From the IMG/VR virus record IMGVR_UViG_3300020731_000031, positions 1 through 46,073 of that record: DNA of 46,073 bases, one strand, 5' to 3'. Positions 1 through 46,073 of this stretch are shown here, piece after piece; within the stretch, counting starts at the first letter, position 1, and each line of letters opens with the position of its first letter. The DNA comes from a virus. Both the position numbers and the translations under genes were made by a program. The notes beneath the pieces were generated by a model that was given only the letters and a program-made list of their open reading frames with translations, was not told where the DNA came from and did no database searches.

Positions 1-283
1 TACCTGATAATAAGCCTGACTACCCTAGCCAGACCTGGTGCTACTCTCAATGCTCATAGTTACTATGACTACAGTAGCCAAACTATAATCATAGATAGAT
101 GAGCCCCCAAGCACTATAAAAGGGCGCTCAGGGGCTCTCTTAGACAGAAAGACACAAGATTTACTGGATAACGAACGCTAGGTTTTACACCAGAGGCGGT
201 ATGACTGCTTACGCATTTACACACACCAAGTACGCGATTGGTCGCGATTACCTCATTTATGCCCATAGTGTTGATTTATGGGC
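1..283. other. Non-coding left end with inverted repeats
   Basis: No convincing gene lies here on either strand. Visible structure: a perfect inverted repeat CATAGT-t-ACTATG at 55-67, a smaller one (CTAT-aatc-ATAG, 83-94) overlapping a TATAAT hexamer at 84-89, a GAGCCCC/GGGGCTC stem at 101-107 and 131-137, and a GCCCATA/TATGGGC stem at 261-267 and 277-283. The first two could be operators around a plus-strand promoter, but no plus-strand gene follows before position 1236, so any transcript would be a short non-coding RNA or antisense to the gene at 338-910. Function unknown. Confidence 0.4.
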
Positions 284-319
284 ATAAAAAAGGGCGGGGA
301 GCCTATCTAGACTCCCCGC
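284..319 (-). terminator. Rho-independent terminator of the 338-910 gene
   Basis: Read on the minus strand, an 8-bp perfect stem (GCGGGGAG/CTCCCCGC at 312-319 and 294-301) with a 10-nt loop is followed by CC and a run of six T residues. It starts about 18 nt past the stop codon of the minus-strand gene, so it is a textbook intrinsic terminator for that transcript. Confidence 0.85.
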
Positions 320-337
320 GTTGCGATTATCGGTAAA

Positions 338-910
338 TTACGCGATAACTTCTGCTACTTCTTCCTGCTGTGTTACTACAACAGGGGTATTACGATACCC
401 GAATTGCCCCCGCAATGCTGCGATTCGGGTGAGGATTTCGGCGTATTGGCGTTCGTGAGAAGCCAGAACACCGAAGGAAACATTGACCTCGACTGGGTCT
501 AGCGCACTAAGTACACTATTGAGAGCCTTGGTCAATGCCGTGCCGTTCTCAGCCTTGACCTCTTTGTCCTTAGCCTTCTTATAGTTGGCTTCGGACTCAA
601 AGTCATCGAGGCTGCCCAAGAACTTGTCTGCTGAAGCAGAAAAGTCGAGGTATTGAGCGTTCTTGCCAATGAGCGTAGTGCGCTTCATAATAGAAGCAAC
701 ACCCATCTGGGGATACTTATGCAAAGCATAAGCGGCGTAAGCGATACCCTTTGGGGCATCTCCCTTGACTCCAGAGAGAAGGTAATCAGGGGTAACACCC
801 TTGATGGTGTAGACCTTTGCCAATTCAGGCAAGACCAACTCCTTCTGACCAGAAATGACGGCAACAGCCAACTTAATCTGCTGCTCTTGCTCAGGGTTGA
901 ATTGAGACAT
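338..910 (-). CDS. Hypothetical phage protein, 190 aa
   Basis: Soluble 190-residue protein with no membrane segment or recognised catalytic motif. The N-terminal half looks helical and the middle (residues about 105-125) is Lys/Glu-rich and probably coiled. It starts MSQFNPEQEQQIKLAV. It is one of only two protein genes on the minus strand, forms its own transcription unit (terminator at 284-319) and is divergent from the plus-strand genes starting at 1236. Such isolated divergent phage genes are sometimes regulators or early proteins, but no DNA-binding fold is evident. Function unknown. Confidence 0.75.
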   Translation of the reverse strand: MSQFNPEQEQQIKLAVAVISGQKELVLPELAKVYTIKGVTPDYLLSGVKGDAPKGIAYAAYALHKYPQMGVASIMKRTTLIGKNAQYLDFSASADKFLGSLDDFESEANYKKAKDKEVKAENGTALTKALNSVLSALDPVEVNVSFGVLASHERQYAEILTRIAALRGQFGYRNTPVVVTQQEEVAEVIA

Positions 911-1167
911 GGAATTTCCAATCTGCTAGTTTACTACCGGCTGGTAGCGTGGCTAAATTGGGCGGTTGTTGCGGTTGCACCCAACCTAGCCCTAGCAAAA
1001 GTTATCCGTACCGAGGAATTACTTGGAATAACCAACCTTCCAAAACCTTACCGCGCCCGCTTGGGTCGCACCCTACTTGTAAATCAAATTGACCCCCCCG
1101 ACCCTTAAGTCGCCCCCGCCCCTGCTTTTCGACAGGTGAGACAAACAGTTGGGGTTCTAAGAGAGCA

Positions 1168-1180
1168 GGCAGTAGCCTAA
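1168..1180 (+). repeat. 13-bp direct repeat, copy 1
   Basis: GGCAGTAGCCTAA, identical to the copy at 1208-1220. The copies are 40 bp apart, close to four helical turns, and each contains a GGC-agta-GCC dyad. This is the layout expected for cooperative repressor or activator binding just upstream of the 1223-1228 promoter-like box. Confidence 0.65.
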
Positions 1181-1207
1181 AAATTCCGGGGAGGTCGGGG
1201 AATACTG

Positions 1208-1220
1208 GGCAGTAGCCTAA
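1208..1220 (+). repeat. 13-bp direct repeat, copy 2
   Basis: Second exact copy of GGCAGTAGCCTAA. It ends 2 bp before the TATACT hexamer, so a protein bound here would overlap the -35/-10 spacer and could block or recruit RNA polymerase. Confidence 0.65.
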
Positions 1221-1222
1221 GA

Positions 1223-1228
1223 TATACT
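1223..1228 (+). promoter_or_regulatory. Putative -10 box (TATACT), leaderless arrangement
   Basis: TATACT ends 7 nt before the ATG at 1236, the distance at which transcription would begin on the A of the start codon, giving a leaderless mRNA as is common in actinobacteria. No clear -35 box sits 16-18 bp upstream. The call rests on the hexamer, the spacing and the lack of a Shine-Dalgarno sequence. Confidence 0.45.
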
Positions 1229-1235
1229 TAGTCGC

Positions 1236-1343
1236 ATGGACGAACGGGATGCCAGGTATGTATGTGCATTTTGTAAGAAAATCTATGTTGTGCCATCATT
1301 AGCGAGGGAGTGTGAAGTCAAATGCCTAGAAAAGGCGGGTTAG
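1236..1343 (+). CDS. Small C-x2-C...C-x3-C zinc-finger-like protein, 35 aa
   Basis: 35-residue ORF beginning MDERDARYVCAFCKK. Four cysteines are spaced C10-x2-C13-x15-C29-x3-C33 (CAFC and ECEVKC), a pattern consistent with a single zinc-binding knuckle. There is no Shine-Dalgarno sequence. The ATG sits 7 nt after a TATACT box, suggesting leaderless translation. The 3' end overlaps the start of the KTSC-like gene by 22 nt in another frame, so the two may be translationally coupled. It could be a small regulator; its reality rests on the cysteine pattern and position. Confidence 0.45.
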   Translation: MDERDARYVCAFCKKIYVVPSLARECEVKCLEKAG

Positions 1344-1891
1344 GTCGTAATCTCAATGACCTATACAATAGTCAGCAGTTCGGGGTAACTCCTACTGATA
1401 GCGAATGGCAACCAGGGATGCCATGGGATCCTAAGTACGATCGTCTAGTATTAAGCCCAGAGGCCAGGGCAGCTCGAGATGCGTGGATGCTAGCTAATCC
1501 AGACTGGATAGAGCAGATGCAGGACCGCTATGGGCGACCAGGGCAACTTATACCAGGGCGTAGAGAACCAGAGTCAGAAGTCTTTGGAATCGGCTATGAA
1601 GATATGGAAGCACCTACAACCAACAGTGCATTCCCTAGAGCACGCATATTAGGCTATAACAGGGCCACAGAGACTCTAGTAATCATTTTCCGTGATCAGA
1701 CATGGGTAATGTATGAAAACATCCCAGAAGAGCTCTGGGACGGCGATAACGGCATAGTCAATACTGACTCAGTAGGAAAGTACCTAGCAGCCAATGGTAT
1801 TGACAACTGGCCAGCTAAGAAGCGTATTAACGGATCCGGTGAGCTACCAAGAACTCCTAAGCAGAGCTACACCATGGGTCTCAATGATTAA
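1322..1891 (+). CDS. KTSC-domain-like protein, 189 aa
   Basis: N-terminal half (residues 1-95) is Pro/Arg/Trp-rich and unassigned. Residues about 105-160 run from a conserved-looking IxGYN..TETLVIIF strand pair through WVMYENIP and end SVGKYLAANGI, which fits the KTSC fold (lysyl-tRNA-synthetase-type SxxGKYxNxxI ending) found in phage and bacterial proteins of unknown role. The start ATG follows GAGGGAG at 1303-1309 by a suitable distance. It is followed after 42 nt by the HslV-like peptidase. Role unknown. Confidence 0.75.
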   Translation: MPRKGGLGRNLNDLYNSQQFGVTPTDSEWQPGMPWDPKYDRLVLSPEARAARDAWMLANPDWIEQMQDRYGRPGQLIPGRREPESEVFGIGYEDMEAPTTNSAFPRARILGYNRATETLVIIFRDQTWVMYENIPEELWDGDNGIVNTDSVGKYLAANGIDNWPAKKRINGSGELPRTPKQSYTMGLND

Positions 1892-1933
1892 CTCTATATG
1901 CTATCCTTTAACCCTACCTGGAGGGAAAGTGTA

Positions 1934-2521
1934 ATGACAACTATTGCCGCGATTCAAGGGGACGGATGGGTAGTTATGGGTGCTGACACCCAAGCTACGT
2001 ATTATGAGTACCGTAAGGTGCAAATGACCGACCACAAGGTAATCGACAATAATGGAGTACTAATAGCTGGTTGTGGTCTTGGTCGAGGTATGAACCTCCT
2101 ACAACGTGCTTGGAAGGCCCCAAAACCCCGCGCGAACGCTACTGTCGAACAATTGGATATATGGATGGTAAAGACATTCATTCCTGGGATGCGCAAGCTC
2201 TTCATTGACAATGGCTACGATATGAAGGATGATGGCGACTACGCACAATACGAGAACGTCTTCATTATAGCTGTCCAAGGATTTGTCTACATTATTGATG
2301 AGGATTACTCTTACGACCGAGATATCCGTAAATACATCACTTCTGGCTCCGGTGGCGACTTTGCCCAAGGTTCTCTCTATAGCTCCCTTAAAGCTGGGGG
2401 TAATAAGATATTTACCGATATTGAGTATGCTAAGAAGTCTATGCGTACTGCTATCGACGCCGCGAAAGAGTTTGACATTAATTCTGGTGGAGAGACACGT
2501 ATTTACGTACAAGAAGCATAA
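1934..2521 (+). CDS. HslV/20S-proteasome-type Ntn-hydrolase peptidase
   Basis: 195 aa when started at the ATG at 1934, which follows GGAGGGAAAG by a good spacing; an upstream in-frame ATG at 1898 would hide the catalytic residue. The protein opens M-TTIAAIQGDGWVVMGAD, matching the HslV N terminus. After Met removal Thr1 is the nucleophile, Asp17 lies in GADTQAT and a Lys is at 34 (HslV Lys33). The GSGGDFAQGSL stretch near the C terminus matches the conserved proteasome SGG region. Such enzymes usually form rings fed by an unfoldase; none is encoded here, so it may borrow a host ATPase or act on unfolded phage proteins. A head-maturation role is conjecture. Confidence 0.85.
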   Translation: MTTIAAIQGDGWVVMGADTQATYYEYRKVQMTDHKVIDNNGVLIAGCGLGRGMNLLQRAWKAPKPRANATVEQLDIWMVKTFIPGMRKLFIDNGYDMKDDGDYAQYENVFIIAVQGFVYIIDEDYSYDRDIRKYITSGSGGDFAQGSLYSSLKAGGNKIFTDIEYAKKSMRTAIDAAKEFDINSGGETRIYVQEA

Positions 2522-2540
2522 AGTGTGGGAGTATATGGGT

Positions 2541-2559
2541 GTCCCAACGCGCATGGGAC
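2541..2559 (+). other. Hairpin in the leader of the PASTA gene
   Basis: GTCCCA (2541-2546) and TGGGAC (2554-2559) form a perfect 6-bp stem with a 7-nt loop between the peptidase stop and the next start. No T-tract follows, so it is more likely an RNA-processing or mRNA-stability element than a terminator. Confidence 0.35.
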
Positions 2560-2588
2560 TATTAACCTCTCTAGAGAAAAGGTAAAAC

Positions 2589-3194
2589 ATGTCAAATCCA
2601 ACAGATACCTCTGGTAACGTCGCTGTTGACTTCGTATGGGGCAACTTGCCTATACAGCCAGACGATCTTCGTCAATCCTCCCCTACTCAGACTGTAACAG
2701 TCGGTGGAGATCAGAATGTAGGATGGACCAACTACGGAACCATCGCATCTGCAAAGCTTCAAGAAAATTACACAAACGTAACCCTCAACAACCTTAGCTA
2801 CACGGTTGCCCCTGATAACCACATAATTGCCAACGAGAACTGGGATTCATACCCAAGCGTTGATGCTCAAATTGGTGTTCTTCCAACTGCACCTGCATAT
2901 GCTCCAATTACTTACCCATCAGGTTCTGGCGTAATTAGCTCATCAACTGTTGTTACTGTTCCTAACGTTGTTGGTGTAGGACTTCAGTATGCTGATGAAA
3001 CCCTGCACGCTGCAGGTCTTGACGTTGTTGTAGCAGACACCACCTCAGGTGCTACTGCTGCTAACCACGATACTGTATACAGCCAGAGCGTTGCTGCTGG
3101 TGCTACCGGTATCACACAGGGTACTGCAGTTACAATCACCGTCTACAAGTTCCACGATGCAACTTCAAACCCATCAGGTAACTACAACGGATAA
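2589..3194 (+). CDS. PASTA-domain phage structural-type protein, 201 aa
   Basis: Residues 1-115 are Thr/Asn-rich beta-type sequence with no recognised family. Residues about 120-190 form one PASTA-like domain: VPNVVGVGLQYADETLHAAG, then YSQSVAAGATGITQGTAVTITV. PASTA domains bind cell-wall peptidoglycan or act as extracellular beta modules. In actinobacterial phages they occur in virion decoration or wall-contact proteins, so an exposed virion protein is the best guess. There is no signal peptide. A strong hairpin (3213-3243) follows the stop, making this the last gene of its unit. Confidence 0.75.
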   Translation: MSNPTDTSGNVAVDFVWGNLPIQPDDLRQSSPTQTVTVGGDQNVGWTNYGTIASAKLQENYTNVTLNNLSYTVAPDNHIIANENWDSYPSVDAQIGVLPTAPAYAPITYPSGSGVISSSTVVTVPNVVGVGLQYADETLHAAGLDVVVADTTSGATAANHDTVYSQSVAAGATGITQGTAVTITVYKFHDATSNPSGNYNG

Positions 3195-3212
3195 TCAATA
3201 ACTAAATAGCGT

Positions 3213-3243
3213 AAAGGCCGGGTGGAGAAATCCCCCGGCCTTT
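3213..3243 (+). terminator. Strong hairpin terminator after the PASTA gene
   Basis: AAAGGCCGGG and CCCGGCCTTT form a 10-bp stem with an 11-nt loop starting 18 nt after the stop codon. The 3' T-run is only the TTT of the stem, so termination may be partial. It separates the 1.2-3.2 kb unit from the 3.28 kb unit. Confidence 0.75.
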
Positions 3244-3281
3244 GGCATATGCTGTACAATTATTAGTGAGAGAATACACCT

Positions 3282-3563
3282 ATGTACGGAGATACCCAGA
3301 ATCATAAGCCACCTAAGGATAAGCACTATCGTCATGTAGGACGAACCGGTGTTACCGTGGGTGGCCTTCCTTATTGGGAGATGTTTAACGGTGTTAATTT
3401 TGGACCCAATTACGGTTGGGATGATGTAGACCCGCAAGTTCAACAGTCCGGACAAATCTCTGGTGAGGAGAGCAATGAGTCAGCAGGAACAGACACAGCT
3501 TCAGGATCAGACTCTGTGGGAAGCGCATCCACAGGAGAAGGAGTCGGAGCGGGTCCAGTGTGA
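3282..3563 (+). CDS. Hypothetical protein, 93 aa
   Basis: Begins MYGDTQNHKPPKDKHYRHVG and ends in an acidic Ser/Gly-rich low-complexity tail. The middle (GGLPYWEMFNGVNFG) is aromatic. A TACAAT hexamer at 3255-3260 lies 21 nt upstream of the ATG and may be its promoter. The last 89 nt overlap the start of the next gene in another frame. No function recognised. Confidence 0.6.
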   Translation: MYGDTQNHKPPKDKHYRHVGRTGVTVGGLPYWEMFNGVNFGPNYGWDDVDPQVQQSGQISGEESNESAGTDTASGSDSVGSASTGEGVGAGPV

Positions 3564-3711
3564 CGCGTGCTCGGCTAGAGCCCAAGTCATAGTAACATTA
3601 CCCTATGGAACCCTGTCTTTTTGCCACCATCATTACAATCAACACGCTAATGTGCTTACAGAACAGGCTGGAGTTGCTAAACTTCTGAATATTTCCCAGG
3701 AACAGGAATAG
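3475..3711 (+). CDS. DUF7455-like small zinc-ribbon protein, 78 aa
   Basis: Start chosen at the ATG at 3475, just after a GAGGAGAGC ribosome-binding site; a GTG 12 nt upstream is less likely. Residues about 28-58 read CDACSARAQVIVTLPYGTLS followed by FCHHHYNQH, a C-x2-C...C-x2-H zinc ribbon. This arrangement is typical of a short protein family widespread in Actinobacteria and their phages (DUF7455-type), which is one reason for assigning an actinobacterial host. Function unknown. It overlaps the preceding gene by 89 nt. Confidence 0.7.
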   Translation: MSQQEQTQLQDQTLWEAHPQEKESERVQCDACSARAQVIVTLPYGTLSFCHHHYNQHANVLTEQAGVAKLLNISQEQE

Positions 3712-3718
3712 GTTTGAT

Positions 3719-4531
3719 ATGCCACAGAATATTGTACAAGCAGGTGGGCGACGCCGTAGAGGCGGAGGAATAGCCGGACTTATCGGCAATGCACTGGGAA
3801 TGCAGAGCAACATGCTCTTCCTTAATCAGCAAACTGAAGAGATGAATAAGCGTGCCCAAAATGAGGCATCTGCTAAGGCTGCTGGAGATATCGTAGCTCA
3901 TAAAAAAATTACTGAAAATGCACAGAATGCTTTTATTAACCAGCAAGACTGGGGCCATGCTATACAGAATATGCCGCTTCCTGCAAATCACCCATTGCGT
4001 TCAAGCTTTACAGGTAAAGATACCAGTATCCTAGAAAACTTCCCGCATATTCCTGTAGAGGAATATACTACGGATGTAAAAGGAGACCCGGTTGGTACGG
4101 GCCGCTATATATGGCAACCACATATTCGTGATATTGACTTTGCACGAGTAGGTGGTGCAACAGTTGAGGCTGCTAAGGGAGCGGCTCAACAAAAAGCACG
4201 TGGCCGTTTTAGGCAAGAAACCTCACCTGTACAAGAGGATGTTAAAAGGGGTGCTTCACCCACAGTTAATCAAGAGACTGTTACCCCTGCCCCAACACAA
4301 ACAACTAATGGACGAGTTGTTAACCCAAATTTAAATGAAATTGTTTCAAACATTCAATCTGCGGGACAAAATGCTACACAAGCACCAACAGTTATTCCTT
4401 CAGCACCAACTATGGGTGGGGGCACCCCTAGCCCAGTAACACCATCTCAACCAGCATCAACACCACGTGGTCAGCGTGTACCATTTCGTGCTAGACCAGC
4501 TAATGGATTTCGTATGGGAGGCAACCGATAA
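3719..4531 (+). CDS. Hypothetical Arg/Gly- and Pro/Gln-rich protein, 270 aa
   Basis: Starts with a basic patch (GGRRRRGGG, residues 9-17), then a probable helix with a hydrophobic stretch near IAGLIGNALG. The centre (residues about 75-150) may be folded; residues 165-260 are Pro/Thr/Gln low complexity. It ends FRMGGNR, a motif that recurs near the C terminus of the following 964-residue protein (NFRMGG). The stop codon overlaps the next start by 1 nt (ATAATG), so the pair is translationally coupled and may act together. No known family. Confidence 0.65.
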   Translation: MPQNIVQAGGRRRRGGGIAGLIGNALGMQSNMLFLNQQTEEMNKRAQNEASAKAAGDIVAHKKITENAQNAFINQQDWGHAIQNMPLPANHPLRSSFTGKDTSILENFPHIPVEEYTTDVKGDPVGTGRYIWQPHIRDIDFARVGGATVEAAKGAAQQKARGRFRQETSPVQEDVKRGASPTVNQETVTPAPTQTTNGRVVNPNLNEIVSNIQSAGQNATQAPTVIPSAPTMGGGTPSPVTPSQPASTPRGQRVPFRARPANGFRMGGNR

Positions 4532-7425
4532 TGGCAAAGAAAAAAGGCGCAAAGATTCCTAATCCGGATATAGCGGAGGGAAAAGCTAAAGCTAAAGCAG
4601 CTAAAAAAGAAACTGAAGTATCTAATATAGTTAGAGACTATGCTACTAAAAAAATTGCAAAGGCTGTAGCCCCATTAATTAAGACTACTGAGCCTGAGCC
4701 ACAGGAAGAGCTGACTGACGAACAAAAAGCTGCAAAGCTAGAAGCAGAAAAAAAGAACATTGTTTCTACTCCCCCTAATGCTTCCGGTACTTTTGGTTCA
4801 CTAGGTGAGAAGTCAACTGTTCCACGTAAACCAGCAAAGCTAGATGAAAAGTCTGCTGCAGCTGATTTGGCAGATGTAGCTGAAGGGCGTGCTGCAGAGC
4901 AAGCCGCTGCTGCTCTTGAGGTTACTGAGGCACGCCCAGGTGAAGAACTACCTACTGAGGTGCAGAACAGAAATGCCGTAAATATTGCGGAATCTAAGAA
5001 GATTGCTAAGAAGCGTGCAGAAGACGCCGCAGCTAAAAAGGCAGAAGTTATGTCTGCACCAGCTGCCCCAACAGTTGATCTAGATACCGCAGCATATGAA
5101 GAAGTTCCCGCTGGACCTACCCGACCAGGTAATGCGCCACGCCTTTCAACTTCTACTACATTTACAGGCCCTGATACTGCTAATCGTGGACTTAGTGAAG
5201 GACAAGAAGCTGCAGCAGCTCAGGCTACACAAGAACGTCAAGCTGCTTTTGATTTAGTAGACCCATGGCGTAGAGAAAACGCCCTTGCTGCATTTGGTGG
5301 AGAAGGAATTGAACTAAGTGGTGGTGAGCGTGCGGTTACAGATTCTCCTGAAATTATGGGTGCAGCTAGAGCTTTAGCTATTCAATCCCATAAAGCAAAG
5401 TATCAAGAACTTCTTAACCAGGCTGCGGATGCTGGTAAAAAGAAATATATCTTTAAGCAACAAGACTTTCAGCGTAAAGCAAAGCTACATGGCCCAGAAC
5501 CAAAACCAGAAGATTTAACAGACCTTGCCCTACAGGGTAGCGAGCATCAACGTCATGCTCGTATTTTGGCGTATACAGGCATATCATATTCAGATCTTCA
5601 GCATTATTTGGGTACAAATGAAAAAGAACGCATTGCTCGTGGGAATGATCTTCATGAGCGCGTTATGCAAGATCAGCGCTCTCGTAACCGAATTGACGTA
5701 GTTGAGCCACGTGGTGGTCAAGCCAGCATGTTTAAAAACCCCGATGGTTCTTGGCGTGAAGATGTAATGTGGAGACATCCGGACGTTACTCAAGAAGATG
5801 GCTCATTGCACCCAGATTCTGGAAAACTATTTAAAGTATCTGAACAGCACCCAACTATGCTTAATGAGCTTGCTGATTCTGAGTGGGGCGGTAAAAGAAC
5901 AGAACAACCATTTGAAGGTTTCGCTGTGCTTAAAGAAACCCCCGCACTTCCTGACTCTGTGCCAGCGTCTCAGCGTTTTCGCTATAGCGCAGAGAACATG
6001 GCTAAAATGGGTGACTACCGACCTGTTACAGGACATTTTGGTCACGTATTAGTAAAGGGTGATGAAACTCGCCCAAGCTATATTAAATTTGTAAAGCCAC
6101 CACAAGGATACCTAGAAGGTAATCCAAAGGGTTTAACTTCAGCTGTTGGTGCTCTTGTAGAGAATGCTAAGGCTGGCGGCACTGCTACACGTGGTCCACT
6201 CAAGCGCTCTAACGCAGGAACTGCTGCAGCCGAACTTGTTGCAAATGCTGGGGGCACACGTCGTATTCCGTTTAGTTCTCCTTCTGATAACCCTAACTTT
6301 AGGGTTGGGCAAGAAGTTATTACTCAAAATGGTCTAGATACACCTATGACGCTAGACGAGCATGGTAACCGAGTTGCGGTACCACCTCGTTCTGGTAAAG
6401 CTGGTACAGGCCAAACTTATCTATCTCGTCAAACTTCTGATCTTACTCCTCTTTTCCGTTCTCCTGCAGAAGCATCTGCTGAAGCTATGGAAGCTCAAGG
6501 TACTGAAGACGCGCAGGGTGCCTCACAGCAGATTGAAGTAAATAAGGCGCTTGGTGATAGTTCACTCAATAAAAGCCGTATTGGTGGTGGAAATCGTCGT
6601 CGTGGCACCTTCTCAATGCTTCCACCACAATTTGCTAAGCAGGAAGTACTTCCAGGATTTGAGCACTGGGGTGGGGTTAGTGAGCATGTAGATAGTATGG
6701 GTGCTCTTGAAATAACACGCCCTAGTGGTGAAAGGGCAACGATTCCAGCTGTTCCAGCTGAAACCCGTTCAACAGGTCTTCCAGACTCTCGCGTTTTACG
6801 TCAACAAGCTGAAGCGCAGATGTCACAGCACTACAGCACTGAAGAGAACACTGCTGAAGCTGCAAAGCCAAGTGAATGGAGTCAACCTCAGATTGACTTT
6901 AATGCGGGTGCGCCTGAAGGCTCTCCAAGTAGAGCTCAAGTTAGTCGTCAATGGTTGGGCGGAAATTACGATACGCCAAATAGCTCACGTACTTCAGAGC
7001 TACAACGCGTATCACAACAAGGTAACCCACCAAGTCAGGGCCCTGCCCTTACTGGACGACGTAAGCCACATCTTGTTAATCTACCAAATCCATTTGATAT
7101 TGCTCAAGAAGGAAAAGAACCACTTCCTACACAGCAACCATCAGGTATTGCAACAAGTGAGCTAGCTGTAGACGCAGGAACACCAAGTTCTAAGGCTAAG
7201 GGCAAACTTACTCGTGCAAAGACCAAAAAGATTAAAGCTGCTGGTGGCACACCAAAGCGTACTAAGAAAACAGGCACACCGGCCACTAAACTAGCTACGA
7301 TGCCTAACTTTAGAATGGGAGGAGTAGACGTAAGCTCTACCTCTACCAGAAAGACAGGCGCTGGTCGTACAGCAGAGTTTGGTTCTGGATTTTCAGTTCA
7401 CAATGGTGAAGAGCAAGAAGAGTAA
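4531..7425 (+). CDS. Large Lys/Ala-rich unknown protein, 964 aa
   Basis: No recognised enzymatic domain. Residues 1-190 are Lys/Ala/Glu-rich and probably helical, starting MAKKKGAKIPNPDIAEGKAK. The middle (about 225-560) looks more folded, with YTGISYSDLQHYLGTNEKER and several Trp/His-containing segments. Residues 560-880 are Gly/Ser/Gln-rich, and residues 890-925 form a strongly basic, histone-H1-like patch rich in KAKGK and KRTKKT. A NFRMGG motif near residue 930 matches the end of the preceding protein. Its size and composition suggest an internal virion or DNA-associated protein; this is inference. Confidence 0.65.
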   Translation: MAKKKGAKIPNPDIAEGKAKAKAAKKETEVSNIVRDYATKKIAKAVAPLIKTTEPEPQEELTDEQKAAKLEAEKKNIVSTPPNASGTFGSLGEKSTVPRKPAKLDEKSAAADLADVAEGRAAEQAAAALEVTEARPGEELPTEVQNRNAVNIAESKKIAKKRAEDAAAKKAEVMSAPAAPTVDLDTAAYEEVPAGPTRPGNAPRLSTSTTFTGPDTANRGLSEGQEAAAAQATQERQAAFDLVDPWRRENALAAFGGEGIELSGGERAVTDSPEIMGAARALAIQSHKAKYQELLNQAADAGKKKYIFKQQDFQRKAKLHGPEPKPEDLTDLALQGSEHQRHARILAYTGISYSDLQHYLGTNEKERIARGNDLHERVMQDQRSRNRIDVVEPRGGQASMFKNPDGSWREDVMWRHPDVTQEDGSLHPDSGKLFKVSEQHPTMLNELADSEWGGKRTEQPFEGFAVLKETPALPDSVPASQRFRYSAENMAKMGDYRPVTGHFGHVLVKGDETRPSYIKFVKPPQGYLEGNPKGLTSAVGALVENAKAGGTATRGPLKRSNAGTAAAELVANAGGTRRIPFSSPSDNPNFRVGQEVITQNGLDTPMTLDEHGNRVAVPPRSGKAGTGQTYLSRQTSDLTPLFRSPAEASAEAMEAQGTEDAQGASQQIEVNKALGDSSLNKSRIGGGNRRRGTFSMLPPQFAKQEVLPGFEHWGGVSEHVDSMGALEITRPSGERATIPAVPAETRSTGLPDSRVLRQQAEAQMSQHYSTEENTAEAAKPSEWSQPQIDFNAGAPEGSPSRAQVSRQWLGGNYDTPNSSRTSELQRVSQQGNPPSQGPALTGRRKPHLVNLPNPFDIAQEGKEPLPTQQPSGIATSELAVDAGTPSSKAKGKLTRAKTKKIKAAGGTPKRTKKTGTPATKLATMPNFRMGGVDVSSTSTRKTGAGRTAEFGSGFSVHNGEEQEE

Positions 7426-7428
7426 CAA

Positions 7429-7611
7429 ATGTCTCTTATTGAGCAGTTTTTCCAGGGTGAAAACCAGCCAATGACTTTGCAACCCAAGTCTTTACGTTTA
7501 AACGCACGTGAGGCAGCAGAGTACTTGACTGGTTTACCTTACATACAGCCTGAGCCTACAATGCCATTGTGGACCCCAGGTGTTGGACAAAATGGCGAAT
7601 CGAGTAACTAA
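7429..7611 (+). CDS. Hypothetical protein, 60 aa
   Basis: Short ORF (MSLIEQFFQGENQPMTLQPK...) lying 3 nt after the large unknown gene and sharing 1 nt with the next start. The contains-Pro C-terminal half has aromatic residues (LPYIQPEPTMPLWTPG). Tight coupling on both sides supports translation. No known family. Confidence 0.6.
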   Translation: MSLIEQFFQGENQPMTLQPKSLRLNAREAAEYLTGLPYIQPEPTMPLWTPGVGQNGESSN

Positions 7612-7814
7612 TGGCACGACGTATTGATTACAGCAGCGCAGGTAAGATTAATGGGTTAACCCATCATTCTTGGACCTGCTCAGACTGTGGTTATCACGTA
7701 ACCAAACTTGGTGGTGCTTCAGCTATTCGTGCGGGTAAGAAAGAAGCGTATAACCATTCCTGTGTGGATACCTCGGATTCACCAGAAAAGCAACGTAAGG
7801 ACACATTCGGATGA
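7611..7814 (+). CDS. Small zinc-binding protein, 67 aa
   Basis: Residues 22-26 (WTCSDCGYHV) and 49-51 (HSC) give a C-x2-C...H-x-C pattern consistent with a compact zinc site. The N terminus MARRIDYSSAGK is basic. It overlaps both neighbours (1 nt and 4 nt). Role unknown; it is one of at least seven small putative zinc proteins in the window. Confidence 0.6.
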   Translation: MARRIDYSSAGKINGLTHHSWTCSDCGYHVTKLGGASAIRAGKKEAYNHSCVDTSDSPEKQRKDTFG

Positions 7815-8074
7815 CAACTAAGAAGAAATCACCTGCTTGGACACGCAAAGAGGGTCAAAACCCTAATGGTGGCCTAAATGCTAAGGGACGTGCCTCTGCT
7901 AAAAAAGAAGGTCACGACCTTAAGGCACCTAGCAAAGATCACAAGAACAAGCGTCATAAGTCTTTCTGTGCTCGCATGCAGGGCATGAAGAAGCATAACA
8001 CCTCTGCTAAGACAGCTAATGATCCAAACAGCCGTATCAACAAGTCACTTCGTGCTTGGGATTGCAACTGCTAA
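7811..8074 (+). CDS. DUF6321-like small basic phage protein, 87 aa
   Basis: The sequence AWTRKEGQNPNGGLNAKGRA (residues 9-28) followed by KSFCARMQGM and a C-terminal SLRAWDCNC matches a small basic protein common in aquatic myoviruses, notably cyanophages (DUF6321-type). It is often annotated as structural, with the exact role unknown. Rich in Lys and Arg, so nucleic-acid contact is plausible. Overlaps the previous gene by 4 nt and the next by 1 nt. Confidence 0.75.
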   Translation: MTTKKKSPAWTRKEGQNPNGGLNAKGRASAKKEGHDLKAPSKDHKNKRHKSFCARMQGMKKHNTSAKTANDPNSRINKSLRAWDCNC

Positions 8075-8241
8075 TGGCTAAAGAAAAAGCTGTATGGGAT
8101 AAAAAAGATCCAGATGGTGGCAAGCATAAGAAGCTGTCTTCTAAGAAGAAGTCATCTGCTAAAGCACGTGCTAAAGCTGCCGGTCGTCCATACCCAAATC
8201 TAATTGATAATATGGCTGTGTCTAAAAAGAAGAGCAAGTAA
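8074..8241 (+). CDS. Small Lys-rich protein, 55 aa
   Basis: Start taken at the ATG at 8074, which overlaps the previous stop (TAATG). A frame extension to 8056 adds residues unlike the rest. The product MAKEKAVWDKKDPDGGKHKK... is about one-third Lys/Arg, with a central SSKKKSSAKARAKAAGR stretch and a more hydrophobic PYPNLIDNM segment. It belongs to the run of tiny basic phage proteins here and may bind DNA. Function unknown. Confidence 0.65.
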   Translation: MAKEKAVWDKKDPDGGKHKKLSSKKKSSAKARAKAAGRPYPNLIDNMAVSKKKSK

Positions 8242-8804
8242 TGGGACGCAATACTAACGATTTTGAATTTGGTAAGTACACAGACCGTGATCGAGAAGAG
8301 CTGGGTAGAATTGTTGACGCTACTATGTCACCAAATTATTACCAAAATAAGTCTGAAGTAGAAAAGACAATTCAAAACTCTAATTTAAGAACATTAGATG
8401 ATATTTCAGACCACTTTAAAAAAGCAGGTACTTATACGCCTGAGATGGAAGCGTTAAAGAACGAGCATAAGACTAGGCTCCTAGTCCCTTCCGATCACCC
8501 AACTATAGCTGATGGTGCAATTTATGACGGTATTTTGCGAGGTCATGATCGCCATGGGGTGTCTAGAACTGAGGGTAGAGATTATCCAGATGGTTCAAAA
8601 TATACGCCGGTTAAGTTGGACCACTCTGCATGCCCTTTTTGTGATCACGTAGAGTTACAAAATAATGATTTTTATGAGCAACCCGAAATTCAAAAAACAC
8701 TTCTTAGATCACAACAGTTTAGTGATCAATTTTTTGCTGGTTACGATAAAAAACCAGAGGATGATATAGATAGAGAATATCGAGGTTTAACAGATGGCAA
8801 CTAA
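8241..8804 (+). CDS. Hypothetical protein with CPFC motif, 187 aa
   Basis: Acidic, mostly helical-looking protein; residues about 132-137 (ACPFCDH) hold a Cys pair with nearby His residues that might coordinate a metal. Residues 80-115 (PSDHPTIADGAIYDGILRGH) are the best candidate folded core. It starts at an ATG overlapping the previous stop by 1 nt and its 3' end overlaps the HNH-like gene by 11 nt. No family recognised. Confidence 0.65.
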   Translation: MGRNTNDFEFGKYTDRDREELGRIVDATMSPNYYQNKSEVEKTIQNSNLRTLDDISDHFKKAGTYTPEMEALKNEHKTRLLVPSDHPTIADGAIYDGILRGHDRHGVSRTEGRDYPDGSKYTPVKLDHSACPFCDHVELQNNDFYEQPEIQKTLLRSQQFSDQFFAGYDKKPEDDIDREYRGLTDGN

Positions 8805-9087
8805 GAAAAAAGAAGTAGCTGGCGGCAAAGAGTACAAAGGCTCGGCTGCTAACGGTGGTCGTAAGATCATTGTTGAGCACTACAAAGACTCTAAAGGTAA
8901 GTGGCACACTACTTCTAAGAATGCTGCTCGTGCTAAGTATGAGAAGAAGCATGGCAAGCTGTCTAAGGGCACAGATGTTGACCACAAAGACAATAACCAT
9001 GATAATGATAGTGCCAGTAACTTGCGCCCTTTAAAGCACGGCAAAAATACCGCTAAGGAGAATAAGCGTAGAGCCGGTAATAAGTAG
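8794..9087 (+). CDS. Small HNH-endonuclease-like protein, 97 aa
   Basis: The N-terminal half is Lys-rich (MATKKKEVAGGKEYKG). Residues about 58-92 carry VDHKDNNHDNDSASNLRPL followed by HGKNTAKENK. This matches the HNH pattern D-H-x-D...N-D...N-L-R-P-L...N...N-K, in which the His and the Asn residues form the metal site. Small HNH proteins often lie near phage terminase genes and can help packaging, though others are mobile nicking enzymes. It ends 1 nt before a minus-strand tRNA-Gln, so it is convergent with the lysozyme/tRNA transcript. Confidence 0.65.
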   Translation: MATKKKEVAGGKEYKGSAANGGRKIIVEHYKDSKGKWHTTSKNAARAKYEKKHGKLSKGTDVDHKDNNHDNDSASNLRPLKHGKNTAKENKRRAGNK

Positions 9088-9088
9088 G

Positions 9089-9159
9089 CTCCCGAACATG
9101 GATTCGAACCACAACTGAGTGCTCCAGAGGCACCTGTACTACCGTTATACGATTCGGGA
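9089..9159 (-). tRNA. tRNA-Gln (CUG anticodon)
   Basis: Minus-strand cloverleaf. The acceptor stem TCCCGAA/TTCGGGA is perfect (9153-9159 and 9090-9096) with discriminator G. The anticodon stem GGTGC/GCACT encloses the loop CTCTGGA, giving CUG, which reads CAG. The T loop TTCGAAT is canonical. CCA is not fully encoded. It would supplement CAG decoding in Gln-rich late genes. Confidence 0.85.
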
Positions 9160-9217
9160 ATAAATGGGGAGAATATACCTATCGTAATTGCTCGCATACG
9201 GAATAGATATACCTCCG

Positions 9218-9258
9218 TGGGAGTACCCAGAGTCGAACTGGGATGTCCATTTACTCCC
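9218..9258 (-). ncRNA. tRNA-like acceptor/T-arm minihelix
   Basis: On the minus strand GGGAGTA (9252-9258) pairs perfectly with TACTCCC (9219-9225). Inside it is a perfect T stem, CCCAG/CTGGG, around a canonical TTCGACT loop. Only 9 nt (AATGGACAT) join the 5' acceptor strand to the T stem, so D arm and anticodon arm are absent. Discriminator is A. It lies between tRNA-Leu and tRNA-Gln. It may be a tRNA that lost its middle, or a retained minihelix RNA; perfect pairing of both stems argues against old decay. Confidence 0.5.
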
Positions 9259-9326
9259 TGAAGAGCCCTCACTAGAGTAAGTCATATGTCTCATACCATA
9301 TGGAACTTTCTAGACTTTTGAGCTCG

Positions 9327-9399
9327 TGCACCAAGTAGGACTCGAACCTACAACCACTAGTTCCTAAGACTAGCGCCTCTACCATTGGGCTATTAGTGC
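9327..9399 (-). tRNA. tRNA with UAG anticodon (Leu, CUA codon), short variable loop
   Basis: Minus-strand cloverleaf. Acceptor GCACTAA/TTGGTGC (one G-T pair), D arm GCCC...AGGC, anticodon stem CTAGT/ACTAG around CTTAGGA (anticodon UAG, reading CUA), T arm GTAGG-TTCGAGT-CCTAC, discriminator A. A Leu tRNA should have a long variable arm; here it is TGGTT, 5 nt. A73 and G37 fit Leu CUN decoding, yet the body looks class I. CUA codons are frequent in the surrounding genes. Confidence 0.8.
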
Positions 9400-9403
9400 T
9401 TGG

Positions 9404-9477
9404 TTGCGGGAGTGGGATTTGAACCCACGACCTAGAGCTTATGAGGCTCCCGAGCTTCCGAGCTGCTCTATCCCGCA
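9404..9477 (-). tRNA. tRNA-Met (CAU anticodon)
   Basis: Minus-strand cloverleaf. Acceptor TGCGGGA/TCCCGCA is fully paired, the D arm is GAGC-AGCTCGGAA-GCTC, anticodon stem GGAGC/GCTCT encloses CTCATAA (anticodon CAU), and the T arm is GTGGG-TTCAAAT-CCCAC. The D arm resembles actinobacterial initiator tRNA, but the U1-A72 pair and the lack of three G-C pairs in the anticodon stem argue against an initiator. Elongator Met, or Ile after lysidine modification, are both possible. Only 4 nt separate it from tRNA-Leu. Confidence 0.85.
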
Positions 9478-9484
9478 ATAAGTG

Positions 9485-9521
9485 ACCTCCCTGGTGCGCT
9501 TTGAGTAGAGGCGTGGGAGGT
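9485..9521 (-). other. Hairpin between lysozyme gene and tRNA-Met
   Basis: ACCTCCC (9485-9491) and GGGAGGT (9515-9521) form a perfect 7-bp stem with a 23-nt loop in the 58-nt gap between the lysozyme stop and the tRNA block. No T-run follows in either direction. It may be an RNase processing site separating the mRNA from the tRNA precursor. Confidence 0.4.
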
Positions 9522-9535
9522 GCTGTAGGTATAGT

Positions 9536-10060
9536 CTACACCATTTCTGGACATAGCTTTAACCACATCTGAACTAGATAGTGGTCACGCTCACCAGGGT
9601 TTGAATGCCATGGTGACCAATCCTTACCCCCACTGCTTAGACTATAAGCGATAGAAGCATTGGTAACTGGATCGGTTAGTTGTTTTGCTGATTTTAAACC
9701 AAATTCTTTTACACGACCCTTTAGTGATCCGTAAAGATTGATCTGGAATACGCCATAGGAATCATCACCGGTTTTGTTGCTGAAGTTGTGTGCAAGGGGA
9801 TTTCCGTGAGTTTCCTTCATAGCTACAGCCCAGGCTACCTTAAGAGAATGACCTTTAAACCCTACAAGCTGTAAAACTTGATAGAGCTGCTTTGGATTCA
9901 ATGTCTTGGCTAGTCTGTACTGCGCTATAGGGGTCAGGCAGTCCTGGACCTTAGATAACGCAGGGGCTGCTGCCTTGGCAGTAAACGATATTAAGTTAGA
10001 GATCGTTAAAAGGGCTACAAGCCCAAGGATTAAATATTTCCTTTTGTCATATAAATTCAC
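9536..10060 (-). CDS. Membrane-anchored lysozyme/lytic transglycosylase-like endolysin
   Basis: 174 aa from a GTG at 10060, which follows AGGAG (10066-10070) by 5 nt; a further GTG at 10102 would add 14 residues. Residues 9-31 form a membrane or signal segment ending TAKAAAPA, a plausible signal-peptidase site. Residues about 62-165 are a lysozyme-like fold: AWAVAMKETHGNP with candidate catalytic Glu83, then SYGVFQIN (101-108) and DPVTNASIAYSLS. It should cleave peptidoglycan glycan strands outside the membrane, for host release. A paralogous domain lies at the C terminus of the tape measure. It heads the minus-strand block that continues into the tRNAs. Confidence 0.8.
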   Translation of the reverse strand: MNLYDKRKYLILGLVALLTISNLISFTAKAAAPALSKVQDCLTPIAQYRLAKTLNPKQLYQVLQLVGFKGHSLKVAWAVAMKETHGNPLAHNFSNKTGDDSYGVFQINLYGSLKGRVKEFGLKSAKQLTDPVTNASIAYSLSSGGKDWSPWHSNPGERDHYLVQMWLKLCPEMV

Positions 10061-10278
10061 ACTATCTCCTAGGCTAGAAAGCCAACCCGAACCCTCGGCC
10101 ACCTGTCACCTGGCTTGGGCAGTCCGGTCTCTTTCTACCGGACAAGTTGTAACTCTTTTGTTACGTAGTTAGTGTTGAGGTGTTAGCCTCAGGGATAATT
10201 CTATCAGTCATTACAGGGTTCGCGAGACCCCTGATGCATAGTAAAATAGTATTTTCATATAAAAATTTAGGGGCAATT
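10061..10278. promoter_or_regulatory. Divergent intergenic region with four hairpins
   Basis: Between the minus-strand lysozyme and plus-strand gene starts lie four stems: GTCCGGT/ACCGGAC (10122-10143), GTAAC/GTTAC (10149-10164), TGAGG/CCTCA (10176-10191) and CAGGG/CCCTG (10214-10233). An AT-rich stretch (10238-10265, containing TAAAAT and TAGTAT) precedes the plus-strand start and could be its promoter. The stems may act in the lysozyme 5' leader or as operators; no T-tract makes any of them a clear terminator. Confidence 0.45.
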
Positions 10279-10551
10279 ATGCGCATAGAGCGTATTAAAA
10301 CTAAGCAGGGGCATCCAGTACCCAAGCAAGCTACACATCCTAAAGGCCCATTTCCGCCTGAATTGATGCAAAGACCTCAGGTGATCTCCGACTACGTGCC
10401 ACAACCAGATGGTGGGGAAGAAGAATTTCCACTCGGTGCCACAGCACAGAATAATTTTAAAGCGGTACGTTGGTTTAAGTGTAAAAAATGTTCTGAGATT
10501 ATTTCAGAACAAAAGCTACCAAGTCACTCATGTGAGGATATAAATGGCTAG
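10279..10551 (+). CDS. Small zinc-motif protein, 90 aa
   Basis: Start taken at the ATG at 10279, preceded by TTAGGGGCAA. The frame stays open to 10180, but the extra residues cover the hairpin region and look non-coding. The N terminus is basic and Pro-rich (MRIERIKTKQGHPVPKQ). Residues about 69-87 hold FKCKKCSEII...SHSC, a C-x2-C...H-x-C zinc site. First of three overlapping small genes ahead of the terminase. Function unknown. Confidence 0.6.
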   Translation: MRIERIKTKQGHPVPKQATHPKGPFPPELMQRPQVISDYVPQPDGGEEEFPLGATAQNNFKAVRWFKCKKCSEIISEQKLPSHSCEDING

Positions 10552-10828
10552 AACTAGAGATATAGGTAATTATTACTGGCACCCCATGGTTTATCCTATA
10601 AAGCCTAAGGTGTTGTTTGAAAAAGCTGAAACTCAAGAGATTGATGGGCAATACCGTCCTGGTAAGGGATACTGCCTAAGGTTGCCATTTACCCGGCTAT
10701 CAATTGTGTTTGGTAAGTGGGGAGAGCCTCTAGAAGAAAGCCTAGCCCTAACTAATGCCATAGTTGGTCGAGCTATGACTAAAGATGAGATAGACTGGGA
10801 TTATCTAAGGTTCGGAGGGGATTCATGA
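10544..10828 (+). CDS. Hypothetical protein, 94 aa
   Basis: Aromatic N terminus (MARTRDIGNYYWHPMVYPIK), then mixed alpha/beta sequence with GKGYCLRLPFTRLSIVFGKWG. It overlaps the previous gene by 8 nt and the next by 4 nt, so it is co-translated in the terminase operon. No recognised family. Confidence 0.6.
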   Translation: MARTRDIGNYYWHPMVYPIKPKVLFEKAETQEIDGQYRPGKGYCLRLPFTRLSIVFGKWGEPLEESLALTNAIVGRAMTKDEIDWDYLRFGGDS

Positions 10829-11064
10829 TTTGGTCTAAAGAAAAGAAGCAACAAAGGGAAAAGACAAAGATTGAAAAGCGTATAGAGTCTTTACCTACTG
10901 CTGAGTTAGTGCCGTGGGCTGACCAATCTTTGTATACTATTGGTAGATACCTTGCCACTTGGCAACGCACAAATGAAGCCGCATACCTAGAGGAAGCACG
11001 CATTGCAGCCGACGTAGTATCTGCAATCGTTAACTCTTTAGCACAAAGGAATAAAATTGGATGA
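10825..11064 (+). CDS. Hypothetical helical protein, 79 aa
   Basis: N terminus is a charged helix (WSKEKKQQREKTKIEKRI) followed by a helical core (QSLYTIGRYLATWQR, then EARIAADVVSAIVNSLAQR). It overlaps the large terminase start by 8 nt. Position would fit a small terminase subunit, but it is short and no DNA-binding motif is visible, so that is only a possibility. Confidence 0.6.
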   Translation: MIWSKEKKQQREKTKIEKRIESLPTAELVPWADQSLYTIGRYLATWQRTNEAAYLEEARIAADVVSAIVNSLAQRNKIG

Positions 11065-12655
11065 GTTTCTAGACGACGAACTCTTTGATGACTTTGAAGA
11101 GACTGAGCCTATTGAGGACGATGAACCGTTATTCCCCGGTGAAGATGGTGAAGAAGATAAGCTCGATGAGTTATCTAAAGAATTTGTTCACATCTTAGTA
11201 GATAAAATCTTAAAGTTTCAAGAATTGCTGGTTGGCTATAGGCTGCATGATTACCAGCTCCCATTAGCTAGACGACTGATTGAATCAGTAATCATTAACG
11301 ACGGTGAAGAAATTACCGCTTTGGCTGCTCGTCAGTCCGGTAAGTCTGAAACTATTGCTAATACAGTAGCTACTCTTATGGTTATTCTTCCACGCCTAGC
11401 TCAGCTATTCCCTGACCTATTGGGTAAGTTTGGTGATGGAATTATGGTGGGCATGTTTGCACCTATCCAATCCCAGGTAGAAACCCTATATGGCCGTACG
11501 GTATCCCGTTTAACTAGCGAACATGCTTTAGAAGTACTCGGTGACCCTGAAATTGATGACTCTGTCTCTAAAAGCCCAGGAGTTGTTAAAAACATACGGT
11601 TGAAGAAGTCTGGTTCATCCCTTATGATGATGACAGCAAACCCACGTGCAAAGATTGAATCTAAGTCGTTCCACCTAATTATTATTGATGAGTGCCAAGA
11701 AGCAGATGACTTCGTAGTTGCTAAGTCTATTTCGCCTATGGGCGCGTACTACAACGCGACTATGGTTAAGACCGGTACCCCTACAACGTCTAAGAACAAC
11801 TTTTACCGTGCTATCCAGTACAACAAGCGTCGTCAGACCCAAGCACGTAATACCCGCCAAAACCATTTTCAATGGGATTGGAAGGATGTTGCTAAGGTAA
11901 ACCCTAACTACGAAAAGTTTATTAAGAAAGAAGTTCTCCGTATTGGCGAGGACTCAGACGAATTTCAGCTTTCATATAACTGCAAGTGGTTGCTAGAACG
12001 CGGTATGTTCGTAACATCCGGCATCATGGATGGTTTAGGGGATACCTCTCAGGAACTAGTCAAGGCCTGGCACCGATCTCCGGTGGTTGTGGGTATTGAC
12101 CCCGCCCGTAAGATGGACTCAACTGTAGTGACAGTAGTTTGGGTAGACTGGGATAGACCAGACGAATTCGGGTATTATGATCACCGTATCCTTAATTGGC
12201 TAGAACTCCAGGGAGACGATTGGGAAGAACAGTACTTCCAGATCGTTAACTTCTTGAATAACTATGATGTTCTTGCTATTGGGGTCGACTCCAATGGTGT
12301 GGGCGATGCGGTAGCCGGACGTTTAAAGGTCCTTATGCCCAATGTGGAGATAGTAGCGGTTACCTCTAGTGCTACTGAGCAGTCTAAGCGATGGAAACAT
12401 CTCCAGGCACTCATCCAACGTCAGATGGTTTCATGGCCAGCCCATGCTAAGACTAGACGTTTGAGAATCTGGAAGAAGTTCTACCAGCAGATGACTGACG
12501 CTGAGGTAAAGTACAAAGGTCCGAACTTTACGGTGGCCGCACCAGATGAAGCTCACGCCCACGATGACTTCGTGGACTCCCTGGCTATGGCCTGTTCCCT
12601 TACCCAAGAGATGGTTATGCCAACCGTCGAGGTTAGTTCTTCACCATTTTTTTAG
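11057..12655 (+). CDS. terL: Terminase large subunit
   Basis: ATP-driven DNA packaging motor and headful or site-specific nuclease, 532 aa, the usual length. The acidic N terminus (residues 1-40) is unusual. ATPase: an adaptor Q in LHDYQLPL near 67, Walker A AARQSGKSE near 90-98, Walker B LIIIDECQ near 207-214, and a coupling TGTP near 239-242. RNase-H-like nuclease: GIDPARKMDSTVV with Asp near 348, VDSNGVGDAV with Asp near 412, and HDDFVDSLA near 503-511. All three acidic nuclease positions are present, so the enzyme should be active. It precedes the portal in the usual order. Confidence 0.97.
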   Translation: MDEFLDDELFDDFEETEPIEDDEPLFPGEDGEEDKLDELSKEFVHILVDKILKFQELLVGYRLHDYQLPLARRLIESVIINDGEEITALAARQSGKSETIANTVATLMVILPRLAQLFPDLLGKFGDGIMVGMFAPIQSQVETLYGRTVSRLTSEHALEVLGDPEIDDSVSKSPGVVKNIRLKKSGSSLMMMTANPRAKIESKSFHLIIIDECQEADDFVVAKSISPMGAYYNATMVKTGTPTTSKNNFYRAIQYNKRRQTQARNTRQNHFQWDWKDVAKVNPNYEKFIKKEVLRIGEDSDEFQLSYNCKWLLERGMFVTSGIMDGLGDTSQELVKAWHRSPVVVGIDPARKMDSTVVTVVWVDWDRPDEFGYYDHRILNWLELQGDDWEEQYFQIVNFLNNYDVLAIGVDSNGVGDAVAGRLKVLMPNVEIVAVTSSATEQSKRWKHLQALIQRQMVSWPAHAKTRRLRIWKKFYQQMTDAEVKYKGPNFTVAAPDEAHAHDDFVDSLAMACSLTQEMVMPTVEVSSSPFF

Positions 12656-12699
12656 TAGTTTAAGCACAAAAATGTTGAATTAACCGACAGACTTACACC

Positions 12700-12730
12700 T
12701 GAGGACCTCAATCCCAAACCTATGCATAGG
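12700..12730 (+). promoter_or_regulatory. Two palindromes before the 12742 gene
   Basis: TGAGG-a-CCTCA (12700-12710) and the perfect 12-bp palindrome CCTATGCATAGG (12719-12730) lie in the 86-nt gap after the terminase. The second runs into the AGGAG ribosome-binding site (12728-12732), so a bound protein or an RNA duplex there could control initiation at 12742. Confidence 0.4.
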
Positions 12731-12741
12731 AGAAAAAATAA

Positions 12742-13149
12742 ATGGCAGTAGAAAACATCGCCCCGACGCCAATGTTCCCAGAGCGTCCAGGCACAACTTA
12801 CGAGCGCAAGTTCTCACCAGCGACCCCAGGTCTACGTGGTCCACTTCGCTTTGAAGAGGGTGTCGCAACTGACACCGACGTTCCTAATGATTTTCAGGTA
12901 GGACTTGACCAGGGCTATGACACACCAGCCGGTCGTCCAAACCACAACGAGAACGTATTTGAAAAGTACCCAGATGAAACAATGAAGCAGCGTGCACACG
13001 TTGGTTCTGCAGCTTGGGTAGAAGCACCAACCTACCTTGGCGAGTTTGCTCAGGGTAACTTCGGAGATCACTCTGAGATCTCATTCGAGGAAGTAATTCG
13101 TAACGGCGCTCATCAGTACCGTTCAAACCCTGCACAGGTCAACGACTAA
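12742..13149 (+). CDS. Hypothetical protein between terminase and portal, 135 aa
   Basis: Starts MAVENIAPTPMFPERPGTTY after a clear AGGAG ribosome-binding site. It is acidic, Pro/Gly-rich and low in hydrophobic residues, with EVATDTDVPNDFQVGL-like and TYLGEFAQGNFGDHSEISF segments. Codon choice resembles that of the capsid gene, suggesting high expression. Position suggests a virion or packaging accessory protein. No known family. Confidence 0.65.
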   Translation: MAVENIAPTPMFPERPGTTYERKFSPATPGLRGPLRFEEGVATDTDVPNDFQVGLDQGYDTPAGRPNHNENVFEKYPDETMKQRAHVGSAAWVEAPTYLGEFAQGNFGDHSEISFEEVIRNGAHQYRSNPAQVND

Positions 13150-13163
13150 TATAGGGTAGAATA

Positions 13164-13169
13164 TATACT
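13164..13169 (+). promoter_or_regulatory. Putative -10 box (TATACT) before portal
   Basis: TATACT within AGAATATATACTAG, 15 nt after the stop of the preceding gene. No convincing -35 box. The hairpin at 13172-13207 would sit at the very 5' end of a transcript started here. Same hexamer as at 1223 and 15878. Confidence 0.3.
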
Positions 13170-13171
13170 AG

Positions 13172-13207
13172 CTGGTAGCCCCGATCTCCCTTCTCGGGGC
13201 TTACCAG
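13172..13207 (+). terminator. Strong hairpin between 12742 gene and portal
   Basis: CTGGTA-GCCCCGA pairs with TCGGGGC-t-TACCAG (one bulged T), a 13-bp stem with a 9-nt loop. No T-run follows (TCTTAGC), so it may be a weak terminator, a processing site or a 5' stabiliser of the portal mRNA. Confidence 0.5.
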
Positions 13208-13255
13208 TCTTAGCTAAGTGGGGGCACATCTAATGATTAATTTTGGGAGTAACTT

Positions 13256-14977
13256 GTGAGTGGTGGTATTGATTTTTCACCTCCGTCGTATAGAGCGGCA
13301 TCTAGTGACCTCACGATTTCAATTTCACCTTTAGGACTTGTAGAACTTGCAGATGAAGAGTTTGAAGTCCATGGTCCACGTTTAAATCGTTATTCACTTA
13401 ACTGGGCAATGTATCTTGGCCATCACTGGTCATATCGCCGTGAGACTGGCGAATCACAAATGGTCTACAACTATTATCGTGCTTTTACCGATTACATTAT
13501 TAACTTTACATTTGGTCGCGGAGTTTCATTCCGTAGCCCTATGGAAACCGAAGCAATCATTCCAGACATCCTAAAGCGTGTGTGGGAGATTGATAACAAT
13601 AAAACTGGTGTTCTATGGGAAATGGGACAGCAGGGCGGAGTATCTGGTGACTGCTTTGTTAAAGTAGCTTATGAAGAGGCTTATGTAGATTCAGTAGGCC
13701 GTCCACATCCAGGACGTGTTCGCATCCTACCCCTTAACTCTTCTTTCTGTTTTCCTGAGTTTCACCCACATGATCGCTCACGTTTGATCCGATTTAAGCT
13801 TAAGTATCGTTTCTGGGGTACATCTACAGAAGGTACTCGTCAGGTTTACACATATACAGAAATCTTGACTGATGATCGTATTGAGGAATACATTAATGAT
13901 GAGCTTATTGATTCTCGCCCTAACCCTGTTGGAGTCGTACCGGTCATTCATATCCCCAATGTAATGGTTTCAGGTTCCCCATGGGGACTATCTGATTGCC
14001 ACGACCTCATCGTGCTTAACCGTAACTATAACGAAGTGGCCACAGATATCGCGGATATCATCAACTACCACGCTGCACCAGTTACTGTTATCACCGGAGC
14101 TAAAGCTTCAGCACTTGAGAAGGGCCCTAAGAAGGTATGGGGCGGACTTCCTAAGGAAGCTCAGGTCTTCAACCTTGAAGGTGGAGGACAAGGCCTGAAA
14201 GGTGCTATGGAGTACCTACAGATCATTAAGACTGCTATGCATGAGATGGTGGGTGTTCCTGAGACCGCTCTTGGTCAGGTACAGCCAATCTCCAACACTT
14301 CTGGTGTTGCCCTGGCAATTCAATTCCAACCATTGATGAATCGTTACCAGCAAAAGATGGTTCAGTACAGTGAAGGCGTACGCCGAATCAATGAGCTGGT
14401 ACTATTAACACTAGCATTTAAAGAGCCTAACGTATTTGAGTACAACCCGCTGGTAAATGGGCCTATTAAGGCCGGTCAGCTACCTAAGCTTGACTTGACC
14501 AACCCAATTACCTTTGAGTCTCAAATTCACTTCCCACCACCACTCCCACTAGATAAGATGATCGTTTTGAACGAAATCCAGACAAAGATGGCTCTTGGTC
14601 TTGAAAGTCGTGAGGGCGCCCTTCGTCAACTAGGTGAGGAGTTCCCAGATGAGAAGCTTGAAGAAATTCGAGCAGAACTCATTGCGGATGCTAAGGCAGA
14701 CGGTGCGCTACAGCTTATTAAGAATCAGATTGCGGCATCTATCACGTCATTGACCGGAATGATGCCGGATGGAACAGTTCCCCCAGGAGCTGCTCCAGGA
14801 GATGGAATTGGGCCTGGACCGTTTGGCCAACCAGGCGTCATCAGCCCAATGGAGAACACAGTACTGCAGGAGCTTCAGCAGGTCCAGGTTGACCTGGTTC
14901 AAGAAGCCTATGCACCTAAGATCTCCATTACCAAAGAGCCGGAGAAGAACACTCCCAACTCGGAGGAAAATAAGTAG
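13256..14977 (+). CDS. Portal protein
   Basis: 573 aa, GTG start 6 nt after GGGAG. Portal rings form the DNA entry vertex, dock the terminase and later join the tail. The sequence has the SPP1-gp6-like plan: an N-terminal wing (YLGHHWSYRRETGESQMVYN), a clip/stem core with GVSGDCFVKVAYEE and RILPLNSSFCFPEF, then NRNYNEVATDIADIINYHA and the crown-side helix TAMHEMVGVPETALGQ, with NTSGVALAIQFQPLMNRYQQK after it. The C-terminal 80 residues are Pro/Gly-rich and end in a charged tail. Placed between terminase and scaffold as expected. Confidence 0.93.
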   Translation: MSGGIDFSPPSYRAASSDLTISISPLGLVELADEEFEVHGPRLNRYSLNWAMYLGHHWSYRRETGESQMVYNYYRAFTDYIINFTFGRGVSFRSPMETEAIIPDILKRVWEIDNNKTGVLWEMGQQGGVSGDCFVKVAYEEAYVDSVGRPHPGRVRILPLNSSFCFPEFHPHDRSRLIRFKLKYRFWGTSTEGTRQVYTYTEILTDDRIEEYINDELIDSRPNPVGVVPVIHIPNVMVSGSPWGLSDCHDLIVLNRNYNEVATDIADIINYHAAPVTVITGAKASALEKGPKKVWGGLPKEAQVFNLEGGGQGLKGAMEYLQIIKTAMHEMVGVPETALGQVQPISNTSGVALAIQFQPLMNRYQQKMVQYSEGVRRINELVLLTLAFKEPNVFEYNPLVNGPIKAGQLPKLDLTNPITFESQIHFPPPLPLDKMIVLNEIQTKMALGLESREGALRQLGEEFPDEKLEEIRAELIADAKADGALQLIKNQIAASITSLTGMMPDGTVPPGAAPGDGIGPGPFGQPGVISPMENTVLQELQQVQVDLVQEAYAPKISITKEPEKNTPNSEENK

Positions 14978-14997
14978 ATTTAGCCTGACAAATCACC

Positions 14998-15003
14998 TAT
15001 AAT
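14998..15003 (+). promoter_or_regulatory. Putative -10 box (TATAAT) before scaffold
   Basis: Consensus TATAAT inside CCTATAATTTG, 84 nt upstream of the scaffold start. There is no matching -35 at 17 bp. The core CTATAATT also occurs at 25826 and 32051. It would give the scaffold/capsid genes their own transcript. Confidence 0.45.
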
Positions 15004-15086
15004 TTGAAAGGCTAATACCACATAAATCCGCAGGTCATCGTGATATTTATTCGGACAACGACCTCTTACACCTAAGGACGACTCGC

Positions 15087-15860
15087 ATGGCAGAAACAAC
15101 AAATATTGTTGATACTGAAGTTGCTCAGGAAGCTTTTATTCAAGACTTCCCAACCCCAGTTGATACATTAGTAACCCCAGTAGCTTCTAAGGAAGATTCA
15201 ATCCCTAAGGGTTACACAGAAGAAGATCTTAAGAAAGTACGCGAACAGGAAAAGTCAAAGCTTTATCCACAGATTGATTCGCTAAAGGAAGAGTTAAATC
15301 TTCTAAAGAAAGAACGTGAAGAGCGCCTAGCAGAAGCAGAGCGCCTCCGTCATGAAGCAGAAGAAGAAGCACGACGCAAAGCAGAGTCCGAAATGGATAC
15401 GCGTCAACTTCTTGAGCTTAAAGAAAAAGAATGGGCAAAGCAGCTAGAGGAAGAGCGCCAAGAACGTCAAAAGGCATTTAGTCTTTTTGAGCGTGAGCGC
15501 CAATACTCAGAACTACAAGAGTATCGTAATCGCCGTCTAGCAGAAGAGCAGGAAAATATTATGCCTGAGCTTCTAGACCTAGTAACTGGAAATACCCCAG
15601 ATGAGGTCGAACAGAGTATTACAGGCCTACGTGAGCGCACCTCACGTATCCTGGAATCGGCGCAGTCTGCTATGCAGAATGCACGTAGAGAAATGACAGG
15701 TACGCGAGTAACATCGCCAACCCCATTGGAAAACAATTCGGACCAACAACAGTTCACAGCGGAGCAAATTGCTTCCATGTCGGTTACTGAATACGCAAAA
15801 TACCGTGATCGTTTGCTTCCTCGAGCAAATGGCCGCACTAATAAAGGAATCTTTGGGTAA
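15087..15860 (+). CDS. Capsid scaffolding protein
   Basis: 257 aa, highly charged. Residues about 45-160 form a long coiled coil (LKKVREQEKSKLYPQIDSLK onward through repeated EERLAEAERLRHEAEEEAR-type heptads). The C-terminal part (about 210-257) is basic and ends LLPRANGRTNKGIFG, the usual capsid-binding end of scaffolds. Location directly upstream of the major capsid gene and the coiled-coil design are typical of phage scaffolds. No protease domain is fused to it, and no classical prohead protease is visible in the head module. Confidence 0.85.
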   Translation: MAETTNIVDTEVAQEAFIQDFPTPVDTLVTPVASKEDSIPKGYTEEDLKKVREQEKSKLYPQIDSLKEELNLLKKEREERLAEAERLRHEAEEEARRKAESEMDTRQLLELKEKEWAKQLEEERQERQKAFSLFERERQYSELQEYRNRRLAEEQENIMPELLDLVTGNTPDEVEQSITGLRERTSRILESAQSAMQNARREMTGTRVTSPTPLENNSDQQQFTAEQIASMSVTEYAKYRDRLLPRANGRTNKGIFG

Positions 15861-15877
15861 ACCCCCCAAACTCACAA

Positions 15878-15883
15878 TATACT
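15878..15883 (+). promoter_or_regulatory. Putative -10 box (TATACT) before major capsid gene
   Basis: TATACT in ACAATATACTAACT, 20 nt upstream of the capsid ATG and just before its AAGGAG ribosome-binding site. A weak TTGGGT lies 19 bp upstream. It would allow extra transcription of the capsid gene. Confidence 0.35.
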
Positions 15884-15903
15884 AACTAAGGAGTAAGACC
15901 GAC

Positions 15904-16983
15904 ATGGCATCAGCCGTAACAGGTACCGGCAATTTAGCCGCAGCCCCAACAGCCTACTCTGGCGCTAACAGCCAGCTAACACAGGCAATCCAGACAATCT
16001 GGTCGAAGGAAATCTTGTTCCAGTCTATGCCAATTCTTCGCTTCGAGCAGTTCGCTGTTAAGAAGACAGAACTTGGCGTCGCACCTGGTCTCCAGATTAA
16101 CTTCATGCGTTACAACAACCTCGGATTCGCTTCAGCTCTTGTTGAAGGTGTTCGTATGTCAACCAACGCATTGACCGCACAGCAGTTCTCAATCACCGTT
16201 GCAGAGCACGGATACGCTATCGCAGTATCAGAGCTTCTTCTCAACGCATCATTCGATGACGTCATGGCTTCGGCTTCACGTCTTCTTGGCCGTAACATGG
16301 CCCTCTACCTCGATGGACAGGCACGCGATACCCTCATGGCAGCATCTTCTGTCATCTACGGTTATGACCGCACCACCATCTCTTCAGGTACAAACGCTTG
16401 GTACGATTACGGTACAAAGGGTACTTCACGTGCTTCCTTGACCGGTAACTTCAATCTCACAACTGCAACTGTCAAAGACGCAGTAGAGACCCTCGCAACC
16501 AAGAACATCCCTCGGTTGGGCGAAACCTACGTTGCTTTCGTTCACCCACACCAGAGCCGTAAGCTCCGTGACAATCCAGAATTCATTGAAGTCACCAAGT
16601 ACGCTGCTCCAGGTAACTTTATGCTCGGTGAGATCGGTCGTTTGTACGACACAGTCTTTATTGAGACCACTCAGGTTAAGAAGGTCCCAGGCGGCGCAGG
16701 CGCAGGCTACACAGCTGACTCTGCAGTAGCTCCAGGATCAATCTCTTACCCAACTGGTGGAGGTTACACAACCCCAACAACAGTTACCGGAAACGGTGCA
16801 GCAGACCGCTACTCAGCTATCTTCATTGGAGATAACGCATTCGGTCACGCTATCTCACTCCCAGTCGAGCTCCGCGATGGCGGTATCCTTGACTTCGGTC
16901 GTGAGCACGCATTGGCTTGGTACGCAATCTACGGTCTTGGTCTTATCACTGACCAGTCTGTCTTGATCGCAGAAACCAACTAA
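15904..16983 (+). CDS. Major capsid protein (N4-gp56-like, HK97 fold)
   Basis: 359 aa. It forms the icosahedral shell. The pattern matches the N4-gp56 family: an N-terminal QAIQTIWSKEILFQSMPILR helix, GLQINFMRYNNLGFASALVEG, AVSELLLNASFDDVMA, the spine-helix region RNMALYLDGQARDTLMAAS, then FVHPHQSRKLRDNPEF and GEIGRLYDTVFIET near 205-255, and a C-terminal GRYSAIFIG-type P-domain strand (DRYSAIFIGDNAFGHAISL). Codon use is strongly biased toward C-ending codons (AAC, ATC, CTC, TTC) compared with neighbouring unknown genes, as expected for the most abundant protein. The AAGGAG site is strong and a hairpin follows the gene. Confidence 0.93.
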   Translation: MASAVTGTGNLAAAPTAYSGANSQLTQAIQTIWSKEILFQSMPILRFEQFAVKKTELGVAPGLQINFMRYNNLGFASALVEGVRMSTNALTAQQFSITVAEHGYAIAVSELLLNASFDDVMASASRLLGRNMALYLDGQARDTLMAASSVIYGYDRTTISSGTNAWYDYGTKGTSRASLTGNFNLTTATVKDAVETLATKNIPRLGETYVAFVHPHQSRKLRDNPEFIEVTKYAAPGNFMLGEIGRLYDTVFIETTQVKKVPGGAGAGYTADSAVAPGSISYPTGGGYTTPTTVTGNGAADRYSAIFIGDNAFGHAISLPVELRDGGILDFGREHALAWYAIYGLGLITDQSVLIAETN

Positions 16984-16999
16984 TCTAAGTAAGAATTGG

Positions 17000-17021
17000 G
17001 CGGGGGCGTTGAAACCCCCGC
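17000..17021 (+). other. GC-rich hairpin after the capsid gene
   Basis: GCGGGGG/CCCCCGC, a perfect 7-bp stem with an 8-nt loop, starts 16 nt after the capsid stop. No T-tract follows. It probably stabilises the 3' end of capsid mRNA or lowers read-through into the connector genes. Confidence 0.6.
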
Positions 17022-17055
17022 TCAACACAAACAAACCTATAGGAGAATAATAATC

Positions 17056-17421
17056 GTGGCAAAAGCAAAAGTAACTGACGTCACAGGACGTCAACGCGAA
17101 GAAATGATTAAGGCTAATGCAGAAGCATTGGCAGAACGCGCAAATTCAATGTCGATGGCAACCGCAGAGGCCCAAGCTAAGCTTGAGACGGAAGTTATCG
17201 ACCTAACTACACCTCACAATCCAACAGTGATTGATGAAGTCGAGGTTGTAGGAGTAGACCTTGCGGATGACATGCGTGTTATCCGTGTTGCAGAAGATTT
17301 AGATTTTGTAACCATCGGCGCTGGAAACCACTATAGTTTCAAAGCCGGACAGAAGTACAAGGTCCCATCTCATGTAGCTACGCATCTACAGGAAAAGGGT
17401 TATTTGTACGATCGGCTCTAA
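17056..17421 (+). CDS. Head-associated protein downstream of capsid, 121 aa
   Basis: Start taken at the GTG at 17056, preceded by AGGAGAATAATAATC; the frame runs open to 16996 through the hairpin, which is not coding. Residues 1-60 are helical (VTGRQREEMIKANAEALAER). Residues about 75-121 end in HYSFKAGQKYKVPSHVATHL then EKGYLYDRL, a small beta module with a C-terminal helix seen in phage proteins that follow the major capsid gene. A head-completion or connector role is likely but unproven. The unit ends at the terminator 17442-17485. Confidence 0.7.
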   Translation: MAKAKVTDVTGRQREEMIKANAEALAERANSMSMATAEAQAKLETEVIDLTTPHNPTVIDEVEVVGVDLADDMRVIRVAEDLDFVTIGAGNHYSFKAGQKYKVPSHVATHLQEKGYLYDRL

Positions 17422-17441
17422 TAAGCCCGAAAAACTAGATC

Positions 17442-17485
17442 GCCCGCTCCGACAACTGCCCTCCTGTCGGAGTTGGGCCCTTTTT
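17442..17485 (+). terminator. Rho-independent terminator ending the head unit
   Basis: GCCC-g-CTCCGACA pairs with TGTCGGAG-tt-GGGC, a 12-bp stem with small bulges and a 10-nt loop, followed by CC and TTTTT. Starts about 20 nt after the stop. Clear intrinsic terminator separating the capsid genes from the connector and adhesin genes. Confidence 0.88.
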
Positions 17486-17550
17486 GTTTAAGCAGACTAA
17501 TTGCACGATTTATAAGATGATATGTCAATAGTACAGTTGGAGGATTAGTA

Positions 17551-18651
17551 GTGGCGACGATTCAGACCCTGTCTAATAGGCTAAGAGCTGAAATTGGCGA
17601 TGTCGGCAAATCTTTCACTGAAACCTTTACTGGTGATGGATTCACCAATCGCTTTCAATTGGCATATGCTCCAGTACGTGGAGCTAGCATCCGTGTAACT
17701 GTTAACGGTGTGAATATGACTTCCATAACCAATGTAGAGGAAGTTAGCGGTCTTTTTCAATTAGCCGCAACCCCACCAGATAATGCCGTCATTACTGTAA
17801 GCGGAGTGGCATTTAAATACTTTACTGATGAAGAAATACAATATTACGTTGCTCAGGCTTTTTATGAGCATGCCCATACCGAAACTGGTACAGATGGCAT
17901 GGTATATACCCTCCCAACTCTCCCACTAGTTGATGAGTTCCCCCTAGTTATTCTTGCCTCAAGTATGGCACTTTATACCCTTGCAACTGATGCATCGTTT
18001 GATATTGACATCTCATCTCCGGACGGAGTAACAATTCCACGTTCTGAGCGTTACCGCCAGCTTATGGAGATTGTTCAGGCACGTAAGGACCAGTACAAGG
18101 AACTATGCTCAATGTTGAACATTGGCATGTACCGTATGGAGGTTCAGACACTGCGTCGTGTCAGCCGCCTTACAAATCGTTATGTACCTATTTACAAGCC
18201 ACAAGAAGTTGATGATGGCTCTATCCCACAACGCGTATGGCTTTCTATGCCTACTTACGGAGATCAGACACCTGCGGGTCCTGCTGTACCTAAGGATCTT
18301 GAAATGTACGCGGGAGATGACTTTATTAGTACTCCGTTTACCTTTGATCAAGACCTTACAAACTTTGATGCTCTCGCACAGATTCGCCTATTCCCTCAGC
18401 AACCTGATAGCCAAGTAGGGCCTCTTATCCTTGGAACCTTCACCATCACTAAGTCTGCGTCTAGGACAGGTGGTATTTTGGATACCCTTACCCTATACTT
18501 GCCTGGAGAAGCTACTGCAGATCTCCCTATGACCGCATATTGGGATCTACGCCTGCACGATAATGTTAAGAACCTTACTAAGACTTTCCTAGCAGGAAAG
18601 GTCTTTACAACACCAAGCGTTTCCAATTCTACTAGTGGAGAGTTCAATTGA
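17551..18651 (+). CDS. Head-tail connector/neck protein with extra C-terminal domain, 366 aa
   Basis: GTG start after TTGGAGGATT. Residues 1-205: an N-terminal helix ([19 protein letters not shown]), a beta insertion ([20 protein letters not shown]), then a helical connector core [20 protein letters not shown] and [20 protein letters not shown] with [18 protein letters not shown], all typical of phage head-tail adaptor folds. Residues about 235-350 ([31 protein letters not shown]) form a beta domain like those in baseplate or fiber proteins. The fusion suggests a neck protein bearing a whisker-like extension. Its stop overlaps the TTG start of the collagen-like fiber gene. Confidence 0.65.
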
Positions 18652-20930
18652 CCGATTACAATGAGCCGAACCTCATTGGTATGCCTTCGGATAATACCAA
18701 TGACCCTAGTCTTTACCTGCTCGGATTAAATCAACAGAATGGTTCTACTGGACCTACCGGCCCAATAGGCCCACAAGGCCCTACGGGACCTTCAGGAGCT
18801 GCGGGTGCCACTGGTGCTACCGGATCTGCTGTAACAGGCGCTACGGGCGCTACAGGCCCTACAGGAGCCACTGGAGCGACAGGCCCTGCAGGTGATGTAG
18901 GACCTGCTGGTAATACTGGTCCTACCGGTATTCAAGGAACTATTGGCCACACTGGTGCAACGGGAGCTACCGGTGCAACCGGTGTTGCTGGCCCGACAGG
19001 AAGTCAAGGACCTACAGGTAATGCTGGCCCAGCCGGTGCTACTGGTATTCAAGGAGCCACAGGCGCCACAGGATCAACTGGTGTAGCTGGACCTACCGGT
19101 GCTACAGGAAATGTTGGTCCAACAGGACCTCAGGGTATTCATGGTTCTACTGGCGCAACTGGAGCTACTGGTGTAGCAGGACCAACTGGTACACCTGGTG
19201 TTACAGGCGCTACTGGTGCAACTGGTGCAACCGGTCATGGAATTAATGTACTTGGTTCATTTGCAAATCTTTCCGACTTACAAGCCGCACACCCAATTGG
19301 AAGTCTTGGCGATTCATACTTAATTAACGGCTCATTATATGTGTGGACTGGTTCTAGCTGGTATGCCGCTGGAAATGTTCAGGGACCAACAGGTGTTGCT
19401 GGTGCAACTGGGGCAACAGGACCTTCTGGACAACAGGGTATACAAGGTATTCAAGGTGCTCGTGGAGATCTTGGTCCTACTGGCCCACAAGGTGTCCAAG
19501 GAATCCAGGGACCAACTGGTGCACAAGGCCCAACTGGTGAACGTGGTCTAATTGGACCTACTGGTATTGGTGTCACTGGTGCAACCGGCGCTACATCTAC
19601 AATTCCTGGACCAACTGGTCCACAAGGACCAACTGGTCCACAGGGCGTATCCATCAACTATCAGGGTACTCTTGCAAACACTGCTGCTCTACAGACTATT
19701 ACAGGTCAGCATATTAACGATGCTTACATTATTGGTAACGATCTCTGGGTATGGGAAGGAACTACGTGGGATAACGTAGGGCCTATTGTCGGTCCTCAAG
19801 GACCACAAGGTATTCAAGGACCTACCGGTGTTACCGGCCCAACTGGTGCAGGAGCTACAGGTGCTACCGGAACTACAGGTGCTACAGGCGTTACAGGTGC
19901 TACTGGAGCGCAAGGTTTACAAGGTTTACAAGGAGTTCAAGGTTTACAGGGTGTTCAGGGTAATGTTGGACCTACCGGTGCAACAGGTGCGACAGGATTA
20001 TCTGTAACTGGAGCTACCGGAGCAACGGGACCCACTGGAGCTACAGGGCATACTGGCCCAACAGGCTCTACTGGTGCTACAGGACCAGGTTCTACAGTGT
20101 TAAGTACAACCCCTCCATCAAGCCCTTCACTAGGAGATCACTGGATTGATGATGCTTCTGGAATTGAGTATACTTGGACTACAGATGGAGTCAATAATTA
20201 CTGGGTTGAGCTTGCCCCATCAGGATACTGGGGACCTACAGGCGCAACTGGCCCTACTGGTGCTACCGGTAACGCCTCTACTATTCCTGGTCCAACAGGT
20301 CCTACTGGATTAACTGGGGCCACCGGAGCTACTGGTTCTACAGGACCAACCGGTGCAACAGGTGTCACAGGATCTACAGGGGCTAATTCAACTGTACCTG
20401 GACCAACAGGTTTAACTGGACCTACCGGACCTACTGGTGCTACAGGGCCTACTGGTAATGCAAGTACAGTCCCAGGACCTACGGGACCAACGGGCACAAC
20501 TGGCGCTACGGGCGCTACAGGAACTATTGGTGGAAACACTGTAGTAACCGGCCTACTTGAGAATACAAACGTAGTCTCTACTGCTCCAACAGGCACTGTA
20601 AATATTGATATTGTTACCTCAAGCTTTTGGTACTTTACTACTGCCCCATCAGCAAGTTACGCCCTAAATATTAGAGGAAACTCAACCACAACCTTAGCTA
20701 GTCTGATGGCTATAGGACAGTCTGTAACAATCTCCGTATTAAATACAAACAGCTCAAACGCTTTTTATATTAACGCCTTTAATATTGACGGGGCTACTGT
20801 CACCCCTCTTTGGACCGGAGGTAATGCTATTACGGTAGGACACACTAGTGGAATAGACGCGTATTCCTATACCATTGTAAGAACTTCTAGTGGTTATACC
20901 GTATTTGCGGGAATGAGTAAATTCGCATGA
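18648..20930 (+). CDS. Collagen-like tail fiber/adhesin, 760 aa
   Basis: TTG start overlapping the previous TGA. Most of residues 28-625 are Gly-X-Y triplets, chiefly GPT-GAT-GAT, that should form a trimeric collagen helix. Three non-collagen inserts break it. Those near 198-246 and 334-381 are homologous (FANLSDLQ...LYVWTG and LANTAALQ...LWVWEG). The one near 482-528 has [13 protein letters not shown] and resembles the N-terminal module of the gene at 21640. Residues 626-760 are a globular beta tip ([12 protein letters not shown]...), probably the trimerising or receptor-binding head. First gene of the adhesin island. Coding repeats make the DNA internally repetitive. Confidence 0.88.
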
Positions 20931-21643
20931 GCCCTTTAGCATCCCTTGGATTTAGTGGAGGTAGCTCTACCTCAGGTTTAGTTGTATCTAGTACTGGAGC
21001 AACTAAAACAACCTACGGCATATATACGGTATTAACATTTTCTAGCACCTCGGGTGGAACACTAACCGTTACAGCTAACCCAAATAGTGAGATCTTTAGC
21101 GTATTGGCTATTGGTGGTGGCGCTGGAGGAAACCCAGGCTACTATAGTTCATTTTCTGGAACTGGAACTGGTGGTTCAGGTGGTGGTCCAGGCGCTATTC
21201 TTGAGACCAGTGTTGCCATACCTACTGGAACCTACAACGTAACTATTGGTGCTGGCGGCGGCCCTGGAGGTAATGGTGGAACTACTAGCTTAGGTTCTTT
21301 GGTTACTGCAAATGGGGGGACCGTACAAAACGCTACTAACTCAAATAACTATGGTTTTCCAGGAATTCCTGGAGGCATAGGTATGCCGGGAATTATTATG
21401 TCGACCTATAGCGCAAACGGTACCTTAGTTTTAGTACCAGCAACTGCTACGTATACATCTACAATTACGGGCTCTGCAGTTACCTATGGACAAGTGGGTG
21501 CTAGCTATAGTGGAAATGCGAGCGCAACAACATACGGAGGTTCAGGCGCAGGAAATACAATGCCATTTACAGCTTCCGGTTCAATAACAACCCCTGGAGG
21601 ATCTGGTTATCAAGGTCTCTTAATTGTGAGGTATAGAACATGA
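20927..21643 (+). CDS. Glycine-rich tail fiber/adhesin protein, 238 aa
   Basis: Residues 20-85 hold a strand-rich start ([18 protein letters not shown]), then the glycine-rich domain pattern [46 protein letters not shown] and a closing [13 protein letters not shown]. This domain is common in phage fiber tips and may pack as polyglycine-II helices, as in receptor-binding adhesins of T-even-type phages. It overlaps both neighbours by 4 nt. A receptor-contact role is likely by family. Confidence 0.8.
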
Positions 21644-22029
21644 CTATTAGTTTTCCATCTTCCCCATATGTAAATCAAACCTATACCTATGGAACCCGCA
21701 CATGGAAGTGGAACGGTATTGCTTGGGTATCTATCTCAACAACTTCCGGACCTACCGGTGCAACAGGCGCCACAGGCGCAACTGGACCAACTGGTACTGC
21801 GGGAACAAATGGTACAAACGGAGCTACTGGAGCTACTGGATCGACGGGACCGCAAGGACCAATAGGTTTAACGGGTGCGACTGGAGCAACCGGCGCTACC
21901 GGCTCACAAGGATCTACGGGTTTAACTGGTCCAGCTGGACCTCAAGGTGTTAGTATTCTCAATGTAGATGGTGGAGGCCCAACCACTAACTATGGCGGCG
22001 TGGCTGCCTTTAACTTTGGAGGAGTTTGA
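21640..22029 (+). CDS. Short collagen-like fiber protein, 129 aa
   Basis: Residues 1-33 form a small beta module with [20 protein letters not shown] followed by WVSI, the type that precedes collagen stalks in phage fibers. Residues 36-104 are Gly-X-Y triplets ([20 protein letters not shown]). The C terminus ([20 protein letters not shown]) is short and Gly-rich. It shares 4 nt with the gene upstream and 1 nt with the one downstream, so it may co-assemble with them. Confidence 0.82.
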
Positions 22030-22442
22030 TGTCTATTCAACTACAGCTTCGTCGTGGAACAGCGGCACAATGGACTGCAGCTAATACTCTATTAGCCCAA
22101 GGTGAGCTTGCACTTGAAACAGACACAAGTAAATTTAAAATTGGTGATGGCGTAACAACTTGGAACTCATTGCCATATGCCTCAGGACCAGCCGGCGCTA
22201 CTGGTGCAACTGGTGCTGCAGGAACAAACGGTACAAATGGTGCTACCGGAGCTACCGGAGCAACGGGTGTTACAGGCGTGCCTGGTCCTCAAGGTCCAGC
22301 AGGCCCTGCGGGAGATACTAACTTGAACTCACAGGTCCTGGCAGATGCTAGACTTGGTATTGGGTTCTTTTTCCCAAGAACTGTAAATACAACCTACTCT
22401 ACCGTAAATACTCGCGTAGTACCACCGATTAGTTTGATCTAG
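22029..22442 (+). CDS. Collagen-like fiber protein with Mtd-N-like head, 137 aa
   Basis: Start set at the ATG at 22029 (after GGAGTTTG); the TTG at 22026 is not needed. Residues 1-50 read SIQLQLRRGTAAQWTAANTL then AQGELALETDTSKFKIGDG, matching the N-terminal beta module of major tropism determinant-type proteins and many phage fibers, which attaches the fiber to the baseplate. Residues 55-98 are Gly-X-Y repeats. The remaining 40 residues have no known fold. No variable repeat or reverse transcriptase gene is present, so no diversity-generating retroelement is implied. Confidence 0.82.
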   Translation: MSIQLQLRRGTAAQWTAANTLLAQGELALETDTSKFKIGDGVTTWNSLPYASGPAGATGATGAAGTNGTNGATGATGATGVTGVPGPQGPAGPAGDTNLNSQVLADARLGIGFFFPRTVNTTYSTVNTRVVPPISLI

Positions 22443-22456
22443 GAAGGTCCCACTAA

Positions 22457-25400
22457 ATGTCAAGAAACGTATTGTTGGAGACAGATTACACATTCAATCC
22501 GTCTACATACACTCTTACTATTAATGAGCGTTGGATCCGTCCTGAACGAATCATGATGATCACCAACGTTACTCGTAACGTTATTCTTTATAACTTCTCT
22601 GATTCTACCACACAGTACACGTCGGTAACCAAGATTGATAATGGAAGCAATATCTTCTCAACCGCTATTGTACTAAACCCAACATACTTTTCTGCAAACA
22701 TGCTGTCTACAGACCTTATTCAGATCTATGTAGATGACTACGCTCAAACCATTATTCCAGAAGAAACTTATACAGACGCTGTACAAAAGCAGCGCGTTTC
22801 TACACCGCAGTCTTTGATTGATACCGACTTTGAATATTCAGTTCAGCCTTCTAAGTGGGAAACAATCTTCTTAAATGCTAACTACCCAACATATTTCCCA
22901 AAGCCAAATGGCGGTAATGCGATTACTGCTACCTCTATTTTTGGTGATGGTGCAACCCCACGTTCTATTATTACAGTAACAACATCTGTACCACACGGTT
23001 TAGTTGCGGGAAATATCGTACAGGTTCAAGAGACTCAAAATGCACGTGTTGAAGGCTCATCCCAGATCCTCTCAGCACCTACAACGACTACCTTTACATA
23101 TCGTGCAAAAGGTGTAGTAGCCGGTGAAACAATTTACTCAAATCTTTCTACAGTATACGGTGGAGACGTATTTGACGGTGCTCACATCCCTGGTGGTAAC
23201 TATCCTGGAATGGGTAACGTAACTGGCGGTATTAATACCATGAACCAGTGGACCGCATCTACAGACGGTGCAGCCCCATCTACAATTACCGCAGTATTCC
23301 AGTACCCACACGGCCTATATCCAGGAACCCCTATTTCGGTATCTGGTACAAACAGCTTTGATGGTGACTACATCGTTAAGCAGGTACCCGCTACTAACCA
23401 AATAGTATTTACTACTTATAATCAGTACCCAACAGTTTCTGTTCCAAGCACGGGCCGCATTATGGCTAAGGCAGACGGCTATGTAATTCACCGCCCATAT
23501 GATGCCGGTGTTGCTATCACAACGTATAACAACGTGCCTGGAATGCAGACTATTCGTCAGACCCGCCGTTACTTCCGCTACCAAGCTGGTAAGGGCATGC
23601 AGTTCTCAACTGGAGCAAAATTAACTCCTACATACAATATTGATTCTATCTCTATGTCTGGTGGTTCTATTGGAACCCAGACAGTAACAGTAACAACTGT
23701 TGAAGACCACGGTCTTCAAGTCGGTGCTGGAATCTATCTAGAAAACGTTCTTACTACTGCTTCTAGCGGATATAACCCTTACAACGGACAGTTTACCGTT
23801 ACTGCGGTTACAAACTCAAACGTATTCCAATTCCAAGTTACCCTAACTCAGGCAGTGGCTTTCACAGATCTAACACCTACAGGGCAGTCTGCATATGCCC
23901 ACGCAATTACTTGGTGGGGTTCAGAAGCCCGCGCAGGCATGTTTGATGAGCAAAACGGCTTCTACTTTGCATATGATGGTCAAGAGCTTTATGTTGCTCG
24001 TCGTCACTCTGAGAAGATGATTTCTGGTCGTCTTAACCTTACACAGTACAGCCCACAGGTTATTGGTGTTGGAACACAGTTCCGTAAGCAGCTTAGGGTT
24101 GGACAAAAGATTGTCATCAAGGGTTCTAGCTACTTGATTACCGCAATCTCTAGTGATACAGTTCTTTATATCGCCCCAGCATTTAAGGGAACAACTACTA
24201 CGGGTGCTCGTGCAACCGTAACACAAGCCGTTCGTGTTCTACAATCACAGTGGAACATGGATAAGTGCGATGGAACCGGCCCTTCAGGCTATGTTCTAGA
24301 TCCAAAGCGCATGCAGATGATCTACATTGATTACTCTTGGTACGGTGCTGGAACCATTCGTTTTGGTGTTCGTGGCCCTAGGGGTAATGTCATTTACGTA
24401 CACCGCATCGTTAACTCTAACGTTAACCAGCTTGCTTACCAGAAGTCGGGTAACTTGCCTGCTCGTTACGAAGTAGACAACAGCCCAGTAACTTATGGAA
24501 CGTTGATCTCTGGAGCTACCGGTGTTGTTGGGGCAGCTCTTAACCCATCTGACCTACTTATGTATGTAACCGCTAATGAAATTTATGAGTGGCAGCCTTC
24601 CGGTTATGCAGTTATCAAGGATGACACTAACTATGAGATTGTTCAGTATTCCTCTATTGGTGCCCTAAACACCACGCTGAATGCCTATCCAATTACAATT
24701 AGTCAGCGCCGTGCTTCTGTAACCTTGACCTACCCAGATCAACCATTTACTTATTACGGCACATTAACAAACCAAATCTTTACTCCAGACTCTTCTTGGA
24801 ATGGTACTGGTGGTAATGCTCAGGTTTCAGTACAGCCTATTAACCAAAATTGCGCCCCTATCATTCAGCACTGGGGTTCATCGGTTGTTATGGACGGCGG
24901 ATTCCAAACAGACTTGCTCCCAGTCTTCACCGCTGGTATGCAGAAGTACGCGACGATTCAGGCAGGTACAACCCGTCCACTCCTAGCAATCCGCGTCTCC
25001 CCTACAGCAGACAACGCTATCGCCCGTAACTTTGGTGTACGTGAGCTTATTAACCGCATGGCCCTACAACTTCAGGCAGTGGCTGTACAGACTAATGGCT
25101 CATATCGTATTGACGTTATTCTAAATCCTTCATACTTAGCCTATACTAACTGGACAGCGGCTCAGCTTGCTACAAACCGTACATCGGTTACAGGTACCTC
25201 AGGACTTAACACAATTACTGTTGCAGACACAGGTACCTTGAATCTTACGGGTGTTACTGGTCTTCAAATCGGTATGGGTGTATCTGGAACAGGTATTGGC
25301 TCTGGAGCTACTATTACTAACATTCAGGGAAACATTGTTTACCTATCTGTAGCTAACTCAGGAACAGTCTCTGGAACAATCACATTTACGCCTACTATTG

Positions 25401-25789
25401 GCTATACCGGTCTTCCAAATGACTGGACTCGTGACTCCATTGGTGCCTCATCCCTTGCCCAGGCTATCTTTATTGATAACACCGGTAACGGACAGGGTGG
25501 AGTTCCTTATACAACTGGTTCCCCAGCCCCTTCAGGCATCATCTCCGGTGGTGACTCCGTCTTCTCATTCTTCTCAGAAAACGGTGCTGGAGCTACAAAC
25601 TTTAACTCATCCGTATACTCCCTGGTCGGTGGTAAGGATATCGGAAACTCATATATGTCTGGAAACGGTAACGTTTCTACTCCTGGCTTCCCAAATGGCC
25701 CAGATGTACTGGTAGTTACCGCAACAAACATCGGTACAGCCACCTCTCAGATCGCTGCTCGTCTCTCTTGGACTGAGGCTCAAGCATAA
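22457..25789 (+). CDS. Large virion structural protein, cyanophage-like, 1110 aa
   Basis: N-terminal region: SRNVLLETDYTFNPSTYTLT..., then VQKQRVSTPQSLIDTDFEYS followed by QPSKWETI near 108-135, a motif I associate with large structural proteins of T4-like cyanophages. The body has repeated beta modules with the motif SIITVTTSVPHGLVAGNIV and close copies (ITAVFQYPHGLYPGTPISV, TVTVTTVEDHGLQVGAGIYL), i.e. three tandem beta domains. Residues about 790-900 carry PINQNCAPIIQHWGSSVVMD and a RPLLAIRVSPTADN segment typical of the same family. An extra ITVADTGTLNLTGV-type repeat sits near 925-980. Probably a baseplate or fiber-base protein. Confidence 0.75.
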   Translation: MSRNVLLETDYTFNPSTYTLTINERWIRPERIMMITNVTRNVILYNFSDSTTQYTSVTKIDNGSNIFSTAIVLNPTYFSANMLSTDLIQIYVDDYAQTIIPEETYTDAVQKQRVSTPQSLIDTDFEYSVQPSKWETIFLNANYPTYFPKPNGGNAITATSIFGDGATPRSIITVTTSVPHGLVAGNIVQVQETQNARVEGSSQILSAPTTTTFTYRAKGVVAGETIYSNLSTVYGGDVFDGAHIPGGNYPGMGNVTGGINTMNQWTASTDGAAPSTITAVFQYPHGLYPGTPISVSGTNSFDGDYIVKQVPATNQIVFTTYNQYPTVSVPSTGRIMAKADGYVIHRPYDAGVAITTYNNVPGMQTIRQTRRYFRYQAGKGMQFSTGAKLTPTYNIDSISMSGGSIGTQTVTVTTVEDHGLQVGAGIYLENVLTTASSGYNPYNGQFTVTAVTNSNVFQFQVTLTQAVAFTDLTPTGQSAYAHAITWWGSEARAGMFDEQNGFYFAYDGQELYVARRHSEKMISGRLNLTQYSPQVIGVGTQFRKQLRVGQKIVIKGSSYLITAISSDTVLYIAPAFKGTTTTGARATVTQAVRVLQSQWNMDKCDGTGPSGYVLDPKRMQMIYIDYSWYGAGTIRFGVRGPRGNVIYVHRIVNSNVNQLAYQKSGNLPARYEVDNSPVTYGTLISGATGVVGAALNPSDLLMYVTANEIYEWQPSGYAVIKDDTNYEIVQYSSIGALNTTLNAYPITISQRRASVTLTYPDQPFTYYGTLTNQIFTPDSSWNGTGGNAQVSVQPINQNCAPIIQHWGSSVVMDGGFQTDLLPVFTAGMQKYATIQAGTTRPLLAIRVSPTADNAIARNFGVRELINRMALQLQAVAVQTNGSYRIDVILNPSYLAYTNWTAAQLATNRTSVTGTSGLNTITVADTGTLNLTGVTGLQIGMGVSGTGIGSGATITNIQGNIVYLSVANSGTVSGTITFTPTIGYTGLPNDWTRDSIGASSLAQAIFIDNTGNGQGGVPYTTGSPAPSGIISGGDSVFSFFSENGAGATNFNSSVYSLVGGKDIGNSYMSGNGNVSTPGFPNGPDVLVVTATNIGTATSQIAARLSWTEAQA

Positions 25790-25823
25790 TGATCCGAGTT
25801 AATGAATTCTTATCCCCCAAATT

Positions 25824-25832
25824 TGCTATAAT
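25824..25832 (+). promoter_or_regulatory. Putative extended -10 promoter (TGCTATAAT)
   Basis: Extended -10 (TG-n-TATAAT) in the 74-nt gap before the gene at 25864, leaving a leader of about 25 nt. Extended -10 elements can work without a -35, and none is visible. It shares the CTATAATT core with sites at 14997 and 32051. Confidence 0.55.
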
Positions 25833-25863
25833 TCTAGAAACCCCGGAAGGTCGGTAACCCCCA

Positions 25864-26202
25864 ATGACAAGCTACGCCTCGCTTAGTTCGCAGATCACGG
25901 CGCTAACAAATGATATGACCACCACTCTTGCTAGCGGTGTGTCAGCAGCCTCAGATTATGCATACTACGCAAATGCCCTACAAACCCTAGGAACGATGCT
26001 TGGCGTCAATGACATTGTTGCCGCGACATCTAACCAGGTATCTACTATTACTAGCACTGGAACAACCCAGGTTGGCCTAGTAAATACTGCTGGTACTACT
26101 CAGGTATCTGCAGTTAACTCTGCTGGAACGACTCAGATTGCAGCAGTAAACTCAACAGCAAATAATCTACAAACCTACGCATACATGGGAGTCCTAGCAT
26201 AA
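25864..26202 (+). CDS. Small fibrous protein with 11-residue repeats, 112 aa
   Basis: Residues 1-55 are helical Ala/Ser/Thr-rich. Residues about 65-102 contain three imperfect repeats of the type TGTTQVGLVN-TAGTTQVSAVN-SAGTTQIAAVN, an 11-residue period typical of trimeric coiled-coil stalks in phage fibers. A short stalk or adaptor for the next adhesin is likely. It has its own promoter candidate and shares 1 nt with the next gene. Confidence 0.7.
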   Translation: MTSYASLSSQITALTNDMTTTLASGVSAASDYAYYANALQTLGTMLGVNDIVAATSNQVSTITSTGTTQVGLVNTAGTTQVSAVNSAGTTQIAAVNSTANNLQTYAYMGVLA

Positions 26203-26504
26203 TGGCCACACCTACAGTAACATCTATTCGTCGTGGTACCGCTGGTACTAGCGACGCAGGTATTAGCATCAGTGCTTCTACCGCAGCAATTATCACTAAC
26301 GTTGTTTTGTCAAACAAGACAGCAAACACTCGCTACGTCACATTGACAATCGGCGGATACTCTTTCTGCACCTCTTTGCAGATTCCTGCAAACGGCACAG
26401 TGAACTTTGATGCCCGTCTAGTTGCTAGCCCAGGCGACCTAGTAGTAGTAACAGCAGACGCAGCATCAGCAGTCGACTATTTCATCTCAGGCATCTACCA
26501 GTAA
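26202..26504 (+). CDS. Small beta-sandwich virion protein, 100 aa
   Basis: Alternating hydrophobic strands (IITNVVLSNKTANTRYVTLT, LVVVTADAASAVDYFISGIY) suggest an Ig-like or jelly-roll fold. The plan, with strands built around an asserted NKT/T-rich centre and C-terminal VxYFxSGxx, resembles the proteins at 33126 and 36491 in length and style, and small virion proteins of aquatic myoviruses. Starts 1 nt inside the previous stop. Decoration or fiber-accessory role is inference. Confidence 0.65.
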   Translation: MATPTVTSIRRGTAGTSDAGISISASTAAIITNVVLSNKTANTRYVTLTIGGYSFCTSLQIPANGTVNFDARLVASPGDLVVVTADAASAVDYFISGIYQ

Positions 26505-26528
26505 CAACTAAGGAACAGGTAACTACTA

Positions 26529-29500
26529 ATGGCAATTTCCTCATATAAAGATCTAGTTGTCTTTCCTAATGACAACTCTGGTCGCGTTAATATCAAGGAG
26601 CAGGTTTTTACCACTAGCGGTACCTGGACGGCTCCTGCGGGCGTAAGCTCTGCACAGGTTATCCTAGTTGGTGGTGGAGGCGGCGGCGGTGGCGGTTCAC
26701 AGCTCGTTGCCGGTGGTGGCGGTGCCGGCGGTGCCGTTGTCGTACAGAATCTTTCTGTAACACCAGGGACTGCATACCCAATCAACGTCGGTGCAGGTGG
26801 ACAAGGTGGCCTTGGCGCACTTACCGCTGCAAACGATATTACATCTACTCTTCCAGGAACTAACGGTGGTACAACCACATTTGGTTCTGTAACAGTGTGG
26901 AACTACCTCACTAACCCAGACATGGACCTTAACGTCCTTGGTTGGGATCCTGAAGTTATTTACCGTATAGCTACTGGTGCTTCGGGTGCGACCTACATTG
27001 AGCTCTTCCCTAATGCTAACGGTATCGTTGCTGGTATGGCTCTTGTTGCAGGTCAGTTCATTACAACAGCTTCTCCTGAAGTTGCAACTTCAACCGGTGG
27101 TATCGGATCTAACGCAGTTGTTACCTCAGTTTCCGGTAACATCGTAAACCTTTCTGTAGCTAACTCGGCCGCAGTTCAGGGCGTTATCCGTTTTGATTCT
27201 ACAAACGTAACCCTTCAGCAGGGTCAAATCGCTTTTTACCAGACTAACCAGGCCGGTATTGATGCGCTTTCAGGTACAAATACCTTTACTAACAACACCT
27301 ACAACTCTAACCAGAGTGCAAACCTTTCTAACAACTTGTTACAGCCTCGTTTGTCACAGTTGGAAGATACAACTCTCATCTCTTCAAGCTACTTGAACCA
27401 GCAGGGTACTTCTCTAACAACCTTCTCTGTTACAAATACCTCGGTTCCTACAAAGCTTGCAGAAATGGTTGGACCAGTTCTTACAACAACTGCTTCTGGT
27501 ACAGCTGGTTCTTACACAATTACAATGGCAAGCACTGCAAATCTACTCCCTAATATGTTCGTGATTGCAGCTGGTTACCTTACAACAGGTACCTTCATCA
27601 CCAACATCTCGGGAAGCACAGTTACTCTTAACACCGCGGTTGCTTCTAACATGTCAAATACAACCGTTACAGTTTCATACAATGGAACTGTTGGTCAGAA
27701 CGCACTTGTAGCTGTAACAAGCACTTCTACAAGCACTGGTTCTCCTACCTGGATTAACTTCTCCTCAATTAACACAGGTACAGTTACCTCCGCTACAACT
27801 ACCTCGGTTGGTTCTAACGGTATTCCTTACATCCCAGGTCAGACCTACACCTTGTCTGCGTACGTTTACTCTAACGTAGCCGTACCAACAACAGCCCCAA
27901 TCTTGTTCCAGATTCGTTCTACTGGTGCAACTTACGGTGCTGCGTCTAACCTTGTATACTCAGGCGGTACGATTTCTTCACCTCCTGCTAACTCTATTGA
28001 CGGCGGTACATCTAACGGATTCTTCGTTCGTCAGGCACAACCAGCTCCAATGCTTGGGTACGGTGCGTCTGTAACCAACACATCTACAGGTACAAATAAC
28101 AGCGGTGCTACTCAGATCACAGTCTCTAGCACAGCAAACCTCGTAGCTGGTATGGTTCTTGCATCATCAGTAACCGGTATCGCAGCAGGTGTGGCTATCA
28201 GCGTAGTCAATAGCTCAACCCAAATCACTCTTAATACAGCGCTTACAGCAGGTCTTCCAGCAAGCACATCGCTTACTTGGCAGACACCAGCAGGAACTCA
28301 GTTCCTTGCAAGCGGATGGCGCCGTATTTCTGCAACATTCACTACACCAACTATCGCTGCAACCCTTGCTAACGGTACATATGCTTACGGCTCTACAGCC
28401 CAGTTTATCTACCCAACAATCGTGTTCCAGCACAACGCAGGTGTTTCGTACTTCATCGATAACCTACAGCTCGAACTTGGTGGAACCGCTACTTCATGGC
28501 AGCCTCCAGTCTATGGATTTGAAACCGGTTTGGTTGTTTCATCCAACTCAACAGACTTGGGTAACCTTGAGACAGCGCACCGCCCAGTTCGTGTTACTGC
28601 TGGTCAAACTTACTCAGCATCTATGTGGATCTACGGTGCAGGTACTGCTAACCAGTACCGTCCAATCAACGCCTTTATCGAATGGCTTGATGCGGATTAC
28701 AACGTTCTTTCACGTTCTGTCGGTCCAAACGTGTTCCTTGGCTTCTCTGGTTACCAGTCTAACCAGCAGACTATGCCAGGAGTTAACTACGGTGCTCGTA
28801 TTGGTGTTAACGGTGCAGTGGCTCCAACAGCTTCTTCATCTGGTTACCAGCCATCAGCAGGAGCTGCTTACGCTCGCGTAGGTTTCTCTGTCTACCAGGG
28901 AGCTCAGTCTTCTACAACTGGTCAGATTCAGTACGTTATGTTCTATCCAACTCTTGAATCCGGTTCAGCAGCAACTTCTCCAAAGCGTCCAGACGGCGCA
29001 ACCATCTACTACGAAGGCCAGACCGGAGCATCTCGTTTGATCTCAGGTTGGACCCTTGCAGCAGAAGGTGGCGGTGGTGGAGGTACCTATAACTCTAACA
29101 ACATCTACTGGATGTTTGGAGTTCAGGGTGCTAACAATGGCGGTCACGCTGCTTATAACTCTAACTCAGCTTACCTAACCCTTGCTGGTGGTGGCGGTGG
29201 ATCTTTGACACCTGGTCAGAATGCTCAAGTATTCACCCAGAGCTTGTCTAACTCTACAACCTCACAGTACGCTGCAGGATGGCAGACAACAGCTGCTTAC
29301 ACCCAGCCTTCGTTCCCAGCACGTGGTAACTTCGGTGGCTTTGCTATCATGAATATCAACACCGCTGGTAGCTCTGGTGCAAACATTCCTGGTTATGCTG
29401 GTGATGGTGGACAGGGTCAGCTCGTTTCAGGTCTTGCTTCTGGTTCATCTCTTGGTCTTGCATTCGGTGGTGGCGGCGGTGGAGCTGGCTGGTCTACCTG

Positions 29501-30404
29501 GTCTGTATCTGGTACCAACGAAAACATTCAAGGTGGTGCTACAAACAACACCACACCAGTTGGTGCTCAGTTCAACCCATGGATGACTCCTGGTAAGGGA
29601 TACGCTGGTGGCGGAAAGGGTGGCGGTAACTTCATCGTCGATCTAACCCAGTCAACAATCTCTACATGGGGTTCAGCAATGGGTAACTACTTCGCACGCG
29701 GTATCGACGCTATCGTTAACACCGGTGGCGGTGGCGGTGGAGGTTCGACCAACTTTGGTCAGACTCCAGATCAGCCAATCTTGCACTTCCCAGCAAACCT
29801 TGCAGTTTCTTATGAAGCTACAGGCCCTGAATACTACAAGTGGTTGCCTCTCTATAACGCGTTGACAGTTGAAGCTAACTCTTCAGCGGCAATCGTTACA
29901 GGTACCAACGGTCTTCGTGTAACTGCTCAGGATGACGGTAACGTTAAGATTGTAACCGAGTCACAGACCTTCCAGATCTTGCCTCGTACAGTTATCACAA
30001 TCCCAACCTTGGCAGCACGTCTAACCTCCTCACCAGTTGGTATTGCCAGCGCATTGTTCTCAGGAACAACAAAGCGTGCACGTCCAACAATCCGTTGGAA
30101 GGATCAGACCAACACGATTCTTCGTGAAGATCGTCCTCTAACAGATATCGTATTCACCGCAACTAACACCACTAACTACCTAGGTGTTAACGGAACTTAC
30201 ACAGTTCCTGGTGGATGGACCACATTAGCTGCTCCAGCTGGCGCATACCTCTTCGACGTAACATGGGAAATCGATTACCTCGATGCCGGTGACGTAGTAG
30301 ACTTGGATATGTCAGGTCTTGCTTACCTTGGATACAACTCCAATGGTGGTAACGGTGGAGACGGTGTTGCTATCGTCCGCTGGTTCGATAAGCAAACATT
30401 CTAA
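26529..30404 (+). CDS. Giant multidomain adhesin: glycine-rich domain with CBM-like insertion, 1291 aa
   Basis: Residues 20-120 begin a glycine-rich fiber domain: VFTTSGTWTAPAGVSSAQVI, a nine-Gly run, then TAYPINVGAGGQGG and TTTFGSVT. Residues about 120-838 are a large insertion with beta repeats (ITMASTANLLPNMFVIAAG and ITVSSTANLVAGMVLASSV) and at least two carbohydrate-binding-like jelly rolls, one ending YFIDNLQLELGGTATSWQPP. From about 841 (WTLAAEGGGGGG) the glycine-rich domain resumes and the protein ends GGDGVAIVRWFDKQTF, the standard end of such domains. Codon use matches the capsid gene, implying abundance. Likely the main host-glycan-binding fiber. Confidence 0.82.
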   Translation: MAISSYKDLVVFPNDNSGRVNIKEQVFTTSGTWTAPAGVSSAQVILVGGGGGGGGGSQLVAGGGGAGGAVVVQNLSVTPGTAYPINVGAGGQGGLGALTAANDITSTLPGTNGGTTTFGSVTVWNYLTNPDMDLNVLGWDPEVIYRIATGASGATYIELFPNANGIVAGMALVAGQFITTASPEVATSTGGIGSNAVVTSVSGNIVNLSVANSAAVQGVIRFDSTNVTLQQGQIAFYQTNQAGIDALSGTNTFTNNTYNSNQSANLSNNLLQPRLSQLEDTTLISSSYLNQQGTSLTTFSVTNTSVPTKLAEMVGPVLTTTASGTAGSYTITMASTANLLPNMFVIAAGYLTTGTFITNISGSTVTLNTAVASNMSNTTVTVSYNGTVGQNALVAVTSTSTSTGSPTWINFSSINTGTVTSATTTSVGSNGIPYIPGQTYTLSAYVYSNVAVPTTAPILFQIRSTGATYGAASNLVYSGGTISSPPANSIDGGTSNGFFVRQAQPAPMLGYGASVTNTSTGTNNSGATQITVSSTANLVAGMVLASSVTGIAAGVAISVVNSSTQITLNTALTAGLPASTSLTWQTPAGTQFLASGWRRISATFTTPTIAATLANGTYAYGSTAQFIYPTIVFQHNAGVSYFIDNLQLELGGTATSWQPPVYGFETGLVVSSNSTDLGNLETAHRPVRVTAGQTYSASMWIYGAGTANQYRPINAFIEWLDADYNVLSRSVGPNVFLGFSGYQSNQQTMPGVNYGARIGVNGAVAPTASSSGYQPSAGAAYARVGFSVYQGAQSSTTGQIQYVMFYPTLESGSAATSPKRPDGATIYYEGQTGASRLISGWTLAAEGGGGGGTYNSNNIYWMFGVQGANNGGHAAYNSNSAYLTLAGGGGGSLTPGQNAQVFTQSLSNSTTSQYAAGWQTTAAYTQPSFPARGNFGGFAIMNINTAGSSGANIPGYAGDGGQGQLVSGLASGSSLGLAFGGGGGGAGWSTWSVSGTNENIQGGATNNTTPVGAQFNPWMTPGKGYAGGGKGGGNFIVDLTQSTISTWGSAMGNYFARGIDAIVNTGGGGGGGSTNFGQTPDQPILHFPANLAVSYEATGPEYYKWLPLYNALTVEANSSAAIVTGTNGLRVTAQDDGNVKIVTESQTFQILPRTVITIPTLAARLTSSPVGIASALFSGTTKRARPTIRWKDQTNTILREDRPLTDIVFTATNTTNYLGVNGTYTVPGGWTTLAAPAGAYLFDVTWEIDYLDAGDVVDLDMSGLAYLGYNSNGGNGGDGVAIVRWFDKQTF

Positions 30405-30419
30405 GGAATAATTAACTAA

Positions 30420-30707
30420 ATGGGCTACTTCGCACTAATGAGCGGCAACCGCGTTGAACACGTGGTTGTCGCAGAATCTGCCGAAGATATCGTGGGTGGA
30501 GCTGATTACTACACAGCAGTGGACGTAACAGACCTCTACCCACGCCCGTCAGTTAACTGGACTTTAGAAAATAACATCTGGTATCCAGACACACTAACTG
30601 GTATATCTAAGACACTTTGGAACGGAATCGGCTTTGATACCCCGGTTGAAGTTCATGAAGAGAAGCCGGTATCAAAGCTTAAAGCCCTATTTGGAGGAAA
30701 GAAATAA
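30420..30707 (+). CDS. Small fiber-accessory protein, 95 aa
   Basis: N terminus MGYFALMSGNRVEHVVVAES and the later PSVNWTLENNIWYPD segment match a short phage protein type (FALxxNxxVxxVVVAEx...PGINWxxxxGxF) that accompanies fiber genes in many myoviruses and resembles tail-fiber assembly proteins in layout. The C terminus is basic (KPVSKLKALFGGKK). It follows the giant adhesin by 15 nt and shares 1 nt with the next gene. Confidence 0.65.
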   Translation: MGYFALMSGNRVEHVVVAESAEDIVGGADYYTAVDVTDLYPRPSVNWTLENNIWYPDTLTGISKTLWNGIGFDTPVEVHEEKPVSKLKALFGGKK

Positions 30708-31159
30708 TGGCAGTAACATCAGTTCCCCAGGTAATCGGGCAATCTCAAGACACCCTTATATACAACAGTGTAGGTGCTACAAGAGTTCAAACTTACAACC
30801 TTGGTAATGCTAACGCCGCTAACTTTGGTGCTTATAATCCACAGTCAGGAACCTTAACGGTTAACCCAACCAACGGTGCGTTGATACAGATTTCAAACCT
30901 TGTGGCTAATACAACTGTTAACTTTGTAGGTCTTCCAGGTGTCTATAATGACGCTTATGGCATGCCGATGTACCGAGCATCAACTTGGCTTGTTGAAGTT
31001 GTTGTCGGCAGCACATATACCCTTACATTTCCTAACGTAGTTTGGGACGGTGGAGCTGCCCCCTCCCTTGGTACAGGTACCGTAAGACAAACTATTCTTT
31101 TTACAAGCCATGATGGAACAACTATCAATGGCAAGCTTCTATATACAATGGCTTCCTAA
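30707..31159 (+). CDS. Tail fiber accessory protein, paralog 1 of 3, 150 aa
   Basis: First of three tandem relatives. The shared C-terminal plan is an aromatic strand (STWLVEVVVGSTYTLTFPNV), a VxWDGG or TWAG element, Gly/Thr turns, a phenylalanine-rich strand and S/DG-T-T-I-NGKLLY. N terminus MAVTSVPQVIGQSQDTLIYN. The pattern is common at tips of phage fibers. No membrane segment or catalytic motif. Confidence 0.65.
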   Translation: MAVTSVPQVIGQSQDTLIYNSVGATRVQTYNLGNANAANFGAYNPQSGTLTVNPTNGALIQISNLVANTTVNFVGLPGVYNDAYGMPMYRASTWLVEVVVGSTYTLTFPNVVWDGGAAPSLGTGTVRQTILFTSHDGTTINGKLLYTMAS

Positions 31160-31168
31160 GGAGATAAA

Positions 31169-31630
31169 GTGCCTCTATCACAGAATCCTCCAGTATTTAC
31201 AGGCTCAACACTTGCCTATAACACTGCTACAGCAGCTCTTAGTAAGTCAGCTATTACTACTCCGTCTGCTTCAAGCCAGACAGTAAACCCATTGGCGACT
31301 CCGTATATCCACGTAGTTCGGCCAACAAACTCAACATTCACGTTGAATCTTGATCTTTTAACTAACTACGTTGGTGTTGGAACTACTCAACCTAACGTAT
31401 ACAACCAAACACAGATTACAGCCCCTCTTGGATACCGTTGGTTTGTAAGCTTTGTACCCGCAACTGCTGGTAATCAAATTGCATTTGCTGTTACTAGCCC
31501 AGCTTCTGGAACATCTATAACTTGGGATAGTGTTAGCGGCGCACCTACAGGTGTTAGTACATTTGCTGTATACGAGTTTTACACCGCTGATGGTGTAAAC
31601 GTTAAAGGTAGAACGGTGGTGGCAGGATAA
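31169..31630 (+). CDS. Tail fiber accessory protein, paralog 2 of 3, 153 aa
   Basis: GTG start after AAGGAGATAAA. It carries the same C-terminal plan as its neighbours: YRWFVSFVPATAGNQIAFAV, TSITWDSVSGAPTGVS, FAVYEFYTADGVNVKGRTVV. Residues 1-60 are Thr/Ser-rich. Sequence has diverged far more than expected for a recent duplication, so each copy may bind a different partner or receptor. Confidence 0.65.
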   Translation: MPLSQNPPVFTGSTLAYNTATAALSKSAITTPSASSQTVNPLATPYIHVVRPTNSTFTLNLDLLTNYVGVGTTQPNVYNQTQITAPLGYRWFVSFVPATAGNQIAFAVTSPASGTSITWDSVSGAPTGVSTFAVYEFYTADGVNVKGRTVVAG

Positions 31631-32049
31631 TGCCTATTACAGAATATCCACAGCAGATTCAAAAGTCTACTAACGTATACATTAATGCAGGAACTACCTA
31701 TGCCGCCTGCTATCAGACATCTATTACTGGCACCATCTCTATGGATGCGCCTAATAAAAACGTAACAAATAGCTCTGCTTCCGGCTCCGGATACTGTAAG
31801 TGGATCCTATCTGGAAACGCAACCATTACTTTTAACACGTCTAGCCTTCCAACTTCTTATGGACATATGTGGTATGTAGAGATTGCTAATCCATCCACGT
31901 ATACAGTTGCTTGGACGGGAGTTACCTGGGCAGGTACAGCCCCAACACAAACAACAAACGGCCGTAGCATTTACCAGTTCTTTAGCCCAGATGGTGGGGC
32001 AACCATCTACGGCAAGCAGCTTGTAGTGAGCTTAGCTGGTACAGTCTAA
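31630..32049 (+). CDS. Tail fiber accessory protein, paralog 3 of 3, 139 aa
   Basis: Overlaps the previous stop by 1 nt. C-terminal plan as in the two preceding proteins: GHMWYVEIANPSTYTVAWTG, VTWAGTAPTQTTNGRSIYQF, FSPDGGATIYGKQLV. Starts MPITEYPQQIQKSTNVYINA, similar to the first paralog. It ends 14 nt before the glycosyltransferase start. Confidence 0.65.
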   Translation: MPITEYPQQIQKSTNVYINAGTTYAACYQTSITGTISMDAPNKNVTNSSASGSGYCKWILSGNATITFNTSSLPTSYGHMWYVEIANPSTYTVAWTGVTWAGTAPTQTTNGRSIYQFFSPDGGATIYGKQLVVSLAGTV

Positions 32050-32051
32050 GC

Positions 32052-32057
32052 TATAAT
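32052..32057 (+). promoter_or_regulatory. Putative -10 box (TATAAT) for the glycosyltransferase, leaderless
   Basis: Consensus TATAAT ends 6 nt before the ATG at 32064, so transcription from it would start at or next to the start codon. No ribosome-binding site precedes the ATG, which supports leaderless expression. Confidence 0.55.
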
Positions 32058-32063
32058 TAAGCT

Positions 32064-33116
32064 ATGAAAGTAGCTATATACACTGTTGCAAAAAATGAAG
32101 AGCAGTTTGTACAACGCTGGTATGACTCAGCTAAGGATGCGGACTATCTTCTAATTGCGGATACCGGATCTACAGACGGTACCGTTGAGCTGGCCAAGAG
32201 TCTTGGCATCAATACATTCTCTATAAGCATAGATCCCTGGCGATTTGATGACGCCCGAAATGCTAGCTTAGCTTTGATCCCCAGCGATATCGATTACTGC
32301 ATCTGTATAGATATGGATGAGGTAATTAAACCTGGTTGGAGGGATGCCCTAGAAGTGGCCTTTAAACAGGGCTGGACGCGTCCTAGACACCTTTTGACAA
32401 CGAGTTGGAACCCAGATGGCAGCCCAGGATTTCAGTTCTCTGCAATGCGTATAACGGCCCGTAAAGGGTATCGTTGGAAATACCCAATTCACGAGATTCA
32501 AACTGCTTATGGCATTTCTGAAACCCAAGGCTGGGTTGACCTAGAGGTTGAACACCACCCAGATAATAATAAGTCTAGAGGTAGCTATTTACCTATGCTG
32601 GCAATGGCGGTACAGGAGTATCCCAGAGATGCTCGATGCTCATTCTACTATGGGCGTGAACTTTACTTTCACAAGCTCTATAGCGAAGCAACAGCTGAGC
32701 TTGCTAGATATTTAGAACTAGAAGAGGCTGTATGGAAACCACAAAGGGCCAACGCTTATTGGTATCTTGCAGAAACTAATCCGAATAATGCCGAACTCCA
32801 CTTATTGGCTGGGTATAACGAGGACCCAACTAGACGTGAATGTGCGGTTAAATTAGCCCAGTACTATCATGACACGGCTGATTGGGAGGCGTGTAAGAAG
32901 TGGGCACTAACAGCTTTGGCCATAAAAGACAAGCCCCTAGACTATTTCTGTGAGGCTTGGGCTTGGAATGGCAACCCACACGATCTACTTAGCCTAGCGG
33001 CATATCACTCTGGGGACTATACTTTGGCTATAGAACATGGGGAAATCGCTCTGAGTCTAGACCCAGAGAATGAGCGTCTCAAAACTAATATGGGATTCTA
33101 CCTAAGCAAGGCTTAA
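32064..33116 (+). CDS. Family 2 glycosyltransferase with TPR-like C terminus, 350 aa
   Basis: GT-A fold: MKVAIYTVAKNEEQFVQRWY at the N terminus, nucleotide-sugar motif DTGSTDGT (33-40), and the metal-binding DxD-type CIDMDEV (about 82-87). An acceptor-side region has RITARKGYRWKYPIHEIQ. Residues about 175-350 are helical with TPR-like repeats (CSFYYGRELYFHKLYSEATA, AYHSGDYTLAIEHGEIALSL). GT2-TPR enzymes glycosylate proteins or lipids. Its place among fiber genes suggests it sugars virion adhesins, or alters host surface glycans. It appears complete. Expression looks separate from its neighbours (own -10, no ribosome-binding site). Confidence 0.87.
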   Translation: MKVAIYTVAKNEEQFVQRWYDSAKDADYLLIADTGSTDGTVELAKSLGINTFSISIDPWRFDDARNASLALIPSDIDYCICIDMDEVIKPGWRDALEVAFKQGWTRPRHLLTTSWNPDGSPGFQFSAMRITARKGYRWKYPIHEIQTAYGISETQGWVDLEVEHHPDNNKSRGSYLPMLAMAVQEYPRDARCSFYYGRELYFHKLYSEATAELARYLELEEAVWKPQRANAYWYLAETNPNNAELHLLAGYNEDPTRRECAVKLAQYYHDTADWEACKKWALTALAIKDKPLDYFCEAWAWNGNPHDLLSLAAYHSGDYTLAIEHGEIALSLDPENERLKTNMGFYLSKA

Positions 33117-33125
33117 GGAGCTTAA

Positions 33126-33470
33126 ATGGCAACAACATCATATTCGATTCTAGGTCAGGTAGCGCCTACCTCAGGAAACAGTTCTCTGTATCCCTCACCA
33201 GCCGCAACCCAGACTGTAATTTCCACCATTGCTATATGCAACACCACAGCCACAGCCGCTAACGCTACGGTATACGTCTGCAAAGCTAATGGAACTACTG
33301 TAGCGACACCTTCTACCGGAAATGCCATTCTGTACAACGTAAGCATCTCAGGAAATACCACTCAGACATTTACTATTGGTTTGACCCTTGGTGCCTATGA
33401 TACTATTTATGTCGCTTCTGGTACCTCTGGTGCTCTTACATTCCACGCATTCGGAAGTCAGATCGCCTAA
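33126..33470 (+). CDS. Small beta-sandwich virion protein, 114 aa
   Basis: MATTSYSILGQVAPTSGNSS, then the strand pair TQTVISTIAICNTTATAANA and a GAYDTIYVASGTSGALTFHAFG end. This matches small head or tail proteins of aquatic myoviruses (xLGQxxPxxxxxxxLYxxPxxTQxVISTIxICN). Good AAGGAG site. Related in plan to the products at 26202 and 36491. Confidence 0.7.
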   Translation: MATTSYSILGQVAPTSGNSSLYPSPAATQTVISTIAICNTTATAANATVYVCKANGTTVATPSTGNAILYNVSISGNTTQTFTIGLTLGAYDTIYVASGTSGALTFHAFGSQIA

Positions 33471-33670
33471 TGTCACGCCATGAATTTCCAGAGCATAGCT
33501 CGTCAGATACCGTATATGAGTCTAATACTAATATTGTAGCTGGCGCAGCTACTAAGGTTATATCACCTACTACTGTAACTATTGGTGCATTGCGTAACAT
33601 TTTCGCTTCTACCGTAACTCCTGCAAGTACCGACGGGGCAGACGGGGATATCTGGATCCAGTATACATAA
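33470..33670 (+). CDS. Small virion-type protein, 66 aa
   Basis: Starts MSRHEFPEHSSSDTVYESNT and ends STDGADGDIWIQYT. The GxxGDIWIQY ending is a short motif common in phage fiber modules (DGxxGDIWxxY). It overlaps both neighbours by 1 nt, indicating coupling to the Cys-rich protein. Confidence 0.65.
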   Translation: MSRHEFPEHSSSDTVYESNTNIVAGAATKVISPTTVTIGALRNIFASTVTPASTDGADGDIWIQYT

Positions 33671-35028
33671 TGTCTGGGCAGATAAAAACTAATGGCGCTT
33701 GGCATATTGCTACTTCAGCTCAGGTTAAAGTAGCTGGTTCATGGCATAAAGCTGCCCGTGCATTTGTAAAGGTTGCCGGTGTTTGGCATACTTGGTATGC
33801 TTCTGGAGTCTTTGATTCTTTCTCTCGCAGCAATACTACTAGCGGATTAGGTACATCTGATTCAGGACAATCTTGGTTATCCCTTATTGGTAACTGGATT
33901 GTTAATAGTACTAGAGCCGTAAGTAATGACTCTGTTACCAGTTTAAGTACTGTTGCACTTGCAGCTATTGAAACTAACGCTACAGATCTAACCACCACTC
34001 TTGATGTTCAAGATGGAACAGGCATCGCGTTTTGGGTAAGCGATGCTGGTAGCTGGTGGGCTGCTTATACATCTCAATCCACAGGCACAGGCGGAAACAC
34101 CCCATATCAAGTTTGTGATTCAGGACTTGCTTCCTCTGCAGCTAACCCCCCTGCAGGAAACTGCTGCAGTACAGTGTCTATTGTTTCAACACCTGGCGGT
34201 ACATACTGCAATGCGGGTCAGGTAAATAGCTCTAGCATACCTAGCGGATGTTGTAGTGCATATACTTCAAGCTCAACTACAACCCATACATATCATGCGT
34301 ACGATGCAAATTGTTCAAATGTATGTACATATTTAGGGTCAGCTCAAACTGCAAGCCAAACGTATCAATGTAATCAATACCCTTACTTAATACAATCTGG
34401 CTCAACCTGTCAAAACTATAATAATCCATCTGATACTATTCCTGCCGTAAGGGCTTGTCCTCCTGGCTACACCCAGTCCGGATCTTTGTGCGCTATGTGT
34501 ACTACTGGCAATGTAGGTACAGCAAATGGTTGCGGATCTTTATATAGTTGCTACAACTATGGACCAGTTTGTACTGGATGCAGTCCAGGTAGTAGCCCTA
34601 CTGGTGGTCAATGTGATGTGGCAACCACCACTACAACATATTCTTGCTATACCCAAACCACAACTACTGCGCCAACCACAACCTATTCTTGTTACACATC
34701 TAACTCAACCCACTATACTCCAACATATACCACATATGTTACAGACCTAGTGGTTGTGAGCTCTGCTTCTGGCACAGTTGTTAGCCAGGCCTCTAGCGAG
34801 ATTTCAAATAACAGCACAGGCTATACTTCTGTGGGTTCCTTGTCTGTCCAGACCTCAGGAAACACCGCAACCGTCAGTGCCTATGCTGGAGCCTCAAATG
34901 CCGGTACTGCAATCAAGACAGCTACAGTTACTAACTCGGGAACTAAGGGCACAAAGATTGGTATAATTAAGGGATACTCACCGGGATCTCAAGGAACAAC
35001 CGTAGACAACCTGGCCTCAAGTATATAA
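33670..35028 (+). CDS. Cysteine-rich tail protein, 452 aa
   Basis: Residues 1-42 hold three short repeats, IKTNGAWHIA, VKVAGSWHKA and VKVAGVWHTW, a motif found at attachment ends of tail proteins. Residues about 45-140 resemble a concanavalin-like beta sandwich (FDSFSRSNTTSGLGTSDSGQ). Residues about 148-341 contain 20 cysteines, including CC pairs and EGF-like runs (CPPGYTQSGSLCAMC), followed by Thr/Tyr-rich YSCYT repeats. The last 100 residues are a beta domain. Many disulfides would need oxidising conditions, so bonds probably form after lysis. Probably an exposed fiber or spike. Confidence 0.75.
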   Translation: MSGQIKTNGAWHIATSAQVKVAGSWHKAARAFVKVAGVWHTWYASGVFDSFSRSNTTSGLGTSDSGQSWLSLIGNWIVNSTRAVSNDSVTSLSTVALAAIETNATDLTTTLDVQDGTGIAFWVSDAGSWWAAYTSQSTGTGGNTPYQVCDSGLASSAANPPAGNCCSTVSIVSTPGGTYCNAGQVNSSSIPSGCCSAYTSSSTTTHTYHAYDANCSNVCTYLGSAQTASQTYQCNQYPYLIQSGSTCQNYNNPSDTIPAVRACPPGYTQSGSLCAMCTTGNVGTANGCGSLYSCYNYGPVCTGCSPGSSPTGGQCDVATTTTTYSCYTQTTTTAPTTTYSCYTSNSTHYTPTYTTYVTDLVVVSSASGTVVSQASSEISNNSTGYTSVGSLSVQTSGNTATVSAYAGASNAGTAIKTATVTNSGTKGTKIGIIKGYSPGSQGTTVDNLASSI

Positions 35029-35038
35029 GGAGCATAAA

Positions 35039-35284
35039 TTGACAGACCCATTTGATAGGCCTGCACGTCCCTGGGATCTTTTTAATAAGAACTTGGGAAG
35101 AGTACAGACCGAGATTGCTACTAAGCGCTTAGATATTTGTAAGGGGTGCGATAAGTTTATTTCTTTAACCACTCAATGCAAAGAGTGCGGTTGCATCATG
35201 AAAGCAAAAACTAAACTACCTAACGCATCTTGCCCACTTCATAAGTGGGAATCTGTAGAGGTCGAATACACGGAAGAGAACTAA
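35039..35284 (+). CDS. DUF6171-like zinc-ribbon protein, 81 aa
   Basis: TTG start after AAGGAGCATAAA. Core: RLDICKGCDKFISLTTQCKE followed by CGCIMKAKTKLPNASCP and HKW, i.e. C-x2-C...C-x2-C-x-C...C, matching a small zinc-ribbon family found next to tail genes in cyanophages and other aquatic phages (DUF6171-type). Overlaps the next gene by 1 nt. Function unknown. Confidence 0.72.
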   Translation: MTDPFDRPARPWDLFNKNLGRVQTEIATKRLDICKGCDKFISLTTQCKECGCIMKAKTKLPNASCPLHKWESVEVEYTEEN

Positions 35285-35583
35285 TGGAAGACCAACCACT
35301 ACCCCCAGTTAAAATTGCATTTATTATCGACAATGTAGTTGTAGACGTGCTTCACACAGACTCACGCCTTGCCGCTATATTCTTAAGTGACCCGCTAATC
35401 CTGGATGTAACTAAGGCTTTTCCAATGGTCGGCGCTATTTATGACCCAGCCACAAAGACGTTTAGAGATCCTGAAGCAGAGCCTGTGGAACCAGAAGCAT
35501 TGGATCCAGAAGTTATTGCAGCTATTGATCGTGATGCGCTCAAGGCTAAACAAGACGAAGAAGCAGCTAACCAGTCTAACTAA
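35284..35583 (+). CDS. Hypothetical phage protein, 99 aa
   Basis: Start at the ATG at 35284, coupled to the previous stop (TAATG). Core KIAFIIDNVVVDVLHTDSRL followed by AAIFLSDPLILDV matches a short protein recurrent in myovirus tail regions. The C-terminal third is acidic (EPVEPEALDPEV) and possibly disordered. Function unknown. Confidence 0.65.
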   Translation: MEDQPLPPVKIAFIIDNVVVDVLHTDSRLAAIFLSDPLILDVTKAFPMVGAIYDPATKTFRDPEAEPVEPEALDPEVIAAIDRDALKAKQDEEAANQSN

Positions 35584-35592
35584 GGAGTTACC

Positions 35593-36177
35593 ATGCGTGG
35601 TGAACGACGAGAGGGACGTTTTTCTATTGATAACGAACGCGCCTCTATCATTGCTGGCACCACTCAGGAGCTTGTAAGAACAGTAGGCAACACTGTAGAC
35701 TGGTGGATCTATGATCCATCCAGTACGGTCATAGACCCAATCTATGATGTGGGCTCCTCTGATCCAGCCACAGGTGGACGTCAATGGACTGGTCCTTTGA
35801 TCCTGCCAGTAGTTAAGGCGGTTATCTATCAGGGTGTTACCATGCAGAATGACCGTGGTTTCTATAATACTGACCTATTGCGTATTACTATGAACATAGA
35901 TGTAATCGAACGAGGCACTGATCTAGTGGGATCTAACTCGGTTACTATGCCGCACTTTGAGACTTTTGAGAACAATCCCGATGAGTTCCTACGTGACCGC
36001 ATCGTATTTCGTGATGAGGTATTTAGCCCAACCAAGATGTACCCCCTAGGTATTGTCAAGAACAAGTACACTTTGTGGGGTATGGACTGTGTTCAGGTCA
36101 ATCCTGAAGAGCTTGTCAATGATGAGCAGTTCCGCCACTACGCTAATTACAACCCATTTGATCCAACGACGGTATAA
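35593..36177 (+). CDS. Probable neck or tail structural protein, 194 aa
   Basis: Follows AAGGAGTTACC. It is beta-rich with a central DWWIYDPSSTVIDPIYDVGS segment and later FRDEVFSPTKMYPLGIVKNK and DCVQVNPEELVNDEQF. These look like phage connector or tail-hub fragments, where the fold often binds a neighbouring ring, but no family is recognised with confidence. Composition and codon use resemble those of the late structural genes. Confidence 0.65.
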   Translation: MRGERREGRFSIDNERASIIAGTTQELVRTVGNTVDWWIYDPSSTVIDPIYDVGSSDPATGGRQWTGPLILPVVKAVIYQGVTMQNDRGFYNTDLLRITMNIDVIERGTDLVGSNSVTMPHFETFENNPDEFLRDRIVFRDEVFSPTKMYPLGIVKNKYTLWGMDCVQVNPEELVNDEQFRHYANYNPFDPTTV

Positions 36178-36180
36178 AAA

Positions 36181-36336
36181 ATGCCTTTTAAATCCCAATC
36201 CCAGCGTAAATGGATGTATGCTAATGACCCTAAGATGGCAGAAAAATGGGAAGAGCATACGCCCAAAGGAAAGAAACTCCCTAAGAAGGTGAAGAAACAT
36301 GGCAAGAAAAGTAGCACTAGTATCAAAAAAGCGTAA
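36181..36336 (+). CDS. Small basic phage protein of the SKAQQRFM type, 51 aa
   Basis: Too short for many gene callers. MPFKSQSQRKWMYANDPKMA then EKWEEHTPKGKKLPKKVKKH. The pattern PFKSxxQxxxMxAxxPxxAxxWxxHTP...LPxKV is a small basic protein seen across tailed phages. It starts 3 nt after the previous stop and its last 38 nt overlap the next gene in another frame. It may bind nucleic acid; function unknown. Confidence 0.7.
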   Translation: MPFKSQSQRKWMYANDPKMAEKWEEHTPKGKKLPKKVKKHGKKSSTSIKKA

Positions 36337-36490
36337 GAAGTCAGCACACCCAGGCTTTGAAAGCGCTCAGAATAGCATTGCAAAAAAAGAAGGTGTTTCA
36401 AAGAAGGCAGCTGGAGCAATCCTAGCCTCCTCTTCTCGTGGAGCATCACCAGCAGCAAAGAATAAAAACCCACGATTGAAGAAGGTATAA
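36299..36490 (+). CDS. Small basic phage protein, 63 aa
   Basis: MARKVALVSKKRKKSAHPGF then SIAKKEGVSKKAAGAILASS and KNKNPRLKKV. The IAxKEGVSKKAAGAILAxxxR motif is another recurrent small basic phage protein, often a neighbour of the preceding type. Strong positive charge suggests DNA contact. Function unknown. Directly abuts the next gene. Confidence 0.7.
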   Translation: MARKVALVSKKRKKSAHPGFESAQNSIAKKEGVSKKAAGAILASSSRGASPAAKNKNPRLKKV

Positions 36491-36799
36491 ATGGCAATCT
36501 TGCACTCACTCACAGCTCTTAATAGCTCAACTGCTACAGCTCTAAACGTAGACGCTGTAAATACGGACCCAGTAACCGGGGAAAAGTATTACGCATACGG
36601 CCGTGCTAATATCGCCATTCAAAATGTAGATAGCGCAGCAACTGTATACCTTGGTAGCTCTACGGTAACCTCATCTTCTTACGGATATGCGATCCCACCT
36701 CTAGGTTCTATTTCTATCGATAATCTAGACCCAAGCAGCGTTTTATACGCTATCTCTACTGGTTCTTCTAACGTTGCAGTGTTGACGGTGGCTCAATGA
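36491..36799 (+). CDS. Small beta-sandwich virion protein, 102 aa
   Basis: Starts MAILHSLTALNSSTATALNV and has the strand series NIAIQNVDSAATVYLGSSTV, YGYAIPPLGSISIDNL and VLYAISTGSSNVAVLTVAQ. That plan (xxxQNxDxxAxVYLGxSxVTxxxxGxxIxPGxSxxxDxL) is typical of small phage decoration or tail-spike-associated beta proteins. It shares 4 nt with the next gene. Confidence 0.7.
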   Translation: MAILHSLTALNSSTATALNVDAVNTDPVTGEKYYAYGRANIAIQNVDSAATVYLGSSTVTSSSYGYAIPPLGSISIDNLDPSSVLYAISTGSSNVAVLTVAQ

Positions 36800-37287
36800 G
36801 CATTAAAATAATCACTCCACCAACACCTCTTTATTACGGCAACTTTTCTAGAAGTACCAACATGTCTAGCGCCGGCACAACCTCAGATAACGTCATTAGC
36901 TGGGATACAACAAACCTAAGTAAGGGTATGTCTATAGGCTCAGACACTACTAAAATCGTGTTTGCAAATTCGGGTACTTATAACCTTAACTTTTTAGGTC
37001 AGTTTAACTTCACTGGTGGTACAAGTGACTACCACATCACAACTTGGTTCTCTAAAAACGGCGTTCAAGTTCCGGCATCTGCTTTTACCTTTACCACGGC
37101 CTCAGCGCAAGGCTCACAAGTTTTAGCAAACATTGAGTCCCCAATTACTGTTGTACCAAATGACTACATTCAATTTCACTGGTGGTCAGGTGCTGCAGGC
37201 ATGTCCCTTCTTGCTACAGCTGCTGGAACTAATCCAACCCGTCCTGCCTCCCCAAGTGCAAACTTGACTATCTATAACGTAGGTTAA
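36796..37287 (+). CDS. C1q/TNF-like jelly-roll fiber protein, 163 aa
   Basis: The sequence TTKIVFANSGTYNLNFLGQF, then DYHITTWFSKNGVQVPASAF, and a final NDYIQFHWWSGAAGMSLLAT follow the plan of C1q-like trimeric heads on phage fibers (xxVxxAGxYxIxFxxQFxxxxxxxxxxxxWxxxNG...GDxVxxxW). Such domains trimerise and bind receptors. It could be the separate head for one of the short collagen-like stalks. Role is inference from the fold pattern. Confidence 0.72.
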   Translation: MSIKIITPPTPLYYGNFSRSTNMSSAGTTSDNVISWDTTNLSKGMSIGSDTTKIVFANSGTYNLNFLGQFNFTGGTSDYHITTWFSKNGVQVPASAFTFTTASAQGSQVLANIESPITVVPNDYIQFHWWSGAAGMSLLATAAGTNPTRPASPSANLTIYNVG

Positions 37288-37289
37288 AA

Positions 37290-37478
37290 ATGGCTAAAGA
37301 AAAGATTGCTGGTAAAGTACATAAGGTAACCAAGAACTCTAAGGGTGATATAGTTGTATCGCACCCTGGTGGGGGACCTACTATTGACCTTACCAAGAAG
37401 GATAAAAAGATTAATACAGTAAGCAAAGGGCTTGCTGCTAGCAAGCAGTGGCACCGAAACAATTCGAGAGGACGATAA
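37290..37478 (+). CDS. Small Lys-rich protein, 62 aa
   Basis: MAKEKIAGKVHKVTKNSKGD then IVVSHPGGGPTIDLTKKDKK. Basic with a short beta-type centre. 2 nt after the previous gene and overlapping the next by 1 nt. Function unknown. Part of a run of tiny late genes at the end of the adhesin island. Confidence 0.62.
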   Translation: MAKEKIAGKVHKVTKNSKGDIVVSHPGGGPTIDLTKKDKKINTVSKGLAASKQWHRNNSRGR

Positions 37479-37630
37479 TGACAAGTTTACCAATTGAAGG
37501 GGAGACCGTCTCAGAAGACAACTCTGCCCACTTTGAACTAGATATCAATACCGAAATTGAAAACCAGCCCCTAGAGGCTGCCGCTTCAGATACTGAAGCA
37601 CCAGAAGAACCGACAGAAGATAAGGAGTAA
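37478..37630 (+). CDS. Small acidic protein, 50 aa
   Basis: Start at the ATG at 37478, coupled to the previous stop. MTSLPIEGETVSEDNSAHFE, ending in Glu/Pro/Thr-rich EAPEEPTEDKE. Strongly acidic, in contrast to its basic neighbours, and probably disordered. It may pair with them. Function unknown. Confidence 0.55.
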   Translation: MTSLPIEGETVSEDNSAHFELDINTEIENQPLEAAASDTEAPEEPTEDKE

Positions 37631-37633
37631 AAT

Positions 37634-37726
37634 ATGTGCAAGTCATGCGGATGCGGATGCTCAAAGCCTAACTGCAAGGGCGCCTGCAAGAAAAAGGGCA
37701 AGCCTACAACCAAGAAGGGCAAGTAA
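37634..37726 (+). CDS. Metallothionein-like Cys-rich mini-protein, 30 aa
   Basis: MCKSCGCGCSKPNCKGACKK then a Lys-rich tail. Six cysteines in the first 18 residues (C2, C5, C7, C9, C14, C18) with C-x-C-x-C clustering and no aromatic residues, as in metallothioneins. A good ribosome-binding site (AAGGAG at 37622-37627) and head-to-tail packing with the next gene support expression. Metal binding is inferred from composition only; it could also be a zinc-stabilised basic peptide. Confidence 0.6.
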   Translation: MCKSCGCGCSKPNCKGACKKKGKPTTKKGK

Positions 37727-37870
37727 ATGGCCCATAAAGACAGCAAGTTTGAGAAGGGTATGACCCCAGCTCAGAAGAAAAAGTTTGAGGCTCAGGATGA
37801 AAAGAATGATGCCAAGTTAGCCAAGAAGGTCAAGAAGACCTCTAAGAAAAAGGCAGACAAAAAGAAGTAA
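37727..37870 (+). CDS. Small Lys-rich protein, 47 aa
   Basis: MAHKDSKFEKGMTPAQKKKF, then an amphipathic helix AQDEKNDAKLAKKVKKTSKK ending in KKK. About 40 percent lysine. The ATG immediately follows the previous stop. Histone-tail-like composition. Last gene before the terminator at 37877. Function unknown. Confidence 0.6.
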   Translation: MAHKDSKFEKGMTPAQKKKFEAQDEKNDAKLAKKVKKTSKKKADKKK

Positions 37871-37876
37871 CGACTT

Positions 37877-37898
37877 AGGCCCCGAGAGGGGCCTTTTT
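37877..37898 (+). terminator. Rho-independent terminator ending the adhesin island
   Basis: AGGCCCC-gaga-GGGGCCT, a perfect 7-bp stem with a 4-nt loop, followed by a T-run (TTTTTCGTTT). It starts 6 nt past the last small gene. Clear boundary between the adhesin island and the contractile-tail module. Confidence 0.92.
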
Positions 37899-37973
37899 CG
37901 TTTATCCTTATCTTGACGCCGGAGCAATCCGGAACCCTGCAGCTCTACCCTTGCGCCTTCATTTGGAGGATTT

Positions 37974-38135
37974 ATGATCTTTTTAGCACAACGGCTTCTC
38001 CGTGCGGAGACTGATGCCGATAAAGAAGAGTTTGTTCGAGGTGTGGCCGGTCTCAAAGACAACGGTCAGCGTAAGACTGCAGTCATGTTTGTCGCAGGCT
38101 ACTTACTCTCGAGAGCTCTTCATAAGAATGACTAA
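37974..38135 (+). CDS. Hypothetical protein, 53 aa
   Basis: MIFLAQRLLRAETDADKEEF then VAGLKDNGQRKTAVMFVAGY. ATG 6 nt after TTTGGAGG, a strong site. The frame is missed by longer-ORF searches because a different frame runs across it. Compact helical protein overlapping the next gene by 8 nt. First gene of the tail unit. Function unknown. Confidence 0.62.
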   Translation: MIFLAQRLLRAETDADKEEFVRGVAGLKDNGQRKTAVMFVAGYLLSRALHKND

Positions 38136-38418
38136 AAGAGTATCAGTAAAGGGTTTTCGCTCAATTATTCTGTCCGAGATGGCGAAGAAGCACACCCGAG
38201 CTTTTCGTAAAGAAGCCATTGTAAAATACGGATGGCCAACCAACGTTGTCAACGACATTTCCCTAAAGCCTATTGATAAGGAACCACCAGGGAAGGTCGG
38301 ATTTTACTATGCCAAAAAGCATAAGGAAAAAATCTTTACCCTTGAGCATGGTGATATAGACCTACAGCCTACCCCTGCTATGCGTAACTACCTAGCTAAT
38401 AATGGGGAGGACCGCTAA
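38128..38418 (+). CDS. Hypothetical neck/tail protein, 96 aa
   Basis: Start at the ATG at 38128 (the frame is open further upstream but that part overlaps the better-supported 53-residue gene). Basic N terminus (MTKRVSVKGFRSIILSEMAK) and RKEAIVKYGWPTNVVNDISL. Position between small late genes and the tail-terminator-like gene fits a head-tail joining component. Shares 1 nt with the next gene. Confidence 0.6.
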   Translation: MTKRVSVKGFRSIILSEMAKKHTRAFRKEAIVKYGWPTNVVNDISLKPIDKEPPGKVGFYYAKKHKEKIFTLEHGDIDLQPTPAMRNYLANNGEDR

Positions 38419-39017
38419 TGCCTTTTATCAATAATGAGGATGGGGCCCTAAAGAATTTGCTTCAGGGAATTACCGTATCTGATGCTGGAAACCCTGCTCG
38501 CCCCGTAGGAGTATTCTATGGCCAGCCAGATAAGGAAATTCGTCAGCAGGCTTTTCCCTACATCACCATAGACCTTATCTCTGTTACAGAAGCCAGTGAG
38601 CGTGTACAGTCCGGTTGGGTTAAGCTCGGATATACCCCAGAAGGGGCAGATCCAACGGCAAACTATGAGACAATGTACCCTATGGCTATAAATCTGGATT
38701 ACCAGATTACAACCTATGCACGTCAACCCCGCCACGATAGGCAGCTACTTGCTGAGCTATTTAAAATGGGAAGACTGCCAGTTAGATTTGGACAACTCTA
38801 CGTCCCAGAAGACGGAACCTTTCGTCGTTTGGATACCCTAGGGTTTTCTAAAAGAGACACAACTGAATCGGACAAGCGCCTATTCATGAATGTCTTTACA
38901 GTACGCGTAAGCTCTGAGGTACTCAGAGAGCTTGTAAACCCACAGCAAGTTTTGGAAACGCCAAATCTTGCTTTGTATAATATGGTCACCGACACTGAAA
39001 TTGTACTAGAAGACTAA
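38418..39017 (+). CDS. Tail-terminator/neck-type protein, 199 aa
   Basis: Beta-alpha protein with AFPYITIDLISVTEASERVQ, AINLDYQITTYARQPRHDRQ and LLAELFKMGRLP followed by RLDTLGFSKRD. The plan (short ITIDLxxVxE, then central YQITTYAR and helix DRQLL, then RxxxxGFxxRD) resembles phage tail-completion or tail-terminator proteins that cap the tube next to the sheath. It sits 49 nt upstream of the sheath gene, the usual place. Confidence 0.72.
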   Translation: MPFINNEDGALKNLLQGITVSDAGNPARPVGVFYGQPDKEIRQQAFPYITIDLISVTEASERVQSGWVKLGYTPEGADPTANYETMYPMAINLDYQITTYARQPRHDRQLLAELFKMGRLPVRFGQLYVPEDGTFRRLDTLGFSKRDTTESDKRLFMNVFTVRVSSEVLRELVNPQQVLETPNLALYNMVTDTEIVLED

Positions 39018-39066
39018 AACCAGGACCCCCTAGAGATAACAAACAAAAGATTAAGGAGAAAACCGA

Positions 39067-40644
39067 ATGGCTACATACAGTAGACCAGGCGTCTTTATCG
39101 AAGAAGTAGAACTTCCACAGACGATTGAAGTTGCCGATAGTGGACAAGCTATTGGTGCATTTGTTGGTGCTTTACCTAAAGGTCCTACAAGCGTACCCGT
39201 ACTAGTCGATACTTGGGCAAAATTCACACAGATTTTTGGAAGCCTTAACGATGCATATCCAACCACTTGGGCTGCATATAACTTCTTTGCCAATGGCGGA
39301 CGTCAGCTTTACGTAAAGCGTGTTACTGGATCAGGTGCTGCTTCAGCGCAGACTATGATCACAGACAGCTCTACCAATCAACTAAACACCATCTTGCTCC
39401 AGGCAGCAAATCCTGGTTCATGGGGTAACGCACTTGCAGTTCAGATCCGACCAACTACAGATCCTACTCGTTTTTCATTGGCTGTATTTGGTGCTCCTAC
39501 AATTGCAGGTAACCTTACCTCTAACCTTTTGGAGCAGATCCCAGATCTATCTATGAGCAGTACTGATCCACGTTACTTTGTAACAACGATCAATACCTCA
39601 TCTTCATACATCATTGCCTATGACCAGCACTCAGCTTCAGTTGCTCCAAATAACATGCCTGTTCTTGGTACAACTTTGTATGCTCTTGGTTCTACAACTG
39701 CAGGTACAGATGGAGATACACCAACTCGTTCGAACTATGCTGTAGCATTAGCCGCACTGGATCCAATTAATAACCCATTGGTTATTAATAACACAGACGC
39801 TCCTTATATCTATACGACCTCAGGTTCTGGCACGGATCGTTCAAATGCTTTGAACATTATGTCAGATGTAGTTGCTTATTGCGAGGGTCGTGGAGATGGC
39901 TTTGCTGTTCTAGAGACTCCTGCAGGACTTTCAGCAGCTGATGCTGAGCAGTTTGCTGTGGATCTTGCTGCAGCCTATGCTGGATCATCTAATGGCACTC
40001 GTGCAGCTATTTACTACCCATGGTTAGTAATTCCAGATGTTAAGCGTTCTGTTCCAGGCGTAACACGTCTTCAGGCTCCAGGAGCTTCAGTAGTTGGACA
40101 GTACCTAGCTACAGATGCTTCACGTGGTGTCTTTAAGACTCCAGCAGGACTTGGAAACAAGATCGCTCTTGCAGTTGCTACAGAGCATCAGTTCTCAAAT
40201 GCTGAGCTTGATACTCTTAACACAGCTACCCGTCCTATCAACGCTATTCGCCAGGTTCCTGGTGCAGGCATTGTTATCATGGGTGGACGCACAATGGATA
40301 CAGATGTTCGCAATCGCTACATCAATATCCGTCGTTCTTTGACCTATATTGAAAAAGAATGTAAAGATCTGACACAGTTTGCTGTCTTTGAAAACAATGA
40401 CACCTACCTGTGGACAAAGATTAATGTTGCAATCACTAACTTCCTAGCTGCTTACTGGCAGAATGGCGGATTGCGTGGAGCTACAGCAGCTCAGGCTTTC
40501 TATGTTAAGTGCGATTCAACTACAACTTCGGCTACAGATATTTCTAACGGTCTCGTTAATATTGAAGTAGGCGTGGCTCTACAGTACCCAGCAGAGTTTG
40601 TTGTCATTAAGATCGGACAACTCACAGGAAGCGCTACGGCGTAA
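39067..40644 (+). CDS. Tail sheath protein
   Basis: 525 aa, starting MATYSRPGVFIEEVELPQTI, the canonical sheath start. Then AIGAFVGALPKGPTSVPVLV, FTQIFGSLNDAYPTTWAAYN and FFANGGRQLYVKRVTG, all diagnostic of myovirus sheaths. C-terminal domain: TRPINAIRQVPGAGIVIMGG followed by NRYINIRRSLTYIEK, then VEVGVALQYPAEFVVIKIG-like end. The protein polymerises around the tube and contracts during infection. Strong AAGGAG site; high-expression codons. It shows the phage is contractile-tailed. Confidence 0.97.
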   Translation: MATYSRPGVFIEEVELPQTIEVADSGQAIGAFVGALPKGPTSVPVLVDTWAKFTQIFGSLNDAYPTTWAAYNFFANGGRQLYVKRVTGSGAASAQTMITDSSTNQLNTILLQAANPGSWGNALAVQIRPTTDPTRFSLAVFGAPTIAGNLTSNLLEQIPDLSMSSTDPRYFVTTINTSSSYIIAYDQHSASVAPNNMPVLGTTLYALGSTTAGTDGDTPTRSNYAVALAALDPINNPLVINNTDAPYIYTTSGSGTDRSNALNIMSDVVAYCEGRGDGFAVLETPAGLSAADAEQFAVDLAAAYAGSSNGTRAAIYYPWLVIPDVKRSVPGVTRLQAPGASVVGQYLATDASRGVFKTPAGLGNKIALAVATEHQFSNAELDTLNTATRPINAIRQVPGAGIVIMGGRTMDTDVRNRYINIRRSLTYIEKECKDLTQFAVFENNDTYLWTKINVAITNFLAAYWQNGGLRGATAAQAFYVKCDSTTTSATDISNGLVNIEVGVALQYPAEFVVIKIGQLTGSATA

Positions 40645-40658
40645 GGAGATAAATAATA

Positions 40659-41288
40659 ATGGCACTATCAATCGATAATATCGTCAAGGATCGTTTGGCG
40701 TCGGATCCAATCCGTACGTTTAAGTTCCTTGTAACGTTCACCCCAAACGGTGACTCAGGTTCTACCTGGGGTAACAACTTCGGTAAGATGGGATTCGTCT
40801 CGGTGTCTGGACTTTCAGTCTCCACAGAGCCAATCGCTTACCGTGAGGGTGGATACAACACTAACGTCCACCAGATTCCTGGTCAGTCCTCTTTCACCCC
40901 TATCACCTTGTCTAAGGGCGTTATGCTCGGACAAAATGATAACTGGTTGTGGATGAAGCGCCTGTTCTCAGTGCTCAACCCTACCAACGCTGTTGGTGGA
41001 GGAGTCGGAACAGACTTTCGCTGCACATTGGACATCGCAGTTCTTAGCCATCCAAACCCACAAGGTTATGCAGCTCTAGGTAATACCGCACCAGCTACAG
41101 ATGATGCTTCACAGCACACATCAATGCGCTTCCGTGTGTATAACGCCTGGATTGCTAACATTGGGTACAGCAACTTGGACGCTGGTCAGAATACCCTCAT
41201 GGTTGAGGAAATGACTATCGTACATGAAGGCTTTGATGTACAGTTCGCCTCTGATTACAAGAATACGGCACCAAGTTTCACTATCTAA
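40659..41288 (+). CDS. Tail tube protein (T4 gp19-like)
   Basis: 209 aa, 14 nt after the sheath stop, preceded by AAGGAGATAA. Pattern: DPIRTFKFLVTFTPNG, FGKMGFVSVSGLSVSTEPIA and YREGGYNTNVHQIPG, SFTPITLSKGVMLGQNDNWL, then LVEEMTIVHEGFDVQ near the end. This is the T4 gp19 / phage T4-like tube family. It forms the inner tube that DNA passes through. Length is close to that of typical tube proteins. Confidence 0.95.
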   Translation: MALSIDNIVKDRLASDPIRTFKFLVTFTPNGDSGSTWGNNFGKMGFVSVSGLSVSTEPIAYREGGYNTNVHQIPGQSSFTPITLSKGVMLGQNDNWLWMKRLFSVLNPTNAVGGGVGTDFRCTLDIAVLSHPNPQGYAALGNTAPATDDASQHTSMRFRVYNAWIANIGYSNLDAGQNTLMVEEMTIVHEGFDVQFASDYKNTAPSFTI

Positions 41289-41310
41289 TAACGACTAAAG
41301 GGTAAATAAT

Positions 41311-42123
41311 ATGGAAAACGAAAAGACAATCAATGCTGCTTCAAACCCAGCATTGGCGAATCAATTAGTAGAAGAAGCTCTTACTGAGAAGGCGGCGCCT
41401 CGTGACATATCTGTCGCAACGCCGCCTGATACAGTCGTAGAGTTAGCCGGTGGTTTGTTTGATCCTTTTGAAGGTGTCATTAGAACAGCGGAAGTAAGAG
41501 AGCTTACTGGGGCAGACGAAGAAGTCATTGCCCGTATTGGAGACAATGGTAAAGCTCTTCTAGCTATCTTAGAGCGAGCAGTTGTTAAGATTGGCGATAA
41601 AAAAGCTGACAAGGATATGCTGGATATGATGCTTGCGGGAGATCGCGAGCTATTGCTTTTAGCTATTCGTAGATTCACCTTCGGAGAAGAAACAAAGATT
41701 GGGCCAGGAAACTGCCCACATTGCTCAGTTGAACAAACCTTTGATATCAACCTAAAGGATGATATAAAGGTAAAGACTTTAGATGAAGAAGACCGTGACT
41801 TTACTGTAGATTGCAAAGTTGGAAAAGTGAGCGTTAGACTGCCTAACGGACACGTACAAAAAGCAATTGTTGCAGCTACTGGAAAGAATGCGGCTGAATT
41901 AGATACTATCCTTCTTAAGGGTTGTATCCAGGCAATAAACGGCAACCCCGCAGTTACTACGGAACATGTTAAGAACCTTAGTATCAAGGATCGTCGTGAA
42001 ATTATTAAGCAGATAACAGACCGCAACCCAGGACCACAACTCGCTGAAGTATCAAAACCTTGTCAATCCTGCGGCCAGGAGGTACCGCTTCCGCTAACTC
42101 TAGCGGAGTTGTTTCAGGGGTGA
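41311..42123 (+). CDS. Tail assembly chaperone, zero-frame product, 270 aa
   Basis: N-terminal region acidic; VVELAGGLFDPFEGVIRTAE then RELTGADEEVIARI (about 50-75) is typical of chaperones in aquatic myoviruses. Two Cys pairs, CPHC near 138 and CQSC near 252, suggest a zinc-binding site. The stop (42121-42123) is followed by 45 codons open in another frame with no start codon, so part of the product is probably extended by frameshifting. It lies between the tube and tape-measure genes, the classic chaperone site. Confidence 0.82.
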   Translation: MENEKTINAASNPALANQLVEEALTEKAAPRDISVATPPDTVVELAGGLFDPFEGVIRTAEVRELTGADEEVIARIGDNGKALLAILERAVVKIGDKKADKDMLDMMLAGDRELLLLAIRRFTFGEETKIGPGNCPHCSVEQTFDINLKDDIKVKTLDEEDRDFTVDCKVGKVSVRLPNGHVQKAIVAATGKNAAELDTILLKGCIQAINGNPAVTTEHVKNLSIKDRREIIKQITDRNPGPQLAEVSKPCQSCGQEVPLPLTLAELFQG

Positions 42124-42256
42124 AATTGATTATGAAGTTCTAGTAGAAGTATGGAACTTTTTAACTCAAGCATACCCAGGATGGACATTGAACGAAATAC
42201 GCTCTTTAAACTTTAGAGAGCGAGTTACATGGATGTTAAAAGTAAAAAATAGGTGA
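42104..42256 (+). CDS. Frameshifted second half of tail assembly chaperone
   Basis: Open frame 42104-42256 lies +1 (equivalently -2) from the upstream gene, overlaps its last 18 nt, and has no start codon near its beginning. The encoded segment reads GEIDYEVLVEVWNFLTQAYP then GWTLNEIRSLNFRERVTWML, a helical end like those of long-form chaperones. The overlap TTG-TTT-CAG-GGG-TGA contains TTTC, where tRNA-Phe could slip +1 from UUU to UUC, and a four-G run where a -2 slip is possible. A programmed frameshift is the best explanation. Confidence 0.72.
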   Translation, partial: RSCFRGEIDYEVLVEVWNFLTQAYPGWTLNEIRSLNFRERVTWMLKVKNR

Positions 42257-42267
42257 GGCGGTGAATA

Positions 42268-45195
42268 ATGGCTCAAGACGAAGATAAGATTGAACAAAAC
42301 CTCTATGAGGGCGCTCAAGCGTTCCTAGACGAGTTTAAAGAGATTGAAACAATACTTGAAAAAGCAGACAAGTATAGCGCATCTATCCGTAAAAATCTTA
42401 GCGGCAATGCTACTGGAAGTAGCAACCTTGGTCTTGGTACTGTAGCCAAAAATGCCTGGAACTCATTCACCCCTACTCAAAGATTAATGGGCGGTGCCGC
42501 TATAGGCGGCACAGCTATTGCCGGTTCATTTATGAGCATGGCCCCAAATACAATGGCTGCTGTTACGCAGCGTATGGCTGCTGATGCTGTATCTGGATTT
42601 AGCACTCAAGGTCCTGGAATGGGTAACTCTCAGGCCGTTATGCGTAGTGCTAATTCTGCTGTACAAGGCGGAGCAACAAGTGCTATGGGACCAACCATGG
42701 CTACTATGGCAGCCTTCTATAGCGGCGGTTACACAGCCGGCAGTGCAAGCTCTAAAAATATTATGGCTAGCGTCGGTGGATTAAGCGCCATGACTGGTCA
42801 ATCAAATGAACAGGTTGCAGCCACTCTTGGTGGCATGAATGGAATGAATTTCCTTCGTTACGGTATTTCTATACGTGATGGCCAAGGAAATCTAAAACCA
42901 ATGAATACTATTGTTAATGATGTATTCAGAGTTTTGTTTGGTGGAAGAACCCCTACTCAGGATCAAGCAGCGACTATTCTAAATCCTAACTCCCCACTTG
43001 GTGCAGGCCTAATGGCTATTGTAGGTGGAGATCAAAATCTTTTCCAGACCATTGCTATGGCTGTTCTTACCCGTGCTAAAAAGGGAAGTGCCCTAACTCC
43101 TGGGGATATGAAGAATGCTCAGCAGGCTCTTGATATTATGGGTGTACCAAAAGACAGCCCAATTCGCGCTAACTTTAAAAATAACAGCGCACAAAATAAA
43201 TTACTTGGTGCAACTCAACAAGGGTTAGTATCTGGTTACAATGGGGCTCTTGATACAAATGCAGCTATAACTAATGGCTTGGCTGGTATGGCTACCCAAT
43301 TACAGGGAGCAACTAATGCCCTTATGGCATTTAAAGGATTTTTAGAAACCTTCCCTAATACAGGAAGTGTTGGTGGCGGTCTATCCGGCATGGCTGGTGG
43401 GTTAATGGGTATTGGTGGTCAGTTTGCTCAATATTCATTAATGAACCGTATGTATGGTTTAGGTGGAAGTGCGGGCGCAGCTACAGGCGCAGTAGATTCA
43501 GTTACCGGCCTTACTGAAGCAGAGATGAGTGCAGCATTATTGGGTAAAAGCTCAGGAAGTAGTGGAATGCTGGGAGGCCTAAGCGGACTTGCACGTAGAT
43601 TTATGCGTGGAGGGTTATATTCCGTAGGAGGACAAATTGCTGGAAGCTTAATTGGTGGTAACTCAGCACATGGCAGTACTAGATCTAGACTTGGTAGGGC
43701 TGCTAAATATGCTGGAACTGGTGCAGCAATAGGAGCTTTAATTCCAGGACTTGATGCTACAGGCATACCAGAATTAATTGGGGGTCTGCTTGGCAGTGCC
43801 TATGGGGCGTTTACTGGTGGACCTAATACATCAAATAGTACTTCGTCTAGCGGTACAAGTGGCGCTACATTCCCAGGGTTGCAATCCCCAGCCCCTACTG
43901 GCACACCTATTACACAAGGCTACCACGGTAAAACAAATAAGACTGCTGCCCACTTAGGTATTGACTATGGAGTAAAGCACGGCACACCTATTCGTGCTGC
44001 AGGCCCAGGTACTGTTACAGAAACAGGTAACGGTGGTGGTTATGGTAACTACATCATTATTAGCCATGGTGGTAAGTCAACTCTCTATGCCCACTTAAGT
44101 AAGATTATGGTAAAGAAAGGCGATGTTGTAGACCATACAACTGTCATTGCTTTATCTGGTGGTACCCCAGGAACACCGGGTGCTGGAAAATCTACGGGAC
44201 CACACCTTCACCATGAGCTTAGAGATAACGGCGGTATCGGAGCAGGTGGACGTATAAATCCCCAGAACTGGTTTGGTAAAGCCACATCTTGGCTCAGTGG
44301 CATATTTACTAAGAGTGTAAAAACTGTAGAAAATTTCCTTGGGTTTGGAAATCAAAGCAAATCTTCTAAGGCCCAAGCTAACTTCTTAAGTGGCACCCAG
44401 TCAGCTATAACATTATCAGAACTAAGTTCTGCCGACGTTAATAGCCTACTTGGTAAAGAACTCTATAGAGGCCAACCCTTAACTTACTCTAATTTAACTA
44501 AGTATGTCCCTAAAGCTGCAGCACAGGCTGCTCAGAATTTACCTGCGGCTATGAGCCAGATCCCTAAGGGTAAGGGCATAGCTGGTGGAAGTCCAGACGG
44601 TCTTATGCGCATTCTTTACAATGCCGGCTTTAGAGGGGCTGCACTGGAGACTGCATTTGCCGTTGCTCTTACTGAATCAAATGGAAACCCTAGAGACCAT
44701 AACTATGATCCTAAAACAGGAGACAACTCCTATGGTATTTTTCAAATTAATATGCTTGGAAACATGGGACCAGATAGAAGGAAGAGTTACCACCTATCTA
44801 GCAACGACGCACTTTATAACCCCGTTACAAATGCGCTAATTGCTAAAGACATATCTCATAATGGAAAGATTTGGAATAAGGCGTGGCCCCATAGCTATGG
44901 AAGCTCGCGTTATTTTTCATTCCTTAAAGAAGCTCAGACTGTTGGTCAAGAGACAGGCTTAGGCACCGGAGGTCCAGATAGTACTTGGGGAGCTACCTCA
45001 GTCCACTCTACCCCTGCTTTGTCTTCTACACGCGGAGGCAATGCTACACTAAACACTAGTTCCAATATTAATATGAATGTGACAATGCAGGTTCATATTG
45101 CTCGAGCATCCATTCAGGAAACTGAACAGATGTTCCAGCAGTTTAAATCAAGAATTGAAACCTCATTGGTACCGAAAGGAATTAGCGTTTACTAA
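42268..45195 (+). CDS. Tape measure protein with M23 peptidase and lysozyme-like domains, 975 aa
   Basis: It sets tail length and carries cell-wall enzymes. Residues 1-95: charged start and a hydrophobic stretch (GGAAIGGTAIAGSFMSMAP). Residues 95-530 are Gly/Ala/Met-rich helical tape sequence with more membrane-like segments. M23 domain about 548-655: HLGIDYG near 562-568 and HLHHE near 645-649 supply the zinc ligands. Lysozyme-like domain about 770-890: AFAVALTESNGNP with Glu near 803, then SYGIFQIN near 822, closely matching the minus-strand endolysin. It should be delivered at infection to open peptidoglycan. Its stop overlaps the next start by 1 nt. Confidence 0.93.
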   Translation: MAQDEDKIEQNLYEGAQAFLDEFKEIETILEKADKYSASIRKNLSGNATGSSNLGLGTVAKNAWNSFTPTQRLMGGAAIGGTAIAGSFMSMAPNTMAAVTQRMAADAVSGFSTQGPGMGNSQAVMRSANSAVQGGATSAMGPTMATMAAFYSGGYTAGSASSKNIMASVGGLSAMTGQSNEQVAATLGGMNGMNFLRYGISIRDGQGNLKPMNTIVNDVFRVLFGGRTPTQDQAATILNPNSPLGAGLMAIVGGDQNLFQTIAMAVLTRAKKGSALTPGDMKNAQQALDIMGVPKDSPIRANFKNNSAQNKLLGATQQGLVSGYNGALDTNAAITNGLAGMATQLQGATNALMAFKGFLETFPNTGSVGGGLSGMAGGLMGIGGQFAQYSLMNRMYGLGGSAGAATGAVDSVTGLTEAEMSAALLGKSSGSSGMLGGLSGLARRFMRGGLYSVGGQIAGSLIGGNSAHGSTRSRLGRAAKYAGTGAAIGALIPGLDATGIPELIGGLLGSAYGAFTGGPNTSNSTSSSGTSGATFPGLQSPAPTGTPITQGYHGKTNKTAAHLGIDYGVKHGTPIRAAGPGTVTETGNGGGYGNYIIISHGGKSTLYAHLSKIMVKKGDVVDHTTVIALSGGTPGTPGAGKSTGPHLHHELRDNGGIGAGGRINPQNWFGKATSWLSGIFTKSVKTVENFLGFGNQSKSSKAQANFLSGTQSAITLSELSSADVNSLLGKELYRGQPLTYSNLTKYVPKAAAQAAQNLPAAMSQIPKGKGIAGGSPDGLMRILYNAGFRGAALETAFAVALTESNGNPRDHNYDPKTGDNSYGIFQINMLGNMGPDRRKSYHLSSNDALYNPVTNALIAKDISHNGKIWNKAWPHSYGSSRYFSFLKEAQTVGQETGLGTGGPDSTWGATSVHSTPALSSTRGGNATLNTSSNINMNVTMQVHIARASIQETEQMFQQFKSRIETSLVPKGISVY

Positions 45196-46073
45196 TGGCT
45201 ACTATAAATGTATACCAGCAAAAGCTATTCCAGGTTATTAATGGAAGCTATGTCCCCATTGAAGTACCGGACATTAAAGTAAGCTTTACTGACCTTGTTC
45301 CAGGAGGTACTGCTACTGCAGGTGCTACCACCTACGGTGGGGATACTCTAGAGTGGCAAATTATTCCTGGTACTTACAATGATGTAACAAATCAATTTAC
45401 ACCAGCTACAGATATGTCTAAATACGCTGTACACGTAAGCGCTGGTTCCCAGGGCCATGGATATTTTGCTGAAGTACAAACTAACTCTAATAGCTTTACT
45501 GCTAAAGTAGTAAACAGTCTTTTATCCGCTAACGGCATAAAGTGGCCTATAGTAATTTACCCATATTTTGATGTGATATTAAAATCTGATCCCAATACCT
45601 TTTTAGGTGTATACGATTGGCCTATTACTCAAACAGATGGCACTGTGGGATATATTCGTTATCAGTCGGTATCTATTACGCAAGCAGTTACCCAGCCGCC
45701 TATTCCAAAAGAAATACTTCCATTATTAAATGGAAACTATAGTAATATCCACTGGGACTATGCTAATAAACAGTTTGTTTTTATTACCTCTACAACTAAC
45801 TCAAAGCAAACCTGTTACTTTGTAAATACCTATAACCCTGTAACTCAGAAAAAGGTTGGACCAAGTTCTCTAGGTTGTGACCCAGTAAATAAGCCGGGCA
45901 ATGCTAAGAAGGCAGCACAAAGCCTGCTTGTTGATGCTATTGATAGTATTCATAATGGGCCTAAATCTCAGTTGCCAGCTAAGGTTGCAAACTATCAAGC
46001 ACCATCTGGGACATTACCGCCATCACCTAACAATCCTGATAGTTCTGCTATGGGTCCTCGTTGGAATCCACCA
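45195..46073 (+). CDS. Tail protein after tape measure, cut by window end (at least 293 aa)
   Basis: ATG at 45195 overlaps the tape-measure stop. The frame stays open to the last base of the window, so the C terminus is missing. The visible part begins MATINVYQQKLFQVINGSYV, then VEVPDIKVSFTDL-like beta sequence, KVVNSLLSANGIKWPIVIYP and YFDVILKSDPNTFLGVYDWP. Position suggests a baseplate hub or distal tail component as in other contractile phages, but no conserved motif confirms this. Residues from about 235 on are Pro/Ser/Asn-rich (ANYQAPSGTLPPSPNNPDS), perhaps a linker. Confidence 0.7.
   Translation, partial: MATINVYQQKLFQVINGSYVPIEVPDIKVSFTDLVPGGTATAGATTYGGDTLEWQIIPGTYNDVTNQFTPATDMSKYAVHVSAGSQGHGYFAEVQTNSNSFTAKVVNSLLSANGIKWPIVIYPYFDVILKSDPNTFLGVYDWPITQTDGTVGYIRYQSVSITQAVTQPPIPKEILPLLNGNYSNIHWDYANKQFVFITSTTNSKQTCYFVNTYNPVTQKKVGPSSLGCDPVNKPGNAKKAAQSLLVDAIDSIHNGPKSQLPAKVANYQAPSGTLPPSPNNPDSSAMGPRWNPP

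Follow-up and report, generated by a model that had tools for sequence, protein, structure and literature searches.

A proteasome-like threonine peptidase encoded in a phage-only clade linked to actinobacterial hosts

Introduction

The locus described here raises the question of which kind of proteasome-type peptidase a phage genome may encode and what such an enzyme might do during infection. The window, i.e., the whole stretch of DNA analysed, comprises 46,073 nucleotides and corresponds to a 46 kb IMG/VR contig classed as linear and possibly a fragment. The original prediction, made from the sequence, was of an HslV/proteasome-type peptidase that might represent a new kind of phage protease. 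The kind itself is not new, since the phage proteasome homologs PPH and AAH were described and named in 2021 (PMC8665760), and an "HslV" without HslU was reported in a Salmonella jumbo-phage paper (PMC7823757). Sequences of such homologs have thus been available since 2021, but the literature searched yielded no functional study of any phage member.

Results and Discussion

The peptidase gene

The peptidase gene (Table 1) is read from the plus strand and consists of 195 codons with a stop-free translation beginning M-TTIAAIQ. Met-Thr-Thr is the start in most relatives, with a purine-rich Shine-Dalgarno sequence immediately 5', while an in-frame ATG at 1898, which would open a longer reading frame, is not conserved among them. 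The Pfam family PF00227 matched the protein barely over threshold (E=6.9e-5, 23.0 bits, cut-off 22.4) and matched 55 of 63 aligned members at E<=0.01, and the phrog_1040 profile, labelled "peptidase HslV family", returned E=2e-24. Sixteen IMG/VR relatives, 40-88% identical, were fetched and aligned. The median pN/pS was 0.27 with synonymous sites near saturation, and the median dN/dS was 0.10 where defined. On these sequence comparisons, the gene is judged to be under purifying selection and not a chance ORF, and to be real and apparently intact.

The gene is the second of a rightward run whose first gene follows a divergent one, and the terminase gene lies about 8.5 kb downstream. Its placement in a late region, as originally proposed, may be read from the strand only. 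Scans for promoters and terminators around the gene returned no signal exceeding that of shuffled sequences. As for variants among the relatives, an ATC instead of ATG apparently opens the gene in L006 (4260) and L010 (3042), with a Shine-Dalgarno sequence in front, and the copy at L089:1002-1544 carries an in-frame stop.

Table 1. Coordinates of the peptidase gene, its active-site features and its neighbours in the window
Feature	Position	Strand	Evidence or remark
KTSC-domain protein, 189 aa, first gene of the rightward run	1322..1891	+	Pfam PF13619, E=2.6e-6; cluster c16
Shine-Dalgarno sequence GGAGGG	1920-1925	+	Sequence; strong ribosome-binding site, 8 nt before the start codon; similar purine-rich sequence in relatives
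Ntn threonine peptidase of 195 aa, proteasome-like, probably of the group I BPH/AAH type	1934..2521	+
Codon of nucleophile Thr1 (exposed once Met is removed)	1937..1939	+	Invariant, 63/63
Codon of catalytic Asp17	1985..1987	+	Invariant, 63/63
Codon of catalytic Lys34 (shifted by one residue from Lys33 of proteasome and HslV)	2036..2038	+	Invariant, 63/63
Acidic pore loop GYDMKDDGDYA, residues 94-104, from H2 to the next strand	2213..2245	+	Position from model
GSGG motif, residues 138-141, active site	2345..2356	+
PASTA-domain protein, 201 aa, next downstream gene	2589..3194	+	Pfam PF03793, E=6.4e-8; cluster c15

Catalytic residues and predicted fold

The original prediction had pointed to Thr1, Asp17, a Lys at 34 and the GSGG motif as evidence of an intact Ntn hydrolase. 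All of these are present in the window protein, the three catalytic residues do not vary in alignment A3 (63 sequences), and the GxG within the GSGG motif is likewise invariant there. An AlphaFold monomer built on the 63-sequence alignment reached a pLDDT of 92.3 and a pTM of 0.89, and replaced a model from 17 close sequences only (pLDDT 66). The protein is predicted to adopt the four-layer alpha-beta-beta-alpha fold of the proteasome, with all four helices present and H2 formed by residues 71-92.

Comparison of the model with the PDB by Foldseek placed BPH (5ovs) first (TM 0.73/0.76), followed by HslV (about 0.66) and 20S beta subunits (about 0.65); 1242 PDB matches were returned at E<=0.001, and all those listed were proteasome, HslV or BPH. 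The same order was obtained with a profile of the 63 sequences, whose best match was BPH 5ovu (E=8.7e-16), then HslV (1.9e-14) and the 20S beta subunits. Profile search and structure prediction had been named beforehand as the analyses able to overturn the assignment; the protein stayed within the Ntn-hydrolase superfamily in the former and the latter returned the fold described above.

The densest conserved stretch of the peptidase corresponds to residues 94-104, within the loop that follows H2 in the model. Ten of these 11 residues are invariant in the 17 sequences of the window's subfamily (permutation p about 0.001), and family-wide the pore loop of about 15 residues contains a median of five acidic residues.

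Probable assignment to the BPH/AAH type

The window protein is a proteasome-like protein, most probably of group I and the BPH/AAH type, and not an HslV. It resembles HslV (ClpQ) in its fold, catalytic residues and GSGG motif and in the annotation label of phrog_1040. However, it scored 15.4 and 15.0 bits against the HslV equivalog models, about tenfold below their cut-offs of 137 and 157.75, and its pore loop is extended and acidic like that of BPH, whereas HslV has a short linker at this position (PMC5777263); on both grounds the HslV identity was discarded. Moreover, HslV pairs with HslU, while no HslU partner was found for peptidases of the window type. Against the archaeal 20S beta model the protein scored 20.4 bits, with a cut-off of 224, and the bacterial beta model was not listed for it. 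A profile search of the window for an alpha partner gene returned a single PF00227 match.

The likeness to BPH concerns the nearest solved structure, the Thr1/Asp/Lys residues, the elongated acidic pore loop and the lack of a known unfoldase. In BPH the long, acidic loop after H2 may help to recognise substrates, epoxomicin is bound at Thr1, and activity on model substrates has been hard to demonstrate (PMC5777263). The two proteins differ in that BPH is a bacterial tetradecamer sharing about 20% identity with the window protein, which was predicted as a monomer only, and in the tree BPH forms a very long, weakly placed branch. PPH is also phage-encoded and proteasome-like, but is about 140 aa long and without helix H2 (PMC8665760); since all four helices are present in the model of the 195 aa window protein, the short PPH type is not the one encoded here. 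AAH, which occurs in bacteria and phages, is likewise a proteasome-like protein of group I, and no Actinobacteria-specific phage carrying it was found (PMC8665760).

A phage-only clade and its hosts

In maximum-likelihood trees the window protein fell in a clade of phage sequences only, which includes, besides many environmental contigs, the cultured Planktophila phage E7 (OX376640; PMC10202952), DSL-LC01 and Arthrobacter phage Pitbull. Wherever a host of this clade is known or predicted, it is an actinobacterium, the predicted host of DSL-LC01 being Actinomycetia (PMC10611076). The split was supported at 100/98, and more weakly, at 92/84, in a tree that also contained the distant HslV and BPH rows. 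The sister clade contains rhizobial, Paraburkholderia, Streptomyces and Bacillus plasmid proteins of 180-193 aa, plus other phages. This distribution fits the published one of AAH, so that the sister clade is used here as a taxonomic proxy for AAH; the window's clade differs from it in being phage-only in the present data. This actinophage clade and its gene contexts appear undescribed in the literature searched. Two conserved-peptide pattern scans of GTDB genomes found no relative, and bacterial copies are not excluded by them, as such patterns reach close relatives only.

The host of the window phage is likely actinobacterial, given that its structural genes resemble those of Streptomyces phages BRock and LuckySocke (73-75% for the capsid protein by tblastn and 50-52% for the terminase). 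Two homologs on Sinorhizobium plasmids, both 181 aa proteasome-like proteins, lie between nifQ and an iron-sulfur assembly gene within the plasmid's nitrogen-fixation region: one in S. terangae, with nifS next (L142:2501-3046), the other in S. fredii (L145:1501-2046).

Gene neighbourhood

The order KTSC - peptidase - PASTA, upstream of the terminase, is found in L001, L007, L008, L009, L012 and L015. The cluster of the PASTA-domain protein (c15) is directly 3' of the peptidase in six relatives and elsewhere in others. A different order is typical of the Planktophila phages, i.e., terminase - portal - peptidase - 150 aa protein - 1500-1900 aa protein - scaffold-like protein - capsid, and in 80 of 83 loci the portal and peptidase genes are immediate neighbours, separated by a median of 15 bp. 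In a third arrangement the peptidase lies between thioredoxin (PF00085) and Cpn10/GroES (PF00166) genes (L011:3937-5321, L013:8929-10315 and L014:5400-6798); these are three related loci only, called by Pfam in L011 and by sequence cluster in the other two. In DSL-LC01, Pitbull, MTATph1, E3, XacN1 and D'Alembert the gene is found outside the head module among other genes, adjoining whiB in DSL-LC01. Four relatives (L002, L004, L006 and L011) resemble the window at the DNA level in the peptidase gene only, so that the gene moves singly between phage types.

The PASTA-like proteins of the window, L012 and L015 bear a repeated N-terminal VDFVWGN..QPND motif, present in up to three tandem copies in relatives.

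An ATP-independent peptidase as the preferred reading

The reading that we prefer, and to which we would give an even chance, is that the gene encodes an active, self-compartmentalising (ring-forming) peptidase that acts inside the infected cell, probably without ATP, on unfolded or flexible proteins. The host methionine aminopeptidase would remove Met1, exposing the Thr1 nucleophile to work with Asp17 and Lys34. The subunits would most likely form a closed double ring with the active sites inside, and the long acidic pore loop, rather than a dedicated ATPase, would select unfolded or flexible polypeptides and let them in. The enzyme would most likely serve proteostasis or clearance of phage and/or host proteins during infection of a probably actinobacterial cell, and would not be a dedicated capsid-maturation protease.

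We infer the ring assembly, activity, ATP independence, substrates and biological role from several lines of evidence: the BPH-like model and profile match, the three invariant catalytic residues, the acidic loop as in BPH, purifying selection, the lack of an HslU/ClpX-type match, the thioredoxin - peptidase - Cpn10 order and the gene moving alone. Against this reading, the portal-peptidase pair points to a morphogenesis link in the Planktophila-type lineage, BPH has been hard to show active (PMC5777263), and the thioredoxin - Cpn10 context is limited to three related loci. If the peptidase does work without an ATPase, it would bear on the ATP-independent functions of simple proteasome relatives.

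A possible role in virion morphogenesis

The portal context calls for a second reading, in which the peptidase is made together with the portal and, as heads are assembled, processes proteins of the scaffold, the portal or the virion interior. The slot between portal and capsid genes is the usual place of prohead proteases. In E7 and its relatives the peptidase stands there, before the internal, scaffold and capsid genes and about 15 bp after the portal stop. Different branches of the family occupy the same slot, as in L016 and in L002, whose peptidase is 79% identical to the window protein and nested in its clade. The original prediction had remarked that no head protease was visible, and a profile search for the S78 family found no S78 protease in the window.

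However, the portal adjacency stems largely from one lineage, so that shared descent explains part of it, and many homologs lie outside the head module. Two profile searches detected no homolog of the peptidase in BRock, LuckySocke, Olicious or WRightOn, even though the capsid proteins of the first two are 73-79% identical to that of the window and the portals of the latter two are 44-45% identical to that of E7. LuckySocke gp42, annotated as a peptidase, was considered as a homolog and rejected as unrelated. From residue 1 onwards, the capsid proteins of the carriers can be aligned with their counterparts in LuckySocke and Olicious, with no lineage-specific propeptide, and DSL-LC01 has an S78 protease match over the cut-off alongside the peptidase.

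Since sister phages without the gene share the capsid N-terminus and DSL-LC01 has its S78 match, capsid maturation is unlikely as a general role. These observations speak against the peptidase being required for head maturation in general, and not against a lineage-specific requirement. The virion-maturation role originally proposed keeps in its favour the fixed position behind the portal in Planktophila-type phages. Overall, we regard a morphogenesis role as possible but doubtful, with about half the weight of the ATP-independent reading. Its stronger form seems to us slightly more doubtful still: in a large family of freshwater actinophages, a threonine peptidase with the proteasome fold would be expressed from the portal operon and would serve as the morphogenesis protease, processing portal, scaffold or internal virion proteins. 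A morphogenesis protease of this fold would represent a new structural class of phage assembly protease. The cultured pair of Planktophila phages E7 and F5 on strain LanE-43, together with the fixed portal-adjacent order, makes the role of a phage proteasome subunit testable.

Unfoldase partners and host takeover as less likely readings

We also considered a protease fed by an unfoldase, in which the ring would dock a host ATPase (ClpX or Mpa/ARC) or a MoxR-type AAA+ protein of the phage and degrade folded proteins. A search for an HslU-like or Mpa-like ATPase in the rest of the genome had been suggested earlier. No ATPase of the HslU/ClpX type exceeded the cut-off in phages carrying the peptidase, AAA_2 giving no such match in 19 records and ClpB_D2-small none in 15; the window itself is a fragment. 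Strong matches to MoxR-type AAA_5 ATPases occur in all five long relatives of the window (G001-G005), DSL-LC01 and MTATph1, and are weak in BRock and LuckySocke, which lack the peptidase. However, AAA_5 is absent or weakly matched in the carriers Planktophila phage E7, D'Alembert, Pitbull and E3, and the MoxR ATPase and the peptidase are not in one operon. Relatives of this ATPase were found in 833 phage records, whereas the peptidase occurs in 14, and the MoxR protein was therefore rejected as a dedicated partner, being far commoner. MoxR proteins are not known to be protease partners. Unfoldase-driven degradation is thus regarded as improbable. In relatives of the window, the region upstream of the peptidase contains a MoxR-type AAA_5 ATPase beside an opposite-strand VWA-domain protein (L138:9122-12472 and L137:3756-7010).

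A specific host-takeover or counter-defence protease removing one or few host proteins would agree with the gene moving alone between phages and with its location outside the head module, in the company of small or metabolic genes (next to whiB in DSL-LC01, and in Pitbull, MTATph1, E3 and XacN1), but no defence association was seen, purifying selection is strong, and a pore loop that does not vary suggests a single conserved class of substrate rather than fast-changing host targets, so that we hold it to be no more probable than the unfoldase-fed protease.

Other features of the window

Two adjacent low-complexity proteins (3719-4531 and 4531-7425) have a common C-terminal FRMGG motif, which was not found in relatives. 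A 760 aa protein with collagen-like G-x-y repeats (18648-20930) is encoded in the structural region, and a family 2 glycosyltransferase with a TPR-like C-terminus (32064-33116) inside the tail gene region. Finally, three minus-strand tRNA genes (Gln ctg, Leu tag and Met cat) are located at 9087-9477, and the tRNA-Gln stretch is 98.7% identical to one elsewhere in L001.
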